From NCBI GenBank assembly GCA_021792365.1, contig JAJYUT010000003.1:744001-808000 (forward strand): a DNA stretch of 64,000 nt. Reading direction: 5' to 3'. Below are positions 1 through 64,000 of this stretch, one piece after another. The position numbers and the translations under genes are program-made. The stretch comes from Pseudomonadota bacterium (GTDB lineage: Bacteria > Pseudomonadota > Alphaproteobacteria > Dongiales > Dongiaceae). The notes under the pieces were generated by a model. It was not told the DNA's origin. It worked only from the letters and a program-made list of their open reading frames with translations, and did not search any database. How positions within the stretch are numbered: position 1 is the first letter of the stretch; the number at the start of each line of letters is the position of its first letter.

Positions 1-3000
1 GGCGGACTTGTTGAACAGCAGCCGTGCCAGGATCTCGTCCTCCGGCATGGTGGGCACGGATGACAGCGTGATGCGCGGAGCGCGTGCCGGCCCTTCCACC
101 TTGGCGGTCACTTCCAGGTTCTGCGCGCGCGTGACCGCGGTGAGATCGAGCAGCGGGTCGATCTGTGCGCCGCTGTCGAAGGTCAGCTGGCCTTCCGTGA
201 AGTCCAGGCGCCGGCCGACGATGTCGAGCGAGCCGCGGCGCAGCGCGAGCCCGCCATCGATCGCCGGCGTGTCGGTCGTCCCACCGATCCCGAGCTTGCC
301 GCCCAGCTCCACATCCAAGCCCCGGCCGCGCACCCAAACCTGCTGCGGCGCGTCGACGGTCAGGTCGAGGTCTATGATCGCGGTCTGCTGCGGCGACGGT
401 TCGCGCGCGGCGATGCGCGCGGCGACCCGCGGCGGCGCGTTCACCTCGACCACCTCGATCTCCTGCACGCTCGGCGGAAGATGATCGGGGACGCGGATGT
501 CGGCCCGCACGATCGTGATGCTGCCGCCCAGTTTAAGGCGTGACGCCAGATTGCCGGTCACCGCCAGATCACTGTCGATGGATGCGGTCGCCAGCTCGGT
601 GTCCACCAGCGTCGCGTTGCGCGCCTGGATCCTGAGCGATGTTTCCACGCCGCGCGCCAGATCCACTTCTCCCGTGCCGCTGATCTGGCCGCCGCCGGGT
701 GTGGTCGCCGACAGGCTGGCGATCCGGATGAGCGGGCCGTCGGCGCGCACATCCGCCTCGATGCGCCGCAGCTTGATGCCATAGCGCAGATTCTCATAGC
801 CGGCATCGACCAGCCCCAACCGGCCCCGCAACTCCGGCGCGCTCAGCCGGCCGGAGGCGGACAGATCGAGCTCGGCCTTGCCGCGGACGCGGTCGGCGCC
901 GCCGGCGAGAAACGCGTCGAGCAGCAGCAGATCGAACGTGCCCTTGGCATCGGCCTGCACGCGCGCCTCGGGTCCGAGGCTCGGCAGCGCGGCAGTAAAG
1001 GTGAGCGCGCCGCCGCTTTTCGGCTTCAGCTCGCCTTGGACGTCCAGCCGGCCCTGCTGGAGCGTGCCGGTAACCTGAAGGTCCGCCTGTTGCTGCGGCA
1101 CGTCTGTTGCGCCGATATTCGTGCCCGCGATGGTGAAACGCCCGCTCGGCGCAGTGGTGGTGCCGCCCACCTGGACTTCGCCGTCGAGACGTCCGGTCAC
1201 CGGCAGGTCGGGGGCGAAGGCGCGAGCCAGGGACAGCGGCAAGGACTCGATCGTGGCGGCCAGTCGCATGTCGTCGGGCGCCACCGACCCGTCGAGGCGC
1301 AGCGTGCCGTCCTCAATGGCCAGAACGACACCGTCGATGCGCGTGGTGCCACCGCTCAGCTCGATGATCGCCGGATCCTTGCTCCGCACCTGGATGTCCG
1401 TCACGTCCGCGGTGAGCGACCGCAGGCCGATGCGATAGCCGTCCGCAATCTGCGCGATCTCCGCTTCGGCCGCGGCGGTCAGATCGGTTCCGGCCAGCGC
1501 CACATTGGCCTGCAGTGCCGTAAGCGGACCTTTGGCCTCCACCGAAACCCGGGTGAAGGCCCGATCCGCGATCGTCGGCTGCGCAAGATCGAGATCGGCC
1601 GCGAGGACCAGCGCGCCGAACAGGTCGTCGGCCGTGGCGTTCAGCTTGACGCCGGGTGCCGCCAAGGCGTCCGCGGCCGAGATGTCTTGGCCCGTAGCCG
1701 AGAGGCGCGCGCGCTGCCGGCCATTCGGACCGTCAAGTTGCAGCGTCGCGGTGAGCGCTCCGCCCATGGCGGTGCCCGCCAGCTGGCCGATTTCGCGCAG
1801 ATCGGGCGCGTCGAGGGTAGCCTTGCCGGTCACCAGCCCGCCCGCCATCACCGCGTCGCCCGTCATCCTGCTCTTGCCGAGCGCAAGCATCACGCTTGGC
1901 GCAACGATCCGTTCGCCGTCGATCGCGATTTTGGTTGCCAATCGTACCGGCAGGCGATCCAGCGTGGCGCTCCCCTGCAGCTCGATCTTCGGGCCGGCGA
2001 GCAGATCGGCCGCCGTCGCGTTCAGCGTCAGCCCGTCCAGCCGGCGGCCGGCGGCAGTGAGCGCGGGCGAATTGAGCGCCGCCACGAGGGCCGCCGCATC
2101 CATTGTGCCACGAAGCGTGCCGTCAAGCGCGACCTTACCGCGGAACGCCGGGTCGATCCCGGCCACATCATCCAGCGCGGCGCTGAATGCGACATCGAGA
2201 GTCCGATCGGCCACCGTGCCCTGCGCGTCGATGCGCGCCCTGGCGCCGGTCACCTCCGCCGCGGTGATCGTCACGCTCCGCGGAAGCGCGCCGGTCAGCG
2301 CGAGATGCAGGCGCGGCGACTGGCCCAGCAACCGATCAATGATCGGCTGCCCGGTGGCGAGCGCCTGGCTCGTGCCGGTCAGCTCCAGGCGCTCCCCCTC
2401 CGCCGAAGGCTCGAGCTTCAGCGCAATCTCCGCGCTGCCCGCGCCGGGGAATCCGAGCGGCCCGCCGATGGCCGCAATGTCGGCGATGGTGAGCCTGGCC
2501 TCGGCCGTACGGGCCGCGGCGCCCCATTGCTCGGCGCGCGCGGTGCCGGAAAGCGCGATCGTCGCGGCGTTCAGCTCCAGTCTGTCCGCAACGATCGTGC
2601 CCGCACGGTCGATGCTGCCGTCGAGGTCCAGCCGGACGCCATCCGCGAGCACCGCGGCGAGCCGCGGATCCGCGCCCGCAATCTGCGACATCCGCAGGCC
2701 GGCGCGAAGGCCGATCGGCTGATCGAAGCCATCCCCGGACTCCGCATCCAGCGCGAGGCTGGTCGTGCCCACGCGCAAATCGGCGGCGGCCAGATCCTGC
2801 AGCGTGATCTCGGCGTTGACGCGTGGCCGGTCCACCGTGCCTTGCAGCCGCGCCTTCAGCGTCGCGCCGGACCAGGCGATGTCCGGCACCAAGGTGGCGA
2901 AGGCCCGCGAATCAGCCAGCGCGAGCGTCACGGCGAGGTCGCCCGGCTCCGTCAAGCCGAGAACGCCGGACGCATCGACCCGCCCTGCCGCCATCCTTGC

Positions 3001-3945
3001 CGCGAAGGCGGAGATCGCGATCGTGTCGATGTCCGGCTCGATCGCCAACGTGCCTTCGGCGGTAACCCCGCCGGCCAGCAGCGGCCGGATCTGCTGCGGC
3101 AGCAGATCGTCTGGTGCCGCTCGCAGGTCGAACGAGATCGTGCGGGTGTCGGCGCCCTCGACCTCCGCCGTCAGGTCCAGCAGCGGCTTCCGGTTGAGAT
3201 CGATACCCATGCGGCCGCGCCAGTCCGCGAGCGGCCCCTCGCCCGCGACTGCGATCTGCAGGTCGCTGCCGCGCGGCAGGCCGGCCAATTGGCCGAGCAC
3301 GCCCCCTTGCGGTTCGTCGACCTTGCCGCTCAGCTTGAGGAAATCGTCATCGGGTCGATAGGCGAGATCGAGCGTCGCGGTGCCAGCGATGCCACCCAGC
3401 TCGCGCAGGGCGAGCGAGGCCGACAAGCCGTCGCGCGGCGCACCGAGCTTCGCGCTCGCTTGCAGCGAGAGCGTCGCCGGCTGGCCAAGGATCGGTGCGC
3501 CAAGCGACAGCCGCTCGATCGACAGGCTACGCAGATCTATCGTCACCGGCAGTTCGGGAATCAGCGGGCCTTCCGACGCTTCGGGCTCCTGCGTTTCCTC
3601 CGCCGCCGGCATTCGCGCGAGATCGATGGCCCCGGCGGCCAGCCGATCCACCTCCAGGCGCCGCGTCAAGAGCGCCAGGGGCGACCAGTCCACATCAATG
3701 CGATCGGCCGTCGCCCAGATGCCGTTGCGGTCCGACAGGCGAAGGCCGGTCAGCCGCATGTCGAACGGCACAACACCCTCGATCGCATCCAGATGGATCT
3801 GGGTCCCGCTGCCCGCTGTCGATTCCGCGATCATCAGGCGCAACCGTTCGCGCGCGACTCCCGTCTGCAATGCGCCGAACAGCCCGATCACCAGCAGCAG
3901 CAGGATGCCGACGGCCGCAAGGCCGATATAAAGGACCCGGCGCAT
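1..3945 (-). CDS. tamB: TamB, inner-membrane translocation/assembly module (partial, C-terminus off window)
   Basis: Reading from the ATG at 3945 towards the left edge gives about 1,315 uninterrupted residues with no stop. The N-terminus has one hydrophobic anchor (about residues 5-26). A very long region of short alternating beta-type repeats rich in Leu, Asp, Gly and Ala follows, as in the TamB/AsmA-like beta-taco fold. The last visible residues (SVPTMPEDEILARLLFNKSA) match the start of the conserved TamB C-terminal domain, so the C-terminus lies outside the window. The start codon overlaps the tamA stop by one base (TGATG), which implies translational coupling. TamB spans the periplasm and works with TamA in outer-membrane protein insertion or lipid transport. 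Family and partner are clear; the precise cargo is not. Confidence 0.93.
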   Translation of the reverse strand, partial: MRRVLYIGLAAVGILLLLVIGLFGALQTGVARERLRLMIAESTAGSGTQIHLDAIEGVVPFDMRLTGLRLSDRNGIWATADRIDVDWSPLALLTRRLEVDRLAAGAIDLARMPAAEETQEPEASEGPLIPELPVTIDLRSLSIERLSLGAPILGQPATLSLQASAKLGAPRDGLSASLALRELGGIAGTATLDLAYRPDDDFLKLSGKVDEPQGGVLGQLAGLPRGSDLQIAVAGEGPLADWRGRMGIDLNRKPLLDLTAEVEGADTRTISFDLRAAPDDLLPQQIRPLLAGGVTAEGTLAIEPDIDTIAISAFAARMAAGRVDASGVLGLTEPGDLAVTLALADSRAFATLVPDIAWSGATLKARLQGTVDRPRVNAEITLQDLAAADLRVGTTSLALDAESGDGFDQPIGLRAGLRMSQIAGADPRLAAVLADGVRLDLDGSIDRAGTIVADRLELNAATIALSGTARAEQWGAAARTAEARLTIADIAAIGGPLGFPGAGSAEIALKLEPSAEGERLELTGTSQALATGQPIIDRLLGQSPRLHLALTGALPRSVTITAAEVTGARARIDAQGTVADRTLDVAFSAALDDVAGIDPAFRGKVALDGTLRGTMDAAALVAALNSPALTAAGRRLDGLTLNATAADLLAGPKIELQGSATLDRLPVRLATKIAIDGERIVAPSVMLALGKSRMTGDAVMAGGLVTGKATLDAPDLREIGQLAGTAMGGALTATLQLDGPNGRQRARLSATGQDISAADALAAPGVKLNATADDLFGALVLAADLDLAQPTIADRAFTRVSVEAKGPLTALQANVALAGTDLTAAAEAEIAQIADGYRIGLRSLTADVTDIQVRSKDPAIIELSGGTTRIDGVVLAIEDGTLRLDGSVAPDDMRLAATIESLPLSLARAFAPDLPVTGRLDGEVQVGGTTTAPSGRFTIAGTNIGATDVPQQQADLQVTGTLQQGRLDVQGELKPKSGGALTFTAALPSLGPEARVQADAKGTFDLLLLDAFLAGGADRVRGKAELDLSASGRLSAPELRGRLGLVDAGYENLRYGIKLRRIEADVRADGPLIRIASLSATTPGGGQISGTGEVDLARGVETSLRIQARNATLVDTELATASIDSDLAVTGNLASRLKLGGSITIVRADIRVPDHLPPSVQEIEVVEVNAPPRVAARIAAREPSPQQTAIIDLDLTVDAPQQVWVRGRGLDVELGGKLGIGGTTDTPAIDGGLALRRGSLDIVGRRLDFTEGQLTFDSGAQIDPLLDLTAVTRAQNLEVTAKVEGPARAPRITLSSVPTMPEDEILARLLFNKSA

Positions 3946-5786
3946 CAGAAGGCCTGCCCGATGCTGATGTAGAAGGCGACGGGGTCATCGTCCTCGCGCG
4001 CGTTGAGCGGGACGGCGACATCGGCGCGGATCGGGCCGATCGGCGAGTAGTAGCGGAAGCCGAGGCCGGCCGCGTATTGCACATCCTCGTTGAAGCTGGG
4101 GAAGACGTCCTCGGTCACCGTGCCGGCGTCGAAGAACGGCACGATTCCGTAGTCATCCAGGAAGCGGTAGCGCAGCTCGATATTGCCTTCGACCAGGCTG
4201 CGTCCGCCGGTCGGGTCGCCATCCTCATCGAGCGGGCTGATCGAGCGGAACTCGTAGCCGCGCACCGATCCGCCGCCACCGGCATAGAGCAACCTGTCGG
4301 CCGGCAGATCATCGATCGACCCGCCGAACACGCTCGCCACCGACAGGCGTCCGGCCAGCACCACATTGCCGTCGCCGGAGAGATCGAGATAGGAGCTGCC
4401 GGTGGCGCGCGTCTGGTAGACGTCCTGGCTGGACCCGATGAATTCCGGAAAGGCGGTGCCGCTCAGGCTCAACCGCACGCCCTCGGTGGGATTCAGCAGA
4501 TCGTCGCTGGTATCATAGTTGATGGCGCCGGTCGGGCCGAAGAGCTGGAAGTCCTTGGTCACGCCGTCATCGGTGATCCGTGAGAACTCCGCTTCGGCGC
4601 CGAAGCTGACGCTGAGCGTGTCGCTGAGCCGGCGCTCCAGGCCGACGAACATCGTCGCCGCTTTGCGATCGAAGGTTTCGCTGTCGTATTCCTGCACCAG
4701 GGCGATGTTGCTGCGCAGGGTCTGCTGCTCGGTCAGGAAATCCGGCTTCGCGAAATCGGCCGAGATGCCATAGTTCAGCTCGGGAAGGGTGTTCTCGCCG
4801 AGGCCGGAGATCTCGGCATCGAGGCGCAGGCGCTCCGCCCCGCCAAACAGGTTGCGGTGCCCCCAATAGGCCTTCGCCCCCGCGCCGTCATTGGTCGAGT
4901 AGTTGGCGCCGAAGCCGATGAACCGCCGGTCGCGCTCGATCACCTCGATGTCGACCGGCAGCCGGCCGGCCTCGTCCACCTTGTCCGCCGGCGTGATCTT
5001 CACGGACTCGAAAACATCCAGGGACCGCAGATCATCCCGCAGCTTGGCGATCTCGCTCGGGGCATAGAGCCTGCCCTCGAACTTCTCCACGCGGCGACGG
5101 GCGAAATCTTCATCGACGCGATCGAGCCCCCTGACGCCGATATCGCCGATCTCGGCGGGCGAGCCTGGTTCGACCACGTAATGGACAGAAAGAGTGCGGT
5201 CCTCGTGATCCACCACTGCCGGCTCGAGCGTCACGGACGCGAAAGGATAGCCCTGCGCGAGGACGGCATTCAGCAGCCGGTCGCGCTCGGTCATGATGTC
5301 GGCAGCGCGTGCCGGCGCCTCGGGCGCCAGCTCCGGTTGCAGCTTTGTCGGAAGAGCATCGCCGCCGGTGACCTTGACCTCGCGCAGGCTGTAGAGCGTT
5401 CCCGGCTGGAGTTCGATCCGCACCGGAATGGCGGTTTCGCTGCCGGGCTCCCCATCGGCTGCAATCGGTGCATCCGCCGGCCGGCCATCGACCAGGATCG
5501 AGACCTCGCCATCGTAATAGCCGGAAGACCGTAGGGCCCTTTCGATGCGTTCCACATCCTGCTGCGCCCGGCGATGAAGGCCATAGAGGGTGTCGGGCGG
5601 CCGGTCTTCCAGCTCGATCAGAAGGGAGCTTGCCTTGGCCGCTTCCTCCAGGACGCTGTCCTCGACCGGAGCCAGCTCGGTCCTGTATTCGAGCGCGACG
5701 CTCGCGCTGGCGGCAAGCGACAGGAGGAATGCGCAAAGCATGAGCCGGAGACGCTGGGCCGGCGGGTTGCGGAGGAGTGAAGCCAT
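3945..5786 (-). CDS. tamA: TamA, Omp85-family outer-membrane protein
   Basis: This 613-residue protein begins at the ATG at 5786, chosen because a good signal peptide follows at once (basic start, hydrophobic core about residues 13-30, cleavage near SVALEY). The frame stays open upstream but without signal-like character. POTRA-type domains occupy roughly residues 35-285, and a 16-strand surface-antigen barrel runs from about 285 to the end. The Omp85 loop motif VRGY is present near residue 508 and the chain ends in Phe (ISIGQAF), as expected for BAM-inserted barrels. It is the outer-membrane half of the TAM complex, and the following tamB overlaps its stop codon. The Shine-Dalgarno is weak. 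About 76 bases separate it from the upstream dehydrogenase gene, so it may have its own promoter. Confidence 0.93.
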   Translation of the reverse strand: MASLLRNPPAQRLRLMLCAFLLSLAASASVALEYRTELAPVEDSVLEEAAKASSLLIELEDRPPDTLYGLHRRAQQDVERIERALRSSGYYDGEVSILVDGRPADAPIAADGEPGSETAIPVRIELQPGTLYSLREVKVTGGDALPTKLQPELAPEAPARAADIMTERDRLLNAVLAQGYPFASVTLEPAVVDHEDRTLSVHYVVEPGSPAEIGDIGVRGLDRVDEDFARRRVEKFEGRLYAPSEIAKLRDDLRSLDVFESVKITPADKVDEAGRLPVDIEVIERDRRFIGFGANYSTNDGAGAKAYWGHRNLFGGAERLRLDAEISGLGENTLPELNYGISADFAKPDFLTEQQTLRSNIALVQEYDSETFDRKAATMFVGLERRLSDTLSVSFGAEAEFSRITDDGVTKDFQLFGPTGAINYDTSDDLLNPTEGVRLSLSGTAFPEFIGSSQDVYQTRATGSSYLDLSGDGNVVLAGRLSVASVFGGSIDDLPADRLLYAGGGGSVRGYEFRSISPLDEDGDPTGGRSLVEGNIELRYRFLDDYGIVPFFDAGTVTEDVFPSFNEDVQYAAGLGFRYYSPIGPIRADVAVPLNAREDDDPVAFYISIGQAF

Positions 5787-5862
5787 GGAAGGAAATAACC
5801 AGAAAAGCGCCGCCGGGTCGACGCATCTTCGCGCAAAGCCGTGATTCCCGGCCTGCCGCTCG

Positions 5863-6888
5863 CTACCGCCGATAAATGCGGTCGAGCGTGTCCGCGACCG
5901 TGACGGCATGCTCGATCGACGGGTCGAACTTTTTGCCCGAAGCCAGACGGACCGCCCAGTCCGCGGCGGCACGGCCACCCCAGGCATCGGGCGGGCCCGC
6001 GATCGTCCGACGCTGCGTGCCGTGATACTGCTCCGCGACGAAATCGTAGAAGGACCCGTTCACATTGCGCAGGGCGGCCCCGCCCGCTGTGCCGTAGAAC
6101 GCCGCGGAGATCACGGCATCGCATCCGGCCTGCAGCCGCCAGGAGCAGGCGAGGCGCACGGTGGCGCCGGTCTCGAGCTCCATCGCGGCCTCGGCATAGT
6201 CCTCGACGCGTCCCGTCGCACGCTCGAGCCGCGCGCCTTCGGCAAACAGGGCCGAGGAAACGCACGACACCTTTGGGAAGTTCAACGCCCACAGCACGAG
6301 GTCGACCAGGTGAACGCCGAGATCCATGACGCAGCCGCCGCCCGATGAAGCGGGATCGTAGAACCAGGACTTGTCCGGTCCGTAGGCGTTGTGGAAGACG
6401 AGGTCGATCGCATAGATGCGCCCCAGCGCGCCGCGCGCGATCAAGTCGCGGATCAGGCGCATCCCGTCCGTGAAGCGATAGGAGAAATCGACGGCAAGCA
6501 AGCGGTCGGCGGCGCGCGCCGCATCCACCACCGCCTGCACCTCTGTCTTGGTGCGGCCCAGCGGCTTCTGGCAGAACACGGCCAACCCGCGTTCCAGCGC
6601 ACGGATCGCCTGTTCCGCGTGCAAGGCGGTGGGCGTCGCGATCACGATGCCGTCGAGCTTCGTTTCGAGCAGCTCATCGAGAGTCGTTGCCAGCGCAGCG
6701 TCCGGCGCCAACTCCGCCGCGCGCCGCGCCATCTCCGGCGCGGGATCGGCGATCGCGGCAACATCCGCGACACCTGTCTGCAGGATCGCGTTCATCCGGT
6801 GATGGCCGATCCATCCTACGCCCAAAAAGCCGAGACGCGGCCTGCGCAGCCCCGCCTCCCCGGCGCGGCCGGGAACGGCCTGCATCAT
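5863..6888 (-). CDS. Gfo/Idh/MocA-family NAD(P)-dependent oxidoreductase
   Basis: A 341-residue protein with an N-terminal Rossmann motif (GFLGVGWIG, residues 20-28). The family's EKP signature appears as CQKP with Lys108, and the DxGxHxxD catalytic motif is present (DLGVHLVDL, Asp189 and His193). Family members oxidise or reduce cyclic polyols and sugars, including myo-inositol, glucose and UDP-sugars. Its start overlaps the stop of the preceding alcohol dehydrogenase by four bases (ATGA), so the two are translationally coupled and may perform successive steps. Because inositol-3-phosphate synthase lies 2 kb away, an inositol or sugar-nucleotide substrate is plausible, but that is inference. 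The first 15 or so residues are poorly ordered and a slightly later start is possible. Confidence 0.85.
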   Translation of the reverse strand: MMQAVPGRAGEAGLRRPRLGFLGVGWIGHHRMNAILQTGVADVAAIADPAPEMARRAAELAPDAALATTLDELLETKLDGIVIATPTALHAEQAIRALERGLAVFCQKPLGRTKTEVQAVVDAARAADRLLAVDFSYRFTDGMRLIRDLIARGALGRIYAIDLVFHNAYGPDKSWFYDPASSGGGCVMDLGVHLVDLVLWALNFPKVSCVSSALFAEGARLERATGRVEDYAEAAMELETGATVRLACSWRLQAGCDAVISAAFYGTAGGAALRNVNGSFYDFVAEQYHGTQRRTIAGPPDAWGGRAAADWAVRLASGKKFDPSIEHAVTVADTLDRIYRR

Positions 6889-7844
6889 GAGTAGGTCACC
6901 AGAGCCTTGACGAAACCCTCCGGGCGATCGCGGGTCGCGTCGAGCGCCTCACCCAGCCGGTCTAGCGGATAGACATGGGTGTAGAGCGGACGCGGATCGA
7001 GCCGCCCCGCCGCGACGGCGTCCACGGCTTCACGGATGCCCAGGATGTAGACCCGCGGGTCGCGCTCATGCGCGCTGATGACGTCGAGGCCGCGCCAGTT
7101 CCACAGCCACATGTTCACTTGGCGGGGTCCGTCCTGATGATAGCCGGCCACGATCATCCGGCCGCGCTCGCGGGTCAGCTCGGCGGCAAGATCGAGCGGC
7201 CATTGCTTGCCGACCGCCTCGATCACGCGGTCGCAGAACGCGCCATCGGTCAGATCCTTCACCCGCGCGATGATGTGGCCGTGATCCAGCATCGGTACGG
7301 TTTCGGCTGCCCCCATGGCACGGGCGAGCTCGAGCGAGCTGGGTCGCCTGGAAATCGCGATCACGCGCGCGCCCGCATCGCTCGCAAGCTTCGTCAGCAA
7401 TGCGCCCAGGAAACCGATTCCGATGACGGCGACAGTGTGGCCGGCCTCGATCTCGCTGCGCCGGAAGATGTTCATCGCGCAGCCGAGCGGCTCACCCGGC
7501 AAGGGCTGACGAGAGAGCGTGTCGGGCAGCTTCACTACGCAATGGGCCTCGGCAAGGTCATATTCCGCATAGCTGTGGTAGGACAGCGCGGCGACGCGAT
7601 CCCCGGCCGCGATGGTGTCGACGCCGTCGCCCACCGAATCCACCACGCCCCAGCCCTCGTGACCCAGCGACCCGGGCTCGGTCGGGTATTGCATCCAGTC
7701 GGGCCCGGACCAGGGCACGAGATTCGAGGCGCAGACGCCGCAGCCCTCCAATCTGATCCGCACCTGGCCGCGGCCTGGCTGCGGCTTCGGCACGTCGTCA
7801 ACGCGGATCCGCCCCGGCGCAGCCAGGACGGCAGCGCGCATCAT
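6885..7844 (-). CDS. Zinc-type alcohol/polyol dehydrogenase (MDR superfamily)
   Basis: A 319-residue medium-chain dehydrogenase. Catalytic zinc ligands are visible as GCGVCASN (Cys38) and GHEGWG (His62, Glu63). The nucleotide-binding motif GIGFLGALL lies in the middle. The structural-zinc lobe with four cysteines normally found near residues 90-110 is absent; the region there reads YHSYAEYDLAEAH. Members oxidise secondary alcohols or sugars with NAD(P). The start was placed at the tandem ATG (7844), where similarity to the family begins (RAAVLAAPG). A relaxed EcfG-type promoter lies 60 bases upstream, and a 14-base motif shared with the 14.7 kb promoter region lies just before the start. It is coupled to the Gfo/Idh dehydrogenase downstream. 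Confidence 0.85.
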   Translation of the reverse strand: MMRAAVLAAPGRIRVDDVPKPQPGRGQVRIRLEGCGVCASNLVPWSGPDWMQYPTEPGSLGHEGWGVVDSVGDGVDTIAAGDRVAALSYHSYAEYDLAEAHCVVKLPDTLSRQPLPGEPLGCAMNIFRRSEIEAGHTVAVIGIGFLGALLTKLASDAGARVIAISRRPSSLELARAMGAAETVPMLDHGHIIARVKDLTDGAFCDRVIEAVGKQWPLDLAAELTRERGRMIVAGYHQDGPRQVNMWLWNWRGLDVISAHERDPRVYILGIREAVDAVAAGRLDPRPLYTHVYPLDRLGEALDATRDRPEGFVKALVTYS

Positions 7845-7849
7845 GCCTG

Positions 7850-7863
7850 TGTCAAATGATAAT
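7850..7863. repeat. 14-base motif TGTCAAATGATAAT, copy 1
   Basis: An exact 14-base match to 14692-14705, the only other copy I noticed. Here it lies 5 bases upstream of the alcohol dehydrogenase start (minus) and about 210 bases upstream of the CBS gene (plus). It could be an operator or part of a plus-strand minus-10 element (GATAAT). Function unknown. Confidence 0.4.
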
Positions 7864-7903
7864 CCCCTCATCTTCTTCCCCGGGTCTCCTTTGCACCGTC
7901 AAT

Positions 7904-7928
7904 AACCCATCCTCCCGCCGCGCGTTCC
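7904..7928 (-). promoter_or_regulatory. Relaxed EcfG-type promoter for the alcohol dehydrogenase operon
   Basis: On the minus strand the sequence reads GGAAC, 16 bases, GGTT. The minus-35 is exact and the minus-10 differs by one base from CGTT. It ends 60 bases before the start at 7844, in the right orientation. Confidence 0.4.
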
Positions 7929-8073
7929 AGCATGAGCCGGTCGCGACGCGGCCACCCTATTTTGTCATCCGTGGTGAACGTTCGCCGCCTGTACCTGTTG
8001 ATCGTGCACGAATATTTCAGTCCTGGGCCGCCGCAACGTGTGGCGGCGCCTGTCGTTTTTCGGAGTGAGGATC

Positions 8074-8508
8074 ATGAGAGTGAGTGAGTGCATGAGCACG
8101 GACGTACGGATCGCGTCGCCCGTCTGGTCGATCTGCGATGCTGCCCGCGCGATGAAGGAAATTGACGCCGGGTTCCTGCCGGTCGGCGAGAATGACCGCC
8201 TGATCGGCATGTTGACCGATCGCGACATCGCGATCCGCGCGGTTGCCGAGAACAAGGGGCCGGATACCAAGGTGCGAGAGGTCATGTCGGAGGAGGTCGT
8301 CTATTGCTTCGATGACGAGGATCTCGATTCAGTCGCTACCAAGATGTCGGGTCGCAAGGTCCGGCGGTTGCCCGTGCTCAATCGCGAGAAGCGGCTGGTC
8401 GGGATAGTCTCCCTTGGCGACCTGTCGCAGAGTCCCGAGGATGACGGCCGGCGCAGCGCCGCCGCGCTCGGCGGGGTTTCGACTCCCGGCGGCGAGCACG
8501 TCCAGTAG
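8074..8508 (+). CDS. CBS-domain protein
   Basis: A 144-residue protein made almost entirely of two CBS domains (about residues 6-60 and 70-125). Typical strand-turn sequences are visible, such as DRLIGMLTDRDIAIR and KRLVGIVSLGDL. CBS pairs bind adenine nucleotides or related ligands and act as energy or redox sensors. Stand-alone two-CBS proteins of this length are common in alphaproteobacteria and are often stress induced. The ATG at 8074 was chosen because a strong ribosome-binding site (GGAGTGAGGA) precedes it; an in-frame start at 8038 adds 12 unconserved residues. The DUF3008 gene follows after 9 bases, so the two are probably co-transcribed. The C-terminal 20 residues are low complexity. 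Confidence 0.88.
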   Translation: MRVSECMSTDVRIASPVWSICDAARAMKEIDAGFLPVGENDRLIGMLTDRDIAIRAVAENKGPDTKVREVMSEEVVYCFDDEDLDSVATKMSGRKVRRLPVLNREKRLVGIVSLGDLSQSPEDDGRRSAAALGGVSTPGGEHVQ

Positions 8509-8517
8509 GGGCTTGCG

Positions 8518-8706
8518 ATGCCGGCGCGATCCAAGGCACAGCAGAAGGCGGCCGGCGCTGCGCTGGCCGCCAAGCGCGGCAAGAGGAGTAAGAGTTCCTT
8601 GAAAGGCGCTTCCCGGTCCATGGCCGAGTCCATGACCGAGAAGGAGTTGCACGACCTTGCCGCCACCAAGCGCAAGGGCAAACCGCAGCGGGCTTCGCGC
8701 CCATGA
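8518..8706 (+). CDS. DUF3008 family small basic protein
   Basis: A 62-residue lysine-rich protein. The pattern is that of the DUF3008 family: MPARSKAQQKAAGAALAAKR at the start, SLKGASRSMAESMTEKEL in the middle, and TKRKGKP near the end. The function of the family is unknown; such proteins are small, probably unstructured or helical, and often found near stress genes. An AGGGG ribosome-binding site precedes the ATG. It sits 9 bases after the CBS gene, suggesting co-expression. Family assignment is confident from the conserved core; nothing can be said about its biochemical role. Confidence 0.85.
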   Translation: MPARSKAQQKAAGAALAAKRGKRSKSSLKGASRSMAESMTEKELHDLAATKRKGKPQRASRP

Positions 8707-8747
8707 GGTAGCGGTCGGGTGAGGCCGTTCGGCCGAGCGGCGGGGGT

Positions 8748-8772
8748 GGAACAACCCGAGGGGGCACGCGTT
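8748..8772 (+). promoter_or_regulatory. EcfG-type general-stress promoter upstream of inositol-3-phosphate synthase
   Basis: GGAAC at 8748-8752, a 16-base spacer and CGTT at 8769-8772 match the alphaproteobacterial EcfG consensus exactly. The minus-10 ends 28 bases before the ATG at 8801, so transcription would begin with a very short leader. Confidence 0.65.
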
Positions 8773-8800
8773 ACATGCTCCACAAGGCAAGGGAGATGAC

Positions 8801-9877
8801 ATGGCCAGGCGCAAGCTCCGCGTAGCGATCGTCGGTGTCGGAAATTGCGCCTCCTCCCTTGTGCAGGGTCTTGCCTTCTACCGCGGGGCGCGGGCGGGGG
8901 ATGCGGTGCCGGGGCTAATGCACGTCGAGCTCGGCGGCTATCACATTAGCGATATCGAGATCGTCGCGGCCTTCGACATCAATGCGGAAAAGGTGGGCAA
9001 GGACCTGGCGGCGGCGATCTGCGCCCCGCCGAACAACACAATCCGCTTCGCCGACGTGGCGGCAATGGGAGTGACTGTCCAGCGCGGGCCGACCCTGGAT
9101 GGGCTCGGCCGCTATCTCAAGGAGGTGGTGCCGGAATCCGACAAGCCTCCCGTGGACGTCGCAAAGGTCCTGCGGCGCTCGGAGGCGGAGATCGTCGTCT
9201 GCTACCTGCCCGTCGGGTCGCAGCGCGCGGCGGAATGGTATGCGGAGCAGGCGTTGGAGGCGGGCTGCGCCCTGGTCAACTGTATCCCGGTCTTCATCGC
9301 CTCGGACGAGGCTTGGCGCAGGCGCTTCGAAGAGCGCGGCCTGCCCGTGATCGGCGACGACATCAAAAGCCAGGTCGGCGCCACCATCGTGCACCGCATC
9401 CTGACCAACCTGTTCCGCGAGCGCGGCGTGCGCCTGGACCGCACCTATCAGCTCAATTTCGGCGGCAACACCGACTTCCAGAACATGCTGGAGCGCGACC
9501 GGCTGGAATCGAAGAAGATCTCCAAGACGCGCTCGGTGGAAAGCCAGCTCGGTGCGCCGCTGCCGCCCGATGCCATCCATGTCGGCCCCAGCGATCACGT
9601 GCCGTGGCTCACCGACCGCAAGTGGTGCTACATCCGCATGGAGGGCACCACCTTCGGCAATGTGCCGCTGAACTGCGAGCTGAAGCTGGAGGTCTGGGAC
9701 TCGCCGAACTCGGCGGGGATCGTGATCGACGCGGTGCGTTGCGCGAAGCTGGCTCTGGATCGCGGCCTGGGCGGCGCGCTGATCGGTCCATCCAGCTATT
9801 TCATGAAGTCTCCGCCGCAGCAATTCACGGATTCGGAAGCCCGGCAGCTGACGGCACAGTTCATAGATCAGGCCTGA
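8801..9877 (+). CDS. ino1: Inositol-3-phosphate synthase
   Basis: A 358-residue member of the myo-inositol-1-phosphate synthase family, which converts glucose 6-phosphate to inositol 3-phosphate using bound NAD. The N-terminal NAD motif is [10 protein letters not shown] (residues 11-20). The conserved [15 protein letters not shown] segment lies near residues 185-199. The active-site block [17 protein letters not shown] with the following SKKISKT is intact. Length and motifs resemble the short actinobacterial or archaeal type rather than the 500-residue eukaryotic type. The gene opens a run of sugar-activation and glycosyltransferase genes, so the inositol phosphate probably feeds a glycoconjugate rather than catabolism. 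An exact EcfG-type promoter lies just upstream, implying stress induction. Confidence 0.92.
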
Positions 9878-9898
9878 GGCGCGTCAACGGAAAGAGCC

Positions 9899-11002
9899 AT
9901 GCTGATTGTCGTCTTCGGCCTCACCATCAGCTCTTCCTGGGGCAACGGTCATGCGACCTTGTGGCGTGGCCTGTGCGGCGCCCTCGCGCGGCGCGATCAT
10001 CGGGTCATCTTCTTCGAACGGGACGTTCCGTACTACGCGATGAACCGCGACCTCTGGGACATTCCCGGCGGCGAGCTGGTGCTCTATCGCGACTGGTCCG
10101 AGGTCGTTCCGCTGGCCGAGCGGCATCTCGCCGGAGCCGATGTGGCGATCGTCACCTCATACTGCCCGGATGGCGTGGAGGCCGCCGAGCTGGTGCTGTC
10201 TTCGCCTGCGGAGATGCGGGTTTTCTACGATCTCGACACACCCGTCACGCTCGCCAATTTGAACGAGGGGAAGGAGGTCGCCTATATCGGGTCGCAGGGC
10301 CTGGCCGGATTCGACCTGGTATTGAGCTATACCGGCGGGGCGGCGCTGGACGCGCTGAGGACGCGGCTCGGCGCCAAGCGCGTGGCGCCGCTCTATGGCA
10401 GCGTCGATCCGGCGATTCACCGCCGCGTCGCGGCACAGCCGCACTACGCCGCCGACCTTTCCTACCTCGGCACCTATGCCGCCGACCGGCAGGCGGCGCT
10501 CCAGACACTGCTGATCGAGCCGGCGCAGCATCGTCCGAGCCAGCGATTCCTCATCGGCGGCGCGCAATATCCGGCGGAGTTCCCTTGGCTCGGCAACATC
10601 TTCTTCGTCCGCCACCTGCCACCGTCAGAGCATCCGGCCTTCTACAGCTCGTCACGGCTCACCCTCAACGTCACCCGGTCGGCCATGGCGCGCATGGGCT
10701 GGTGTCCATCGGGACGGCTGTTCGAGGCGGCGGCCTGCGGCGTTCCCATCCTGTCGGATTCCTGGCCTGGGCTTGAGCATTTCTTTGCACCCGGCGGGGA
10801 AATCCTGGTCGCGGAGGAACGGGAGGATGCGATTGCCGCGCTCGACCTCTCCGCCGACGACCTGGCGCGGATTGCGCGCGCGGCGCAGGAGCGAACGATG
10901 GCTGAGCATACGGCCGATCAGCGCGTGCGCGAGCTCGAGCGCCTGCTGAGCGACCGCGCGCCGCCGGCCCCGGCGCTCGACCTGCATTCGGCAGGCGCCT
11001 GA
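9899..11002 (+). CDS. CgeB-like glycosyltransferase family protein (copy A)
   Basis: A 367-residue protein with the two-Rossmann layout of CgeB-type (spore maturation protein-like) glycosyltransferases. Its N-terminal signature TISSSWGNGHAT (residues 9-20) and C-terminal block GRLFEAAACGVPILSD (near residue 275) are shared with two other genes in the cluster. The sugar-nucleotide-binding Glu of GT4-like enzymes would be in RLFEAAACG. It is closest to the gene at 20381, sharing features such as FYDIDTPVTLA-type and TYSADRQ-type segments, so the pair looks like an internal duplication. A GGAAAGAG ribosome-binding site precedes the ATG, 21 bases after ino1. Donor and acceptor sugars cannot be read from sequence. 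Confidence 0.8.
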   Translation: MLIVVFGLTISSSWGNGHATLWRGLCGALARRDHRVIFFERDVPYYAMNRDLWDIPGGELVLYRDWSEVVPLAERHLAGADVAIVTSYCPDGVEAAELVLSSPAEMRVFYDLDTPVTLANLNEGKEVAYIGSQGLAGFDLVLSYTGGAALDALRTRLGAKRVAPLYGSVDPAIHRRVAAQPHYAADLSYLGTYAADRQAALQTLLIEPAQHRPSQRFLIGGAQYPAEFPWLGNIFFVRHLPPSEHPAFYSSSRLTLNVTRSAMARMGWCPSGRLFEAAACGVPILSDSWPGLEHFFAPGGEILVAEEREDAIAALDLSADDLARIARAAQERTMAEHTADQRVRELERLLSDRAPPAPALDLHSAGA

Positions 11003-11003
11003 G

Positions 11004-11759
11004 ATGTGGGGAATCGTGCCGGCCGCGGGAAGCGGCACCCGGATCCAGCCCCTCGCCTTCTCCAAGGAGCTGCTGCCGGTCGGCAGCCGCTTCGACGGCG
11101 CGACGGAGCGCCCGCGCGCGGTCAGCGAGTATCTGGTCGAGCGCATGATCGCCGGCGGAGCGGACAAGATCTGCTTTGTCATCGGCCCCGGTAAATCCGA
11201 CATCTTGCACTACTTCGGCGGACAATACCGCGACGCCGCGATCGCCTATGTGGTCCAGCCGCAGCCAGGTGGGCTGTGCGACGCGATCTTCCGGGCCGCG
11301 CCGCTGATCCATCCCGACGAGCCGGTGACGATCGGCCTGCCCGATACCATCTGGTTCCCGGCGGATGCCTTGAGCGCGCTGCCGGACGACGTCCTCTCCT
11401 TCCTGCTGTTCCCGGTTGAGCATCCGGAATCCTTCGACGCGGTCGTGCTGGACGACAACGACAAGGTGGAGGAGATCCAGGTGAAACGGCAGGGTGCCCG
11501 ATCGAACTGGATCTGGGGTGCGTTCAAGATGCCCGGCCTGGTGCTGCATGCGCTTCACCGCCTGTGGCTTGAGCGCGTACCGCGCGATGAGTATGTGGGA
11601 ACCCTGGTCAATGCCTATCTGCGCCAGGGCGGGGACGCCGTCGGCGTACGGGCCGGGCAATCCTATGTCGACGTTGGAACCCTGCACGGATATCGCGAGG
11701 CGGTGGCGCTGCTCGGCCGGGGCGCCGCCTCCATACGGCGCATGCACGCGTCGGAGTGA
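11004..11759 (+). CDS. Sugar-phosphate nucleotidyltransferase (RmlA/GalU-like)
   Basis: A 251-residue NTP_transferase. The canonical nucleotide-binding loop is at the start (AAGSGTR, residues 7-13) with Lys21 in SKELLPVG. A metal-binding Asp occurs in LPDTIW near residue 114. It is somewhat shorter than RmlA (about 290 residues) and lacks the RmlA C-terminal extension. The enzyme would activate a sugar 1-phosphate, or possibly inositol phosphate, to an NDP derivative. It starts 2 bases after the preceding stop and its own stop overlaps the methyltransferase start (TGATG), so it is embedded in an operon. Nucleotide and sugar specificity are undetermined. Confidence 0.83.
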   Translation: MWGIVPAAGSGTRIQPLAFSKELLPVGSRFDGATERPRAVSEYLVERMIAGGADKICFVIGPGKSDILHYFGGQYRDAAIAYVVQPQPGGLCDAIFRAAPLIHPDEPVTIGLPDTIWFPADALSALPDDVLSFLLFPVEHPESFDAVVLDDNDKVEEIQVKRQGARSNWIWGAFKMPGLVLHALHRLWLERVPRDEYVGTLVNAYLRQGGDAVGVRAGQSYVDVGTLHGYREAVALLGRGAASIRRMHASE

Positions 11760-12547
11760 TGGCAATCATGGACGATCTCGGAACCCTCGAAACGCTGTCC
11801 CAAGAGCAGATCCAGCGTCGCGTCGCGGAGCTCGGCGAATGGTTCCACAACATGGACCTCAAGGGCGTGAAGACGGCGCCGCAGCACTTCCTCGGCGACT
11901 ATCCGGCGGTGAAATGGCGGCGCTTCGCCGACCGGATTCCCGCCGACCTCCACGGCAGAAGCGTCCTCGATATCGGGTGCAATGCCGGATTCTACTCCAT
12001 CGAGATGAAGCGCCGGGGCGCGGAGCGGGTCCTGGGTATCGACTCTGACGAGCGCTATCTTGCACAGGGCCGGTTCGCGGCCGACGTGTGCGGGGTCGAT
12101 GTCGAGTTCCGCAACCTTTCCGTCTACAACGTGGGAGCCCTGGGCGAACGGTTCGATATCGTGCTGTTCATGGGCGTCCTTTACCATCTGCGCCACCCGC
12201 TGCTCGCACTCGACATCATTCACGAGCATGTCGCCGGCGACCTCCTGGTCCTGCAATCCATGCAGCGCGGCAGCGACCAGGCCGACCAGCTGCAGGAGGA
12301 CTACGACTTCTGGCAGACCGAGATGTTCGACAGCCCCGGCTTTCCGAAGATGCACTTCGTCGAGCATAAATACGCGGACGACTGGACCAACTGGTGGATT
12401 CCCAACCGTGCCTGCGTCGAGGCGATGCTGCGCAGCGCCGGCTTCGACATCCTCGAACGTTCGGAACAGGAGGTGTTCATCTGCCGGCGCGGCACACCGC
12501 CCTACGGGCCTGGCGTCGTCTATCCTGCGCGTGGAGGCAGCCGATGA
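11759..12547 (+). CDS. SAM-dependent methyltransferase (TIGR04290-like)
   Basis: A 262-residue class I methyltransferase. The SAM motif I is VLDIGCNAGFYSIEM (about residues 66-80), followed by an acidic residue at strand 2 (GIDSD) and the post-motif DIVLFMGVLYHLRHP. The region EYDFWQTEMF-type and the Trp-rich YADDWTNWWIPNR segment resemble CmoB/tRNA-type and sugar methyltransferases. It matches what I recall of the TIGR04290 family, which is found in glycosyl gene neighbourhoods. The ATG at 11759 overlaps the previous stop; a GTG at 11756 and an ATG at 11768 are alternatives. Its stop overlaps the next gene by four bases. A sugar or inositol O-methylation is a reasonable inference. Confidence 0.82.
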   Translation: MAIMDDLGTLETLSQEQIQRRVAELGEWFHNMDLKGVKTAPQHFLGDYPAVKWRRFADRIPADLHGRSVLDIGCNAGFYSIEMKRRGAERVLGIDSDERYLAQGRFAADVCGVDVEFRNLSVYNVGALGERFDIVLFMGVLYHLRHPLLALDIIHEHVAGDLLVLQSMQRGSDQADQLQEDYDFWQTEMFDSPGFPKMHFVEHKYADDWTNWWIPNRACVEAMLRSAGFDILERSEQEVFICRRGTPPYGPGVVYPARGGSR

Positions 12548-13476
12548 TCGAAGCGGTCATGATCTGGAACGAGCCCAACAACAAGTCCCATTGGGATCCC
12601 GAGATCGATCCGGACTGGAAGCTTTTTGCCGAGATGGCGATCAGCGCGGCCGATGCGATCGCTGCGGAAGCGCCGCGACTGCCGAAAGTGCTCGGTGGCA
12701 TTTCCCCGATCGACGCGCACTTCATCCGCAACCTGGCCGGCAAGGGCGTGCTCGACCATATGGACGTGGTGGCGCTGCACGGCTTTCCGCTCGACTGGAA
12801 CCTGTGGCAGATCGACGAATGGCCGGAGCGGATCCGCGAGATCGAGGCCGTGACCAGCCTGCCCATCTGGGTAACCGAGGTCGGCGTCTCGACCTTCGGT
12901 GCGGAGGAGGTGCAGGATTGGGGATTGCAGCGCACCGCCGACCTGCTGATCGGCCGCGTGCCGCGCATCCACTGGTACAGCCTGTACGATCTGCCGCGCG
13001 CCTGGGGAGCGACGACACGCCACAAGGAGGCGGAAGGCTCGTCCTACTACCGGCACTTCTACATGGGCCTGCTGCGCGAGGACGGTTCGCCGAAGATCGC
13101 CGCTGAGCAGTTCGCCGCCTATGGCGCGGACATGGGCATCTGCCAGTGGTTCCATTTCGAGGACCACCGGCTGCAGGACACAGTGCGCTGGCTGCGCCGC
13201 CTGGGCGTGCGGCATCTGCGTACCGGCCTGAGCTGGGCGGACAGCTTCAGGCCGAACGCGCTGGCTTGGTTCGATCGTCAGATGCAGGCGCTGGAGGAAT
13301 TCGACGTGACGCTCACGTTCTGCTTCACGCCGGAGCATCGCGGGATCGCGCCGCATCACACCAGCGCGCCCCTCATCAAGGAAGAATTCGCGGAGTTCTG
13401 CGCTACGATGACGCGGCGCTACGCCGGCAGCGGCCGCGCCCCGCGCAATGCGGCGATCAAGGCCGCCGTCAGCTAG
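12544..13476 (+). CDS. GH-A clan glycosyl hydrolase-like protein, apparently circularly permuted
   Basis: A 310-residue protein. The clan GH-A acid/base motif WNEP occurs at residues 8-11 (Glu10) and a nucleophile-like Glu112 lies in WVTEVGVS. Spacing between them is normal for beta-4 to beta-7, but in ordinary GH-A enzymes the NEP motif comes after 130 or more residues. Here the segments that look like strands 1-3 follow the barrel's second half: GICQWFHF, VRHLRTGLSW and DVTLTFCFTP lie at about residues 200-280, and a helix (EEFAEFCATMTRRYA) ends the chain. The protein thus reads as strands 4-8 then 1-3. The start ATG overlaps the methyltransferase stop (ATGA), so no upstream N-terminal half is hidden. 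It could trim or rearrange a glycan. The fold inference needs structural confirmation. Confidence 0.7.
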   Translation: MIEAVMIWNEPNNKSHWDPEIDPDWKLFAEMAISAADAIAAEAPRLPKVLGGISPIDAHFIRNLAGKGVLDHMDVVALHGFPLDWNLWQIDEWPERIREIEAVTSLPIWVTEVGVSTFGAEEVQDWGLQRTADLLIGRVPRIHWYSLYDLPRAWGATTRHKEAEGSSYYRHFYMGLLREDGSPKIAAEQFAAYGADMGICQWFHFEDHRLQDTVRWLRRLGVRHLRTGLSWADSFRPNALAWFDRQMQALEEFDVTLTFCFTPEHRGIAPHHTSAPLIKEEFAEFCATMTRRYAGSGRAPRNAAIKAAVS

Positions 13477-13490
13477 ACTAGCGGCTTCGA

Positions 13491-14492
13491 TCAGGCCGTT
13501 ATGACCGCGTGCCCGTCCGCGTGCTTGGCGGTAGCCTCGCGAACCGCGGGACGCCGGCCCGCAAGGCGCCGCTCGAAATACGCGATGGTGTAGCCGAGCC
13601 CTTCGGCCAGCGGGACCGATGGCTGCCACTTCAGTATCCGGTGCGCCTTCTCGATGGCCGGCCTGCGCTGCCGCGGATCATCCGCCGGCAGCTTCCGGTG
13701 GACGAGCTTTGATCTGGATCCGGTCATCTCTATCACCATTCTGGCGAGTTCGAGCACCGTGCATTCGCCGGGATTGCCGAGATTGATGGGGCCGGACACG
13801 TGCCGGCTGGCCATCAGCCGCCGGAGTCCAGCGACCAAATCCGCCACGTAGCAGAACGAGCGGGTCTGCTGCCCGTTGCCGTAGATCGTGATCGGCTTTC
13901 CCTGCAGAGCCTGGACGATGAAATTGGAAACGACCCGGCCGTCATTCGGATGCATGCGCGGCCCGTAGGTATTGAAGATTCGCGCCACCGCCATGTTGAG
14001 ATTGTGCTGGCGCCTGTAGTCGAACAGGATCGTCTCCGCGCAGCGCTTACCCTCGTCATAGCAGGCTCGCACGCCGATCGGATTGACTCGCCCCCAGTAC
14101 TCTTCCGGCTGCGGATGGACTTCCGGATCGCCATAGACCTCGCTCGTCGAGGCCTGCAGAAGTCTTGCATTCGCCGCCTTCGCCAGATCGGCCATGTTGA
14201 ATGCGCCGAGCACGCTGGTCCGGACGGTGCGCAGCGCATCCATCTGGTAATGGATCGGCGAGGCCGGGCATGCCAGGTTGTAGATCTCATCAACCTGGGC
14301 GTGAAACGGCGAAGCGACGTCATGGCGCAGGAACGTAAATCGCCGGTTCTCAAGAAGCGGCTCTAAGTTTGCCGGACTGCCGGTGGAGAAGTCGTCCAGG
14401 CAGATGACTTCATTGCCGTCGGCGAGAAGCGATTCGCATAAATGTGATCCCAGAAACCCGGCACCCCCCGTCACCAATATCCGTGTAGCCAT
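13491..14492 (-). CDS. UDP-glucuronic acid decarboxylase (UDP-xylose synthase)
   Basis: A 333-residue extended short-chain dehydrogenase. It has the NAD motif GGAGFLG (residues 9-15), catalytic Ser in STSEVYGD, and the YxxxK pair in CYDEGKR. The sequences [21 protein letters not shown] and DGRVVSNFI are typical of UXS enzymes, which convert UDP-glucuronate to UDP-xylose. The start at 14492 has a GAGG ribosome-binding site; the open frame extends upstream to 14600 but without conserved residues. It is transcribed against the glycosyl cluster on either side and convergently with the GH-like gene (14-base gap). A relaxed EcfG-type promoter lies 64 bases upstream. It supplies a pentose donor for the neighbouring glycosyltransferases. 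Confidence 0.9.
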
Positions 14493-14555
14493 ATAAGACC
14501 TCGGCTGATTTCGGCGGGCCCGAAAAGGTCCGCATTCGGGTGTCCATGAGAAGTG

Positions 14556-14580
14556 AATGCTGGACGAAGGAAGCAGTTCC
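14556..14580 (-). promoter_or_regulatory. Relaxed EcfG-type promoter for UDP-xylose synthase
   Basis: On the minus strand: GGAAC, 16 bases, CATT (one mismatch to CGTT). It ends 64 bases before the ATG at 14492, and the exact plus-strand site at 14631 lies next to it, giving a divergent promoter pair. Confidence 0.4.
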
Positions 14581-14630
14581 CGCGAGCTACATACGCCCAC
14601 ATCAGCATGCGTCGAACTTGCAGCGAGAGT

Positions 14631-14655
14631 GGAACGAAGCGCGCGATCCGGCGTT
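14631..14655 (+). promoter_or_regulatory. EcfG-type general-stress promoter for the epimerase/glycosyltransferase operon
   Basis: GGAAC (14631-14635), 16 bases, CGTTTA (from 14652) matches the consensus exactly, including the common TA extension. It lies 111 bases upstream of the first operon start at 14767. Confidence 0.65.
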
Positions 14656-14691
14656 TACCGTGCATTACGCGCCGACGTTCCAATGCCGCTA

Positions 14692-14705
14692 TGTCAAATG
14701 ATAAT
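14692..14705. repeat. 14-base motif TGTCAAATGATAAT, copy 2
   Basis: Identical to 7850-7863. It lies 61 bases upstream of the epimerase start at 14767 and downstream of the EcfG-type site, so it would be in the transcript leader or form part of a second promoter. Confidence 0.4.
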
Positions 14706-14766
14706 GCGATGCCGAAATCGGCGTATCGGCGCGCGTGACGTCTGAGATCATCGGAGTGCCAGCGAC

Positions 14767-15882
14767 ATGGGCGAGCGAGTTCTGATAACCGGAGGCGCCG
14801 GCTTCATCGGATCGCATCTCTGCGACGAATTACTCGCAGCGGGTTACAGTGTCCGTCTCTACGACAATCTGACTCCACAGGTGCACGAGAACGGCGCTCG
14901 TCCGTCATACCTGTCGAAGGATGCGGAGCTGCAATGCGGTGATGTGCGGGATGCGACGCGCGTGCGCCGCGCTCTGGAGGGGGTCGACAGCGTCGTCCAC
15001 CTGGCCGCATCCGTCGGCGTGGGGCAGAGCATGTACGAGATCGCCGACTATGTCGGCGTGAACGATTGCGGCACTGCCACGATCCTGCAGGCCCTGGCCG
15101 AGAATCCAGTGCGCAAGCTCGTCGTCGCTTCATCCATGAGCATCTATGGCGAGGGGCGCTACCGGAGCGCGTCCGGCGCGATCGTCGACGACGCCGCGCG
15201 CTCGGATTCATCCATTCGCGCGGGCGCGTGGGATCCGGTCGATGAGGACGGGCAGGCGCTGGTGCCGATGCCGACACCTGAAGAAAAGGCGCCGGATCTG
15301 GCCTCGGTCTACGCCCTGACCAAGTTCAGCCAGGAACGCATGTGCCTGCTGGTCGGCAAGGCCTATGGCATCAGCACCGTCGCGCTGCGCTTCTTCAACG
15401 TCTATGGGACGCGGCAGGCGCTATCCAATCCCTACACCGGCGTGCTGGCCATTTTCGCCAGCCGCCTTATGAACGGCAATCCGCCGCTCATCTTCGAGGA
15501 CGGCCGGCAGTTGCGCGACTTCGTGCATGTTCGCGACATCGCGCAGGCATGCCGTGCCGCCATCGCGGCGCCTGCGGCGGCGGACGGTGCCTACAACATC
15601 GGAAGCGGCCGCAGCGTCTCCATTCTCGAACTGGCGGACAGGTTGCGGGCATTGCTTGGCCGGTCGGATCTGAAGCCGCAAGCGCTCGGGCGCTATCGCA
15701 TCGGCGACGTGCGCCACTGCTTCGCTGACATCGCGAAAGCGCGGGCCGGCCTCGGATTCGAGCCGAAGGTCTCGCTGGATGACGGCATGGCGGAGCTTGC
15801 CGCGTGGGTCAGTCGCGAGACGCCACGGGATCAGGTCGATTTCGCGACCGGGGAACTGGCCCGGCGAGGATTGGTCGCATGA
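14767..15882 (+). CDS. NAD-dependent epimerase/dehydratase (sugar nucleotide)
   Basis: A 371-residue extended SDR with the NAD motif GGAGFIG (residues 9-15), catalytic Ser in VVASSMSIYGEG and YxxxK in YALTKFSQE. The C-terminal substrate region has DFVHVRDIAQAC and YNIGSGR. It carries an insertion of about 45 residues after the catalytic Ser (near residues 135-175) that is longer than in GalE. Enzymes of this kind act as UDP-glucose 4-epimerases, dehydratases or uronate epimerases; the exact reaction is not determined. It heads a tightly packed operon: the next start overlaps its stop by four bases. An exact EcfG-type promoter lies upstream. Confidence 0.85.
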   Translation: MGERVLITGGAGFIGSHLCDELLAAGYSVRLYDNLTPQVHENGARPSYLSKDAELQCGDVRDATRVRRALEGVDSVVHLAASVGVGQSMYEIADYVGVNDCGTATILQALAENPVRKLVVASSMSIYGEGRYRSASGAIVDDAARSDSSIRAGAWDPVDEDGQALVPMPTPEEKAPDLASVYALTKFSQERMCLLVGKAYGISTVALRFFNVYGTRQALSNPYTGVLAIFASRLMNGNPPLIFEDGRQLRDFVHVRDIAQACRAAIAAPAAADGAYNIGSGRSVSILELADRLRALLGRSDLKPQALGRYRIGDVRHCFADIAKARAGLGFEPKVSLDDGMAELAAWVSRETPRDQVDFATGELARRGLVA

Positions 15883-17000
15883 TGCCGGAAGGGGTTCCCG
15901 CGCGGGACGCGCGCGATCTCGGACCACCACGGGATGGCGACTTGCACGAATCGGTAGCCCTGATCACAGGTGGAGCGGGATTCATCGGCACCAACCTCGC
16001 GGACCGCATCGCAGGGGAAGGCGGGCGCGTTCTGGTCTACGATAATCTCAGCCGCGCCGGCGTGGCGCGGAACCTCACTTGGCTGAAGCAACGCCACGGC
16101 GATCGCATTCTGGTGGAGGTTGCGGACATCCGGGATGCGGCGCGGCTCGAGGCCGCAGTGGCGCGGGCGGATCGCGTCTTCCACATGGCCGCGCAGGTGG
16201 CCGTCACCACCAGCCTGGTCGATCCGCTGACCGATTTCCAGATCAATGTGGCCGGGACGCTGGCGCTGCTGGAAGCGCTGCGCAAGCGGCCCAATCCGCC
16301 GCCGCTCATTTTCGCCTCGACCAACAAACTGTACGGGGAATGCCTGACCCGCGATCAGCTCATCGAGGAAGAGACGCGCTATCGCCCCCGCCGGCTGACG
16401 CCGCGCCGCGGCATCGATGAAGACTGCCGGATCCAATTCGTCAGCCCCTATGGCTGCTCGAAGGGAGCGGCCGACCAATACGTATTGGATTATGCTCGCG
16501 CCTTCGGCATTCCAACTGCCGTGATGCGGATGAGCTGCATCTATGGTCCGCGCCAGTTCGGCACGACCGATCAGGGTTGGGTCGCCCACTTCATCAGCGC
16601 CATCCTGCAGCGCGAGCCGATCACCATCTACGGCGACGGGAAGCAGGTGCGCGATATCCTGTTCGTCGATGATGCGGTGAATGCCTATCTGCTGGTCCAG
16701 TCGCACATGCCGGAGATCAGCGGCCAGGTGTTCAACCTCGGCGGGGGGCCGCGCAACGCCATCAGCCTTCTGGAGCTGCTCGCGCTTCTCGAGGGACTGA
16801 CAAAGAGCAAGCCGATGGTCCGGTTCGAGGACTGGCGGCACGGGGACCAGCGCTATTACGTGTCGGATACCAGCCGTCTGCAGCAGGCTACCGGCTGGCA
16901 AGCGAATGTCTGCTATGCGCGCGGCGTCGCGCAGCTCCATCAGTGGCTCTCGGGCTTCCTCGGCACGCAAATGCCGCCGCGCGAGCGGGTTCTAGCATGA
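15879..17000 (+). CDS. CDP-paratose 2-epimerase-like NAD-dependent epimerase
   Basis: A 373-residue extended SDR. After about 24 variable residues comes the NAD motif GGAGFIG. The catalytic region reads FASTNKLYGE and YGCSKGAADQYVLDYAR. The STNKxYG and YGCSKGAADQY signatures, with GPRQFGTTDQGWV, are characteristic of the RfbE/CDP-tyvelose 2-epimerase group rather than GalE. Such enzymes invert C2 of CDP-paratose; without the upstream rfbFGH genes in view the true substrate may differ. The ATG at 15879 overlaps the preceding stop (ATGA), and the next gene overlaps its own stop, so translation is coupled through three genes. Confidence 0.8.
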   Translation: MMPEGVPARDARDLGPPRDGDLHESVALITGGAGFIGTNLADRIAGEGGRVLVYDNLSRAGVARNLTWLKQRHGDRILVEVADIRDAARLEAAVARADRVFHMAAQVAVTTSLVDPLTDFQINVAGTLALLEALRKRPNPPPLIFASTNKLYGECLTRDQLIEEETRYRPRRLTPRRGIDEDCRIQFVSPYGCSKGAADQYVLDYARAFGIPTAVMRMSCIYGPRQFGTTDQGWVAHFISAILQREPITIYGDGKQVRDILFVDDAVNAYLLVQSHMPEISGQVFNLGGGPRNAISLLELLALLEGLTKSKPMVRFEDWRHGDQRYYVSDTSRLQQATGWQANVCYARGVAQLHQWLSGFLGTQMPPRERVLA

Positions 17001-18157
17001 ATTGCGCATGGCGCGCTCACACGCGCAGCGGCGCGGCGCCACGACGCATCCTGATGACTGCCGATGCCGTCGGCGGCGTATGGCAGTACTGCCTGGAACT
17101 CGCCACCGGGCTATGCCGCGCCGGTTCGGAGGTCTGGCTCGCGGTGATGGGGCCGGCTCCCACGCAGGAGCAACTGCAGAGCGGCGGGCACATCGAGGGC
17201 CTAACTATTCTCCATGGGGATTTCCGGCTCGAATGGATGGGCGAGGCGGAGGCCGACGTGACGCGCGCGGGCGACTGGTTGATGATGCTCGCCCATGAGC
17301 TTCGCCCGGACCTCGTCCACCTCAACGGCTATGCGCATGCGGCCCTGCCCTGGCGCTGTCCCGTCGTGGTGGTCGCGCATTCCTGCGTGCTCTCCTGGTG
17401 GCGTGCGGTGCATGGATGCGAGGCGCCGGCGGAGTGGAACACCTATCGCGATTTCGTATCGCGCGGGCTCGATTCCGCCGATCTCGTGATCGCGCCGACC
17501 CTGGCGTTTCTGCGCAGGCTGCAATCGATCTACCGCTTCGAAGCACCAAGCTGTGCGATCTGGAACGGGCGCAGCCCCCATGGCACCGCGGCCGATAAGC
17601 AGCGGGTGGTGATGACTGCGGGCCGGCTTTGGGACGCGGCCAAGAATCTCTCCACCTTGACCGAGGCGGCGGATGGTTTGCCCTGGCCCGTTTGGGTAGC
17701 CGGCGATGGGACAGAGCCGGAACGCGCCCACAATGTCATGCGCCTCGGCCGGCTGGGCGACGATGCGCTGCGCCAGCGCCTGGGCGAGGCCCTGATCTTC
17801 GCCTTGCCTGCCCGCTATGAGCCGTTCGGCCTTACCGCCTTGGAGGCCGCGCAGGCACGATGCGCGCTGGTTCTGGGCGACATCGATACCCAGCGCGAGC
17901 TGTGGAACGGCGCGGCCCTGTTCGTACCGCCCGGCGATTCCGCGGCCTTGGGACTCCATCTCCGGCGCCTGCTGGAAGAGCCGCAACTCGCCAGCGCGCT
18001 TGGCGCCCTGGCCCATCGCCGCGCTCGTCGCTTCACGTCGGAGCGTATGGTGCGGCGCTATCTGCGAGCCTATGCGACGGTCGCCGCAGCGGCGCCGCGC
18101 CGGCCGGCCGCTATCAGCACCATCGGATCGCCATTCGCCAGCGTTCGCAGCATCTGA
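16997..18157 (+). CDS. GT4-type glycosyltransferase
   Basis: A 386-residue GT-B fold glycosyltransferase. The N-terminal acceptor domain opens with RILMTADAVGGVWQY. The donor domain has VVMTAGRLWDAAKN and the EX7E-type motif RYEPFGLTALEAAQA (about residues 273-287), as in GT4 retaining enzymes. It is predicted to be cytoplasmic and to transfer a hexose or pentose from an NDP donor. Start ATG at 16997 overlaps the epimerase stop by four bases. The C-terminal 25 residues are low complexity. Its position after two sugar-nucleotide epimerases suggests it uses one of their products. Confidence 0.83.
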   Translation: MNCAWRAHTRSGAAPRRILMTADAVGGVWQYCLELATGLCRAGSEVWLAVMGPAPTQEQLQSGGHIEGLTILHGDFRLEWMGEAEADVTRAGDWLMMLAHELRPDLVHLNGYAHAALPWRCPVVVVAHSCVLSWWRAVHGCEAPAEWNTYRDFVSRGLDSADLVIAPTLAFLRRLQSIYRFEAPSCAIWNGRSPHGTAADKQRVVMTAGRLWDAAKNLSTLTEAADGLPWPVWVAGDGTEPERAHNVMRLGRLGDDALRQRLGEALIFALPARYEPFGLTALEAAQARCALVLGDIDTQRELWNGAALFVPPGDSAALGLHLRRLLEEPQLASALGALAHRRARRFTSERMVRRYLRAYATVAAAAPRRPAAISTIGSPFASVRSI

Positions 18158-18167
18158 GGAGCCGAGC

Positions 18168-19289
18168 GTGCGATTTGTCCTGTTCTATCATTCGCTGATC
18201 TCGGACTGGAACCACGGCAATGCCCACTTTCTGCGTGGCGTCGCCCGTGAACTGATCGCGGCCGGGCACGAGGTCGCGATCTACGAACCAACGGACGGCT
18301 GGAGCCTGCAGAACCTGTTGCGCGAACATGGAGCGCACGCTGCGGAATCCTTCAGGCGTGCGTTTCCCGGCCTGCAGTCGACGTTCTACGACCTCGAGAC
18401 GCTCGATCTGGATCGCGCGCTGGACGGCGCCGATGTCGTCCTTGCGCATGAATGGAATTCGCCACTACTGATCGAGCGCCTGAATCGCAAGCGCGCCGCA
18501 GGCGGCCAGTTCCGCCTGCTGTTCCACGACACGCATCATCGCGGCGTCACCAAGGCGCGAGACATGGCGGCCTACGACCTGTCGGCTTTCGACGGCGTGC
18601 TCGCCTTCGGCGAAGTCATCCGCCAGCTCTATGTCCGCAACGGGTGGGCCGCGCAGACCTGGACCTGGCATGAGGCCGCCGACGTGACGTTGTTCAAGCC
18701 GATCCGCGCGCGCCCCGTCGGCGACCTGGTCTGGATCGGCAATTGGGGGGATCGCGAGCGCAGCGCCGAACTGGCCGAGTTCCTGGTCGAGCCGGCACGG
18801 AACTTGGGCCTGCGCACGTCCGTCTACGGCGTGCGCTACCCGCAGACCGCCAAGCGCGTCCTGGCGGGCGCGGGGATAGAATATCACGGCTGGCTGCCGA
18901 ACTACCGCGCGCCGGCCGTGTTCTCGCGCTTTCCGGTCACCATCCATGTGCCGCGCCGGCCCTATGTCAGGCGATTGCCGGGCATTCCGACCATCCGTGT
19001 GTTCGAGGCCTTGGCCTGCGGCATCCCGCTCATCTCCGCGCCCTGGGACGATGCCGAGCGCCTGTTCGGGCCGGCGGACTTCCTGCGCGCGGCCAATGGC
19101 GAGGAGATGCAGCGCCAGCTTCGCCGTGTGCTGGCGGACCGGGACTTGCGGCGCGAGCTGGCGCGCAACGGCCTGCGCACCATCCAAGCACGGCACACCT
19201 GTGCACACCGCGTGCGTGAGCTGCTCGCGATCTGCACGTCGATCGGCGCCGCGCACTCCGGGCGCCGGCCGGCAATCGTCGCGGCATAG
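18168..19289 (+). CDS. CgeB-like/GT-B family glycosyltransferase
   Basis: A 373-residue protein starting with GTG at 18168, supported by a GAGGAG ribosome-binding site and by the conserved opening RFVLFYHSLISDWNHGNAHF. The same frame is open far upstream, but inside the preceding gene. The C-terminal donor domain includes IPTIRVFEALACGIPLIS, equivalent to the FEAxACG block of the neighbouring CgeB-like proteins, and WIGNWGDRERSAEL. It is more divergent than the genes at 9899 and 20381. A role in the same glycan assembly is inferred from position only; it lies 10 bases after the GT4 gene and 9 bases before the next. Confidence 0.75.
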   Translation: MRFVLFYHSLISDWNHGNAHFLRGVARELIAAGHEVAIYEPTDGWSLQNLLREHGAHAAESFRRAFPGLQSTFYDLETLDLDRALDGADVVLAHEWNSPLLIERLNRKRAAGGQFRLLFHDTHHRGVTKARDMAAYDLSAFDGVLAFGEVIRQLYVRNGWAAQTWTWHEAADVTLFKPIRARPVGDLVWIGNWGDRERSAELAEFLVEPARNLGLRTSVYGVRYPQTAKRVLAGAGIEYHGWLPNYRAPAVFSRFPVTIHVPRRPYVRRLPGIPTIRVFEALACGIPLISAPWDDAERLFGPADFLRAANGEEMQRQLRRVLADRDLRRELARNGLRTIQARHTCAHRVRELLAICTSIGAAHSGRRPAIVAA

Positions 19290-19298
19290 GAGGCCTTC

Positions 19299-20384
19299 AT
19301 GCGCATTGCCTTCTTCGGATCCAGCCTGGTCTCCTCCTACTGGAACGGCGCGGCGACCTATTACCGTGGATTGCTGCGCGCGCTGGCGGATCGCGGGCAC
19401 GAGATCACGTTCTTCGAGCCTGACGCCTTCGACCGGCAGGCCCATCGCGACATGCCCGACCCTGATTGGTGCAACGTCGAGGTGTATCAGCCGAACGAGC
19501 TGGCATGCGAGCGGGCGCTGCGCCAGGCGCGCACGGCTGATCTGGTGGTTAAGGCCAGCGGCGTCGGCGTGCTGGACGCATTCCTGGAGCAAGCGGTGCT
19601 GGAACTGCAGCGGCGGAACCGGCTGGTCGCATTCTGGGACGTCGATGCGCCGGCGACGCTCGAGCGGGTCAGTAATGACCCGTCAGATCCATTCCGGTCA
19701 CTGGTCCCCAGATACGACGCCATCTTCACCTATGGCGGCGGTCAGCCGGTGGTCAAAGCCTATCGGGCGATCGGCGCAAGGCTCTGCCAGCCGATCTACA
19801 ACGCGCTGGACCCGGCAACCCATCATCCGGTGCCGCCCGATCCGAGATTCGCGGCCGATCTCAGCTTTCTCGGCAATCGGCTGCCGGACCGCGAGCAAAG
19901 GGTGCACGACTTTTTCCTTGGCCCCGCGGCACACCTGCCCGATCGGACATTCCTGCTCGGCGGAGCGGGATGGCCGGGCAGCGTGCTGCCGGGCAATGTC
20001 CGGGCGATCGGCCATGTCGGCACGGACGACCATAACGCGTTCAATTGCTCGGCCCGGGCCGTACTGAACATAGCGCGCGACAGCATGGCGCGTTTCGGGT
20101 TCTCTCCCGCCACGCGGGTGTTCGAGGCGGCCGGCGCCGGCGCCTGCCTCATCACCGATGCGTGGGAGGGGATCGAAACGTTCTTCATGCCGGAGGAGGA
20201 AATCCTGGTCGCGCCGGACGGCAATGCGGTCCGGTCCATTCTCGAGACGATCGACCCGGAGCGCGCCGCCAGGATCGGCGCAGCTGCCCGGCGCGCGGCG
20301 CTGGCCCACCACACCTATGCCATCCGGGCTTTGGAGGTCGAAGAAACACTGGAGGGACAGAACGTGGGATCGGTAGCGGGATGA
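19299..20384 (+). CDS. CgeB-like glycosyltransferase family protein (copy B)
   Basis: A 361-residue relative of the genes at 9899 and 20381. It opens with RIAFFGSSLVSSYWNGAATYYRG, aligning with the SSSWGNGHAT signature but with Tyr-Trp in place of Trp-Gly and no His. The donor-site region is TRVFEAAGAGACLITDAWEG near residue 270. The middle contains AFWDVDAPATL, equivalent to FYDxDTPVTL in the other copies. A good AGGAGG ribosome-binding site precedes the ATG. Its stop overlaps the start of the next copy (ATGA). Loss of the conserved Gly-His in the N-terminal loop suggests a different acceptor or altered activity. Confidence 0.77.
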   Translation: MRIAFFGSSLVSSYWNGAATYYRGLLRALADRGHEITFFEPDAFDRQAHRDMPDPDWCNVEVYQPNELACERALRQARTADLVVKASGVGVLDAFLEQAVLELQRRNRLVAFWDVDAPATLERVSNDPSDPFRSLVPRYDAIFTYGGGQPVVKAYRAIGARLCQPIYNALDPATHHPVPPDPRFAADLSFLGNRLPDREQRVHDFFLGPAAHLPDRTFLLGGAGWPGSVLPGNVRAIGHVGTDDHNAFNCSARAVLNIARDSMARFGFSPATRVFEAAGAGACLITDAWEGIETFFMPEEEILVAPDGNAVRSILETIDPERAARIGAAARRAALAHHTYAIRALEVEETLEGQNVGSVAG

Positions 20385-21487
20385 AGATCGTTATTCTGGG
20401 ACTTTCCATCACCTCCTCCTGGGGCAACGGCCACGCCACGACCTATCGCGCGTTGGTGCGGGCGCTGCACCGGCGCGGACACGAGGTCCTGTTCCTGGAG
20501 CGCAATGTCCCCTGGTATGCGGACAATCGCGACATGCCCCGGCCGGAATTCTGCACCGTCAAGCTCTATACGAGCCTGCGCGACCTGGTGCGCCGTTTCT
20601 CCGGCGTGGTGGCAAGCGCCGATCTGGCGATGGTCGGCTCGTTCGTGCCGGACGGGATAGAAGTCGGCGAATGGGTGAGCGAAACGGCTAGCGGCATCTC
20701 CGCCTTCTACGACATCGATACGCCGGTCACGCTGGCGAAATTGCAGGCGGGAAATTGCGACTACCTTTCAGCGGAACTGGTATCGCGCTTCGATCTGTAT
20801 CTGTCCTTCACCGGCGGCCCGGTGCTCGAGCGGCTGGAGCGCGCCTTCGCTGCGCGGCGCGCGCGGGCGCTCTATTGCTCGGTCGATCCGGACCTCTATC
20901 GGCCGGCGCGCGCAACGCCGCGCTGGGAGCTTGGCTACATGGGCACGTATTCGGCCGATCGGCAGCCCAAGCTCGAATCCCTGCTACTCACCCCTGCCCG
21001 GCGCCTGACCGACCGTCGTTTCGTGGTCGCCGGCGCGCAATATCCGCGCGATGTCGACTGGCCCGCAAACGTGGAGCATATCGAGCACCTGGCGCCCGAC
21101 CGCCACGCCGCCTTCTACAATGCCCAGCGCTTCACCTTGAATGTCACGCGGGCCGACATGACGGCGCTCGGCTGGTCGCCCAGCGTGCGCCTGTTCGAGG
21201 CCGCGGCATGCGGGACGCCGATCATCTCCGACCATTGGAGCGGCATCGAGAGCTTCTTCCGGCCAGAGGCGGAGATCTTCCTGGCGCGATCGCCGGATGA
21301 AGTCGACCGCATCCTGCAGCAGACGAGCGATACGGACCGTCGCAAGGTCGCCGCCGCTGCCCGCGCCCGCGTCCTTAACGCCCACACCGCGCTGCACCGG
21401 GCGATCGCCCTGGAGCGATATGTGCGCGAGGTCACGGTCAGCGGCCTCAGCCAGCCCAGGCCGCGGCGGGCGGCGAGCGTTGCCTGA
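20381..21487 (+). CDS. CgeB-like glycosyltransferase family protein (copy C)
   Basis: A 368-residue paralogue of the gene at 9899. Shared blocks include TSSWGNGHAT (residues 11-20), SAFYDIDTPVTLAKL, YMGTYSADRQPKLE, LNVTRADM and RLFEAAACGTPIISD. The start is the ATG at 20381, overlapping the previous stop; an open frame upstream lies inside that gene. It is the last gene of the glycosyl cluster; 190 bases separate it from the DUF892 gene. Family function is glycosyl transfer, with CgeB itself linked to spore-surface glycosylation in Bacillus. Here the product would more likely be a cell-envelope or exported glycan. Confidence 0.8.
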   Translation: MKIVILGLSITSSWGNGHATTYRALVRALHRRGHEVLFLERNVPWYADNRDMPRPEFCTVKLYTSLRDLVRRFSGVVASADLAMVGSFVPDGIEVGEWVSETASGISAFYDIDTPVTLAKLQAGNCDYLSAELVSRFDLYLSFTGGPVLERLERAFAARRARALYCSVDPDLYRPARATPRWELGYMGTYSADRQPKLESLLLTPARRLTDRRFVVAGAQYPRDVDWPANVEHIEHLAPDRHAAFYNAQRFTLNVTRADMTALGWSPSVRLFEAAACGTPIISDHWSGIESFFRPEAEIFLARSPDEVDRILQQTSDTDRRKVAAAARARVLNAHTALHRAIALERYVREVTVSGLSQPRPRRAASVA

Positions 21488-21618
21488 TCGGGAACAGGGC
21501 GATATCCCGCCCCTCCGCCAGTCGAGGATCCAGCAGGTCGGTCGTTTCCGAGCACACCGCCAAGACGTGGTTCGTTGCCGGTCGCTGTGGAACCATCAAG
21601 TGGCAAAGCGCGATCGAC

Positions 21619-21643
21619 GGAACGGGAGACCCCGGCAGCCGGT
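21619..21643 (+). promoter_or_regulatory. Weak EcfG-like promoter upstream of DUF892 gene
   Basis: GGAAC, 16 bases, CGGT: exact minus-35, with two mismatches to CGTT at this spacing (CGGTT would fit if one base were skipped). It ends 34 bases before the TTG start at 21678. Confidence 0.3.
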
Positions 21644-21677
21644 TGATAAAGGCCTGACACCATCATTGGAGGAAGCT

Positions 21678-22187
21678 TTGGCCAGCGCGGATGAAAGATT
21701 GATGGAATGGCTGCGCGACGCCCATGCCATGGAGGAACAGGCGGAGCAGATGCTGGAGAGCACATGCGACCGGCTCGAGAACTATCCGGAACTGCGTGAA
21801 CGGCTCGACGCTCACCGCGCCGTTTCGCGACGCCATGCCGATCTCGTGCGCCAATGCATCGAGCGGCGCGGCGGAAGCCGTTCGGCGATCAAGGACGCTG
21901 CCGGAAAGCTGATGGCCTTCGCCCAGGGCGCCAGCGGCCTTTTTGTCGGAGACGAGGTGGTGAAAGCCATGCTCGCGACCTCCACCCTAGAGCAGATGAA
22001 GATCAGCTCCTACGAGATCCTGAAAGTGACGGCCAGGACAGTGGGGGATGCGGAGACGGAGCGCACCTGCGAGGAAAGCCTGCGCGAGGAGCAGCAGATG
22101 GCGGATTGGCTGGAGGACAATCTCGAGCCGATCACACAGACCTATCTGCAGCGCGAAGAGATCCCCGGAGCAACCGCCAAGCATTGA
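21678..22187 (+). CDS. DUF892/YciF-like ferritin-fold stress protein
   Basis: A 169-residue protein of the DUF892 (YciE/YciF) ferritin-like family. It is a helical bundle with acidic and histidine residues at helix positions: DAHAMEEQAEQML, DAHRAVSRRHADLV and SLREEQQMADWLEDNL. Members may bind a di-metal centre; physiological function is unknown, but they are typically induced by stress. The start is TTG at 21678, chosen because GGAGG sits 5 bases before it (21668-21672); the first ATG, at 21711, would remove 11 residues and has no such site. A weak EcfG-like element lies upstream. Confidence 0.82.
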   Translation: MASADERLMEWLRDAHAMEEQAEQMLESTCDRLENYPELRERLDAHRAVSRRHADLVRQCIERRGGSRSAIKDAAGKLMAFAQGASGLFVGDEVVKAMLATSTLEQMKISSYEILKVTARTVGDAETERTCEESLREEQQMADWLEDNLEPITQTYLQREEIPGATAKH

Positions 22188-22195
22188 GAGCTCAG

Positions 22196-22378
22196 ATGCC
22201 CCGTCGACCGACGCGCAGATTGCAGCCGGAGCCTGCGGAGGGCTCGCGCAGAACCGTTGAGCACGAACTGAAGCGCCAGAATAAGGACATATCCTCGCGA
22301 GGATCCGAGCGTCCCGCCGGTGAGGATACGCGCCACCCCGCCAACGGGCCAGACCGAAAGGTAAAGGACCGGTCCTGA
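22196..22378 (+). CDS. Hypothetical small charged protein
   Basis: A possible 60-residue protein starting at an ATG 8 bases after the DUF892 stop. It is rich in Arg, Lys, Glu and Pro (for example VEHELKRQNKDIS) with no hydrophobic segment, so it would be soluble and perhaps disordered. I do not recognise a family. The ribosome-binding site is weak (GAGAG). Its position directly behind a stress gene makes co-expression possible, but it could also be non-coding. Confidence 0.4.
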   Translation: MPRRPTRRLQPEPAEGSRRTVEHELKRQNKDISSRGSERPAGEDTRHPANGPDRKVKDRS

Positions 22379-22515
22379 ACCGAGCGGCGGCATCTACCGC
22401 GGCAAGGGCATGGGTCGGATCGCGAGCCTGCTCGTCGCCACCGCCTTCGTGCACCCGCCGATTCTGGCACGCGTGGGGCCGGCGCGAGGTTCTCTTGAAA
22501 TTGAACGGAGCCGGA

Positions 22516-22809
22516 ATGCGCCCTGACCCAGGCAAGGCGACCACGGATCAACTGCGGGACGACATCGACAAGGGCCGGACGGGCGAGAAGGTCTGCTTTC
22601 CCGACCCGGCCGCCGCGCCCCTCGGCACCGATGACGAGGCCGCCGGCAGCCCGACTCCCGCCGAGCAGGTCGCGGCGACCCGCCGTGACGAACGCGCCAG
22701 GGCGGACCGGATGCGGGCCGGGCAATCGCGCGTGCAGGCACGGACCTGGCTGGCACTGGCAGTGACGGTGGCCGTCATTGCCCTTCTTCTGTGGGTGGCG
22801 GTGCGCTAG
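22516..22809 (+). CDS. Small membrane-anchored protein, unknown function
   Basis: A 97-residue protein with a hydrophilic N-terminus (GKATTDQLRDDIDKGRTGEK, then an Asp/Pro/Ala-rich stretch with PLGTDDEAAG) and one C-terminal membrane helix (TWLALAVTVAVIALLLWVAV). I recall the same N-terminal pattern in small uncharacterised alphaproteobacterial proteins, but no function. The ATG at 22516 is favoured over a TTG at 22495 because GGAG precedes it by a suitable distance. Its 3' end overlaps the convergent SIR2-like gene by 35 bases. Confidence 0.68.
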   Translation: MRPDPGKATTDQLRDDIDKGRTGEKVCFPDPAAAPLGTDDEAAGSPTPAEQVAATRRDERARADRMRAGQSRVQARTWLALAVTVAVIALLLWVAVR

Positions 22810-23638
22810 CTGTCGACGCCGCCACGCGCTCCTGGAGCTGCTCGAGGAACCTGACCAGCGCCTCCTGGGGTTCATCCACCTCGCCACGCAGGGCGACAAC
22901 GCCCCATTGCTTGAGGACTGCCGCCTGCATCTCGTTGTCATGCGCCATGAAGACAAACGAGGCCGGCCGGTGCCGCGCATAGCCGGATTTCTCCCAGGTG
23001 CGCCAGAGCCAGTGCAGGAGCAGGCGGATATTCATGTCGCTCATGCTGTAGCCCAGGAACAGGACCGTCATGCCGAGCGCATCGGCGCGAAACTTGATAT
23101 CGAGCGGTGAATCGAAGCGCAGGCGGTCGAAGTAATCCGTCTCGGTGATGACCAGGGACTCCGCGACGTCGAAGTCGCCGTGGAACTTGACGATCTGGGT
23201 CACGCCCTCCCGCACTTTCGCGAGATCGCGCGCAGTCGCAACCTTGACATAGGGCTTGCCCTGGGATTCGAAGGCGGCCTCGATGTTGCGGTCGTAGTTC
23301 GTCGTGTACACGATCGGGAAATCGAGCTGGACGATGAGCTCATGGATCCGGGAATGCGGAACCCGCTCGCGCGCGAGATCCCTGTTCTGATCCATCCAGC
23401 GCCTCAGCGAGCAAACGTCGCCGCGCTTGATCCTGTAGTATTCCGCCAGCGTGCGATAGCTGTCCGCCCCGGAGATGCGCGCCGCCTCCAGCCCCAGTTC
23501 CGCGCACATGTTCTCGATCAGGTCGCGCCAAGAAGGCAGACCGAGGGACACGGACAGCCCCGCGCCGGCGAACAGGATAACGCGCCGCTCGGCAATGCTC
23601 CGGGAGAGCGCGTCTAGGGGGTCGTTTCCGCCATCCAC
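22775..23638 (-). CDS. SIR2-like (SIR2_2 type) NAD-binding protein
   Basis: A 287-residue protein with the sirtuin-like nucleotide fold. It has GAGLS at residues 25-29, TTNYDRNIE at 112-120 (the TTNxD/NID region) and KFHGD with the candidate catalytic His153. A GYSMSDMNI segment near 205 is equivalent to the GYS motif of SIR2_2 proteins. No zinc-binding Cys4 module is present, so it is not a classical deacetylase. Relatives include NAD-hydrolysing effectors of anti-phage systems as well as proteins of unknown role. GTG at 23638 was chosen for its GGAGG ribosome-binding site 8 bases upstream. It follows the 111-residue gene at 23694-24029 by 55 bases in the same direction, so they may form one unit. 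Confidence 0.8.
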   Translation of the reverse strand: MDGGNDPLDALSRSIAERRVILFAGAGLSVSLGLPSWRDLIENMCAELGLEAARISGADSYRTLAEYYRIKRGDVCSLRRWMDQNRDLARERVPHSRIHELIVQLDFPIVYTTNYDRNIEAAFESQGKPYVKVATARDLAKVREGVTQIVKFHGDFDVAESLVITETDYFDRLRFDSPLDIKFRADALGMTVLFLGYSMSDMNIRLLLHWLWRTWEKSGYARHRPASFVFMAHDNEMQAAVLKQWGVVALRGEVDEPQEALVRFLEQLQERVAASTASAPPPTEEGQ

Positions 23639-23693
23639 GCCCTGAGCCTCCAAGAGCCCGCCTCCCGGGCCCCGCCTCGGGCCGGGCGCCGCC

Positions 23694-24029
23694 TCAGCCG
23701 TCCTCGCCGTTGCGGCTGATGAACTTATTGAAGTAGCTCCGCTTGCCGTCGCTCGTCTCTTCCTCGTGCAGGAAGGCGAGCGCGCGGTCATCGAAGATCT
23801 GGAAGAACTCGTCCCACTCGATGGGGCTCAGGCTCTCTTCCGGCTCGCCGAAGTCGATGCGCAGGATGCCGCTGCCCTTCCGGCCATCGGTAGCGGCCAC
23901 CTTCGCGGGCTTGCCGCGGCGAGCCTCCACCCAGGCGCGGATTTCCTCATGATCGGTCGTGGTCGTAGCGCCGGCCTTGGCGGCCTTGCTCTTGCCGGTC
24001 TGCTCGGGTGCCGCATGTGCTCTCGCCAT
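23694..24029 (-). CDS. Conserved hypothetical protein (111 residues)
   Basis: A soluble 111-residue protein with an Ala/Lys-rich start and then TTDHEEIRAWVEARRGKPAKV, GILRIDFGEPEESLSPIEWDEFFQIF and a C-terminal FLHEEETSDGKRSYFNKFISR. I recognise this pattern from small uncharacterised proteins in alpha- and betaproteobacteria, often beside stress genes. The block from DHEEI to RIDF looks like a small alpha/beta domain that may bind another protein. AAGGAG precedes the ATG by 8 bases. A relaxed EcfG-type element lies 39 bases upstream. The SIR2-like gene follows it. No function can be assigned. Confidence 0.8.
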   Translation of the reverse strand: MARAHAAPEQTGKSKAAKAGATTTTDHEEIRAWVEARRGKPAKVAATDGRKGSGILRIDFGEPEESLSPIEWDEFFQIFDDRALAFLHEEETSDGKRSYFNKFISRNGEDG

Positions 24030-24065
24030 AGCCTGCTCCTTGTTGCGACGCGTTGATGTCCAATT

Positions 24066-24090
24066 GGAACAGCCGGGGATCGGCGGCGTT
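24066..24090 (+). promoter_or_regulatory. EcfG-type general-stress promoter towards the ABC exporter
   Basis: GGAAC (24066-24070), 16 bases, CGTT (24087-24090): exact match. It lies 150 bases upstream of the exporter start at 24240. Confidence 0.55.
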
Positions 24091-24092
24091 CC
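24068..24092 (-). promoter_or_regulatory. Relaxed EcfG-type promoter towards the 111-residue protein gene
   Basis: The same segment read on the minus strand gives GGAAC, 16 bases, TGTT. It ends 39 bases before the start at 24029. Because it overlaps the plus-strand site almost exactly, polymerase could use only one at a time. Confidence 0.42.
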
Positions 24093-24239
24093 GGCCCGGC
24101 TGGCGGGCTGAAGGCGGGTGAACCTTTCCCCGCCCCGGCCGTTGACACTCTGCCGCCCTGCCAGGGGTCCGGGCAGCGGCGCGCGCCGAGGCTTGGAAGC
24201 GGCAAAGATCAAAACGAGGGCTGCAACACGGAGAGACGG

Positions 24240-26063
24240 GTGCCAGGAGAGCCGGGCACGATATCCGATCGCCGGGTCAGGCTGCAGCGCCTTAACCAGG
24301 TAGCGCGGTTCGCCTTTCCGCAGCGCCATGCCATCGCCATCATCCTCGGCTTCACCCTGGCCGTAGCGGCGATCAGCGCCGTCGAGCCCCTGATTCTCAA
24401 GGCCCTGTTCGACGAACTCGCCGGCGCGCGCAGCCATCAGACGCTCATCATCTCCGTGGCAACGCTGCTTGGCCTGGCGATCGCCCGCGAGCTGCTGGAC
24501 GGCGCCGCCAACTGGCTGACCTGGCGGACGCGCATCGGCCTGCAATATGCGCTGCTCGAGGCGACGGTCGGCAAGCTCCACAAGATGCCGCTCCGGATTC
24601 AGCGCAGCGAAGGCGTCGGCGCGATCATGACGCGGCTCGACCGCAGCATCCAGGGCTTCACCTCGGCGGTCACGCTGCTTCTGTTCAATGTCCTGCCCTC
24701 CGTGATCTTCCTGTTGATCGCCATCTGGATCATGCTGGAGCTGGAGTGGCGGCTGGCGCTCGTCGTCCTCTCCTTTGCGCCGATGCCGGCGTTGATCGCC
24801 ATGCGCGCGGCCCCGGAGCAGGTCGAGCGGGAGCGCTCGCTGCTGGACCAATGGGCGCACATCTATTCGCGCTTCAACGAGGTTCTCTCCGGCATCGTGA
24901 CGGTGCGCAGCTTTTCCATGGAGGAGACCGAGAAGGGGCGGTTCCTGAAGGATGTCGCGGCCGCCAACCGGCTGGTGGTGCGCGGGGTCGCGACCGATGC
25001 CAGCTACGGCGCGGTGAGCAACGTCGTCGTGGCCGTCGCCCGGATCTGGGCCGTGGGACTGGGCGCTTATCTCGCAATCCGGGGCGAAGTCACCATCGGC
25101 ACGATCGTCGCCTTCCTCGGCTATGTCGGTGGCTTGTTCGGGCCGGTGCAGGGCCTGAGCGGCGTCTACTCGGCGCTGCGCCGGGCTTCGGTTTCCCTGG
25201 ACGAGATATTCCGCATCCTGAACGTCCAGGAGCATCTCGGCGACTCCCCGGAGGCCGAGGAACTCGACGGCGTCCAGGGCGACGTGTGGTTCGACAATGT
25301 CCACTTCCGATACGAGCAGGCGGGCCGTCCGCTCCTGGACGGCATCACGCTGCACGTGGCGCCCGGACAGACCATCGCGATCGTCGGGCCGAGCGGCTCC
25401 GGCAAGACGACCCTGATGGCGCTCCTCATGCGCTTCTATGATCCAACGGAGGGCCGCATCCTCCTTGATGGACGCGACCTGCGCACGATCAAGCAGAGCG
25501 CTCTACGCCGGAATATCGGCGTCGTGCTGCAGGATCCATTGCTGTTCAACGACACGGTCCTGGCCAACATTGCATACGGCAGAATCGGCGCCAGCGAGGA
25601 GGAAATCATCGCCGCCGCGCGGGCCGCCAATGCCGATGAATTCATCCGCCGCCTTCCCGAAGGCTATGCCACCATGGTCGGGGAGCGCGGCGCGTTGCTG
25701 TCCGTCGGCGAGCGGCAGCGCATCACCATCGCGCGGGCGCTCCTGAAGAATCCCGCCATCCTGGTGCTGGACGAGGCCACCTCGTCCCTGGACGCGGAAT
25801 CGGAGGAGGCGGTCCAGACCGCGATCGAATCCCTCGTGCGGGACCGCACCACCTTCATCATCGCCCATCGTCTGGCGACCGTGATCAATGCCGACCGGAT
25901 CCTCGTTCTCAAGGAGGGTCGGATCGTCGAGAGCGGCACGCACCTCGAGCTGCTGCAGCAGCGGGGCTATTACGCGTCCCTGGTCAAGCGGCAGAGCCGC
26001 GGCCTGATCGTCAATGAAGGCGAAGAACCGGGTGCGGGGCCGAGCGCCGGCGCCGGCATCTAG
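24240..26063 (+). CDS. ABC exporter, fused permease and ATPase
   Basis: A 607-residue half-transporter. A six-helix membrane domain (about residues 20-310) precedes an ATPase domain. Walker A is GPSGSGKTT (about 382-390), Walker B is [12 protein letters not shown] (about 507-518) and the H-loop is IAHRLAT near 541. The signature motif reads LSVGERQRI instead of LSGGQRQRI, so two of the five signature residues are changed. The architecture is that of MsbA/NdvA-type homodimeric exporters of lipids, glycans or peptides. The start is GTG at 24240 with GGAGAG upstream. A candidate EcfG promoter suggests stress induction, and export of a glycolipid from the nearby cluster is one possibility, unproven. 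Confidence 0.85.
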
Positions 26064-26171
26064 ACCAGGGGCGCCGTCATGTCTCCAGAAGCGGGTTTTT
26101 TTAAGGTGGCGGGCGCAACGAGTTCGCCGGCATCGTGTTCATCAAAATCGAGCGATCCCGATAGCACCTGT

Positions 26172-26211
26172 GTGACCGACACCGCCCCTTCCCCAAGTAG
26201 GTTTCGGTCAC
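26172..26211. terminator. Hairpin between convergent genes
   Basis: Arms GTGACCGACACC (26172-26183) and GGTTTCGGTCAC (26200-26211) pair at 11 of 12 positions around a 16-base loop. It lies between the convergent ABC exporter and Crp/Fnr gene. No clear U-tract follows, so it is only a possible terminator. Confidence 0.4.
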
Positions 26212-26314
26212 GGGCGGCGAAGCACCACCGGAATGGCCCTCACCCGCTGGCCAGCTTCGCCGCCGGCCTTATTGACCCTTCAGTCACCCGCTGATTGCCG
26301 GGTTTCCGGCCACC

Positions 26315-26340
26315 GCTAGATCGCCGGGCTAGATCGCCGG
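26315..26340. repeat. Perfect tandem duplication of 13 bases at the crp-like gene end
   Basis: GCTAGATCGCCGG occurs twice head to tail (26315-26327, 26328-26340). The second copy contains the stop codon of the minus-strand regulator, so the duplication just misses altering the protein. Confidence 0.8.
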
Positions 26341-27081
26341 CTTCCTGAAGTCGCAGAGCAACTCCAGGCGCTCGCGGTCCAGAATGGCGACGCGGCCTGG
26401 CCTCAGCTCGATCAGGTTTTCCCGGCGCAATTGCTGCAATGTTCGGTTCACATGGACCAGACTGAGACCGAGCGCCTCGCCGAACTGCGACTGGGTGAGC
26501 GGCAGGGGAAACCGGCCATCCTGGGCCAAGCCCACATCTTCCATCCTGTAATGCAGTTCCAGCAGCAGATGCGCCATCCGCTCCAGCGCGGTCAGGCGCC
26601 CGAGGCGCAGAATCTGGTCCAGCAGCCGGGCCTGCATCCAGATGACGCTCATCCGGCATGCCTGGATGATGTTGGGCACGCTCTGATCGGCCCGATCGAT
26701 CGCCTCCGCCAGCCTAGTGGAGTTCAGCAGCCTGAGATCAGTCATGGCCACAATCGTGGATTGGATGGCCGGGTGATGGACCTCGCTCAATCCGATGGTA
26801 TCGCCGGGCAGGAAGAAGCTGACGATCTGCCGCCGTCCGTCCGGCAGCACGCGCAGCCGGCAGGCCCAGCCTGCCCCGACGATCCAGGGTGTAAAATCGA
26901 GGCTACCCCCCTTGTTGACATGGGCGCCGGCCTGGAAGACATGCGGCGGCAGGTCCAGCGTCTCTATGAAGCGTTCTTCATGCGGGGTGAGAGGGACGAG
27001 GGTCCGCAACCGGCACAGGAACGGCGCCGTCAGTTTCCGAAACTGATCGTCGCCCAACATCCCTAATCCGAGCCGACTCAT
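26329..27081 (-). CDS. Crp/Fnr-family transcriptional regulator
   Basis: A 250-residue regulator. An N-terminal cyclic-nucleotide-binding-like beta-roll (about residues 20-140) includes DGRRQIVSFFLPGDTIGL. A dimerisation helix and a C-terminal winged helix follow (QSQFGEALGLSLVHVNRTLQQLRR, near 190-213). There is no FNR-type N-terminal cysteine cluster, so oxygen sensing through an iron-sulphur cluster is unlikely. In alphaproteobacteria such proteins often respond to stress or redox signals. The start is taken as ATG 27081 (MSRLGLG); ATG 27060 (MLGDDQF) is nearly as good and neither has a strong ribosome-binding site. Its 3' end carries a tandem 13-base duplication. Confidence 0.84.
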   Translation of the reverse strand: MSRLGLGMLGDDQFRKLTAPFLCRLRTLVPLTPHEERFIETLDLPPHVFQAGAHVNKGGSLDFTPWIVGAGWACRLRVLPDGRRQIVSFFLPGDTIGLSEVHHPAIQSTIVAMTDLRLLNSTRLAEAIDRADQSVPNIIQACRMSVIWMQARLLDQILRLGRLTALERMAHLLLELHYRMEDVGLAQDGRFPLPLTQSQFGEALGLSLVHVNRTLQQLRRENLIELRPGRVAILDRERLELLCDFRKPAI

Positions 27082-27370
27082 TCCCGAGGCCATCCGATGT
27101 GCCCGTATCCCTACCCCATGCTTCGGCCGCTCGCCCCGCGTTCCGATGACCGAGCACCCCGTGTCACGCCACTCACCGCACCGCGTTTGCGCAAAGGTGC
27201 ACACCCGCCTCCATAGCCGCGCCAGGGCCAAAGACGAGTGAAGATGTGGAGAGCCGGCGGCCGAAGACCCTTCCGGCGAGCGGGATTGGCGGCTCTGGCT
27301 CTCCCGGTGCGGCGTAAACCGCGCAATGCAGACTTCGTTCCACGCCGTTGCGTGCCGCATGGATCAGGAG
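27082..27370. other. Intergenic region, no gene seen
   Basis: The 289 bases between two minus-strand genes hold no convincing coding frame. An imperfect long hairpin can form from GGAGAGCC (27248-27255) and GGCTCTCC (27297-27304) with a 41-base loop. This may help end transcription of the SDR gene. Confidence 0.4.
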
Positions 27371-28279
27371 CTAGCGATAGCCAGTCGTGTCGGCCGGCTT
27401 TCCTGCGTCCTGCACTTCCACGACGTAGCGCCATGCGTCGGGTCGGGAGCCATCGAGGTCGGTGAAGCCGTAGGCCTTGGCAAGTTGCCCGCTGGATAGC
27501 GATTGCCCGTTCCAGCGGGCGCGGTCGGGGTCGGCGGCCAGGGCCGCAATGGCGCGGCCGACAAAGCGCGGCGTCTCGGAGATCGCGAAGTGGGGGATGC
27601 GCTGGGTGGCGTCGCGCCAGGTCTCCTCCGTCACTCCGAACGCCTCCAGCATCATCTCCGAACGCAGCCAGCCGGGCGTGATGGAGACAGAGGTCGCGCC
27701 ATGCGGCGCCAGATCCTTGGCGTGCGCCCAGCCCAGGCGGTTCACCGAAACCTTGGCGAGATCGTAGAACGGATTGATCCGATAGTGCCCCGCATTGTAC
27801 TCGTCCGTGCCGTCGGTCACCTCCACCAGCAGGCCACCGGGACGCGCGATCAGCAGCGGCAAGGCGAAATGCGCGGTGATGAGATGCGTGCGCACGCCGA
27901 GATCGAGCAGGCGCAACCCGTTCTCCAGATTGTGCTCCCAGACCGGCTTGTCCCACTCCTTGAGCGTTTCGCCGCCCCATACATCGTTCACCAGGATGTC
28001 GAGCCGTCCCTGCTCCGCCCGGATATGGGCGACCAGGCCTTCGACCTGATCCGGCACCAGATGGTCGACCTGCCTCGCGATGCCGGTGCCGCCGGCGGCC
28101 GATACGAGCTCCGCCGTTTCCTCGATGGTCTCGGCCCGCTGATATTCGGATTGATGGCCGCGCGTGGTCCGGCCGGTTACATAGACCGTGGCGCCTGCCG
28201 CGCCCAGCTCGACGGCGATCCCACGCCCGGCGCCGCGCGTGGCGCCAGCGACCAGGGCGATCCTGCCTCGCAGGGACAT
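27371..28279 (-). CDS. Short-chain dehydrogenase/reductase
   Basis: A 302-residue SDR with cofactor motif GATRGAGRGIA (about residues 12-22) and an NNAG-region equivalent reading VNDVWGG. The catalytic Tyr-Lys is probably in NPFYDLAKVSVNRL (YxxxK). The length exceeds the classical 250 residues because of a C-terminal extension. Arg and Thr after the glycine motif (TGRTTR) suggest NADPH preference. GGGAGAA precedes the ATG. It is divergent from a TetR gene with two operator-like repeats between them, so TetR repression in response to the SDR substrate or a related compound is likely. Substrate unknown. Confidence 0.85.
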   Translation of the reverse strand: MSLRGRIALVAGATRGAGRGIAVELGAAGATVYVTGRTTRGHQSEYQRAETIEETAELVSAAGGTGIARQVDHLVPDQVEGLVAHIRAEQGRLDILVNDVWGGETLKEWDKPVWEHNLENGLRLLDLGVRTHLITAHFALPLLIARPGGLLVEVTDGTDEYNAGHYRINPFYDLAKVSVNRLGWAHAKDLAPHGATSVSITPGWLRSEMMLEAFGVTEETWRDATQRIPHFAISETPRFVGRAIAALAADPDRARWNGQSLSSGQLAKAYGFTDLDGSRPDAWRYVVEVQDAGKPADTTGYR

Positions 28280-28329
28280 TGGTTTTCTCCCGTTCTCGGT
28301 TGACGGACGGCCCTCCCGTCCGAATATAT

Positions 28330-28376
28330 GAACGCTCGTTCGGTTATGCAATATATATAAATGATCATTCGGTTAT
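28330..28376. promoter_or_regulatory. Two operator-like sites between SDR and tetR
   Basis: GAACGCTCGTTC (28330-28341, GAACG arms around two bases) and AATGATCATT (28360-28369, perfect palindrome) are each followed by TTCGGTTAT, at 28339 and 28368, 29 bases apart. The placement between divergent genes suits autoregulation by TetR. Confidence 0.6.
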
Positions 28377-28390
28377 AAAAGGGACTGAGA

Positions 28391-29026
28391 ATGCCAAGGC
28401 CTAAGATGCTGCCCGACACGGACGTGCTCGAAGCGGCCTACACGCTCATGCAGCGCCGCGGGCCGGAGGCGCTCACCTTCTCCACGCTGGCGGAAGCCTG
28501 CGGACTCTCCGCCTCGACGCTCGTCCAGCGCTTCAGGAGCAAGGCCGATCTCATCCGCGGCGCGCTCTCCCATGCCTGGGACGGGCTGGACGAGAAGACC
28601 GCAACCATCTCAGCAAAGGTTTCGAAGACGCCGGAGGGTGCGATCCAGTTCCTGACGGCCCTGTCGCGCGATTATGGCGGGATCGAGGCCTATGCCGACG
28701 CGCTGCTTATCCTGCGCGAGGATCTGCGCGACCCGGCCTTGCGCGCACGCGGCGCGAAGTGGAAGGCCGCGCTGTCACGCACGCTGGAGGATTGTTTCGC
28801 CGGGAGCCCGCGCGTGCCCAAGGACATCGGCATCCTGATGGCCACGCAGTGGCAGGGCTCGTTGCTGTGGTGGAGCTTCGATCCGCGCGGGCGCGTGGAG
28901 GACTATGTCGAGGAGGGCTTGAAGCGCTTCGTCGCCGCGATCCTGGACACCAGGGGACGCAGCGCATCGGCACTGACAGTGGCGGCCAGGGGCCGCGCCG
29001 GCACGGCGCGGCCGAGGCGCTCCTGA
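28391..29026 (+). CDS. TetR/AcrR-family transcriptional regulator
   Basis: A 211-residue regulator. The N-terminal helix-turn-helix covers about residues 10-55 (FSTLAEACGLSASTLVQRFRSKADLIRGAL is recognisable, with SASTLVQRF as the recognition helix). The C-terminal ligand domain is all-helical with no close family resemblance; the last 25 residues are low complexity and basic. It faces the SDR gene across a 111-base AT-rich gap that contains two operator-like repeats, so it most likely represses that gene and itself. A second SDR follows 74 bases downstream and may belong to the same response. Confidence 0.87.
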   Translation: MPRPKMLPDTDVLEAAYTLMQRRGPEALTFSTLAEACGLSASTLVQRFRSKADLIRGALSHAWDGLDEKTATISAKVSKTPEGAIQFLTALSRDYGGIEAYADALLILREDLRDPALRARGAKWKAALSRTLEDCFAGSPRVPKDIGILMATQWQGSLLWWSFDPRGRVEDYVEEGLKRFVAAILDTRGRSASALTVAARGRAGTARPRRS

Positions 29027-29100
29027 GCGCCGGCGGCACGCGGGCCCCGCAACGGAGGGTGCAGGCGGCCTGTTTCCATCTACAACGGATGGAGGCAGCC

Positions 29101-29883
29101 ATGCCAGGCACATCACTCGCCAACAGGATCGCGTTCGTCACCGGATCCGATTCGGGGATCGGCCAGGCCATCGCAGAGGAATTCGCCAAAGCCGGCGCCG
29201 ACGTGGTCGTGACTTTCCACACCGATTCTGAAGGCGCGAAGGAGACGGAGCGGCGCGTAAGTGCAGCCGGACGACGCGCCTGCGTGCTGCCGATGAATGT
29301 CTGCGACGAGAGCAGCGTCGCATTGGTTTTCCAGGAGGCGGAGTTGCGCCTCGGGATCCCGGATATCCTGGTCAACAATGCGGGCGTGGGCGGCAAAGGC
29401 ACTTCCGTTGCCGACACCAGGACCGAGGATTTCGATCTGGTCGTCAAGACCGACCTCTATGGCCCGTTCTTCTGCGCGCGCGAATTCATCCGGCGCCGGC
29501 AGAAGGCGGGCGGCCACGGCAAGCTCATCAACATCACCTCTGTGCATGATACGATCCCCAGCCCGAACCAGGCGGCCTATGGCGCGGCAAAAGGCGGTCT
29601 CCTCACCTTCACGCGCAGCTTGGCGCTGGAGCTTGCGCCCCTGCGGATCAACGTGAACGCGATCTCGCCGGGCCTCATCAGGACACCCATGACCAGCAAG
29701 CGCACCGAGGATCCCGCGCGCATGAAGGAGGAACTGCCCCACATCCCGTGGAACCGGCCCGGCGAGCCGCGCGAGGTCGCACGCCTCGCGCTCTACCTGG
29801 CGTCCGATGACGCCGACTATGTCACCGGCCAGAACTTCACGATCGACGGCGGCCTAGAAATGAACTGGGGCCAGGGCGCCTGA
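29101..29883 (+). CDS. SDR-family oxidoreductase (glucose 1-dehydrogenase-like)
   Basis: A 260-residue classical SDR. The cofactor motif is TGSDSGIGQAIA (about residues 14-25), NNAG occurs in VNNAGVGG, catalytic Ser in NITSVHD and Tyr-Lys in YGAAKGG (YxxxK). The C-terminus has PGLIRTPMT and GQNFTIDGGLEMNW, as in glucose/ribitol dehydrogenase-like enzymes. The start ATG at 29101 has GGAGG 6 bases upstream. It is convergent with the kinase gene, 4 bases away. Substrate is not determined; FabG-like activity on a sugar or ketone is possible. Confidence 0.87.
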   Translation: MPGTSLANRIAFVTGSDSGIGQAIAEEFAKAGADVVVTFHTDSEGAKETERRVSAAGRRACVLPMNVCDESSVALVFQEAELRLGIPDILVNNAGVGGKGTSVADTRTEDFDLVVKTDLYGPFFCAREFIRRRQKAGGHGKLINITSVHDTIPSPNQAAYGAAKGGLLTFTRSLALELAPLRINVNAISPGLIRTPMTSKRTEDPARMKEELPHIPWNRPGEPREVARLALYLASDDADYVTGQNFTIDGGLEMNWGQGA

Positions 29884-29887
29884 ACGA

Positions 29888-30817
29888 TCAGCGGCTCGCG
29901 AGGAGCGCTTCCACTTCGGCGAGGCGCGGCATGGATGGCGCGGTGCCGGCACGCGTGACCGAGATCCCAGCGACGGCGCAGCCGAAGCGCGCCGCTTCCA
30001 CCGGGTCCGTGCCACGCGCGATGGCGGCCGCGAAGCCGCCGACGAAGGCATCGCCCGCGCCCGTCGTCTCCATCACCGGACCGGCGGAGAACGCGGGAAT
30101 CTCTATCGAGCTCCGCGCATTGTGCAGCAGCGCGCCGCGCGCGCCGAGGGTGATCAGCGCATTGCGCGCGCCCTTGGCCAGCAGGGCATCGCCGACGCGG
30201 CGCGCATCCGCCAGCGTATCCACCGACAGGCCGGTCAAGGTCGCGGCCTCGGTCTCGTTCGGCACGATGTAGTCGCAGAGCGGGTAAATCGCATCCGGAA
30301 TCGGCTCGGCCGGCGCGGGATTGAACACGGTCGTGACGCCGGCGGCCCGGGCAATCTCCAGCCCGCGCTGGGCGGCGCCGATCGGCTGCTCCAGTTGCGT
30401 CACGAACACCCTTGCATTGCGGATCGAATCCCCGGCGGCGTCGACGTCGGCAACGGAGATCGTGCCGGCCGCGCCGGGATAGACGATGATGGCGTTCTCG
30501 CCCGTATCATGATTGACGAAGATGAAGGCCCCACCCGTCGGCTCCGTATCCGACAGCGCGGCGCGCGCCTGGATGCCTTCCTCTTTCCAGGTCTTGAGCG
30601 CGATGTCGCCGAAAGCGTCGCGCCCGATCTTGGAGATGAAGGTCACCTTGGCGCCGACGCGCGCGGCGGCCACCGCCTGGTTCGAACCCTTGCCGCCCGG
30701 TCCCATCTGGAAGCCTGAACCCGCGATGGTCTCGCCGATCTTGGGTAGCCGGCCGGCGCGGAACGCAAGGTCGGCGACGAAGATGCCCAGAATGGCCACT
30801 CCCTCCTGCGCGGCCAT
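29888..30817 (-). CDS. rbsK: Ribokinase-type sugar kinase (RbsK; possibly deoxyribokinase)
   Basis: A 309-residue PfkB-family kinase. GPGGKGSNQAVAAARVG (about residues 39-55) is the ribokinase N-terminal signature, and TTGAGDAFVGGFAAAI (near 250) contains the catalytic Asp and anion hole. The motif NPAPAEPIPD and PNETEA are also ribokinase-like. It would phosphorylate ribose or 2-deoxyribose at O5. The last gene of a run with a mutarotase, aldehyde dehydrogenase and deoC; the company of DeoC and aldehyde dehydrogenase favours 2-deoxyribose as the true substrate, which is inference. Confidence 0.9.
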   Translation of the reverse strand: MAAQEGVAILGIFVADLAFRAGRLPKIGETIAGSGFQMGPGGKGSNQAVAAARVGAKVTFISKIGRDAFGDIALKTWKEEGIQARAALSDTEPTGGAFIFVNHDTGENAIIVYPGAAGTISVADVDAAGDSIRNARVFVTQLEQPIGAAQRGLEIARAAGVTTVFNPAPAEPIPDAIYPLCDYIVPNETEAATLTGLSVDTLADARRVGDALLAKGARNALITLGARGALLHNARSSIEIPAFSAGPVMETTGAGDAFVGGFAAAIARGTDPVEAARFGCAVAGISVTRAGTAPSMPRLAEVEALLASR

Positions 30818-30821
30818 TCGC

Positions 30822-31271
30822 CTACTCCTTCGGTGGGATCACGCCCTTGGTGAAGATGAAGCAGCCGTAGAACCGGGTCTCGGCGGTGGTGATGACGCAA
30901 TAGGCCTTCCTGGCATGCTCGTAGAACGCCATGCGCTCGATCGAGCCCATGGGCCAGGCCTTGCCCTCGGCGCGGTCGATCTCCGCCTGCACCTCCCTCT
31001 GGACATCCGGGATCTCGGCCGGCTTGCCGACCACTTCCATCCGCGACACGGCGTGCTCGACGAAGCTATCGAGCGGCATCACAGACAGAACGGCGCGCGC
31101 CGCGCGCGGGCAGCCGGCGTCGATGCGCAGGAGTTTTCGCAGCACCGTCTTGCGCGCAACCGAGTCGGAAGGAAAATTGGTGTCGCTGAGGACCAAGGTG
31201 TCGCCATGGCCCATGGCGCGCAGCGCGTAGAGCACATCCGCATTGAGCAGAGGATCGAGATTCTTCAGCAC
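30822..31271 (-). CDS. RbsD/FucU-family sugar mutarotase
   Basis: A 149-residue protein of the RbsD/FucU pyranase-mutarotase family. The conserved N-terminal His is in LYALRAMGHGDTLVLSDTNFP (near residue 22), and the C-terminal YGCFIFTKGV matches the family's Tyr-containing end. Length and sequence are nearer FucU than RbsD. It interconverts sugar anomers before phosphorylation. It sits 4 bases upstream of the ribokinase-type gene and 40 bases downstream of the aldehyde dehydrogenase, in line with a ribose or deoxyribose pathway. Confidence 0.86.
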   Translation of the reverse strand: MLKNLDPLLNADVLYALRAMGHGDTLVLSDTNFPSDSVARKTVLRKLLRIDAGCPRAARAVLSVMPLDSFVEHAVSRMEVVGKPAEIPDVQREVQAEIDRAEGKAWPMGSIERMAFYEHARKAYCVITTAETRFYGCFIFTKGVIPPKE

Positions 31272-31311
31272 GGCCTGCCTCCCCTGTGTTCTGGATTGCC
31301 GCCCATCTTGG

Positions 31312-33705
31312 CTATTCCCCGTAGGGAATCCAGATATTCTTCACCTGCACGGCATGACGCAACAGGATCGGCCCTTCCGCCGCCGCGGGATCGTTCCAGT
31401 CCGTCTCAAGCCCATGATCGACCAGGGTGCGCTTGAGGTTGCCGATCGAGCGCTTTTCCGCGAGCGCCGACGCGCTCTTCGAGCCGAACACCCAGAGCGC
31501 ATCGACGTCGTCGTGATCGGCCAATACCTTGGCCAGATCCTCGCGCGCGCCGGTCACGATGTTGATCACGCCCGCCGGCGCATCGGAAGTCTCCAGCACC
31601 TGGTAGAAATCGGTTGCGCAGAGCGGATGAAGCTCGCTCGGCACCACTACCACGCGGTTGCCGACCGCGATCAGCGGCGCCACCAGGCTGATGAAGGATA
31701 GCAGCGGCGCCTCGTCCGGGCACACCACCCCGACCACGCCGATCGGCTCGTTCATCGCCAGCGCCACGCCGCGCAGCGGCGGTGCGTGGACTCTGCCCTC
31801 GAACTTGTCAGCCCAGGCGCCGTAAGAGAAGAGTCGGTCGATGGTGGCTTCAACCTCTGCTTTCGCCCGCGCCGAGGATGCGCCGGTCATGGCCGAGATG
31901 CGGGCCGCGAATTCTCTGGCCCGCGCGGACAGGTTCTCCGCAATGTAGTAGAGGATCTGCGCGCGGTTGTGGCTGGTGGCGCGCGACCAAGCCTCGGCAG
32001 CGCGCGCGGCGGCGACGGCGTTGCGGATGTCCTTTCGGTTGCCTTCGCCGACCTCGCCGACCAGCTTGCCCGAAGGCGAGACGATGGCGCGCGAGTAGTT
32101 GCCGTCCGGCCGCACCTGCTTGCCGCCGATGAACAGCTTGGCGGTACGGTCGAGAACCGGCGTATCGAAGCCTCCCGGGGCGATCTGAAGCTGCGGCTGC
32201 TCCGCGACCTTGCGCGGCTTGCGGTTGGCCCAGGCTTTCGGTTTCAAATACTCGTACGCGCCCTCCTTGCCGCCTTCGCGGCCGAAGCCGGATTCGCGAT
32301 AGCCGCCGAACCCGACGGCCGCATCGAACAGGTTGGTGGCGTTCACCCATACCACGCCCGCCTGCAGCTTCGGCGCGATGTCGAGCGCGAGGCCGATGGT
32401 CTCGCTCCAGATGCTGGCGGCAAGGCCATAGCGCGTGTTGTTGGCGAGCGCGACCGCCTCGTCCGGCGTGCGGAACGTCATCGCGACGATGACGGGGCCG
32501 AAAATCTCCTCCTGCATCACCGTCGCGGTCGGCTGCACATCGCTGAGCAGCGTCGGCGGGAAGAAGCAGCCTTCCTTCGGCAGGGCGAGATCGGGTTGGT
32601 AGATCGAGGCGCCCTCCGCGAGTCCGGTCTGCACCAGGGATTGGATGCGCTGGAGTTGCACCGGCGCGACGATCGCACCCATGTCAATCGCCTTGTCGAG
32701 CGGGTGGCCGACACGCAGCCTGCTCATGCGGCGCTTGAGGCGGTTCAGAAAGTCCTCCGCGATACCCTCCTGCAGGAGCAGGCGCGAGCCGGCGCAGCAG
32801 ACCTGGCCCTGGTTGAGCCAGATGCCGTCCACGACGCCTTCGACCGCGCCGTCGAGATCGGCGTCATCGAAGACGATGAAGGGGGATTTGCCGCCCAGTT
32901 CCAGCGTCAGCGCCTTGCCGGTTCCCGCTGTTTTTTCCCGGATCAAGCGCCCCACCTCGGTCGAGCCGGTGAAGGCGATCTTGTCGACATCCGGATGTTC
33001 GACCAAGGCGGCACCGGTCGCGCCATCTCCCGTTACGATGTTGAGCACGCCGGCCGGCAAGCCCACCTGGGTCGCGATCTCCGCGAACAGCAGCGCCGTC
33101 AGCGAGGTGAATTCCGCCGGCTTCAGCACCACCGTGTTGCCGAGCGCGAGCGCCGGCGCCAGCTTCCAGGCCAGCATCAGAAGCGGGAAGTTCCAGGGGA
33201 TGATCTGCCCCACCACGCCGGCCGGAACGTGGTCGGCGAACTCGCGTTCCTGCAACTGGGCCCAGCCGGCGTGATGATAGAAGTGCCGTGCCACCAGCGG
33301 GATATCGAGATCGCGCGTTTCGCGCACCGGCTTGCCGACGTCGATCGATTCCAGGACAGCGAACAACCGGCCGTGACGCTGCACCGCGCGCGCCAGCGCA
33401 TAGAGATGCCGCGCCCGCGCCGGGCCGCCCATCTTCGCCCAGGGTCCTTGCGCCTTGCGCGCCGCCGCGAGCGCGGCATCGACATCGGCCGCATTGCCGG
33501 CCGCGATGCGCGCGAGGTTGACGCCGGTTGCCGGCTCGATCGTGTCGAGATGGGTGCCACCGGACGGCGGCGCGAACTTGCCTTCGATGAAATGGCCGAA
33601 GGTGGCATCGTGCCGCTTGAGCCAGGCCCGCGCCTCGGTATCGGCTTCCGGCGCGGGGCCATAGGACATCTCGTCGAAGTAACGCGCAACGCTCATGGCG
33701 ATCAT
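31312..33705 (-). CDS. Tandem-domain aldehyde dehydrogenase
   Basis: A 797-residue fusion of two aldehyde dehydrogenase folds. The first (about residues 35-490) is complete: IPWNFPLLMLAWK, FTGSTEVGR, catalytic Glu in LELGGKSP (near 266) and Cys in GQVCCAGS (near 303). The second (about 520-797) has ALDH-like segments (NEPIGVVGVVCPDEAPLL, INIVTGARED), but the Glu and Cys motifs are missing, so it is probably inactive and structural. Next to deoC, the likely substrate is acetaldehyde from deoxyribose 5-phosphate cleavage. The ATG at 33705 overlaps the deoC stop by four bases; ATG 33696 is an alternative. Confidence 0.88.
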   Translation of the reverse strand: MIAMSVARYFDEMSYGPAPEADTEARAWLKRHDATFGHFIEGKFAPPSGGTHLDTIEPATGVNLARIAAGNAADVDAALAAARKAQGPWAKMGGPARARHLYALARAVQRHGRLFAVLESIDVGKPVRETRDLDIPLVARHFYHHAGWAQLQEREFADHVPAGVVGQIIPWNFPLLMLAWKLAPALALGNTVVLKPAEFTSLTALLFAEIATQVGLPAGVLNIVTGDGATGAALVEHPDVDKIAFTGSTEVGRLIREKTAGTGKALTLELGGKSPFIVFDDADLDGAVEGVVDGIWLNQGQVCCAGSRLLLQEGIAEDFLNRLKRRMSRLRVGHPLDKAIDMGAIVAPVQLQRIQSLVQTGLAEGASIYQPDLALPKEGCFFPPTLLSDVQPTATVMQEEIFGPVIVAMTFRTPDEAVALANNTRYGLAASIWSETIGLALDIAPKLQAGVVWVNATNLFDAAVGFGGYRESGFGREGGKEGAYEYLKPKAWANRKPRKVAEQPQLQIAPGGFDTPVLDRTAKLFIGGKQVRPDGNYSRAIVSPSGKLVGEVGEGNRKDIRNAVAAARAAEAWSRATSHNRAQILYYIAENLSARAREFAARISAMTGASSARAKAEVEATIDRLFSYGAWADKFEGRVHAPPLRGVALAMNEPIGVVGVVCPDEAPLLSFISLVAPLIAVGNRVVVVPSELHPLCATDFYQVLETSDAPAGVINIVTGAREDLAKVLADHDDVDALWVFGSKSASALAEKRSIGNLKRTLVDHGLETDWNDPAAAEGPILLRHAVQVKNIWIPYGE

Positions 33706-34703
33706 CCCACCGGATGGCGATTGAAGGCCGAATAGCGGCCGGTCACGTGATGCTCGAGCTGGCGCTCGATATCGGCGAGCAGGCTGGAGGCGCCGACGCG
33801 GAAGTAGTCCGGCTCCAGCCAGTCGCGGCCGAGCTCTTCCTTTATCATGATCTGGTAATTCAGCACGTCCTTGGCGGCGGAAATGCCGCCCGCCGGCTTG
33901 TAGCCAACCATGAATCCGGTGCGCGTGTGATAGGCGCGGATCATGCGCAGCATGATGAGCGTGACGAGGAGCGTTGCATTGACGCTCTCCTTGCCGGTCG
34001 AGGTCTTGATGAAGTCGGCGCCCGCCATCATGCAGACGAGGGACGCGCGCGCCACGTTGCGCAGGGTCTTGAGGTCGCCGGTCGCCAGGATCGCCTTCAC
34101 ATGGGCATCGCCGCAGGCAGTGCGGAAGTTACGCATCTCGTCATAGAGCGCCTGCCAATTGCCGGTCAGCACATGCTCGCGCGTGATGACGATGTCGATC
34201 TCTTTCGCGCCGTCCCGCACCGAGGCTTCGATCTCCTTCAGCTTCACGTCATGCGGGACGAGGCCGGCCGGAAATCCGGTTGAAACCGCCGCCACCGGTA
34301 CATCGCTGCCTTCCAGCGCCTCGACCGCGGTCCTCACGAAGCGGTGGTAGACGCAGATCGCGCCGGTGGTGATGCGCCGGTCCGTCATGCCCAGTGCCTC
34401 CAGGACGTCGCGGCGGATCGGTGACCTCGCTTTTGCGCACAGGCGGCGCACGCGGCCCGCCGTGTCGTCGCCGCTGAGCGTGGTAAGGTCGATGCAGGTG
34501 ACCGCCTTCAGCAGCCAGGCGGCCTGCGCGTCCTTCTTGACGGTGCGGCGGCCGGGCAGGGTCGCCGCACGCCGCTCCGCCGCCGACAGGTTGACGCGCA
34601 CCTCACGGACCCAGCCGAGGTCCAGGGGGCAGGCCTCATTGCGCGCCGGAACGTTGTGCCCAGGCTCGAGACGGCTGATCGGGGCGATCTTCAGCTCCGC
34701 CAT
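33702..34703 (-). CDS. deoC: Deoxyribose-phosphate aldolase
   Basis: A 333-residue class I aldolase. The Schiff-base lysine is in FIKTSTGK (about residues 229-236), the proton-relay Lys in GYKPAGGI, and CVYHRF and STGFPAG are family segments. It cleaves 2-deoxyribose 5-phosphate to glyceraldehyde 3-phosphate and acetaldehyde. At 333 residues it is longer than bacterial DeoC (about 220-260) because of an N-terminal extension of about 80 residues, similar to eukaryotic-type DERA. GGAG precedes the ATG. It heads the module deoC, aldehyde dehydrogenase, mutarotase and kinase, and overlaps the next gene by four bases. Confidence 0.92.
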   Translation of the reverse strand: MAELKIAPISRLEPGHNVPARNEACPLDLGWVREVRVNLSAAERRAATLPGRRTVKKDAQAAWLLKAVTCIDLTTLSGDDTAGRVRRLCAKARSPIRRDVLEALGMTDRRITTGAICVYHRFVRTAVEALEGSDVPVAAVSTGFPAGLVPHDVKLKEIEASVRDGAKEIDIVITREHVLTGNWQALYDEMRNFRTACGDAHVKAILATGDLKTLRNVARASLVCMMAGADFIKTSTGKESVNATLLVTLIMLRMIRAYHTRTGFMVGYKPAGGISAAKDVLNYQIMIKEELGRDWLEPDYFRVGASSLLADIERQLEHHVTGRYSAFNRHPVG

Positions 34704-34842
34704 GGGAGATCTCCAGCAGGAGTGCTGCAACAAGAACGGCGGCCACGCTCACGATCGCGCTGGAGGCTCGGCCCGTTCGCTCACACCATCCTATAACGTT
34801 CTAATCCTAACAAGCCTCAAAAATCATATCACCTAGGCTACC
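34704..34842 (-). promoter_or_regulatory. AT-rich leader upstream of deoC, probable promoter region
   Basis: The 139 bases between the reductase gene and deoC contain an AT-rich stretch (about 34786-34835) that stands out from the GC-rich surroundings. Reading minus, TTGAGG is followed 19 bases later by TATAGG, a poor fit to minus-35/minus-10. No operator dyad is evident. Confidence 0.3.
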
Positions 34843-35886
34843 TCAAGGCCTTTGGTCGGTGCTCGGTTTCTCCCACAGATTGATGCCGAGATCGATCGCG
34901 TGCTGATCGATCGCCGCCAACTCGGCCGCGGTGAATTCGAGATTCTTGAGCGCACCGACATTGTCAGTGACCTGCGCGGCGCTGCTCGCACCGAGCAGCG
35001 CCGAGGTCACGCGCTGATCCCGCAAAGTCCAGGCGAGCGCCATTTGCGCCAGGCTCTGGCCGCGCTCCTTGGCGATCTCGTTCAACGCTTTGACATGCGC
35101 GAGATTCTCGGGTTTCACGTGATCCTGCTTGAGCGATCCGCCACCGGGGCGGTTGATGCGCGCCTCGGCCGGGATGCCGTTGAGGTACTTCTCCGACAAC
35201 AGACCCTGCGCCAGGACCGAGAAGGCGATGCAGCCCATGCCGGTCTCCTCCAGCGCGTCGAGCAGGCCGCGCTCGATCCAACGATTGAACATGTTGTAGG
35301 CCGGCTGGTGGATGAGGCAGCGCACGCCCATTTCCTGCAGCAGCTTCGCCGCCTCGCGTGTCTTGCCCGGGGAGTATGACGAGATGCCGACATAGAGCGC
35401 CTTGCCCTGCTGCACGGCGGTGGCCAGCGCGCCCATCGTCTCCTCGAGCGGCGTGTCGGGATCGAAGCGGTGGGAATAGAAGATGTCGACATAGTCGAGG
35501 CCGAGGCGCTTCAGACTCTGGTCCAGGCTCGCGAGGACATATTTGCGGCTGCCGCCGCCCTGGCCATAGGGGCCCGGCCACATGTCCCAGCCGGCCTTGG
35601 AGGAAATAATGAGCTCATCGCGGTAGGGCTTGAGGTCTTCCCGCATCAGGCGGCCGAAATTGACTTCCGCGCTGCCCGGAGGCGGACCGTAATTGTTCGC
35701 GAGGTCGAAATGGGTGATGCCGAGATCGAAGGCGGTGCACACCATCTCGCGCTGCACCGCGTAAGGCGTGGCGTTGCCGAAATTGTGCCACAGGCCGAGG
35801 GACAGCACCGGCAACTGCAGGCCGCTCCGGCCGCAAGGGCGGTATTGCATCATCTCGTAGCGCTGCGCATGGGCGGTATAGCTCAT
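34843..35886 (-). CDS. gpr: L-glyceraldehyde 3-phosphate reductase-type aldo/keto reductase
   Basis: A 347-residue aldo/keto reductase. It matches the YghZ/Gpr subfamily closely along its length: MQYRPCGRSGLQLPVLSLGLWHNFG, FDLANNYGPPPGSAEVNFGR (catalytic Asp and Tyr), KAGWDMWPGPYG (Lys), DIFYSHRFD (His) and QGLLSEKYLNGIP. The enzyme reduces L-glyceraldehyde 3-phosphate, and other aldehydes, with NADPH. It may detoxify triose side products from the neighbouring aldolase. It is divergent from the DenD-like gene with a short inverted repeat between, and precedes deoC by 139 bases in the same direction. Confidence 0.9.
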   Translation of the reverse strand: MSYTAHAQRYEMMQYRPCGRSGLQLPVLSLGLWHNFGNATPYAVQREMVCTAFDLGITHFDLANNYGPPPGSAEVNFGRLMREDLKPYRDELIISSKAGWDMWPGPYGQGGGSRKYVLASLDQSLKRLGLDYVDIFYSHRFDPDTPLEETMGALATAVQQGKALYVGISSYSPGKTREAAKLLQEMGVRCLIHQPAYNMFNRWIERGLLDALEETGMGCIAFSVLAQGLLSEKYLNGIPAEARINRPGGGSLKQDHVKPENLAHVKALNEIAKERGQSLAQMALAWTLRDQRVTSALLGASSAAQVTDNVGALKNLEFTAAELAAIDQHAIDLGINLWEKPSTDQRP

Positions 35887-35953
35887 GGGGACATCCTCCG
35901 CTGGCAGGATGCGTAGAAGGTGCGGCGAAACACGGCCTGGGGCAACCGCGATC

Positions 35954-35971
35954 CGGTCAGGGATATGACCG
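35954..35971. promoter_or_regulatory. Inverted repeat between divergent gpr and denD-like genes
   Basis: CGGTCA (35954-35959), six bases, TGACCG (35966-35971): perfect six-base arms between divergent starts at 35886 and 36067. Could be an operator; no matching regulator is adjacent. Confidence 0.35.
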
Positions 35972-36066
35972 ACCCAAAGCGGAATCGGTTGCGGTTTTCC
36001 GACAGGGCCCTAGTGTTGTGCTTCGCTGTTCGCCGCAAGGGCGATGGAGTTCATGCGAGGGAAGCC

Positions 36067-37053
36067 ATGAAGGTTGTCATCACCGGTGGCGCAGGGTTCA
36101 TCGGCCTGCAACTGGCGCGCCGCCTGACCGCGCTCGGCACGCTGACCGGCCCGTCCGGCCGCCCGGAGAAGATCGACGAGGTCCTGCTGTTCGACGTCGT
36201 GACGCCGGAAAACCGGCCGCAGGGCCTCGACCAGCGCGCAAAGTTCGTTTCCGGGGAAATTGCCGACAAGGCGACGGTGAAGCGGCTGTTCGACCGGCCG
36301 GATCTGTCGGTGTTTCACTTGGCGTCGGTGGTCAGCGGCGGGGGCGAGCAGGATTTCGACCTCGCGATGCGGGTCAATCTCGACGGCAACCTGCACGTGC
36401 TGGAATCGGCGCGGGCGCTCGGCTCCAGGCCGCGCGTGGTGTTCGCGAGCTCGATCGCCGTGTTCGGCGGCAAGGCCATGCCGAAGCATGTCGGCGACAC
36501 CACCAAGCAGACACCCCAGACCACCTATGGGATGACCAAGGCGATCGGGGAGCTGCTGGTCAACGATTACACCCGCAAGAGCTTCATCGACGGCCGCTCG
36601 GCCCGGCTGCCGACCGTCATCATCCGCCCCGGCAAGCCGAACAAGGCGGCCTCCAGTTTCGCGAGCGGCGTGTTCCGCGAGCCGCTGAACGGCATAGAAT
36701 GCGTGCTGCCGGTCGGCACCGAGGCGGTGATGCCCCTCGCCGGCTATCGCACCATCGTCGAGTGCCTCGTCAAGCTGCATGAAGCGCCGGGCGACAAGCT
36801 GGGCGAGGACCGTGCCGTCAGCCTGCCCTCGCTCGACGTCACGGTCGCGGACATGATCGCGGCGCTGAAGCGCGTCGCCGGCAACCGCAAGCTCGGCGAT
36901 ATCCGCGTCGAGAAGGATCCGGTGATCGAGAGGATCGTCGCCACCTGGCCGGTCGGCACTACGTTCGAGCGCGCGCTGGCGCTTGGGCTGCCGAAGGATC
37001 CGGATCTGGACTCGATCGTGAAGGCGTATATCGAGGACTTCTTGCCCCGATAG
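36067..37053 (+). CDS. denD: D-erythronate dehydrogenase-like (DenD) SDR
   Basis: A 328-residue extended SDR with GGAGFIG near the N-terminus (residues 7-13), Ser in FASSIAVFGG and YxxxK in YGMTKAIGE. RPGKPNKAASSFASGVFREPLNG and PVGTEAVMPLAGYRT are characteristic of the DenD group, which oxidises D-erythronate to 2-oxo-tetronate. In known pathways DenD works with OtnI, OtnK and OtnC; kinase and decarboxylase candidates lie just downstream on the opposite strand, whereas no OtnI isomerase is seen here. GAGGGAAG precedes the ATG. Substrate could be another four- or five-carbon sugar acid. Confidence 0.83.
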   Translation: MKVVITGGAGFIGLQLARRLTALGTLTGPSGRPEKIDEVLLFDVVTPENRPQGLDQRAKFVSGEIADKATVKRLFDRPDLSVFHLASVVSGGGEQDFDLAMRVNLDGNLHVLESARALGSRPRVVFASSIAVFGGKAMPKHVGDTTKQTPQTTYGMTKAIGELLVNDYTRKSFIDGRSARLPTVIIRPGKPNKAASSFASGVFREPLNGIECVLPVGTEAVMPLAGYRTIVECLVKLHEAPGDKLGEDRAVSLPSLDVTVADMIAALKRVAGNRKLGDIRVEKDPVIERIVATWPVGTTFERALALGLPKDPDLDSIVKAYIEDFLPR

Positions 37054-37086
37054 ATCGCGCTCAACTCCGGGCGAGCGGGAGAACGG

Positions 37087-37716
37087 CTACGGATTCGGAA
37101 AACGCTTGCGCAGATCGGCGACCTGCTCGGGCGTCAGGTAGCGTGTCGGGCGGCCGTGCAGCAGCAGGTAGAGCCGCGCGGTTTCTTCCAGTTCCTCGAT
37201 CGCATTCACCGCGGCGCTGAGCGTCGAGCCGGCAACGACGGGGCCGTGATTGGCGAGCAGCACGGCGGAATGCTTGGCCGCCAGCCTGCCAACCGCTTCC
37301 GCCAGCGTCGGATCGCCCGGCGCGTAATAGGGAATGAGCGGCAGCTTGCCGACGCGCATCACATAATAGGCCGTGATGGGCGGCAGCACGTCTTCCGGGT
37401 CGATGCCATCGAGGCACGAGACGGCGACGGAATGCGTGGAATGCAGATGCACCACCGCACCCGCGCCGGCACGCTCGCGATACATGGCGAGATGCAGGAC
37501 GCTCTCCTTGGTTGGCGCGTCGCCGCCGACATGCTTGCCCGACCCGTCGAGCTTCGACAGCCGCGCGGAATCGAGCGCACCGAGCGAGACGTTGGTCGGC
37601 GTCATCAGCCAGCCATCCTCGGTCCGCAAACTGATATTGCCGGAGCTGCCGAAGGTCAGACGCCGTTCGAACATGGAGCGGCCGTGGACGACCAGGGCTT
37701 CCCGTGCGTCTTTCAT
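37087..37716 (-). CDS. otnC: 3-oxo-tetronate 4-phosphate decarboxylase-like class II aldolase (OtnC)
   Basis: A 209-residue class II aldolase/adducin protein. The zinc-binding HLHST (about residues 91-95) and a downstream NHGPVVAG His are present, with catalytic Glu in PTKESVLHLAMYRE. FGSSGNISLRTEDGWLMTPTNVSLG is typical of OtnC. The enzyme decarboxylates 3-oxo-tetronate 4-phosphate to dihydroxyacetone phosphate. Its start overlaps the kinase stop by four bases, and it ends a long minus-strand catabolic unit. It faces the DenD-like gene convergently (33-base gap with no clear terminator). Confidence 0.85.
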   Translation of the reverse strand: MKDAREALVVHGRSMFERRLTFGSSGNISLRTEDGWLMTPTNVSLGALDSARLSKLDGSGKHVGGDAPTKESVLHLAMYRERAGAGAVVHLHSTHSVAVSCLDGIDPEDVLPPITAYYVMRVGKLPLIPYYAPGDPTLAEAVGRLAAKHSAVLLANHGPVVAGSTLSAAVNAIEELEETARLYLLLHGRPTRYLTPEQVADLRKRFPNP

Positions 37717-38996
37717 CGCAGCCTCTCCAGCGCCTTCACGAAGAAATCCTCGGCGCCAAAGTTCCCGGATTTCAGAGCGAGCGCAAGGCTCGTCCCACCC
37801 AGCGAGACGGTCGCCGGAATGCCGGGATCGATCTGCGGTCCGATGCGCAGCGCCTGCACGCCCAATGCCTGCACCACCGCGCCCGAACTTTCCCCGCCGG
37901 CGACAACCAGCCGCCGCACGCCGGCCGCGACCAGACCCCGCGCCAGCGCGGCGAGCGCATGTTCCACCAGGGATCCGGCGCGCGCACGACCGAGCTTCGC
38001 CTGCACCGCGTTGACGGATTCAGGCGCCGCGCTGGCATAGATCAGGATGGGGCCGGTCTCGAGCTCGGCCGCGGCCCAGGCCAGCGCCTCGGAGATCGCG
38101 ACCTCTCCACGTTCCGCCAATGCGAGAGGATCGAGCTTGAGCGCGGGGCGGCGGGCCCGCATGTGCTCGACCTGCGCCAAGGTGGCGGGCGAGCAGGAGC
38201 CGGACAGGACCGCCCCCTTGCCCCCCACGTCCGGCAAGCCTTCAGCGCCCGCCCGGGCGGCGAGCAAGCCGGCGCGGCGGAAGTTTTCCGGCAGTTCCAT
38301 GGCCGCGCCGGACCCGCCAGTGACCAGCGCAAGATCGCTGCAGGCCGCGCCGATACGCCGCAGATCCTCGTCCTCGATCGCGTCGACCACGGCGTAGGCG
38401 ATGCCTTTCCGCCGCAATGCGTCGAAGGCGTCGCGCATCGCGGCCGGTCCCTTTCGCACAGTGGCAATAGGTACCAGACCCACCGACGCCTTGGTCTGCC
38501 GCCCCAGCACGCGCACCAGATTCGCATCGGTCATCGGCGTCAGCGGATGATGGCGCATCGGTGAATCCGACAGCAGCACATCGCCGACGAACGAGTGTCC
38601 GAGATAGATGGTGCGGCCGGTCTCCGGGAAGGCGGGACAGATCGTCGCGAAATCGGTCCTCAACTCCGCGCGCAGGGCATCGGCAACCGGGCCGATATTC
38701 CCCTCGTCGGTGGAATCGAATGTCGAGCAGTATTTGAGATAGATCTGCCGCGCGCCGGCTTGTTGCAGCCAACGGCATGATGCGACCGATTGCCCGACCG
38801 CCTCGACAGGCGGCGCGGTGCGCGACTTCAGGGCGATGACGATCGCCTCCGCATCCGCCGGCACGTCCACGCCGTCGGGCACGCCGATGACCTGGATGGT
38901 GCGCATGCCGTTGCGCACCAGCGTGTTGGCGAGGTCGGTGGCGCCCGTAAAGTCGTCGGCGATGCAGCCGAGTAGCAATGCGCCCCTTTGCGCCAT
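37713..38996 (-). CDS. otnK: DUF1537 four-carbon acid sugar kinase (OtnK-type)
   Basis: A 427-residue kinase of the DUF1537 family. The N-terminal substrate domain begins GCIADDFTGATDLANTLVRNGMRT, with KYCSTFDSTDEGNIGPV further on. The C-terminal nucleotide domain includes VLSGSCSPATL, VAGGESSGAVVQALG and LGGTSLALALKSGNFG. These proteins phosphorylate 3-oxo- or 2-oxo-tetronates; related members phosphorylate 3-oxo-isoapionate (OiaK). The ATG at 38996 overlaps the lactonase-like stop by one base (TGATG) with GGGAG upstream. The pair with OtnC supports a tetronate-type intermediate, while the neighbour lactonase leaves an apionate-derived one open. Confidence 0.85.
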   Translation of the reverse strand: MAQRGALLLGCIADDFTGATDLANTLVRNGMRTIQVIGVPDGVDVPADAEAIVIALKSRTAPPVEAVGQSVASCRWLQQAGARQIYLKYCSTFDSTDEGNIGPVADALRAELRTDFATICPAFPETGRTIYLGHSFVGDVLLSDSPMRHHPLTPMTDANLVRVLGRQTKASVGLVPIATVRKGPAAMRDAFDALRRKGIAYAVVDAIEDEDLRRIGAACSDLALVTGGSGAAMELPENFRRAGLLAARAGAEGLPDVGGKGAVLSGSCSPATLAQVEHMRARRPALKLDPLALAERGEVAISEALAWAAAELETGPILIYASAAPESVNAVQAKLGRARAGSLVEHALAALARGLVAAGVRRLVVAGGESSGAVVQALGVQALRIGPQIDPGIPATVSLGGTSLALALKSGNFGAEDFFVKALERLR

Positions 38997-40963
38997 CAGG
39001 CTCCCGCGATCCGCGCCACGGCGTAGGGCGCAAGTTCGATGTTGCCGATCTTCTTTAGCGCCTTCCCGTCCTTGTTGAGATGATCGGCATTCCTGGTCGC
39101 CGCGACGAAGCTGCCGGCGTCCAGCATGCGCAGCACGCCGCCACCGTTGAAGCCTGCCACCTTTGCGACCTGCGTCTCGCCGGTCAGGTTCGCCAGCCAC
39201 AGCTCGGTGCCGGATTTCCCGCGGCAGGCCAGGGCCGCCACCTTGCTGGGCGCCGCCGACTTCACGCCGACCAGCTTGCCGCCGCCGGCGGCGGCAAGCC
39301 CCGCAACCACGTGATAGAGCGGATAGAGCGCCGGCGCGCCGATATCGTCGAAATAGGGCTGCGAGAAATTCGTGCGGCGATAGATCATGCCCGTTGGTCC
39401 AGTCGCCGCGCCCAGAGTGATCGCCCACAGGCCGCCGGGCGCCAGCGCCGCGACATAGCCGAGGGCCCAGGCCGCGCCGAACAAGCCGCGCTGGCGCGGA
39501 TCCATGTCGGCCAGGCACACGCGGCCGTTGCCGGGATTGGACGCGGCCGACGCGCCATAGGGGTTGAGCCGCGCCGGAATGGAGCTGGGGCCGATGTGAT
39601 AGGCCTTGCCGCCGATGAACGCCTTCGCCGATTGGACGACATAGGGCAGCGCCTCCAGGGTCTCCATCACCGAGACGTCGTCGGCGGCATGCACGATCGG
39701 GCAGGTTGTGTGGGTCACGAAATCCAGCAGCGCCGCCGGCGGACGCTTGCGGTTCAGCTCCGTGAAGAACGCGAAGGTGCCGCCGCCCAGCTTCACGCCC
39801 GGGAAAGCGGCGCGCGCCGCCTTGTAGATCGCTTCCAGCGTGGGTCCCTCCGGCCCCTTGCTGCCCGGCAGCACGCCGCGAAGGTCCATGGCCGGGGAAA
39901 CCGCGACCGCTGCGGGCGTCAGCTTCGCGTCCCTGGCGGCGGTGGCGATCCGCGCCAGCTCAACATCCGGCGCCTGCTCGCCCGGGAGGATGACCTCCAG
40001 GATCACATCCGCCTTAGTCGCCTGGCCGAGCCGCTGATAGGCGCCGAGCGTGCCGGCCAGCCCGCCACGCCGCCCATCGGTTTCGCAGACCAGATGCGGC
40101 ACGCCCGAAGCCGCGATCTGCGCCGCGTTGGACAAGGCGGCCTCGGCCTCCGCAGCCGGGATGGCGATGCCGACCGCCGGCATTGCGCCGCCGACGCGGC
40201 CGAGCGCGATTTCCACCGGCTTGGCGCGGCCCGTCGCCTTGGGCCGCGGCAGCTTCCCTGCAAAGGTGAGGCTGACCGATTGCCTGATCTCCACGCCCTT
40301 GGGGAGCGTGTAAGGCCATGGTTGCGCCAGCGGCCGCACATAGGTCTTGAAGGAAGCGTCGGTCCAGTTGCGGTGATCCTCCATCTCGAAGGTCTCGCCC
40401 TCCATGCGGCAGGTCGCGAAGATGCCGGACGCCACCTTGTGGCGAAGCGAGCGGATGCCGAAGAAAGGCTGGATTGGATTGATGATGGCGGGGAACCTAT
40501 CCTTCACCTTGCCGCCGTCGACCTGCTCGACCTCGACCGGACAGCCGGCCACGCCGGTCAATGGATGCAGCACGATGAAGCCGGTACGATTGGTGAGGAA
40601 GTCGGTCTCCGGCATAGCGGTCGCATTGAAGCGCAGGGTGCCCTCCGCGCTGCAGGCAATCTCCGCGCGATAGGTGAGCGTGCGCTTGGCATCCTTGCAG
40701 CGCGCGTCATAGGTGACCCGGAAATCGCTCTTGCCCTCGCGGACCTTGAGGTTGTTGATCTCCGGCGTGAAGGTCCCCCAGTTCTCGTCCCGCACCAGGA
40801 AGGCGATGGCGCGCAGCACTTCCGTCTCGCCCAACTTGATGTAGCGCAGGGCGCCATTGTCGAGCACCGCCGACAGGGCGCCGGCCCGCAATGTCCGCAC
40901 CTTGGGCTCTGGGACTTCGGTCCCGAACAGCTTGATGGCGCGTTTCGGCTGGATGGGTCGCAT
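38996..40963 (-). CDS. Probable sugar-acid lactonase, D-apionate lactonase (ApnL)-like
   Basis: A 655-residue protein without signal peptide. The N-terminal part is beta-rich (GALRYIKLGETEVLRAIAFLVRD, NWGTFTPEI) and includes the distinctive block TFEMEDHRNWTDASFKTYVRPL near residues 190-212. The second half looks like an alpha/beta barrel (GGGTFAFFTELNR, FVTHTTCPIVHAADD). From memory this pattern fits the D-apionate lactonase family from D-apiose catabolism, but I cannot run a comparison. It lies 17 bases after the ABC ATPase and its stop overlaps the kinase start, so it belongs to the sugar-acid operon. If ApnL is right, imported D-apionolactone would be opened to D-apionate. Confidence 0.6.
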   Translation of the reverse strand: MRPIQPKRAIKLFGTEVPEPKVRTLRAGALSAVLDNGALRYIKLGETEVLRAIAFLVRDENWGTFTPEINNLKVREGKSDFRVTYDARCKDAKRTLTYRAEIACSAEGTLRFNATAMPETDFLTNRTGFIVLHPLTGVAGCPVEVEQVDGGKVKDRFPAIINPIQPFFGIRSLRHKVASGIFATCRMEGETFEMEDHRNWTDASFKTYVRPLAQPWPYTLPKGVEIRQSVSLTFAGKLPRPKATGRAKPVEIALGRVGGAMPAVGIAIPAAEAEAALSNAAQIAASGVPHLVCETDGRRGGLAGTLGAYQRLGQATKADVILEVILPGEQAPDVELARIATAARDAKLTPAAVAVSPAMDLRGVLPGSKGPEGPTLEAIYKAARAAFPGVKLGGGTFAFFTELNRKRPPAALLDFVTHTTCPIVHAADDVSVMETLEALPYVVQSAKAFIGGKAYHIGPSSIPARLNPYGASAASNPGNGRVCLADMDPRQRGLFGAAWALGYVAALAPGGLWAITLGAATGPTGMIYRRTNFSQPYFDDIGAPALYPLYHVVAGLAAAGGGKLVGVKSAAPSKVAALACRGKSGTELWLANLTGETQVAKVAGFNGGGVLRMLDAGSFVAATRNADHLNKDGKALKKIGNIELAPYAVARIAGA

Positions 40964-40980
40964 CTTTGTCTCTCCTGCGC

Positions 40981-42072
40981 TCAGATCACGCGGTTGCTTT
41001 CCGGATCGATCAGGACGGCCCGGTTCATGTCGAGATCGAGGTCGATCCGCTCGCCCGGGCGCTGCACGTCGTGCGATTCCAGTTCCGCCACGATCGGCAC
41101 GCCGCCGAGCGGGAAGGTGATATAGGCGCGCGAGCCGGTGGGCTGCACCAGTTCCACCGTGACGCCAAGGCGTTCATGCCCCGGGCGGTGGCTGCCGTTG
41201 GCGCGGGTGACGTATTGCGGCCGGAGGCCGAGCACGATCGCGCGGCCGTCCGACAAGCCGTCGCCCTGCCGGGCCGGCAGAGGGAGGCTGACATCGCTGC
41301 CCACCTTGACCGCCCAGCCGCCGCCGGACTGCGCCAACTGCGCCGGTACGAAGTTCATCTGCGGCGAGCCGAGGAACCCCGCCACGAAGCGCGTCGCCGG
41401 CCGTTCATAGAGGTCGAGCGGCGTGCCGGCCTGCTCGATCTTGCCATCGCGCAGCAGCACGATCCGGTCGGCGAGAGTCATCGCCTCGATCTGGTCATGA
41501 GTCACGTAGATCATGGTGGTGCCCAGCTCCTGATGCAGGCGCTTGATCTCGCTCCGCATCTCGTCACGCAATTGCGCATCGAGGTTGCTCAGGGGCTCGT
41601 CGAACAGGAACAGCCGCGCATTGCGCACGATGGCGCGGCCGATCGCCACACGCTGGCGCTGTCCGCCAGAGAGCTGGCGCGGCAGGCGCTCCAGCAGCGG
41701 CGTGATGCCAAGCATGTCCGCGGCGCGCCGCACCCGAGTCTCGATCTCCGCCTGCGGCGTCTTGCGGGCCCTGAGCCCGAACGCGATGTTCTCGAACACG
41801 TTCATGTAGGGGTAGAGCGCGTAGTTCTGGAACACCATGGCGATGTCGCGGTCGCGCGGCCGCACGTAGTTCACCACGCGCCCGCCGATCTCGATCGTGC
41901 CGCCATCCGGCGTCTCCAGACCGGCGATCGTGCGCAGCAGCGTGGACTTGCCGCAGCCGGAGGGTCCGACCAGGACCGTGAACTCGCCCGACGCGACCTC
42001 GAGGTCGATGCCGCGCACCGCCTGCACGCCGCTGTAATGCTTGTGGAGATTGGTGATCTTGAGATCCGCCAT
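40981..42072 (-). CDS. Sugar ABC transporter ATPase (UgpC/MalK family)
   Basis: A 363-residue ATPase. Walker A is GPSGCGKST (about residues 36-44), the Q-loop [10 protein letters not shown], signature LSGGQRQRV and Walker [13 protein letters not shown]. The H-loop is THDQ. The C-terminal third is the OB-fold (TOBE) regulatory domain typical of CUT1 carbohydrate importers (for example VLGLRPQYV). It energises the two permeases encoded just upstream. It is placed between the inner permease and the lactonase-like gene, with short spacings (15 and 17 bases). Confidence 0.92.
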
Positions 42073-42087
42073 GCGCCCTGCCCCGCT

Positions 42088-42930
42088 CTACCCTTTTACC
42101 GCGCCCATGGAGATGCCGCGCACCAGATAACGCTGCAGCACAGCCACGGTGAAGAACACCGGAATGGTGCCGAGCACCGACATGGCCGCGATCTTGGCCC
42201 AGAAATTCGACTGCCCGCCGAAATAATGCGTCACCTGCACCGTGTAGGTGATGACCTCCGTGCGCGTCAGCACCAGCGCGAACAGGAAGTCGTTCCAGGC
42301 GAAGACGAAGGTGAAGACAGCGGTCGCGAACAGCCCGGAACGCACCATCGGGAAAACCACCTTCCACAGCACTTCCCAGCGCGTCAGGCCGTCGACCAGT
42401 GCGCTTTCCTCCAGCTCCAGCGGCAGGTCCTCGATATAGCCGCGCATCATCCAGATCACGTAGGGAAGGCTGAAGGCGGTATAGAGGATGATGAGGCCGT
42501 GATAGGAATCGACCCAGCCGAAGAACACGTAGAGGAGGAATACCGGGAACGCGATGGCGATCGGCGGCATCATGCGCTGCGAGATGATCCACACCGCGAG
42601 GTTCTCGCCGCCGGTCTTGAATCGCACCAGGCTATAAGCGCAGATGGTGCCGAGCACCATGGCGATCACCGTGCTGACGCCCGCCAGCACCAGGCTGTTC
42701 CAGACCGTCACCGCATCGCCGTCCTTGAACAGCACGGCATAGTTCGCGAACTGGACGCTCTTGGGATACCAGACCGGCGGAAACGCGAAGATCTCCTCCG
42801 GCGTCTTGAAGGAGATGATGAACAGCCAATAGACCGGAAACAGGAACCCGACAGTGAGCGCGACAGCCGCGGCGTAGCGCAGCGCAAGCACGATGCCAGG
42901 GCGGCGGAAGAACGGTGGGCGCGCGTTCAT
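42088..42930 (-). CDS. Sugar ABC transporter permease (MalG type)
   Basis: A 280-residue inner-membrane permease with six predicted helices. The ATPase-coupling EAA loop is EESALVDGLTRWEVLWKVVFP (near residues 185-205). The N-terminal helix is preceded by a basic segment, and YWLFIISFKTPEEIFAFPP after helix 1 is typical of CUT1 MalG-like subunits. The start ATG at 42930 overlaps the stop of the companion permease by four bases. Confidence 0.9.
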   Translation of the reverse strand: MNARPPFFRRPGIVLALRYAAAVALTVGFLFPVYWLFIISFKTPEEIFAFPPVWYPKSVQFANYAVLFKDGDAVTVWNSLVLAGVSTVIAMVLGTICAYSLVRFKTGGENLAVWIISQRMMPPIAIAFPVFLLYVFFGWVDSYHGLIILYTAFSLPYVIWMMRGYIEDLPLELEESALVDGLTRWEVLWKVVFPMVRSGLFATAVFTFVFAWNDFLFALVLTRTEVITYTVQVTHYFGGQSNFWAKIAAMSVLGTIPVFFTVAVLQRYLVRGISMGAVKG

Positions 42931-43853
42931 TTCGCCAGCCCCATGCGGCGGATTGCCCAGACCACGATGATGGTGAGCATGGCGATCACCAGGAAAGCGA
43001 TCGCGGCGGTGTAGCTGGTCTCGAACTGCTGGAAGCCCTGCACGTAGGTGTAGATCGAGATGGTCTCCGTCATCGTGCCCGGCCCGCCCCGAGTCAGGGC
43101 CCAGATCACGTCGAAGATGCGCGCCAGATCGAGACCGCGGATCAGGATGGCGATCGCCATCACCGGCCAGATCGAGGGCAGCACGATCTTGAAGAAGGTG
43201 CGCCAATAGCCGGCCCCGTCGATCTCCGCCGCCTCGGTCAAGGACTTGTCGACGTTCGACAGTGCCGCGAGCAGGATCAGGAACATGAACGGCGTCCATT
43301 GCCATACTTCGCAGATGAAGATGGCGGGATAGACCAGGTTGGGATTGACGTTCCACAGCAGCGTCGTCGGTTCGCCGGCCAGCCACCCGATGATCTGGTT
43401 GATCGGTCCGTAGCGGTGGTCGAACATCAGGCGCCAGGTCGCTCCGGCGACGATAGGCGCGATGACCGTCGGCAGGACCAGCAGCGAGACGAAGATCTGC
43501 CGCCCGGGCATGCGCTCCAGGAACAGTTGCGCCATCAGCAGCCCGAGCACAAGCTCCAGCGGCAGGGCAATGATGGTGATGAGGCCGGTATGGAGCAGCG
43601 CCTCCCATAGCCGCGCATCCTTGAAGAGCTGCGCGTAGTTGACGAACCCGGCGAAGGAGGTGTCGACCTCCATCATGGTTATGTTCTGGAAGCTCACGAT
43701 CAGTGAGTAGATCAGGGGGAACAGGCCGACCAGCAGCAGCAGGAAGATCGCCGGGACGATCAGCCAATATTTGAAGAGGCGGTCGGGCGCGACGCCGGCT
43801 GGCGTGGTGATGTCGTCTGCCCCGACCATCGCTGATGTCGCGCTGCTGCTCAT
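42927..43853 (-). CDS. Sugar ABC transporter permease (MalF type)
   Basis: A 308-residue permease with about six helices; the first begins at FKYWLIVPAIFLLLLVGLFPLIY. The EAA loop is TEAAEIDGAGYWRTFFKIVLP (near residues 216-236). Together with the MalG-type subunit it forms the membrane channel of a CUT1 importer. An 84-base gap separates it from the solute-binding protein gene upstream. Substrate inferred from neighbours: a sugar acid or lactone. Confidence 0.9.
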   Translation of the reverse strand: MSSSATSAMVGADDITTPAGVAPDRLFKYWLIVPAIFLLLLVGLFPLIYSLIVSFQNITMMEVDTSFAGFVNYAQLFKDARLWEALLHTGLITIIALPLELVLGLLMAQLFLERMPGRQIFVSLLVLPTVIAPIVAGATWRLMFDHRYGPINQIIGWLAGEPTTLLWNVNPNLVYPAIFICEVWQWTPFMFLILLAALSNVDKSLTEAAEIDGAGYWRTFFKIVLPSIWPVMAIAILIRGLDLARIFDVIWALTRGGPGTMTETISIYTYVQGFQQFETSYTAAIAFLVIAMLTIIVVWAIRRMGLAK

Positions 43854-43937
43854 GCCAATCCCCTGTCGCCGTCACCCCTCGCTCCGCCCTGCGATCAGCA
43901 GAGCGGAGCGGGCGGTGTTAGGTGACTGCCGAACGCC

Positions 43938-45380
43938 TTATTGCGGATAGGCGCCCGACTTCGCTGCCCAAGCTTGATACACGGCCTTCTGCTTGTCGAC
44001 CCCGATCCTTTCGGTGATCGAATCCCATTCGGCCGCGGCCGCGTCGGCGATGGCCTTCGGGTCGTCGCCGGCCCACAACTTGCTGATCATCTGGCGCAGG
44101 ACCTCCTCGTATTTGTCGGTCTGCAGCAGCGACAGGTCCAGCAGGCCGGTCTTGGCGCCTTCGCCGAGGACTGCGAGGTATTCCTTCGCGTCCGGCCACT
44201 TCGCCATGTATTCGGGGCTCACGAAATGCGAGTCCCGGAACGGATCACGCAGGGCGTAGGGCAACTGCACGCGCTGCATGCTGATCTCCTCGCTGTTCAG
44301 CCACTGGATGAAGAGATAGGCCGCATCCTTGTTCTTGCTGGTCGAGGAGACCGACAGGGTGAAGCCGGCTGCCAGCTCCGGATGGCCGCCCGGCGGCAGG
44401 GCATAGCCGACCTTGCCCGCGATCGTGGATTTCGGCACCCAGCTCAGCACTTCCTCATCGGTGCCGTATCCCGCAGCCCAGCGGCCATAGGGCGGCCAGG
44501 AGATGGTCATCGCGGTCTGGCCGGACAGGAAGGCGGCCAGATTCTCCACGAAGCCGAACTGCTCGACGCCGGGCGGCATGAACTTGTTCTCCTCCCGCAT
44601 CTCGGTCAGGACCTTCACGCCGACGTCGCTGTTGATGGTCGCCTTCATGCTCTCCGCGTCGAAGAACTTGCCGCCCTCGGTGCGGAATCGCTCCTGGAAC
44701 ATGAACATGGTGTAGGGCGGCTGGCGGAAGAACGCCGCGCCATAGGTATTCGGCGCCAGCTTCTCTGTCAGGAACTGCCCGACCTCGCTGAACTCCGCCC
44801 AGGTCTTCGGGACAGCCAGGTCGCGGCCGGCCTTCTCCTTGAACTCCGCCTGCAGCTTCGGATCGCCGAAGATATCCTTGCGGTAGTACATGACGAAGAC
44901 GTCGCCGTCATCGGGCAGCGAGTAGATCGTATCGCCGACCTTCATCTGGTTGTCGCGATAGGTCGGCGCGATTGTCTGCAGTTCAGCCTCGTACCCGTAT
45001 TTCTCGACATACGCATCGAGCGGCTCCAGCGCGCCGGCATTCGCCAGGTCAGGCATCCAGGACGGAATGACATTGAGCGCGTCATAGGCGCCCGCGCCGG
45101 ACCGATAATCCTGCATGATCTTGGTGAACATCTCGGCAGTCGCCACCTCGACCACCTTCACCTTGATGCCGGTCAGCTCTTCCCACTTGGGCCCGGAGAA
45201 GTTCAGCGGATCCAGCGCCTGAAGCCCTGCCTCCCAGACGATGGTGATGGTCTGGCCTTTGTACTTCTGCGCCTCGCGCACGGCAATCTCCGCCGCGCTT
45301 TCGGCCATAGCGGCGGACGCCCAGGACATCGCCAACCCGGCGACGGCGCCCACCCATGCCACTGTGTTTATCAGCCTCAT
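43938..45380 (-). CDS. Periplasmic sugar-binding protein (ABC importer)
   Basis: A 480-residue solute-binding protein (family 1 type). A clear signal peptide occupies residues 1-26 (hydrophobic core VAWVGAVAGLAMSW, cleavage after AMA). The mature part has VVEVATAEMFTKIMQDYRSGAGAYDALNVIPSW and a Trp-rich ligand cleft (TISWPPYGRWAAGYG). It is larger than most CUT1 binding proteins (about 420). It is the first gene of the transport block and follows the 2-hydroxyacid dehydrogenase after 99 bases, which could hold a separate promoter, though I see no obvious one. Confidence 0.9.
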   Translation of the reverse strand: MRLINTVAWVGAVAGLAMSWASAAMAESAAEIAVREAQKYKGQTITIVWEAGLQALDPLNFSGPKWEELTGIKVKVVEVATAEMFTKIMQDYRSGAGAYDALNVIPSWMPDLANAGALEPLDAYVEKYGYEAELQTIAPTYRDNQMKVGDTIYSLPDDGDVFVMYYRKDIFGDPKLQAEFKEKAGRDLAVPKTWAEFSEVGQFLTEKLAPNTYGAAFFRQPPYTMFMFQERFRTEGGKFFDAESMKATINSDVGVKVLTEMREENKFMPPGVEQFGFVENLAAFLSGQTAMTISWPPYGRWAAGYGTDEEVLSWVPKSTIAGKVGYALPPGGHPELAAGFTLSVSSTSKNKDAAYLFIQWLNSEEISMQRVQLPYALRDPFRDSHFVSPEYMAKWPDAKEYLAVLGEGAKTGLLDLSLLQTDKYEEVLRQMISKLWAGDDPKAIADAAAAEWDSITERIGVDKQKAVYQAWAAKSGAYPQ

Positions 45381-45479
45381 GGTTTCTCTCCCGTTTGCAG
45401 CGATCGCGCCGTGGCGGTCGCCTTGTTGTCCCCTCGCCAGCCTCCCAGACCGGGTCGGGATTCCTTTGTCGCGGCCGCG

Positions 45480-46529
45480 CTACGCGCCGAAGCGGCCTCG
45501 GTATTGTTCGAGCCGCGCCTTGAAGCGCGGTTGATCCAGAACAGCGCGATTGACGACGCCGCGCGGCACGCGGCCGTGCTTGACGTCCAGCACCGCCTTC
45601 ACGTCGGCCGCGCCGTTGCCGGCGAAGCACTGATCGGTCCAGCACAGAGCGTGCGGCGCCAGGATCACATTGTCGAGCTTCAGGATCGGATCGTCCGGCT
45701 CGGGCGGCTCCTGCTCCAGCACGTCGAGCCCGGCGCCCGCGATGCGCCGCTCCGTCAGCGCCTGGGTCAGCGCCTTCTGATCGACAATCGGCCCGCGCGC
45801 GGTATTGATGACATAGGCGCTGGGCTTCATCAGCGCGAGGCGCTCGGCATTCACCAGATGCCGTGTCTCCGGCGCCAGCGGGCAATTGACGCACAGCACG
45901 TCCGAGCGGCGAAACACCTCCTCGAGCCCGACCAGCTCGATGCCCAGCTCGGCCGCGACCGCCTGGTCCGCGAACGGATCGTGCGCGATGAATTTCATGT
46001 CGAACGGTCTCGCGAGGCGGAACAGTTCCGCACCGATATTGCCGATGCCGATCGACCCCAGGGTGCGGCCCACCAGGCCGATGCCCATATGCTCCGCCCG
46101 CTTGTTGAAGGTCTCCGGCCCGCCGCGCGTCAGCCTGTCCTTGATGAACAGCTTGCCGGTCAGTGCCAGCATGAGGGTGATGATCGAGACCGCGACCGGC
46201 CGCCGCACCCCGTCCGGCGTTATGACCAGCGGGATGCCGGCATCCGTGCAGGCCGGCACGTCGACATTGTCGTAGCCGACACCGAAGCGCGCGACCACCG
46301 ACAACCGGCCGTTGGGATGGATGCTCTCCCGCGCGAAGCGCGGCTGCAGCAGGATCAGCGCGTCGAAATCCGCAAGCTGCTCGGCGCGCAACGGGTTGGC
46401 CGCCTCAAGGAACGCGAACTCCACGCCAGGCGCCGCCTGCAGCGGCGCGAGGTCGAAGTCCGGGAAGGTCGGCGAGCCGTCCGGCTTCTTGAAATCACCC
46501 GACAATGCGACGCGGAACGTGTCGGCCAT
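45480..46529 (-). CDS. D-2-hydroxyacid dehydrogenase family protein
   Basis: A 349-residue NAD(P)-dependent dehydrogenase of the D-isomer-specific family. The nucleotide motif GSIGIGNIGAELFRLA is near residue 165, catalytic Arg is in NTARGPIVDQKAL, Glu in LDVLEQEPPE and His in LAPHALCW. It would reduce a 2-oxo acid or oxidise a 2-hydroxy acid, perhaps of the sugar-acid pathway encoded around it. ATG 46529 is preferred to GTG 46538; the latter would place the start only 4 bases after the aldolase stop. A spaced AGGCGG precedes the ATG. Confidence 0.86.
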   Translation of the reverse strand: MADTFRVALSGDFKKPDGSPTFPDFDLAPLQAAPGVEFAFLEAANPLRAEQLADFDALILLQPRFARESIHPNGRLSVVARFGVGYDNVDVPACTDAGIPLVITPDGVRRPVAVSIITLMLALTGKLFIKDRLTRGGPETFNKRAEHMGIGLVGRTLGSIGIGNIGAELFRLARPFDMKFIAHDPFADQAVAAELGIELVGLEEVFRRSDVLCVNCPLAPETRHLVNAERLALMKPSAYVINTARGPIVDQKALTQALTERRIAGAGLDVLEQEPPEPDDPILKLDNVILAPHALCWTDQCFAGNGAADVKAVLDVKHGRVPRGVVNRAVLDQPRFKARLEQYRGRFGA

Positions 46530-46541
46530 ATCCGTCACCGC

Positions 46542-47318
46542 CTATTTGCAGCCGGCGCGAAGCTGGTTGACCGCCTCCGTCAGAGCGCCCTGCAGCACCC
46601 AGACATCGCCCGAATAGCAGATGAAATCGAAGCCCCACTTGTAATATTCGATGCCGGTTTCGACATTCGGCACCAGGCGGCCCAAGGCCTTGTTGTGCTT
46701 GCGGCAGGCGGCGACCACGCGGTCAACGGCACCGGTGAATTTCGGATTGCCGAACTCGCCCGGAATACCGAGAGAGACCGACAGGTCGAAGTGCCCGACC
46801 CACAGGCAATCGACGCCATCGACCGCGGCGATGGCATCGGCGTTCTCCACGCCCTCGGCGGTCTCGATCTGGCAAAACAGCGTCGTGCGCCTGTTGGCGC
46901 CGGATAGCTTCTCGGGCACAGGGCCTGCGGCATACCCGTCATGCGCAACGCCGAGGGCGACCCCGCGCTTGCCCTCGGGATGATACTTCATGCAGTCGAG
47001 GATGGCGCGCGCTTCCTTGGCGTTGCCGACCATCGGCAGCATGACACCCTCTGCGCCCATGTCGCAGGCGCGGGCGATATGGTGATACTCCTTCGAGGGC
47101 ACCCGCACGATCGGCGCGATGTCCGCCGCCTCGAAATACCGGATAGCGCTCTTCACGGTCTCAAAGCCGAAGCCGGAATGCTCCAGGTCGAACAGCACGA
47201 ACTCGCAGCCGGCGTTCTTCATGATGTGGCCGATGCCAGGTGTCGCGAATTCCACGATGAAGTGCCCGAGCTTCAGCGCCCTGGTGCGCGCCATCGCCTT
47301 CAAGCCGGTTTCGGCCAT
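46542..47318 (-). CDS. HpcH/HpaI-family 2-oxo acid aldolase
   Basis: A 258-residue class II pyruvate-dependent aldolase. Conserved elements are FVLFDLEHSG (near residue 42), RVPSKEYHHIARACDMGAEGVMLPMV with the catalytic Arg, the metal-binding Glu in CQIETAEGVENADAIAAVDGVD, and the second ligand Asp in GHFDLSVSLG. Relatives include 4-hydroxy-2-oxoheptanedioate aldolase and sugar-acid aldolases. Of two adjacent ATGs the second (47318) has better spacing from GGGAGGA. A half-site resembling the GntR operator lies just upstream (47331-47340). Confidence 0.88.
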   Translation of the reverse strand: MAETGLKAMARTRALKLGHFIVEFATPGIGHIMKNAGCEFVLFDLEHSGFGFETVKSAIRYFEAADIAPIVRVPSKEYHHIARACDMGAEGVMLPMVGNAKEARAILDCMKYHPEGKRGVALGVAHDGYAAGPVPEKLSGANRRTTLFCQIETAEGVENADAIAAVDGVDCLWVGHFDLSVSLGIPGEFGNPKFTGAVDRVVAACRKHNKALGRLVPNVETGIEYYKWGFDFICYSGDVWVLQGALTEAVNQLRAGCK

Positions 47319-47330
47319 CATTTCCTCCCT

Positions 47331-47340
47331 GTTATACCAA
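47331..47340 (-). promoter_or_regulatory. GntR-type half-site TTGGTATAAC upstream of the aldolase gene
   Basis: On the minus strand TTGGTATAAC resembles one arm of the palindrome before the gntR gene (CTGGTAT). It sits 13 bases before the aldolase start, in the 39-base gap after the ABM gene. Confidence 0.4.
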
Positions 47341-47357
47341 GCGAAGAGCGGCGACCT

Positions 47358-47666
47358 TCAGGCTGCCGACCCTTCGCAAACCAATACGAACTCCGTGACT
47401 TTCTTCTCAGCGACCAGTGCCGCGCTCGCCTCGTTGAACTGCGCGAAATGCGCGGTCCTGATATGCGCATCGAACGCCGCGCGATCCTTGTAGATCTCGT
47501 AGAGCACGATCCGGTCCGCTTCCTTCTCCGCCGCCAGCACGTCGAAGCGATGGCACTCCGGTTCCTCGCGGCAGGACGCGCGCGCATTCTCGTTGATCAG
47601 GCGCAGGAAGGCGGCTTTGGCGCCCGGCTTCAGGCGAAAATCGACGAGGATCACGAACTGGTTCAT
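47358..47666 (-). CDS. ABM-domain protein (putative quinol monooxygenase type)
   Basis: A 102-residue protein of the antibiotic biosynthesis monooxygenase (ABM) fold. The sequence has the dimeric alpha-beta barrel pattern: FVILVDFRLKPGAKAAFLRL, then CHRFDVLAAEKEADRIVLYEIYKDRAAFDAHIRTAHF, where the final His is the conserved HxxxxHF region. Such proteins may act as monooxygenases or isomerases, or have no catalysis. Its start overlaps the stop of the GntR regulator by four bases, so regulator and ABM protein are made together. Confidence 0.85.
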   Translation of the reverse strand: MNQFVILVDFRLKPGAKAAFLRLINENARASCREEPECHRFDVLAAEKEADRIVLYEIYKDRAAFDAHIRTAHFAQFNEASAALVAEKKVTEFVLVCEGSAA

Positions 47667-48370
47667 TCGCCGCCCCCTTTGACGCGCCAGTAGAGCTCCG
47701 TCACCTGGTCCAGATGGGCGCGGATCACCTGCTCGGCGCGATCAGGATCGCGCGCCGCGATCGCCTCGTAAATCCTGGCGTGATAGGCAAAGGCCGTCTC
47801 GTTCTGGCCGGGATAAGTCAGCGTCACGTGACGCTGCTCCACCAGCCATTCGGCGATCGCCGCGTGAATCGCCTCGAAGATCGGGTTACGGGGAATGACC
47901 GCCAAGATGTGGTGGAACTCCACGTCGGTGCGCTCGAACTTGGCGACATCGCCGAGCGAGCGGCGGTTGGCTTCCAGCGCGTCGTGCAGGTCGCGCAGGT
48001 CCTCCTCCGTGGCGTGCTCGGCGGCGTAGCGCGCCAAGCCCATCTCGAAGAAGGTGCGCGCCTCCTGGAAATGCCGCACGCCGTCGGGCTCGGCCAGCAT
48101 GTAGCGCGCGGTCCCGGCCAACGATTCGACAACGACCTTCGGTGTCGGCCGGGTGGCGCGCGCCCGTCCCCCCGAACGCAATTCGACCAGCCCCATTTTC
48201 TGCAGATGGAACAGGGCCTCACGCACCGCGGGGCGGCCGACGCCGAACTCGCGCATGAGGTCGCGCTCAGAGGGAAGCTGCTCGCCGGGCGCGACATCCT
48301 GGTCCCGGATGCGCTGTTCCAAGCGCTGGGCAATCTCCTCATAGAGCTTGCGGCGGCGGATTATGGTCAT
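47663..48370 (-). CDS. GntR-family regulator with FCD domain
   Basis: A 235-residue regulator. The winged helix covers about residues 8-72 (LPSERDLMREFGVGRPAVREALFHLQKMGLV). The all-helical FCD ligand domain follows from about 95; its metal-binding pattern is seen as DxxFH (DVEFHHILAV) and HARIYEAIAARD. The subfamily is FadR/NanR-like, responding to carboxylated sugars or acids. It heads the 11-gene minus-strand unit, and a 21-base palindrome (48374-48394) lies immediately upstream of the ATG, so strong autoregulation is expected. The effector is probably a sugar acid or aldonate intermediate. Confidence 0.9.
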   Translation of the reverse strand: MTIIRRRKLYEEIAQRLEQRIRDQDVAPGEQLPSERDLMREFGVGRPAVREALFHLQKMGLVELRSGGRARATRPTPKVVVESLAGTARYMLAEPDGVRHFQEARTFFEMGLARYAAEHATEEDLRDLHDALEANRRSLGDVAKFERTDVEFHHILAVIPRNPIFEAIHAAIAEWLVEQRHVTLTYPGQNETAFAYHARIYEAIAARDPDRAEQVIRAHLDQVTELYWRVKGGGE

Positions 48371-48373
48371 AGG

Positions 48374-48394
48374 CTGGTATACCTGTCATACCAG
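48374..48394. promoter_or_regulatory. Palindromic operator upstream of gntR-type gene
   Basis: CTGGTAT, seven bases, ATACCAG: perfect seven-base arms, three bases before the gntR start. The GGTATACC core inside is itself a palindrome, similar in style to NanR GGTATA sites. Confidence 0.65.
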
Positions 48395-49004
48395 TTGGAC
48401 GTGCAAGCTAACGGAATTACCCTAGCGAGTCAAATCGAGAAACTTTGTTGCACCGCACAGCGCTGGCTGGAGCCAGCGCGCTCCTATCTGATGCGTGCCA
48501 GCTTGGCGCTGCAAGGCTGCGAACCAAGCCAGCGAACCGGCATATGGTAGGCGAACTCGTTGCTCTTGCCATTGAGCAGCAGGCCAATCCCAGGGGGGCA
48601 TTTGAGCCGGCGGCCTTCGGCAAGGAGCAGACATCGGTGGTACAATAGCTGTCAGCGCATTGTAGAAGGCCGGCTGGTCGCGCATTCGTTCGCGCTGCGC
48701 AGGCAATCGAGAAGGATGGTCTGGGCGCTTTTGGCTGCACGGTCGTGCGAAGAGTGGGAGATCTCCTCGCCCGATCTGTAGTTCGCGCGCCGGCGAATCA
48801 GATCACGTTCATCCGAGATGATGTAGGTCAGTTCGCATTGCCACTTCCCGAAATGGCGGCGGCGGCACCGGCGGATCGCGTGTGAGCGTGCTTGAGGCCG
48901 GCAATGCCAAAGCCAGTACCAGGGCGAGATGAACCTGCCGGGCCAGGGCCTCGCATGACGTTCTTCGTCCGGTCTGCAATCCAATCGCGGTGGATCGGCG
49001 CGCC
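48395..49004. other. Region of about 610 bases without a convincing gene, possible decayed mobile element
   Basis: No frame here has good ribosome-binding site, family resemblance or length. The strand opposite to 48422-48740 has short overlapping frames whose sequence (for example AYHMPVRW-type and CNKVSRF in alternate frames) reminds me of leftover insertion-sequence ends, but this is a recollection, not a match. Strong dyad at 48460-48479. Composition is slightly less GC-rich than neighbours. Confidence 0.35.
48460..48479. repeat. Strong dyad GCGCTGGCT-GG-AGCCAGCGC
   Basis: Nine-base perfect arms with a two-base centre, in the gene-free stretch. There is no U-tract on either strand. Could be a transposon end, a protein site or a stable RNA hairpin. 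Confidence 0.6.
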
Positions 49005-50306
49005 TCACGGCAGGAAGAGGTAGTTCTCCCAGCTCTTGATCCTGAGCACGATCATGCGCAGGAACGCGAGCGCATGCAGGTGCTCCGTATAGATCGCGAC
49101 AGTGGCCTGAGCGCCGCCCGGCAAGCCCAGCGCTTCGATGTCCGCGCCATACTCGAACACGACCGGAATGCGACCCGGCGCAGTGGCCGCCGTTGCGGTC
49201 CGCAACTGACCGCTGGCGGTGATCTGTCCCTCGGCGGTCGCCGGCAGAACGTGGCTGACGGTCGCGGAAAAGACCCGGCCCGGATAGGCCTTGAACGCCA
49301 GCTCCGCCTGCAATCCCGGCACCAGATCAGCGATCACGTTCTGCGGAAAGGTAGCAACCAAGGCGGGCCGTTCCTGGTGCACGAAGACCATCACCGGCGC
49401 CAGTGGCAGCGTGGTTGTCATCTGGCCTGGCCTCAGCGTGAGCTGAGTCACGTAGCCATCGGACGGCGCGCGCACCGTCGTCTGGTCCAGCTGCCAACGC
49501 TTCATGTTGAGTTCGGCGATCGCCTGCTGGACCTCCGGGTTGACGCCGCCGCTCTCCGATTCCAGCTGGACCCGGATCTCCTCCTCCTGCGCCTCGGCCT
49601 GGCGCAACTGGTCCCGCGTCGCCTGCAGGCTGGCGCCGCCCCCTTTGATCGCTTCTTCCGCCTGGGCGATCACGGATTCGGCTTGGCGCTGCTGTGCGTC
49701 GAGCTGCTCGACCTGCTGGGTCACCTGCTCGAATTTCTGGCGCGGGATCGTGCCCTTTTCGACCAAGTCCTTGTAGCGCGCATAGTCCTTGCGCGCCAAG
49801 GAGAGCTGCGACTTCACCTGGGCCGCAGAGGCACGCGCCTGCTCAAGTTGCTGCCGCGCCTGCCGGTCATAAGCCGATTCCGACGCGAGCACGTCCGCGC
49901 GCGCCCGGTCGCTCGCCGCTTTGGCTCCCGCCAGCCGCTTCTCCAGCTGGCTAAGATTCGTGTTCGCAGCCGCCAGAGCAGCGGCCAGCCGGTCGACCTC
50001 ATATTGATATGGTGCGGCATCGATCTCGAACAGAACGTCGCCCTGGCGCAGGGGAACATTGGCTGCGACCGGTACCGCGACCACTCGCCCACCCACTTGC
50101 GGCACGATCGGTGTCGTCACCGTGTAAAGCCGTCCGTCTGAGGAGGCCGGATGGTATTTCAGCAGCAGGATTGCCATCACGCCCAGGAATGCCACGCCGA
50201 TCAAGATGGCGGTGCAAACTGTGTAGGCGTTGGTCGGAATCAGCTTGAAGCGCTTGAACACCAGCCAGCAGATGAAGCCATATGTGCCGATGACAAGCTC
50301 GATCAT
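49005..50306 (-). CDS. HlyD-family membrane fusion protein (YiaV-like)
   Basis: A 433-residue protein with an N-terminal membrane helix (about residues 30-50). The lipoyl half-motifs VPQVGGRVVAVPVAANVPLRQGDVLFEID and TVRAPSDGYVTQLTLRPGQ flank a long coiled coil (about residues 105-270, with LEKRLAGAKAASDRARAD and QVTQQVEQLDAQQRQAE). A beta-barrel domain follows. It resembles EmrA/YiaV-type adaptors that reach from inner-membrane pumps across the periplasm. The gene is paired with a YiaW-like (DUF3302) protein whose stop overlaps its start by four bases, as in the E. coli yiaVW pair. No pump gene is adjacent. Confidence 0.87.
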   Translation of the reverse strand: MIELVIGTYGFICWLVFKRFKLIPTNAYTVCTAILIGVAFLGVMAILLLKYHPASSDGRLYTVTTPIVPQVGGRVVAVPVAANVPLRQGDVLFEIDAAPYQYEVDRLAAALAAANTNLSQLEKRLAGAKAASDRARADVLASESAYDRQARQQLEQARASAAQVKSQLSLARKDYARYKDLVEKGTIPRQKFEQVTQQVEQLDAQQRQAESVIAQAEEAIKGGGASLQATRDQLRQAEAQEEEIRVQLESESGGVNPEVQQAIAELNMKRWQLDQTTVRAPSDGYVTQLTLRPGQMTTTLPLAPVMVFVHQERPALVATFPQNVIADLVPGLQAELAFKAYPGRVFSATVSHVLPATAEGQITASGQLRTATAATAPGRIPVVFEYGADIEALGLPGGAQATVAIYTEHLHALAFLRMIVLRIKSWENYLFLP

Positions 50307-50647
50307 GGCGCAGTTGCGGGCTGCTGCGCATCGAGATGCGCCTTTACCTCAGCGAGCTCCGTCCGCAAGGCGGCGATCTCGGACCGCAGTGCCTGGTCCC
50401 GTTCGTCGTCCATGCCGAGCGACACGGCGATCGGCTTCGGCTTCATCATCGCCCAGACGAAAACGATCGGCCACATCGCGTGCAGCGTGAACAAGCTGAG
50501 CCAGCAGGCGAGATGGATCGCCTCGGTCTGCGGGTGGTTCCGCTTCTTGGCGATCTGATACGGAATGTCGTGAATATAGATGAAGGTATAGAACACGAGC
50601 GTCAGCCCCATGAGGGTGATGCCCAGTGCCAGATAGTCGAGAAACAT
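50303..50647 (-). CDS. yiaW: DUF3302 (YiaW-like) inner-membrane protein
   Basis: A 114-residue protein with two membrane helices (about residues 3-22 and 48-70) and a C-terminal coiled-coil tail (RDQALRSEIAALRTELAEVKAHLD). The segment FIYIHDIPYQIAKKRNHPQTEAIHLACWLSLFTLHAMWP is the DUF3302 core, matching E. coli YiaW. The start at 50647 (MFLDYLALG) was chosen by that similarity; the frame stays open to 50716. Function unknown; always near HlyD-type YiaV, so probably an accessory of that adaptor. Confidence 0.85.
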   Translation of the reverse strand: MFLDYLALGITLMGLTLVFYTFIYIHDIPYQIAKKRNHPQTEAIHLACWLSLFTLHAMWPIVFVWAMMKPKPIAVSLGMDDERDQALRSEIAALRTELAEVKAHLDAQQPATAP

Positions 50648-50811
50648 CGCAGACTTCCCTCTGCCAACGCATCTCCGATTCCGCGCTTGCTGCACGTTGG
50701 TATTTTTGCCGAGCACTGCGCGCCGACGTTCGAGACGGCGTATGGTTCACTAAGTGGTTCAATTGTTCTACTTTTCGGTGCGACTGTCCAGGCCTTCAGG
50801 CGCCGCCGCTC

Positions 50812-51276
50812 TCAAATGATTCCTCCCTCCAGGCTGGCCGCCATCAGCGCGCCGAGTTCTTCGCATTGCGCGGCGAAGCTCTCCTGCCAATCGCCGCGCA
50901 GGATGAGCGGCGGCTGAACGGCGCGCCAGCGCAGGCCGGTCACTATCGTCTCCACGCCACGCCTGGTGCCCGTGCCGTCGTGGCGACCGCGAATATAGAG
51001 CGCATAGGGCTTGCCCTCGGTTCGGTCCAGGCAGGGATAGTAGGTGCGGTCGAAGAAGTCCTTGAGAGCGCCGCTCATGTAGCCGAGATTCTCGGTGGTG
51101 CCGAGAATGATCGCGTCCGACCACAGGACGGACTCGGCTGAGGCCTCGAACGGCGTCAGCGCCCGCACCTCCACCCCCGTGATCTCCGGCCTGGCCGCGC
51201 CCGCCACGACCGCGTCGCGCAGGCGCAGCGTGTTGACCGATGGCACGTGGGCGACGATGAGCAGGTGCTTGGCCAT
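50812..51276 (-). CDS. Flavodoxin-like NAD(P)H-dependent FMN reductase
   Basis: A 154-residue flavodoxin-fold protein. It begins KHLLIVAHVPSVNTLRLRDAVVAG; the FMN phosphate loop is atypical (AHVPSVNTLR in place of TSTGNT). A second flavin segment is GTTENLGYMSGALKDFFDRTYY, typical of the NADPH-dependent FMN reductase family (PF03358). Such proteins reduce quinones or flavins. An AAGGAA lies 13 bases before the ATG. It is divergent from the AI-2E transporter gene, separated by 175 bases. Confidence 0.82.
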   Translation of the reverse strand: MAKHLLIVAHVPSVNTLRLRDAVVAGAARPEITGVEVRALTPFEASAESVLWSDAIILGTTENLGYMSGALKDFFDRTYYPCLDRTEGKPYALYIRGRHDGTGTRRGVETIVTGLRWRAVQPPLILRGDWQESFAAQCEELGALMAASLEGGII

Positions 51277-51358
51277 GACGCGCCGGGTTCCTTCGATCGC
51301 CGCCGCACTATCCGTCCCAGGACGTGGCGGATCAAGGCCTTGGCGGCCCGGGCCCGAC

Positions 51359-51384
51359 GGAACCAACGCTCTCCCCGCGCCGTT
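51359..51384 (+). promoter_or_regulatory. EcfG-type general-stress promoter for the AI-2E family transporter
   Basis: GGAAC (51359-51363), 17 bases, CGTT (51381-51384): exact match to consensus. The minus-10 lies 67 bases upstream of the chosen start at 51452. Confidence 0.6.
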
Positions 51385-51451
51385 GATGAGGGCAGCATTG
51401 CCCGCGTCGGTGGACATGAGCGCGACGTCGAATGGAGTCCATGGCGGACCA

Positions 51452-52591
51452 GTGAACAGAACCGCCGAGACGGAAGCACGGGCCGACACGCCGCAGGAAA
51501 ACACGGCGCAGCACGCCGAAGAAGAGGCCGTGGAGCAGATCGGCCGCACGGTGAACGTGCAGACGGTCTTCCTGGGGATCATTGCGTGCCTGCTGGTGCT
51601 CTATACGCTCTACGCAGCCCGCACCGTGGCGATCCCGCTTGTCCTGGCCTGTGTGCTCAACCTGGTCCTGACGCCGGTTGTGCTGGCGCTCGCCCGCGCG
51701 CGGATTCCAGAGCCGGTCGGCGCCGGCCTGGTGGTGTTCGCGTTCCTTGCGCTGCTCGGCCTCGGGCTCTCGACCTTGGCGGAGCCGGCCGCCGGCTGGC
51801 TGCGCCGCCTGCCCTTCATCATCGATCAGTTGGGCGAGCGACTCGACGTCCTGCGGGCGCCGGCCGACCAGCTCAAGAGGGCGGAGGAGGCGCTGACCAA
51901 TCTCGGCGGCGAGGAAACCGGAGAGGAGGTAACGCGCGTCGCCGTGGCGCAGCAGACCACCTTGCGTGCGATCCTGCTCAACGAGACCACGCGCTTCGGC
52001 ATCGGCGCGGTGGCGACGCTGGTGCTGCTCTATTTCATGCTGGCGATGGGCGACAAGTTCCTGCGCCACCTGGTCGCGGCGCTGCCGGACTTCCATGCCA
52101 AGAAGCAGGCGGTCGAAATCGCGCACCAGCTGCAGAGCGACATGTCCCATTACCTGCTGACTGTGACCGCGATCAATATCGGGCTCGGCGCTGTCGTCGC
52201 CGGCGCCATGCTGGCGACCGGCATGCCCAACCCGCTGCTGTGGGGCGCCATGGCAGGCGTCCTCAACTGTATCCCGTTCCTCGGCCACACGGTCTCCGCG
52301 ATCATCGTCGCGGTGGTGGCGCTGCTCAGCTTTCCCGAGCTTGGCGACGCGCTGATCCCGCCCGGCCTTTTCATCGTGATCGCGGCGCTCGAGGGGAACG
52401 TGATCACCCCGATGATCCTGGCGCGGCGCTTGACCCTCAATCCGGTCGCCGTGGTCGCGGCGCTCCTCATCTGGGGCTGGATGTGGGGCATCATCGGCAT
52501 GCTGCTGGCGGTGCCTCTTCTGGTGGTGATGAAGATCGCCTGCGACCAGATCGGGCCGCTGAAGCCGGTCGGCGAGTTCCTGGGCAGCTAG
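51452..52591 (+). CDS. AI-2E/PerM-family membrane transporter
   Basis: A 379-residue integral membrane protein with about eight helices. After a hydrophilic start come helices at VFLGIIACLLVLYTLY and VLNLVLTPVVLAL, a cytoplasmic loop (about residues 110-180) and the family block in the second half: PNPLLWGAMAGVLNCIPFLGHTVSAIIV, GNVITPMILARRLTLNPVAVV and the closing MLLAVPLLVVMKIACDQI. The family includes TqsA (AI-2 export) and ion/Na transporters, so function cannot be fixed. Start: GTG 51452 by position; ATG 51416 would add 12 residues. An exact EcfG-type promoter precedes it. Confidence 0.83.
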   Translation: MNRTAETEARADTPQENTAQHAEEEAVEQIGRTVNVQTVFLGIIACLLVLYTLYAARTVAIPLVLACVLNLVLTPVVLALARARIPEPVGAGLVVFAFLALLGLGLSTLAEPAAGWLRRLPFIIDQLGERLDVLRAPADQLKRAEEALTNLGGEETGEEVTRVAVAQQTTLRAILLNETTRFGIGAVATLVLLYFMLAMGDKFLRHLVAALPDFHAKKQAVEIAHQLQSDMSHYLLTVTAINIGLGAVVAGAMLATGMPNPLLWGAMAGVLNCIPFLGHTVSAIIVAVVALLSFPELGDALIPPGLFIVIAALEGNVITPMILARRLTLNPVAVVAALLIWGWMWGIIGMLLAVPLLVVMKIACDQIGPLKPVGEFLGS

Positions 52592-52622
52592 CTGGGCCCC
52601 CGGGAACACCGTTTCCAGCCAC

Positions 52623-52640
52623 ACCAATTCCAGTATTGGT
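52623..52640. promoter_or_regulatory. Inverted repeat upstream of TRAP operon, site 1
   Basis: ACCAAT, six bases, ATTGGT: perfect six-base arms, 139 bases upstream of the dctP start. Style similar to GntR/FadR-type operators. Confidence 0.45.
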
Positions 52641-52659
52641 CGGGGGCAGGCAAATCCGC

Positions 52660-52683
52660 CAAAGGTCGAAAGCGTGACCTTTG
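52660..52683. promoter_or_regulatory. Inverted repeat upstream of TRAP operon, site 2
   Basis: CAAAGGTC, eight bases, GACCTTTG: perfect eight-base arms, about 96 bases upstream of dctP. Either an operator or a hairpin that ends read-through from the AI-2E gene. Confidence 0.5.
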
Positions 52684-52778
52684 CCGTTTCCATTGCCGGC
52701 CGTTCTGTGCATTATCTGGAAAAACAACAAACAACCCGCCAAAGACGGGAAAACACAAATAACCGGTGGAGGAAAATC

Positions 52779-53912
52779 ATGACGGGCACTCAACAATCAA
52801 AATCGCGCCGCGCCTTCTTGAAGGGCGGCGGCATCGTCGCCGGCGGCGCGGCGGCTTCGGTCATCGCGGCTCCCACGGTCGTGGCGCAAAGCCCGGTGGT
52901 CATCAAGATGCAGTCCTCGTGGCCGGCATCGGACGCGTTCCACGAGATGGCTGGGCAATATGCCAAGCTGGTCGAGGCGACCTCAGGCGGGCGGCTGAAG
53001 ATCGATCTGCTGCCGGCCGGCGCCGTCGTCGGCGCGTTCCAGGTCATCGACGCAGTCAATGACGGCGTGATCGACGCGTCTCACACGGTTCCGGTCTATT
53101 GGTACGGCAAGCACAAGGCTGCCTCTTTCTTCGGAACGGGCCCGGTCTGGGGCGGCAGCGCCACCACCATGCTGGCGTGGTTCCATGTCGGCGGAGGCAA
53201 GGAGTTCTACCGCGAGCTGACGCAGGACATCCTGGGACTGAACATGATCGGCTTCATGGGCTTCCCGATGCCCGCGCAGCCGCTCGGCTGGTTCAAGAAC
53301 CCCATCACCGCCGCAGATCAGCTGAAAGGCCTCAAGTATCGCAGCGTCGGATTGGCCGCCGACCTGTTCCAGCAGATGGGCATGAGCGTCGCGCAGCTTC
53401 CCGGCGGCGAAATCGTACCAGCGATGGAGCGCGGCGTCATTGACGCGTTCGAGTTTAACAACCCGACGTCCGACATGCGGTTCGGCGCCCATGATGTCGC
53501 CAAGAACTACGCGCTCGGCTCCTATCACCAGGCGAGCGAGTGCTTCGAGTTCCAGTTCAACAAGGACTTCTTCGAAGATCTGGACCCGGACCTTCAGGCA
53601 ATCCTGCAGCACTGCGTCGATGCGGCCAGCAGCGTGAACACCTACTGGGCGCTGAAGCAGTACTCCGACGATCTGGCGAAGCTCCAGAGCGAGCATGGCG
53701 TGAAAGCCCTGCGCACCTCCAAGGAGATCCTGGATGCGCAGCTCGTCGCCTGGGACACGCTGATCGAGCAGCTTGGCCAGGACGAGTTCATGAAGCGCAT
53801 CATGGACAGCCAGAAGCAGTTCGTGGAGAAGGTCGTGTTCTACGAACTGATGAACGCGCCCGACTACGTGCTTGCCTACAATCACTACTATCCGGGCAAG
53901 ATTGCGCTATAG
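52779..53912 (+). CDS. TRAP transporter substrate-binding protein (DctP type), Tat exported
   Basis: A 377-residue solute-binding protein. A twin-arginine signal is clear (SRRAFLKGGGIVAGG, Arg10-Arg11), with a hydrophobic core and cleavage near VVAQS. The mature domain shows SSWPASDAFHEMAGQYAKLVEATSGGRLKIDLLPAG and the DctP Arg-containing cleft LKGLKYRSVGLAADLFQQMG (the Arg normally binds a carboxylate). It delivers an organic acid or acid amide to the DctQM permease. GGTGGAGGA precedes the ATG. Two inverted repeats lie upstream. The amidase two genes downstream suggests that the transported solute may be an amide. Confidence 0.9.
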   Translation: MTGTQQSKSRRAFLKGGGIVAGGAAASVIAAPTVVAQSPVVIKMQSSWPASDAFHEMAGQYAKLVEATSGGRLKIDLLPAGAVVGAFQVIDAVNDGVIDASHTVPVYWYGKHKAASFFGTGPVWGGSATTMLAWFHVGGGKEFYRELTQDILGLNMIGFMGFPMPAQPLGWFKNPITAADQLKGLKYRSVGLAADLFQQMGMSVAQLPGGEIVPAMERGVIDAFEFNNPTSDMRFGAHDVAKNYALGSYHQASECFEFQFNKDFFEDLDPDLQAILQHCVDAASSVNTYWALKQYSDDLAKLQSEHGVKALRTSKEILDAQLVAWDTLIEQLGQDEFMKRIMDSQKQFVEKVVFYELMNAPDYVLAYNHYYPGKIAL

Positions 53913-53997
53913 TATGGCTTGTTAGCGAAGTCCGACCCGGCGGGGCCGCGATGCCGCGCCGGGTCGGATGGCATTCGGCCGCAGGGTTGCAGCAGAC

Positions 53998-54633
53998 ATG
54001 AACCGCTTTATCGACTTCGCCGATCGGCTGTCCGCCTGGTTCGGCAAGGCATTTGCCTGGGCCATCATGGTGATGACGCTCGGGGTCGGCTACGAGGTGG
54101 TGGTGCGCCGCCTGCTCAACGCACCGACGTCCTGGGCGTTCGACGTGTCGTATATCATGTACGGCACGCTTTTCATGATGGGCGGCGCCTATACCCTCTC
54201 GCGCAACGGCCATGTGCGCGGCGACTTCGTCTACCGGCTTTGGAAGCCCCGGACGCAGGCCATCGTCGAACTGATTCTTTATTTCATCTTCTTCTTTCCA
54301 GGAGTCACCGCCCTCGTCGTGACCGGCTGGAAATATGCCGCCCGCTCGTGGGGCTATGGCGAGGTCAGCGTGAACAGTCCGGCCGGAATTCCGATCTTCC
54401 AGTTCAAGAGCATCATCTTTGCGGCCGGCCTCCTCCTCTTTATACAGGGCATTGCACAGGTCATGCGCTGCATCAAGTGCATGCGCGACGGCTACTGGAC
54501 CCATGCTGCGGATGATGTCGAGGAGACCGAGGTGCGATTGATGCGGGGTGAAACGAGCGAGGTCTTGGAAGGGGGTGCCGCCGAAGCCGTCGACGTCGTC
54601 TCGCCCGATGATGAGCGGGAGATGCGGCGATGA
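53998..54633 (+). CDS. TRAP transporter small permease (DctQ type)
   Basis: A 211-residue inner-membrane protein with four helices (first at FAWAIMVMTLGVGYEVVVRRL). RNGHVRGDFVY matches the DctQ family HxRxD motif (H-V-R-G-D). The C-terminus adds about 45 hydrophilic acidic residues beyond typical DctQ. It pairs with the large permease, whose ATG overlaps its stop by four bases. ATG 53998 is preferred over 53968 because it fits the family start, though its ribosome-binding site is weak. Confidence 0.86.
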   Translation: MNRFIDFADRLSAWFGKAFAWAIMVMTLGVGYEVVVRRLLNAPTSWAFDVSYIMYGTLFMMGGAYTLSRNGHVRGDFVYRLWKPRTQAIVELILYFIFFFPGVTALVVTGWKYAARSWGYGEVSVNSPAGIPIFQFKSIIFAAGLLLFIQGIAQVMRCIKCMRDGYWTHAADDVEETEVRLMRGETSEVLEGGAAEAVDVVSPDDEREMRR

Positions 54634-56048
54634 GTGATCCACAAATCGCCCTGTTCATGCTGGGCGCCTTCATCTTCATCATTCTGCTCGGCTTCCCGAT
54701 CGCATTCACCTTGATGGCCATGGGCGTCGGCTTCGGCTACTACGCCTATTTCGACGCCGCCCGCATGTGGCGCAGCTACAACCGGGCTGTCGAGGGCGGC
54801 GCGGATACCTGGACGCTCATCGAGACTTGGGTCTCCGGGTTCTTCAACAATCGCATATTCGATCTTTTCATCAACCAGACCTTCTCGGTGATGGCGAACG
54901 ACGTGCTGACGGCCGTGCCGCTGTTCCTCTTCATGGGCTACATCGTGGAGCGCGCCAACATCGTCAGCCGCCTGTTCTCGACGCTCAACATCGCGGCCAG
55001 GCACGTACCAGGTTCGATGGCCGTGGCGGCGCTGATAACCTGCACATTGTTTGCAACCGCGACCGGCATCGTCGGTGCCGTCGTGACGCTGATGGGCCTG
55101 CTCGCTTTCCCGGCCATGCTGAAGGCGCGCTATGACCCCAGCTTCGCCAGCGGCGTCATCTGCGCGGGCGGCACGCTTGGCATCCTCATTCCGCCTTCGA
55201 TCATGCTGATCGTATACGCAGCATCGTCGGGAGTTTCGATTGTCCAGCTCTATGCCGGTGCGCTGCTTCCGGGGCTCCTCCTGTCTGGACTCTACCTCGT
55301 CTACATCGTCGCGCGGTCGACGCTGCAGCCGCATCTGGCGCCGAAACCGCCGAAGGAAGAGACAGCCGTGCCACTGGGGCAGATCGTCCTGCTGCTGCTG
55401 ACGTCTTTCTTCCCGCTCGCCATCCTGATCATGGCGGTCCTCGGCGCAATCTTCTTCGGCTGGGCAACGCCGTCCGAGGCAGCGGCTGTCGGCGCGATCG
55501 GCGGCCTGCTGCTCGCCCTCGCCTACCGGGCGCTGACTTGGCAACGGCTGCGCGAGTCCGTCTATCTGACCGTTCGCACCACGGCCATGGTGTGCTGGTT
55601 GTTCGTCGGGTCGTGGACCTTTGCCTCGGTGTTCTCGTATCTGGGCGGCGAGCAGATCATTACCGAATTCGTCACCGGCCTCGACATCTCGCCGCTGATG
55701 TTTCTCATCCTGGCCCAGATCATCATCTTCCTCCTGGGCTGGCCATTGGAATGGTCGGAGATCATCATCATCTTCATTCCGATCTTCCTGCCCCTGCTGC
55801 CGCATTTCGGCATCGATCCGCTGTTCTTCGGGATCTTGGTGGCGCTCAATCTGCAGACCTCCTTCCTGACACCACCGATGGCAATGTCCGCTTACTACCT
55901 CAAGGGAATCGCACCGCCGTTCGTGCAATTGGTCCAGATCTTCCGCGGCTGCATGCCGTTCCTGGCGCTGGTCCTGCTCGCCATGATCATGGTGTACGTG
56001 TTCCCGGACCTCGTCTTCTACCTGCCCAACCTGATCTACGGGCGTTGA
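54630..56048 (+). CDS. TRAP transporter large permease (DctM type)
   Basis: A 472-residue integral membrane protein with about 12 helices, from the ion-transporter-like DctM family. Recognisable blocks are AVPLFLFMGYIVERANI, FATATGIVGAVVTLMG, CAGGTLGILIPPSIMLIVYAASSGVS and the C-terminal repeat FFGILVALNLQTSFLTPPMAM. An insertion of about 35 residues after residue 30 distinguishes it from the shortest members. It forms the sodium-driven translocation pathway with DctQ and accepts solute from the DctP protein. Confidence 0.9.
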   Translation: MSDPQIALFMLGAFIFIILLGFPIAFTLMAMGVGFGYYAYFDAARMWRSYNRAVEGGADTWTLIETWVSGFFNNRIFDLFINQTFSVMANDVLTAVPLFLFMGYIVERANIVSRLFSTLNIAARHVPGSMAVAALITCTLFATATGIVGAVVTLMGLLAFPAMLKARYDPSFASGVICAGGTLGILIPPSIMLIVYAASSGVSIVQLYAGALLPGLLLSGLYLVYIVARSTLQPHLAPKPPKEETAVPLGQIVLLLLTSFFPLAILIMAVLGAIFFGWATPSEAAAVGAIGGLLLALAYRALTWQRLRESVYLTVRTTAMVCWLFVGSWTFASVFSYLGGEQIITEFVTGLDISPLMFLILAQIIIFLLGWPLEWSEIIIIFIPIFLPLLPHFGIDPLFFGILVALNLQTSFLTPPMAMSAYYLKGIAPPFVQLVQIFRGCMPFLALVLLAMIMVYVFPDLVFYLPNLIYGR

Positions 56049-56055
56049 GGGCGGC

Positions 56056-57393
56056 ATGACTGCGGACTTGGCCGATCTCGGCGCGTTCGAGGCAAGAGCC
56101 CGCATGGAGCGGGGCGAGATGCGCGCCGCGGATTTCATCGAGGCGCAGCTTGGCCGCATCGCGGCCAAGGATCCTGCCATCGAGGCCTTCGCCTTCTTCG
56201 ATCCGGCACTGCCGCGCGCGGCCGCCAAAAATTGCGATGACTACCGCACCAGCGGACGCCCGATCGGCGCCCTGCACGGGCTCAGCGTCGGTCTGAAGGA
56301 CATCATCGATACCGCAGACATGCCGACGGAGAACGGCACGCCGATCGACGCCGGCCGCCGGCCGGGCAAGGACGCCGTCATCGTACGCCGCCTGCGCGAG
56401 GCCGGCGCCGTCCTGATGGGCAAGACGGTGACGACAGAGCTGGCTTATGCCCACCCCGGAAAGACCCGGAACCCGCACGACCCCAACCGCACGCCGGGCG
56501 GATCCTCCTCCGGTTCCGCGGCCGCGGTCGCGGCGGGCATGGTATCGTTCGCCATCGGAACCCAGACCTTCGGATCGGTGATCCGGCCGGCCTCGTTCTG
56601 CGGCGTAGTCGGCTTCAAGCCGACACATGGCCTGGTTCCGCGCACCGGCGTGCGCCTGCTTGCCGGTCCGCTTGACACGGTCGGCGTGTTCGCGCGCAGC
56701 GTGACCGACGCGGCAATGATCGCCGATGTGCTGGCGGGTCACGATCCCGGCGATGCGGACACGCGGCTGATGCCGCCGCCGCGCCTGCTCGATATCGCAC
56801 GGACCGATCCGCCGGTGCGCCCCGACATCGCCTTCGTGAAATCGCCGGTCTGGGACCAGGCGGAGCCGGAGACACAGGAGGGTTTCCGTGAGCTGGTCGA
56901 GGCGCTGGGAGAGCGCTGCGCCGAGGTTACCCTGCCGGAGGTATTCGGAGAGTGGCTCGGCGCGCACCGGTCCCTGATGCAGGCTGGCATGGCGCGCAAT
57001 CTCAGCCCCTACTACCAGAAGTCCAAGGACCGGCTGAGCCCGGCCATGCGCGCCATCATCGAGGATGGCCTGAAGGTGAGCGCGGTCGACTATCTGACGG
57101 CGCTGGACTGGCGCGAGTCGCTGAACAACGGCCTCGAGCAACTGTTCGAGCGCTATGACGCGATCGTCACGCCCGCCGCGCCCGGCGAGGCGCCGCGCGG
57201 ACTGGACTCCACGGGCAACCCGGTCTTCAATGGCCTTTGGACCCTATGCGGCGTTCCGGCGATCACGGTGCCATTGCTCACCGGCTCCAACGGATTGCCG
57301 GTGGGCGTGCAACTGGTCGGACGTCGGGGCGAGGATGCAAGACTGTTGCGGACCGCGCGCTGGCTGGTGAGCGAAATCGAGAAGGTACTGTAG
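56056..57393 (+). CDS. Amidase (amidase signature family)
   Basis: A 445-residue amidase with the complete Ser-cisSer-Lys triad: Lys81 (GLSVGLKDIID), cis-Ser150 (NRTPGGSSSGSAA) and nucleophile Ser174 (TQTFGSVIRPASFCG). The spacings of 69 and 24 residues agree with the family. No signal peptide is present, so it is cytoplasmic. It lies 7 bases after the TRAP large permease and is likely co-transcribed, pointing to import and hydrolysis of an amide (aryl or acyl amide, or a biuret/carbamate type) as one system. It could also be a GatA-like or urea-amidolyase-related enzyme; specificity is undetermined. Confidence 0.87.
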   Translation: MTADLADLGAFEARARMERGEMRAADFIEAQLGRIAAKDPAIEAFAFFDPALPRAAAKNCDDYRTSGRPIGALHGLSVGLKDIIDTADMPTENGTPIDAGRRPGKDAVIVRRLREAGAVLMGKTVTTELAYAHPGKTRNPHDPNRTPGGSSSGSAAAVAAGMVSFAIGTQTFGSVIRPASFCGVVGFKPTHGLVPRTGVRLLAGPLDTVGVFARSVTDAAMIADVLAGHDPGDADTRLMPPPRLLDIARTDPPVRPDIAFVKSPVWDQAEPETQEGFRELVEALGERCAEVTLPEVFGEWLGAHRSLMQAGMARNLSPYYQKSKDRLSPAMRAIIEDGLKVSAVDYLTALDWRESLNNGLEQLFERYDAIVTPAAPGEAPRGLDSTGNPVFNGLWTLCGVPAITVPLLTGSNGLPVGVQLVGRRGEDARLLRTARWLVSEIEKVL

Positions 57394-57395
57394 CG

Positions 57396-57578
57396 ATGCT
57401 GACCACCATCCTCAAACTTGCTGCCCTGGCCAGTTTCGCCGCTTCGATCGCCGTGATCGTCATCTATGTTCCGGACCCCTCCTTGATCGCGGTCGTCGTC
57501 ATCGTCATCGCGATGGCGGCCTATGATTTCCTGGTCCGTCCGATGCTGATCCGCAACGGCAACAACCATCACCGCTGA
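57396..57578 (+). CDS. Small two-helix membrane protein
   Basis: A 60-residue hydrophobic protein that starts 3 bases after the amidase stop. Two membrane helices are predicted (LKLAALASFAASIAVIVIYV and LIAVVVIVIAMAAYDFLV) with a short PDPS turn and a basic tail ending RNGNNHHR. I do not recognise a family. It ends just before a strong hairpin terminator, so it is the last gene of the TRAP-amidase unit if it is real. The ribosome-binding site is weak. Confidence 0.55.
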   Translation: MLTTILKLAALASFAASIAVIVIYVPDPSLIAVVVIVIAMAAYDFLVRPMLIRNGNNHHR

Positions 57579-57587
57579 CGAAATGAA

Positions 57588-57622
57588 AACGGCTGCCCGT
57601 TGAGGGGAAACGGGCAGCCGTT
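57588..57622. terminator. Bidirectional hairpin terminator
   Basis: AACGGCTGCCCGTT (57588-57601) and AACGGGCAGCCGTT (57609-57622) pair perfectly over 14 bases around a 7-base loop. It lies between convergent genes ending at 57578 (plus) and 57654 (minus). A-rich flanks on the left would give a U-tract for minus-strand transcripts. Confidence 0.85.
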
Positions 57623-57653
57623 ACATCGATAAGCAGGGATTCGGGGTGAGCGG

Positions 57654-57908
57654 TTAGTCCCAGTCCCAAACCGGCTTACCGAAATTGAGGTCGTCGGAAT
57701 CCGTCAGCGCGCCGGTCGCCGCGCCCGCGGCGCCGCCAAACAGCGCGCCGCCGACCGGATGTCCGACCATCGCGCCGCCCAACGCGCCGGCACCCGCGCC
57801 GATGCCCGCGCCCGTCAGGGCGCGATCGCCTTCGCTGTGACCGCAAGCCGAAAGGCCGGCACCGATCGCCACCACCGTAGCCATGGACACCATCTTCATC
57901 GCGCGCAT
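57654..57908 (-). CDS. Glycine-zipper lipoprotein
   Basis: An 84-residue precursor with a lipoprotein signal: basic start (MRAMKM), hydrophobic core and lipobox LSAC (Cys22). The mature part is a glycine-zipper region (GAGIGAGAGALGGAMVGHP and GALFGGAAGAATGAL) and a short acidic end (KPVWDWD). It would be anchored in the outer membrane. GGAG precedes the ATG at 57908; the second ATG is at 57899. A relaxed EcfG-type promoter (minus) lies 45 bases upstream, suggesting envelope-stress induction. Confidence 0.8.
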   Translation of the reverse strand: MRAMKMVSMATVVAIGAGLSACGHSEGDRALTGAGIGAGAGALGGAMVGHPVGGALFGGAAGAATGALTDSDDLNFGKPVWDWD

Positions 57909-57953
57909 CTGGACTCTCCTCGTGACTGTTCCTGTCCGGTCGCGTGCCTTGAG

Positions 57954-57978
57954 AACACGCCGGTTGCATCTTGGTTCC
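57954..57978 (-). promoter_or_regulatory. Relaxed EcfG-type promoter for the glycine-zipper lipoprotein
   Basis: On the minus strand: GGAAC, 16 bases, TGTT. It ends 45 bases before the start at 57908. The same TGTT variant precedes sodB and the 111-residue gene. Confidence 0.45.
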
Positions 57979-58143
57979 GGGGCGCGCCGTGGCAAGGCAC
58001 GAGTGCGTGACTCGCCTCGATGTCGCTACAACGTTGAAGCCAGACGCTTCATCATGCGCGATGCGCCGCCATCAACTCGCTGTGAGAGTCCGTCGCGCGA
58101 GCAATTATGGCGGGAATGTGGCCGCGACACCGACTACGGCTCA

Positions 58144-58905
58144 TCAGCGATTCGCGCGCTTTCCGGTACGCTGTCGCGCCTCCTCCAGCGCGGCGCCTTC
58201 CGGACTGTCAAGAGCCTCCGCCGCCGCACGGCCACCGCTCTCCGCCGCACCGGACTTGGCGAAGGAATGCTGCGCCTCCTGGTAGTTGCGCGCCGACAGC
58301 CAATCGCCCTCGCCACGCAACTCGAATTGCTCCGCCGCGAACGTCCAGTTCGCCAGGTTCTTCAGGAAGGCATCGATGAACTTCGGCCGCTCATTCTGGT
58401 AGTCGAGATAGTACGCGTGCTCCCACACATCGCAGGTGAGGAGCGCCTTCGCCCCCTGCAGCATCGGCAATTCCGCATTCGCGGTCGTCACCACCTTCAA
58501 ACTCTCGCCATCCAGCGCCAGCCATGCCCATCCGCTGCCGAACTGCTTGGCCGCCTTGTCAGCGAATTCCTTCTGGAAGGCATCGAAGCTGCCGAAGTCC
58601 TTGTCGATCTGCCGCTTCAAGTCGCCGCTCGGCCCGCCGCTTCCGTCCGGGGTCAGGCAATACCAGAAGAAGGAATGGTTCCAGTGCTGCCCGGCATTGT
58701 TGAAGACCCCCCAATCCTTCTGCCAGCTCTTCTGGATGATCTCGCCGAGCGAGAGATCCGCATAGGGTGTCCCCTCGATCGCCTCGTTGAGCTTGTCGAC
58801 ATAGGTCTTGTGATGCTTGCCGTGATGGAACTTGAGCGTCTCAGCCGAAATGTGCGGGCTGAGCGCGTCCAGGTCGTACGGCAGATTGGGAAGGGTAAAG
58901 GCCAT
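58144..58905 (-). CDS. sodB: Superoxide dismutase, Fe type (C-terminally extended)
   Basis: A 253-residue Fe/Mn superoxide dismutase. Metal ligands are in SPHISAETLKFHHGKHH (first His), AGQHWNHSFFWYCLTP (second His), and DVWEHAYYLDYQN (Asp and His). Gln in AGQHW and the FGSGWAWL segment favour iron. The catalytic core is about 200 residues; an additional 50-residue tail (from about 204) is Ala/Glu/Arg-rich and has no recognised function. It contains no LGxGxL encapsulin-targeting motif. A relaxed EcfG-type promoter lies 83 bases upstream. It is divergent from the encapsulated ferritin and encapsulin genes, so iron storage and superoxide defence may respond together. Confidence 0.92.
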   Translation of the reverse strand: MAFTLPNLPYDLDALSPHISAETLKFHHGKHHKTYVDKLNEAIEGTPYADLSLGEIIQKSWQKDWGVFNNAGQHWNHSFFWYCLTPDGSGGPSGDLKRQIDKDFGSFDAFQKEFADKAAKQFGSGWAWLALDGESLKVVTTANAELPMLQGAKALLTCDVWEHAYYLDYQNERPKFIDAFLKNLANWTFAAEQFELRGEGDWLSARNYQEAQHSFAKSGAAESGGRAAAEALDSPEGAALEEARQRTGKRANR

Positions 58906-58987
58906 GACGTCTCACCAATAAAACAAGTTGTCAGAAGGAATTTCCCAGCCTCGAGCGCGGCTGACACACGCCGCCGCGCAGAATCTA

Positions 58988-59012
58988 AACAAGCCGCCGG
59001 AAAACCCGTTCC
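58988..59012 (-). promoter_or_regulatory. Relaxed EcfG-type promoter for sodB
   Basis: Minus strand: GGAAC, 16 bases, TGTT. The minus-10 is 83 bases before the ATG at 58905. It faces the exact plus-strand site at 59030. Confidence 0.45.
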
Positions 59013-59029
59013 GAGCGATCCGGAACAGC

Positions 59030-59054
59030 GGAACTACGGTAATTCCCAGGCGTT
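59030..59054 (+). promoter_or_regulatory. EcfG-type general-stress promoter for the encapsulin operon
   Basis: GGAAC (59030-59034), 16 bases, CGTTTA (from 59051): exact match. It lies 98 bases upstream of the encapsulated ferritin start, so the transcript would carry a leader with a strong hairpin. Confidence 0.65.
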
Positions 59055-59080
59055 TAACGGAGGCCGTTTAAGGGAGCGAC

Positions 59081-59097
59081 CCCCGGGCATCCCGGGG
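59081..59097. promoter_or_regulatory. Hairpin in the leader of the encapsulated-ferritin mRNA
   Basis: CCCCGGG-CAT-CCCGGGG forms a seven-pair stem with a three-base loop, 55 bases before the start codon and 27 bases after the minus-10. It has no U-tract, so it is more likely a regulatory or stabilising structure than a terminator. Confidence 0.45.
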
Positions 59098-59152
59098 CCA
59101 CGCCGTAGGCATCCCCAATGCCGCGAGGAAAGTCCATCGCCAGGGAAGTCCG

Positions 59153-59542
59153 ATGTCGAGTGAAATGCTGCACGAAGCCGCCGAGAAACTCTCGCCCGCG
59201 ACCATTGACCGCCACCGCGCCACCGTGTCGCTGATGGAGGAGCTGGAGGCGATCGACTGGTACGACCAGCGCATCGACGCGGCCACGGATCCCGAGTTGA
59301 AGGAGATCCTGCGGCACAATCGCGACGAAGAGAAGGAGCATGCCGCCATGGTCCTGGAATGGCTGCGGCGGCAAGATGCGGTGTTCGACGAGCAGCTCCG
59401 CACCTACCTCTTCAAGGAAGGCGACATCATGGCGGTCGAGGCCGCGGCCGAGGCAGCCGAGGCGGGCGGGTCCACCGAGGCTAAGGTCAACCACGGATGC
59501 CTCGGGATCGGCGATCTCAGGCGTGAGGAGGTGACGCCATGA
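59153..59542 (+). CDS. Encapsulated ferritin (encapsulin cargo)
   Basis: A 129-residue ferritin-like protein of the EncFtn type. Two antiparallel helices carry ferroxidase ligands at positions equivalent to the Rhodospirillum rubrum protein: Glu30 (LMEELEAIDWYDQR), Glu60 and His63 (RDEEKEHAAM). The C-terminal peptide CLGIGDLRRE (residues 116-125) is the targeting sequence that binds the inside of the encapsulin shell. Such proteins assemble as decamers and oxidise Fe(II) for storage. GGGAAG precedes the ATG. Its stop overlaps the encapsulin start by four bases (ATGA), giving coupled synthesis of cargo and shell. An exact EcfG-type promoter lies upstream. Confidence 0.94.
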   Translation: MSSEMLHEAAEKLSPATIDRHRATVSLMEELEAIDWYDQRIDAATDPELKEILRHNRDEEKEHAAMVLEWLRRQDAVFDEQLRTYLFKEGDIMAVEAAAEAAEAGGSTEAKVNHGCLGIGDLRREEVTP

Positions 59543-60405
59543 ATCATCTGCTGCGCGAGCTCGCGCCCCTCACCGGCGGCGAGTGGAAGGCGATCGACGA
59601 GGAGGCGAAGCGCACGCTCAAGATCAACCTGGCGGCCCGTCGCCTGGTCGATTTCTGCGGTCCCCACGGCTGGCAGACCTCCAGCATCAATCTCGGAAGG
59701 GTAAAGGACGTCGGGGCCGAGATCCGGCCCGGCGTCGAAGTCCGGCGTCGCCGGGTCCAGCCGCTGATCGAACTGCGGGCGCCATTCGAACTGTCGCGCG
59801 CCGAACTCGACATCATCAGCCGGGGCGGCGGCGATTCGGATCTGCGGCCGGTGACCGAGGCGGCGCGGACGATTGCGATCGCCGAGAACCACGCGGTGTT
59901 CAACGGATTCGCGGCCGGGCGCATCACCGGCATCCTCGATCTCACCCGGGAAAGCGCCCTCGCCCTGACAGACGATTACGTGCGCTATCCCGAAGTGGTG
60001 GCGGAGGCGCTCGGCAAGCTGCGGAACCTGGGAATCGACGGACCCTATGGCATCGCCCTCGGCCCGCGTTGCTATATCGGGCTCACCGAGACGACCACCG
60101 GCGGCGGCTATCGCGTCTATGACCACGTCAAGCGGCTGCTGAACGGGCCGCTGGTCTGGACGCCGGGAATCGACGGGGCCATCGTGGTTTCCCTGCGCGG
60201 CGGCGACTTCGAGCTCACGGTGGGCGAGGATTTCTCGATCGGCTATGTCAGCCACACCGCGGACACGGTGCGGCTCTACCTGGAGGAGAGCCTGACGTTT
60301 CGCGTGCTCACCCCCGAAGCGGCGGTGGCGCTGCGCTATCGCAACAACCATGCAGAGTTGGCACCGCCGGGGAATGCGACCGGGAAGCAACCCGGGGCGG
60401 AGTGA
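59539..60405 (+). CDS. Encapsulin shell protein, family 1
   Basis: A 288-residue protein with the HK97-like phage capsid fold of family 1 encapsulins (linocin M18 type). The N-terminus NHLLRELAPLTGGEWKAIDEEA forms the helix that binds cargo peptides. Later blocks are FCGPHGWQTSSINLGRV, PLIELRAPFELSRAELD, ENHAVFNGFAAGRITGI and GPRCYIGLTETTTGGGY, and a C-terminal F(S)IGYVSHTADTVRLYLEES. Shells of this size class (T=1, 60 subunits) are expected, about 24 nm across. A C-terminal tail of about 20 residues extends beyond typical members. The partner cargo gene lies directly upstream. Confidence 0.95.
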   Translation: MNHLLRELAPLTGGEWKAIDEEAKRTLKINLAARRLVDFCGPHGWQTSSINLGRVKDVGAEIRPGVEVRRRRVQPLIELRAPFELSRAELDIISRGGGDSDLRPVTEAARTIAIAENHAVFNGFAAGRITGILDLTRESALALTDDYVRYPEVVAEALGKLRNLGIDGPYGIALGPRCYIGLTETTTGGGYRVYDHVKRLLNGPLVWTPGIDGAIVVSLRGGDFELTVGEDFSIGYVSHTADTVRLYLEESLTFRVLTPEAAVALRYRNNHAELAPPGNATGKQPGAE

Positions 60406-60418
60406 GTCCCGGCTGAGG

Positions 60419-60444
60419 GGAACTCTCCACCCGCGACATCCGTT
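60419..60444 (+). promoter_or_regulatory. EcfG-type general-stress promoter for the DUF1328 protein
   Basis: GGAAC (60419-60423), 17 bases, CGTT (60441-60444): exact match. It lies 69 bases upstream of the ATG at 60514. Confidence 0.6.
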
Positions 60445-60513
60445 CACATAGCAAGCCGCGCTCAATCCGCCTGCCGGGTGAAATGAGCGCGGGACCCGGA
60501 ACGGAGAACCGGT

Positions 60514-60687
60514 ATGCTGTATTGGGCGTTGCTTTTCCTGGTGATTGCGATCGTTGCCGGCATTTTTGGCTTTGGTGGCATCGCGGCGACCGCTTCCAGC
60601 ATCGCACAGGTGTTGTTCTTCATCTTCCTGGTGCTGTTCGTCGTCAGCCTGTTCTTCGGCTGGCGCGGCAGATCACCCGGACCCTGA
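60514..60687 (+). CDS. DUF1328 (YtjA-like) small membrane protein
   Basis: A 57-residue protein with two membrane helices. It starts [20 protein letters not shown] and has the conserved [20 protein letters not shown], then a short C-terminal tail (GWRGRSPGP). This is the DUF1328 pattern of small inner-membrane proteins common in stress regulons. GGAG precedes the ATG and an exact EcfG-type promoter lies upstream. Function unknown. Confidence 0.85.
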
Positions 60688-60808
60688 CGCAGGAATAAAG
60701 TTTGAATGGCGGCGGCACTCGCCAGCACGTACCGCCGTCGGCCCGTGGCAAGCGCGCGAAAAAGCGATCAAGCGGCAGCAGGTCCCTCCCCCCGAAGCTG
60801 CCGCCCTG

Positions 60809-61329
60809 TCACCAGGAGCATCGGTGACATCGTTTGCCACGGGCCATCGCTCTCCTGAACTCAGCCATGCCCTGCCGAATCCGCTCCGCCGCCGCGCACA
60901 ACTCCTCGACGGGCAGCGGCGGAAATTGGCGGCTCACGACGCGAGTCATGCCGCTCGGCAGCGTCTCTTCGGTGATGTCGCCGCGGATCATCTGATCATT
61001 GAGCGCATCGCCGGGACGGTGCGGTGCCAGGTGGAGGTGGAGATGCGGCATGCCGTCGGCTAAAATGCAGCCATAGACGATCTCGAATCCCGTCGCCTCC
61101 TTGAGGCCGCGCGTGCAGCGTGCCAGCACGGCGCCGAGCGTTTCCGCCTCTGTGCCGTCCAGCTCGATCACGAATTGGATATGCCGCTTCGGCTCGAGAT
61201 AGGCGAACCCGGCACTTCCGAGATCAGAGCGACGGTGAGGCGGCACAGGCGATCCTCCCAAACCTGGATTCGCTCGAGTTCCTCATCCGCCGCCGCGCCG
61301 CGGCACATCGGACAGTCGGGCATGATCAT
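60809..61329 (-). pseudogene. HIT-family hydrolase gene with a single-base frameshift
   Basis: Two frames together encode one HIT (histidine triad) protein. The first, from the ATG at 61329, reads MIMPDCPMCRGAAADEE and continues to LISEVPG. The second, to the stop at 60809, resumes with GFAYLEPKRHIQFVIEL and carries the catalytic triad HLHLHLAPH. The frames meet near 61204-61213, where one extra base in the short run at 61206-61207 would restore a single reading frame of about 173 residues. The gene start overlaps the upstream dehydrogenase stop (ATGA). Either the gene is recently broken or there is a sequencing error. HIT proteins hydrolyse nucleotide phosphoramidates. Confidence 0.8.
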
Positions 61330-62354
61330 CGCTCCTGTGTTTCGCGGGGGCGGCCCGGATCGGAAAGCCGCGGTTCCACGGGATACGGGCCCTCGGCAAA
61401 CGACTCCGCATGGTAGCCCTTCGACCCGATCGCCCGCGCCAGGGGGCTCCTGAAATCCTGTCCGGCGGCGAGCCGTTCGATCACCAGCCTGAAATCGTAG
61501 TGCGGGCGCCAGCCAAGCTCCTCCCGCGCCCGATCGTTGACGTAAACCCGATCGATGCCGGGCGCCATCCGCCAGCCGCGACGCGTATATTCTGCTTCGT
61601 ATTCGGGCGCGTACCGCCGTACGACGGCCGGCGCATCCCGTCGCAACTCCCGCAGGTCTCCGGGTGTGAACGGCGTGGTCGCGCTGATGATATAGCGGCG
61701 GAAGCCGAGCGAAGGCGCCAGGCGCGCCGCCAGCAGATGCGCGCTCACCACGTCTTCGATGTCGACGCGCCGATGAAGGTATTCGTTCGCCTTGGCGTTC
61801 GCGTCAGCATAGGCCTCGCGCACGCGCCTGTCGTCGTCCTCCTCGGGAAAGAAGCGCGACGTCCGCAAGACGATGCACGGCAGGCGCTGGTTGCGGTGGA
61901 AAAGCTGGCAGAGAGTCTCCGCCGCTTCCTTGGTGACGCCATAGATATTCTTGGGAACCGGCGCGACGTCTTCCGTGATCCAGGCCGCCGGCGCCCCGGG
62001 CGGCGGCACCAACGCGTCGCCGAACACACTGGTCGTGCTGGTATATACGAACGAGCCGACCTCCGCCGCGACCGCCTCCTCCAGCAGGTTGAGCGTGCCG
62101 GTGATGTTGGTGTCAACGAAGTCCTGGCGCCGATGCGTGGCCACATGCGGCTTGTGCAACGTGGCGGCGTGCAGCACGACCTGGACACCCGGCATGCAGC
62201 GGCGGACGCAGTCGCGGTCCGCAATCGAGCCGACATGCGTCGTGAAGCGACCGTCGTGAACATCGAGGGCAACCACCTCGTGATCCTGTTCGCGCAAGGC
62301 GCGGACCAGCGCTTCGCCAAGATGACCGGAGCTGCCCGTAACCAGAATCTTCAT
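61326..62354 (-). CDS. NAD-dependent epimerase/dehydratase family protein
   Basis: A 342-residue extended SDR with the NAD motif GSSGHLG (residues 7-13), Ser/Thr in VYTSTTSVFGD and YxxxK in YGVTKEAAE. The substrate region has RTSRFFPEEDDDRRVR, an unusual acidic insertion, and DIEDVVSAHLLA. The length and motifs resemble UDP-glucose 4-epimerase-like or uronate dehydrogenase enzymes, with no closer assignment. The ATG at 62354 is chosen because the open frame upstream (to 62654) has no conserved sequence. It overlaps the HIT gene start by four bases. Confidence 0.82.
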   Translation of the reverse strand: MKILVTGSSGHLGEALVRALREQDHEVVALDVHDGRFTTHVGSIADRDCVRRCMPGVQVVLHAATLHKPHVATHRRQDFVDTNITGTLNLLEEAVAAEVGSFVYTSTTSVFGDALVPPPGAPAAWITEDVAPVPKNIYGVTKEAAETLCQLFHRNQRLPCIVLRTSRFFPEEDDDRRVREAYADANAKANEYLHRRVDIEDVVSAHLLAARLAPSLGFRRYIISATTPFTPGDLRELRRDAPAVVRRYAPEYEAEYTRRGWRMAPGIDRVYVNDRAREELGWRPHYDFRLVIERLAAGQDFRSPLARAIGSKGYHAESFAEGPYPVEPRLSDPGRPRETQER

Positions 62355-62425
62355 GGTCTCAATGCGCGCGCGTATGGCAACGAGGATGGCGAGAAGTGTA
62401 TTCGGCCCCGGGCAGCCGGGCCAGC

Positions 62426-63118
62426 CTAGAACTGCTCCGGAATGCCCTGGCTGGTGCGCCAATCCTTGAGCAGCACACGTCGCCGCTTGGGATAGCGCTG
62501 CTTCAACGGCTTTGCCTTCTCGATGCGGTCGGCACGAAAATGGCGGAAATCCTCGCGCATCTCGCACCAGGCGGCAACCACACGCGCGCGATCGAAGAAA
62601 GCCAGCGCGATCGGCCAGATCACGCGCTCCGACTTCTGGCCCTTCTCGTCGCAATAGGCGATCTTGATCTTGCGCTCTTCGCGAATGGACTCGCGGATCG
62701 GGCTGAGATCGATCGGCTCGGGCACCGCCTCCCGGCTGGCTCCGACCACGACGCCGGCCAGTTCCACGCGCTCCTTCAGGTCCTCGGGCAGGACGGCGGC
62801 GATCTTGGTCAGGGCGTTGCGCGCCGCCTGGGCCAGAGGCCGGTCGCCGCGCTGCATGACCCAGCGCGAGCCGAGCACCAGCGCCTCGATCTCTTCGTCA
62901 TCGAACATCAGCGGCGGCAGCAGGAAACCGGGCCGCAGCACGTAGCCGATCCCCGCCTCGCCTTCGATCGTCGCGCCCTGCGCGTTCAGCGACACGACAT
63001 CGCGGTAGATCGTGCGCACGGAAACGCTGAGTTCTTCCGCCAGTCGCTCGGCGCTAACCGGCCGGCGATAGGCGCGCAGCGCCTGCAGAAGAGCCAGCAA
63101 TCGTTCCGATTTCGACAT
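62426..63118 (-). CDS. WYL-domain transcriptional regulator (YafY type)
   Basis: A 230-residue regulator. The N-terminal HTH (about residues 1-60) has RLLALLQALRAYRRPVSAERLAEELSVSVRTIYRDV. The WYL ligand-binding domain (about 135-205) is present, with DLSPIRESIREERKIKIAYCDEKG as its entry segment. WYL regulators respond to nucleotides, DNA damage or small ligands and often repress a neighbour. A perfect palindrome (63171-63189) lies 53 bases upstream of the ATG at 63118 and is probably its operator. No divergent gene exists here; the only downstream gene is the epimerase-like one. Confidence 0.88.
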   Translation of the reverse strand: MSKSERLLALLQALRAYRRPVSAERLAEELSVSVRTIYRDVVSLNAQGATIEGEAGIGYVLRPGFLLPPLMFDDEEIEALVLGSRWVMQRGDRPLAQAARNALTKIAAVLPEDLKERVELAGVVVGASREAVPEPIDLSPIRESIREERKIKIAYCDEKGQKSERVIWPIALAFFDRARVVAAWCEMREDFRHFRADRIEKAKPLKQRYPKRRRVLLKDWRTSQGIPEQF

Positions 63119-63170
63119 GCTGACAGAATTGCGCAGGATGCGCCCGGACGCCAGCAGCCTTTTACGACTT

Positions 63171-63189
63171 CCTGACAGCTCCTGTCAGG
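63171..63189. promoter_or_regulatory. Palindromic operator upstream of the WYL regulator
   Basis: CCTGACAG, three bases, CTGTCAGG: perfect eight-base arms (63171-63178, 63182-63189). A further TGACAG occurs at 63121-63126. This form is common upstream of YafY-type regulators. Confidence 0.6.
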
Positions 63190-63214
63190 ATCGGGAGAGG
63201 CAGGCCATGGCGGG

Positions 63215-64000
63215 TCAGCCCGTTCCTTCCCGCGCCAACTCCGCCTCGCCTTTGAGGCTCCCGGGCTCATCGCGATAGGTCATGCGGCCGGCAACGATCT
63301 CTCCCTGCCAGCGCCGCTCGATCTCCGCCCGCGCGGGCTGGGCCTTGAACCAGGCGATGAACTGGTTGACCGCCTTCAGCAGGGCGTGGCTGGAGGGATC
63401 GTCCGCCACGCCGACGGCGTAATACCAGGGCTCCGGCGCGAGGTCGACCGGCAGGCACTCGATCTTGCCGCGCCAGGGCGAGTCGGCGCCGGTACAGGCC
63501 CAGTGATAGATCGGCTTGTCGACGGCGAAGGCATCGACCGCGCGTTCCGCCAGGCAGTCGTGGATGCGGCTCTGGTCGGTATAGGCGATGAGGTTCGCGA
63601 GCTTCACCTTGCCGCCGGGCTTGTCCATGTTGGCGGCCCAACGCAACCCTGCCGTCTCCAGGGTGGCGAAGGCGGCCGGGTCGTTGATGCAGCCCAGCAC
63701 CTTGCCGTCGAGATCGGCGACCCCGCCGATCCCTGCGTCGCCCACGCGGCGTGCCAGGACATAGCGGAGATAGGCATAGGGCTCCGAATAGGCGACGCCG
63801 AGCCAGCGCGCATTGGGCGGCAGGGCGCTCCACACCACGTCGCATTCCGGCTCGCCGCGCCGGCGCCCGGCATGCAGGAGTTCCGCGCAGAGATCCCAAG
63901 GCTGCGGCACGAACTCGACCGCGACGCCGAGCCATTTGGCGAAGGCCTCGGCATACTCGACGTCGAGGCCGGTGAAGCGGCCGTTGGGCCCCTTGAAGGA
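63215..64000 (-). CDS. Periplasmic amino-acid-type solute-binding protein, family 3 (partial, N-terminus off window)
   Basis: About 262 residues are visible; the frame is open to the right edge, so the signal peptide and first strand lie outside. Family 3 features include NGRFTGLDVEYAEAFAKWLG, FVPQPWDLCAELLHAG, CDVVWSALPPN and SEPYAYLRYVLAR, and the C-terminal domain has KAVNQFIAWFKAQPARAEIERRWQGEI. Such proteins bind polar amino acids, opines or similar solutes for ABC import, or act as the methanol-oxidation XoxJ type. No transporter genes are visible, so the substrate is open. Confidence 0.8.
   Translation of the reverse strand, partial: SFKGPNGRFTGLDVEYAEAFAKWLGVAVEFVPQPWDLCAELLHAGRRRGEPECDVVWSALPPNARWLGVAYSEPYAYLRYVLARRVGDAGIGGVADLDGKVLGCINDPAAFATLETAGLRWAANMDKPGGKVKLANLIAYTDQSRIHDCLAERAVDAFAVDKPIYHWACTGADSPWRGKIECLPVDLAPEPWYYAVGVADDPSSHALLKAVNQFIAWFKAQPARAEIERRWQGEIVAGRMTYRDEPGSLKGEAELAREGTG

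Follow-up and report, generated by a model that had tools for sequence, protein, structure and literature searches.

Predicted EcfG-type control of an encapsulated ferritin operon in a Dongia relative and in other Alphaproteobacteria

Rhodospirillum rubrum is reportedly the source of the first structures of encapsulated ferritin (EncFtn) and the species in which this iron store was first studied. In its EncFtn-encapsulin system (Rru_A0973 operon; PMC5012862), the cargo gene lies directly before the shell gene, and the cargo carries an LGIG.L targeting peptide and three ferroxidase ligands, given as the iron/ferroxidase ligands Glu32, Glu62 and His65 in that paper. A search of the paper for promoter or operon control found nothing. 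The EncA/EncB/EncC system of Myxococcus xanthus likewise places ferritin-like cargo in an encapsulin that stores iron and is tied to oxidative-stress protection, and PMC11202242 reports up-regulation of the encapsulin under oxidative stress. It differs from the locus described here in its cargo subfamily, in its distant shell (EncA ranks far lower among solved shells) and in not being controlled by EcfG, which PMC3892343 describes as confined to Alphaproteobacteria.

The EcfG (ECF15) regulon of Sphingomonas melonis Fr1 (PMC6599016) resembles the present case in its GGAAC-N17-20-GTT motif and its PhyR-NepR-EcfG control. Catalases and DNA-binding ferritin-like proteins belong to this regulon, while encapsulin, unlike here, is nowhere mentioned in the text of the paper. 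The EncFtn encapsulins are well known, and so is the EcfG response; a class-wide regulatory link between the two appears to be undescribed. The encapsulin papers examined discuss structure and function and report no promoter or EcfG-type control. The original prediction had presented such control as apparently undescribed. A literature search found no text joining encapsulin and EcfG; subscription papers and supplementary regulon tables lay outside its scope, and an unremarked listing may exist. Here we compare an EncFtn locus of a Dongia relative with these systems, and elaborate on its predicted promoters and their recurrence in the class.

The EncFtn-encapsulin locus

The window, i.e. the whole stretch of DNA analysed (64,000 nucleotides), lies in an alphaproteobacterial genome, that of a soil bacterium related to Dongia. 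The genes considered are the following:

57654..57908, minus strand: probable lipoprotein, small, with a glycine zipper (YMGG); its start codon is uncertain (PF13441, 6.4e-8)
58144..58905, minus strand, divergent from the cargo gene: Fe/Mn superoxide dismutase (SOD), 253 aa (PF02777, PF00081)
59153..59542, plus strand: EncFtn cargo, 129 aa (PF22277, TIGR04535, solved relatives, alignment with R. rubrum EncFtn)
59539..60405, plus strand: family 1 encapsulin shell, 288 aa (PF04454, NF041155, 9ry4)
60514..60687, plus strand: DUF1328 membrane protein, 57 aa (PF07043, 1.5e-15)

The cargo belongs to the EncFtn family by its matches to the Pfam EncFtn-like model PF22277 (1.5e-40; 137.3 bits, cut-off 27) and to TIGR04535 (142.9 bits, cut-off 125), and its best solved relative is the 33bf/5da5 family (E 2.4e-44). 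It is 84% identical to a homologue from Dongia deserti, the closest named relative in the homologue search, and 63% identical over the aligned length to R. rubrum EncFtn. Its residues Glu30, Glu60 and His63 align to the R. rubrum ligands Glu32, Glu62 and His65, and its C-terminus CLGIGDLR (LGIG.L) resembles the SLGIGSLR-type targeting peptide of shell-linked relatives, so that both a targeting peptide and an adjoining shell gene are present. The shell protein is of the HK97 type (PF04454, 9.4e-85; family 1 encapsulin model NF041155, 306.6 bits, cut-off 100), and the solved shell nearest to it is 9ry4 (E 9.8e-93). The sequence ATGA at 59539-59542 combines the cargo stop with the shell start; in this 4-base overlap of the two genes the window is unlike R. 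rubrum. The product of the divergent gene has both Fe/Mn SOD domains (PF02777, 3.2e-37; PF00081, 6.9e-32), and it may be of the Fe or the Mn type, because the top NCBIfam match (Fe type) scores below its own cut-off.

The full ferroxidase set, the targeting peptide, the overlap of stop and start, and the identities of the shell and SOD genes had all been proposed from the letters of the sequence, and each is borne out by the alignments and family models. Judged by the identities of cargo and shell and by the ferroxidase and targeting residues, the locus is an encFtn-enc nanocompartment operon, from which we infer particle assembly and the physiological role of the nanocompartment.

Predicted EcfG-type sites in Dongia

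Four predicted EcfG-type promoters accompany these genes:

57954..57978, minus strand: GGAAC-N17-GTT (TGTT), before the glycine-zipper gene, kept in three Dongia genomes
58988..59012, minus strand: GGAAC-N17-GTT (TGTT), before the SOD gene, kept in three Dongia genomes, the spacer having diverged
59030..59054, plus strand: GGAAC-N16-CGTT, before the EncFtn-shell operon, kept in three Dongia genomes, with class-wide equivalents
60419..60444, plus strand: GGAAC-N17-CGTT, before the DUF1328 gene, kept in three Dongia genomes

The original prediction had named two of them, an exact EcfG promoter at the cargo gene and a relaxed one facing SOD, and had missed the outer two (57954-57978 and 60419-60444). 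Both of the named sites are present. Since the published EcfG motif of S. melonis is GGAAC-N17-20-GTT (PMC6599016), both qualify as EcfG sites, and the word relaxed does not really apply to the second. The exactness of the first carries little weight as evidence: the pattern GGAAC-N16/17-CGTT is not enriched genome-wide (95 matches, against 111 for a reversed control), so that a single exact match proves little. The promoter case is strong because it is carried by comparison across species, the match in a single genome being weak.

For this comparison, 35 kb were aligned to two other Dongia genomes, in which 5 motif sites could be mapped. Four of the five are kept in both sister species, whereas 89 permuted motifs keep 0.11 sites on average and never more than 2. 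The four lie within 2.5 kb, their targets being, in order, the glycine-zipper protein, SOD, EncFtn and the DUF1328 protein. The sites of SOD and of EncFtn preserve both motif blocks, with a diverged spacer between them. The conservation of four sites in three Dongia species thus points to a small predicted stress-regulon island. A sigma-70 promoter scan of 57550-60720 found none.

The DUF1328 product is a 57-aa membrane protein, for which the kept EcfG-type site suggests a general-stress function. The glycine-zipper probable lipoprotein likewise has an EcfG-type site upstream that is kept in the three Dongia genomes.

PhyR, NepR and EcfG are encoded together at a single locus of the same genome (L032). 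A two-way GGAAC-N18-GTT site lies in the space separating phyR from nepR, and four other Dongiaceae have such a site too. The near-palindromic two-way EcfG-type sites of the phyR-nepR intergenic region are the following:

L032, 1217-1244
L209, 688-715
L210, 966-992
L211, 827-853
L212, 1054-1081

One such near-palindromic element could therefore drive both phyR and nepR-ecfG. With the regulators encoded in the genome and a conserved GGAAC-N16..20-(C)GTT upstream, the operon has the features expected of a predicted EcfG-regulon member.

Among the loci examined (flanks 1.5-5 kb), a SOD gene adjoins encFtn only in the three Dongia genomes, and adjacency was rejected as a general rule. Within the Dongiaceae, 9 of 16 SOD genes unlinked to encapsulins (L190-L200) carry the motif within 250 bp upstream, compared with 1.6% of background sequence windows from those loci, which suggests family-wide stress control of SOD. 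It could be argued that only the EncFtn operon is stress-controlled, and that the SOD site is inert and merely results from the sharing of the intergenic region: it ends in TGTT rather than CGTT, and the SOD gene adjoins encFtn in Dongia only. We consider this unlikely, given that the site is preserved in three species despite its diverged spacer and that more than half of the unlinked SOD genes have a site of their own. Because unlinked SOD genes often carry the motif, SOD and the encapsulated ferritin look like separate stress targets that share an intergenic region in Dongia. Of the proposed tie between iron store and SOD, the EcfG-type sites hold, and the gene adjacency is limited to Dongia.

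EncFtn operons across the Alphaproteobacteria

EncFtn loci were collected from named genomes, the family, a class sample of 385 genomes and the R. rubrum family. The motif GGAAC-N16..18-GTT was sought over the 200 bp leading up to the cargo gene, after removal of near-identical upstream regions. In the first set of non-redundant alphaproteobacterial EncFtn+shell operons, 27 of 36 carry the motif, compared with a mean of 0.25 and a maximum of 2 in base shuffles, and an unbiased search of the same 36 operons ranked it top of all 5-mer/gap/3-mer dyads. With the R. rubrum family added, the motif precedes 30 of 45 operons. It precedes 5 of 57 EncFtn genes without a shell gene in the class, and 1 of 38 EncFtn+shell operons from outside it. 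The corresponding Fisher values (7e-10 and 3e-10) are indicative: with phylogenetically related loci they overstate independence, even after the removal of near-identical upstream sequences. The controls come from the same protein family or the same class, so neither base composition nor cargo ancestry alone explains the difference.

In all 30 matches the spacer before GTT is 17 or 18 nucleotides, in 25 a C precedes GTT as in the EcfG -10 element, and in 24 the motif lies at -58 to -123. In four Reyranella-like loci its distance to the assumed start codon is as short as 34 bp; here the start codon or the promoter may be misplaced, or the transcript may be leaderless. The R. rubrum operon carries GGAACCCCCAGGGCGCGTGGGCGTT, a GGAAC-N17-GTT site, at -66, and its genome, assigned through a 100% identical EncFtn, has a strong NepR match. 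In contrast to the window, the 1.5 kb of flanking DNA examined there showed no SOD gene. The wiring of encFtn to predicted EcfG-type sites thus recurs in many Alphaproteobacteria including R. rubrum, with the SOD gene next door only in Dongia.

GGAAC-like -35 elements occur in many ECF groups, and the genomes studied contain several ECF-like matches, which would allow the promoters to serve another ECF sigma factor, RpoE-like or peroxide-responsive, instead of EcfG. This is a decidedly improbable reading, because the CGTT -10 in most of the 30 sites is the EcfG form, the published EcfG motif is GGAAC-N17-20-GTT (PMC6599016), and the same two-block site lies between phyR and nepR-ecfG in the Dongiaceae. 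Control by EcfG, the stress sigma factor of the original prediction, is supported at the level of sequence by conservation in Dongia, class-wide recurrence, near-absence in the controls and the presence of PhyR, NepR and EcfG.

The strict motif is absent from 15 of the 45 operons. In a post hoc division by shell type, it occurs in 27 of 34 operons with a close shell and 3 of 11 with a divergent one. Universality of the site in alphaproteobacterial EncFtn+shell operons was accordingly rejected, the divergent-shell operons (∼30% identity, FTIG/LTIG targeting peptides) being mostly without it even where NepR is present. Several genomes of motif-less operons have NepR, and some of these operons have near matches such as GCAAC-N16-CGTT; a loosened pattern lifts the controls as well (38/45, with 17/57 and 4/38 in the controls).

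One alphaproteobacterial genome (G081) encodes, beside its EncFtn encapsulin, a second encapsulin with DyP peroxidase cargo (L259, 441-2307). No EcfG site was found upstream of it, and on this single case the idea that encapsulins in general are EcfG targets was set aside. Many Alphaproteobacteria also have a short EncFtn homologue (∼95-106 aa) without a targeting peptide or nearby shell gene (loci L127-L179 and L231-L243), mostly without an EcfG site.

Iron regulators and the proposed stress response

Control by iron alone, in which Fur, Irr or RirA would govern the operon and SOD and the GGAAC/GTT matches would be coincidental, is very improbable, even though ferritins and SODs are commonly iron-regulated and the boxes of alphaproteobacterial iron regulators are varied and poorly defined: in the intergenic region (58906-59152), the top-scoring candidates for Fur, Irr, Mur and RirA-like sites are at shuffle level (94 to 186 of 200 shuffles equal them), and coincidence is countered by the motif counts in operons and controls (30/45 vs 5/57 and 1/38) and by four kept sites in 2.5 kb. 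The search for a Fur/Irr/RirA operator in this region found none above shuffles using consensus strings, which weak or unusual sites could escape; the Fur-alone alternative to the original prediction is disfavoured on this and on the comparative result. Additional iron control on top of stress control is possible.

We put the probability that the encFtn-enc operon and the SOD, DUF1328 and glycine-zipper genes are targets of the general stress response via EcfG at roughly 85%, and from the promoter sequences we infer that the control of nanocompartment and SOD by EcfG is direct. Under stress, PhyR captures NepR and frees EcfG, as is established for Alphaproteobacteria. If the same happens in the Dongia relative, EcfG-RNA polymerase would start at GGAAC-N17/18-GTT before encFtn-enc and before the SOD, DUF1328 and glycine-zipper genes. 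By the biochemistry of their families, SOD would convert superoxide to H2O2, while EncFtn would oxidize Fe(II) and the shell store the iron, leaving less Fe(II) for Fenton chemistry. The two outputs would be complementary: one would lower superoxide, and the other would take away the Fe(II) with which the peroxide so formed would react.

For the class as a whole, we think it somewhat probable that EncFtn nanocompartments are core general-stress equipment in much of the Alphaproteobacteria, made under EcfG rather than mainly induced by iron. The shell-less relatives would not be part of it, so that gain of the shell would have accompanied gain of stress control, and in Dongia the operon would have become part of a small stress island alongside SOD. 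An EcfG site would then set encapsulated EncFtn proteins apart from free ones by regulation. The triggers of encapsulated ferritins in their native hosts appear to be little studied, and the conserved site predicts when the compartments form, namely under general stress, under starvation and in response to similar signals relayed by PhyR. Since R. rubrum carries the same site, the idea is directly testable in a laboratory strain. If it is true, cultures grown without stress may contain few of the compartments, or the compartments may be overlooked there.
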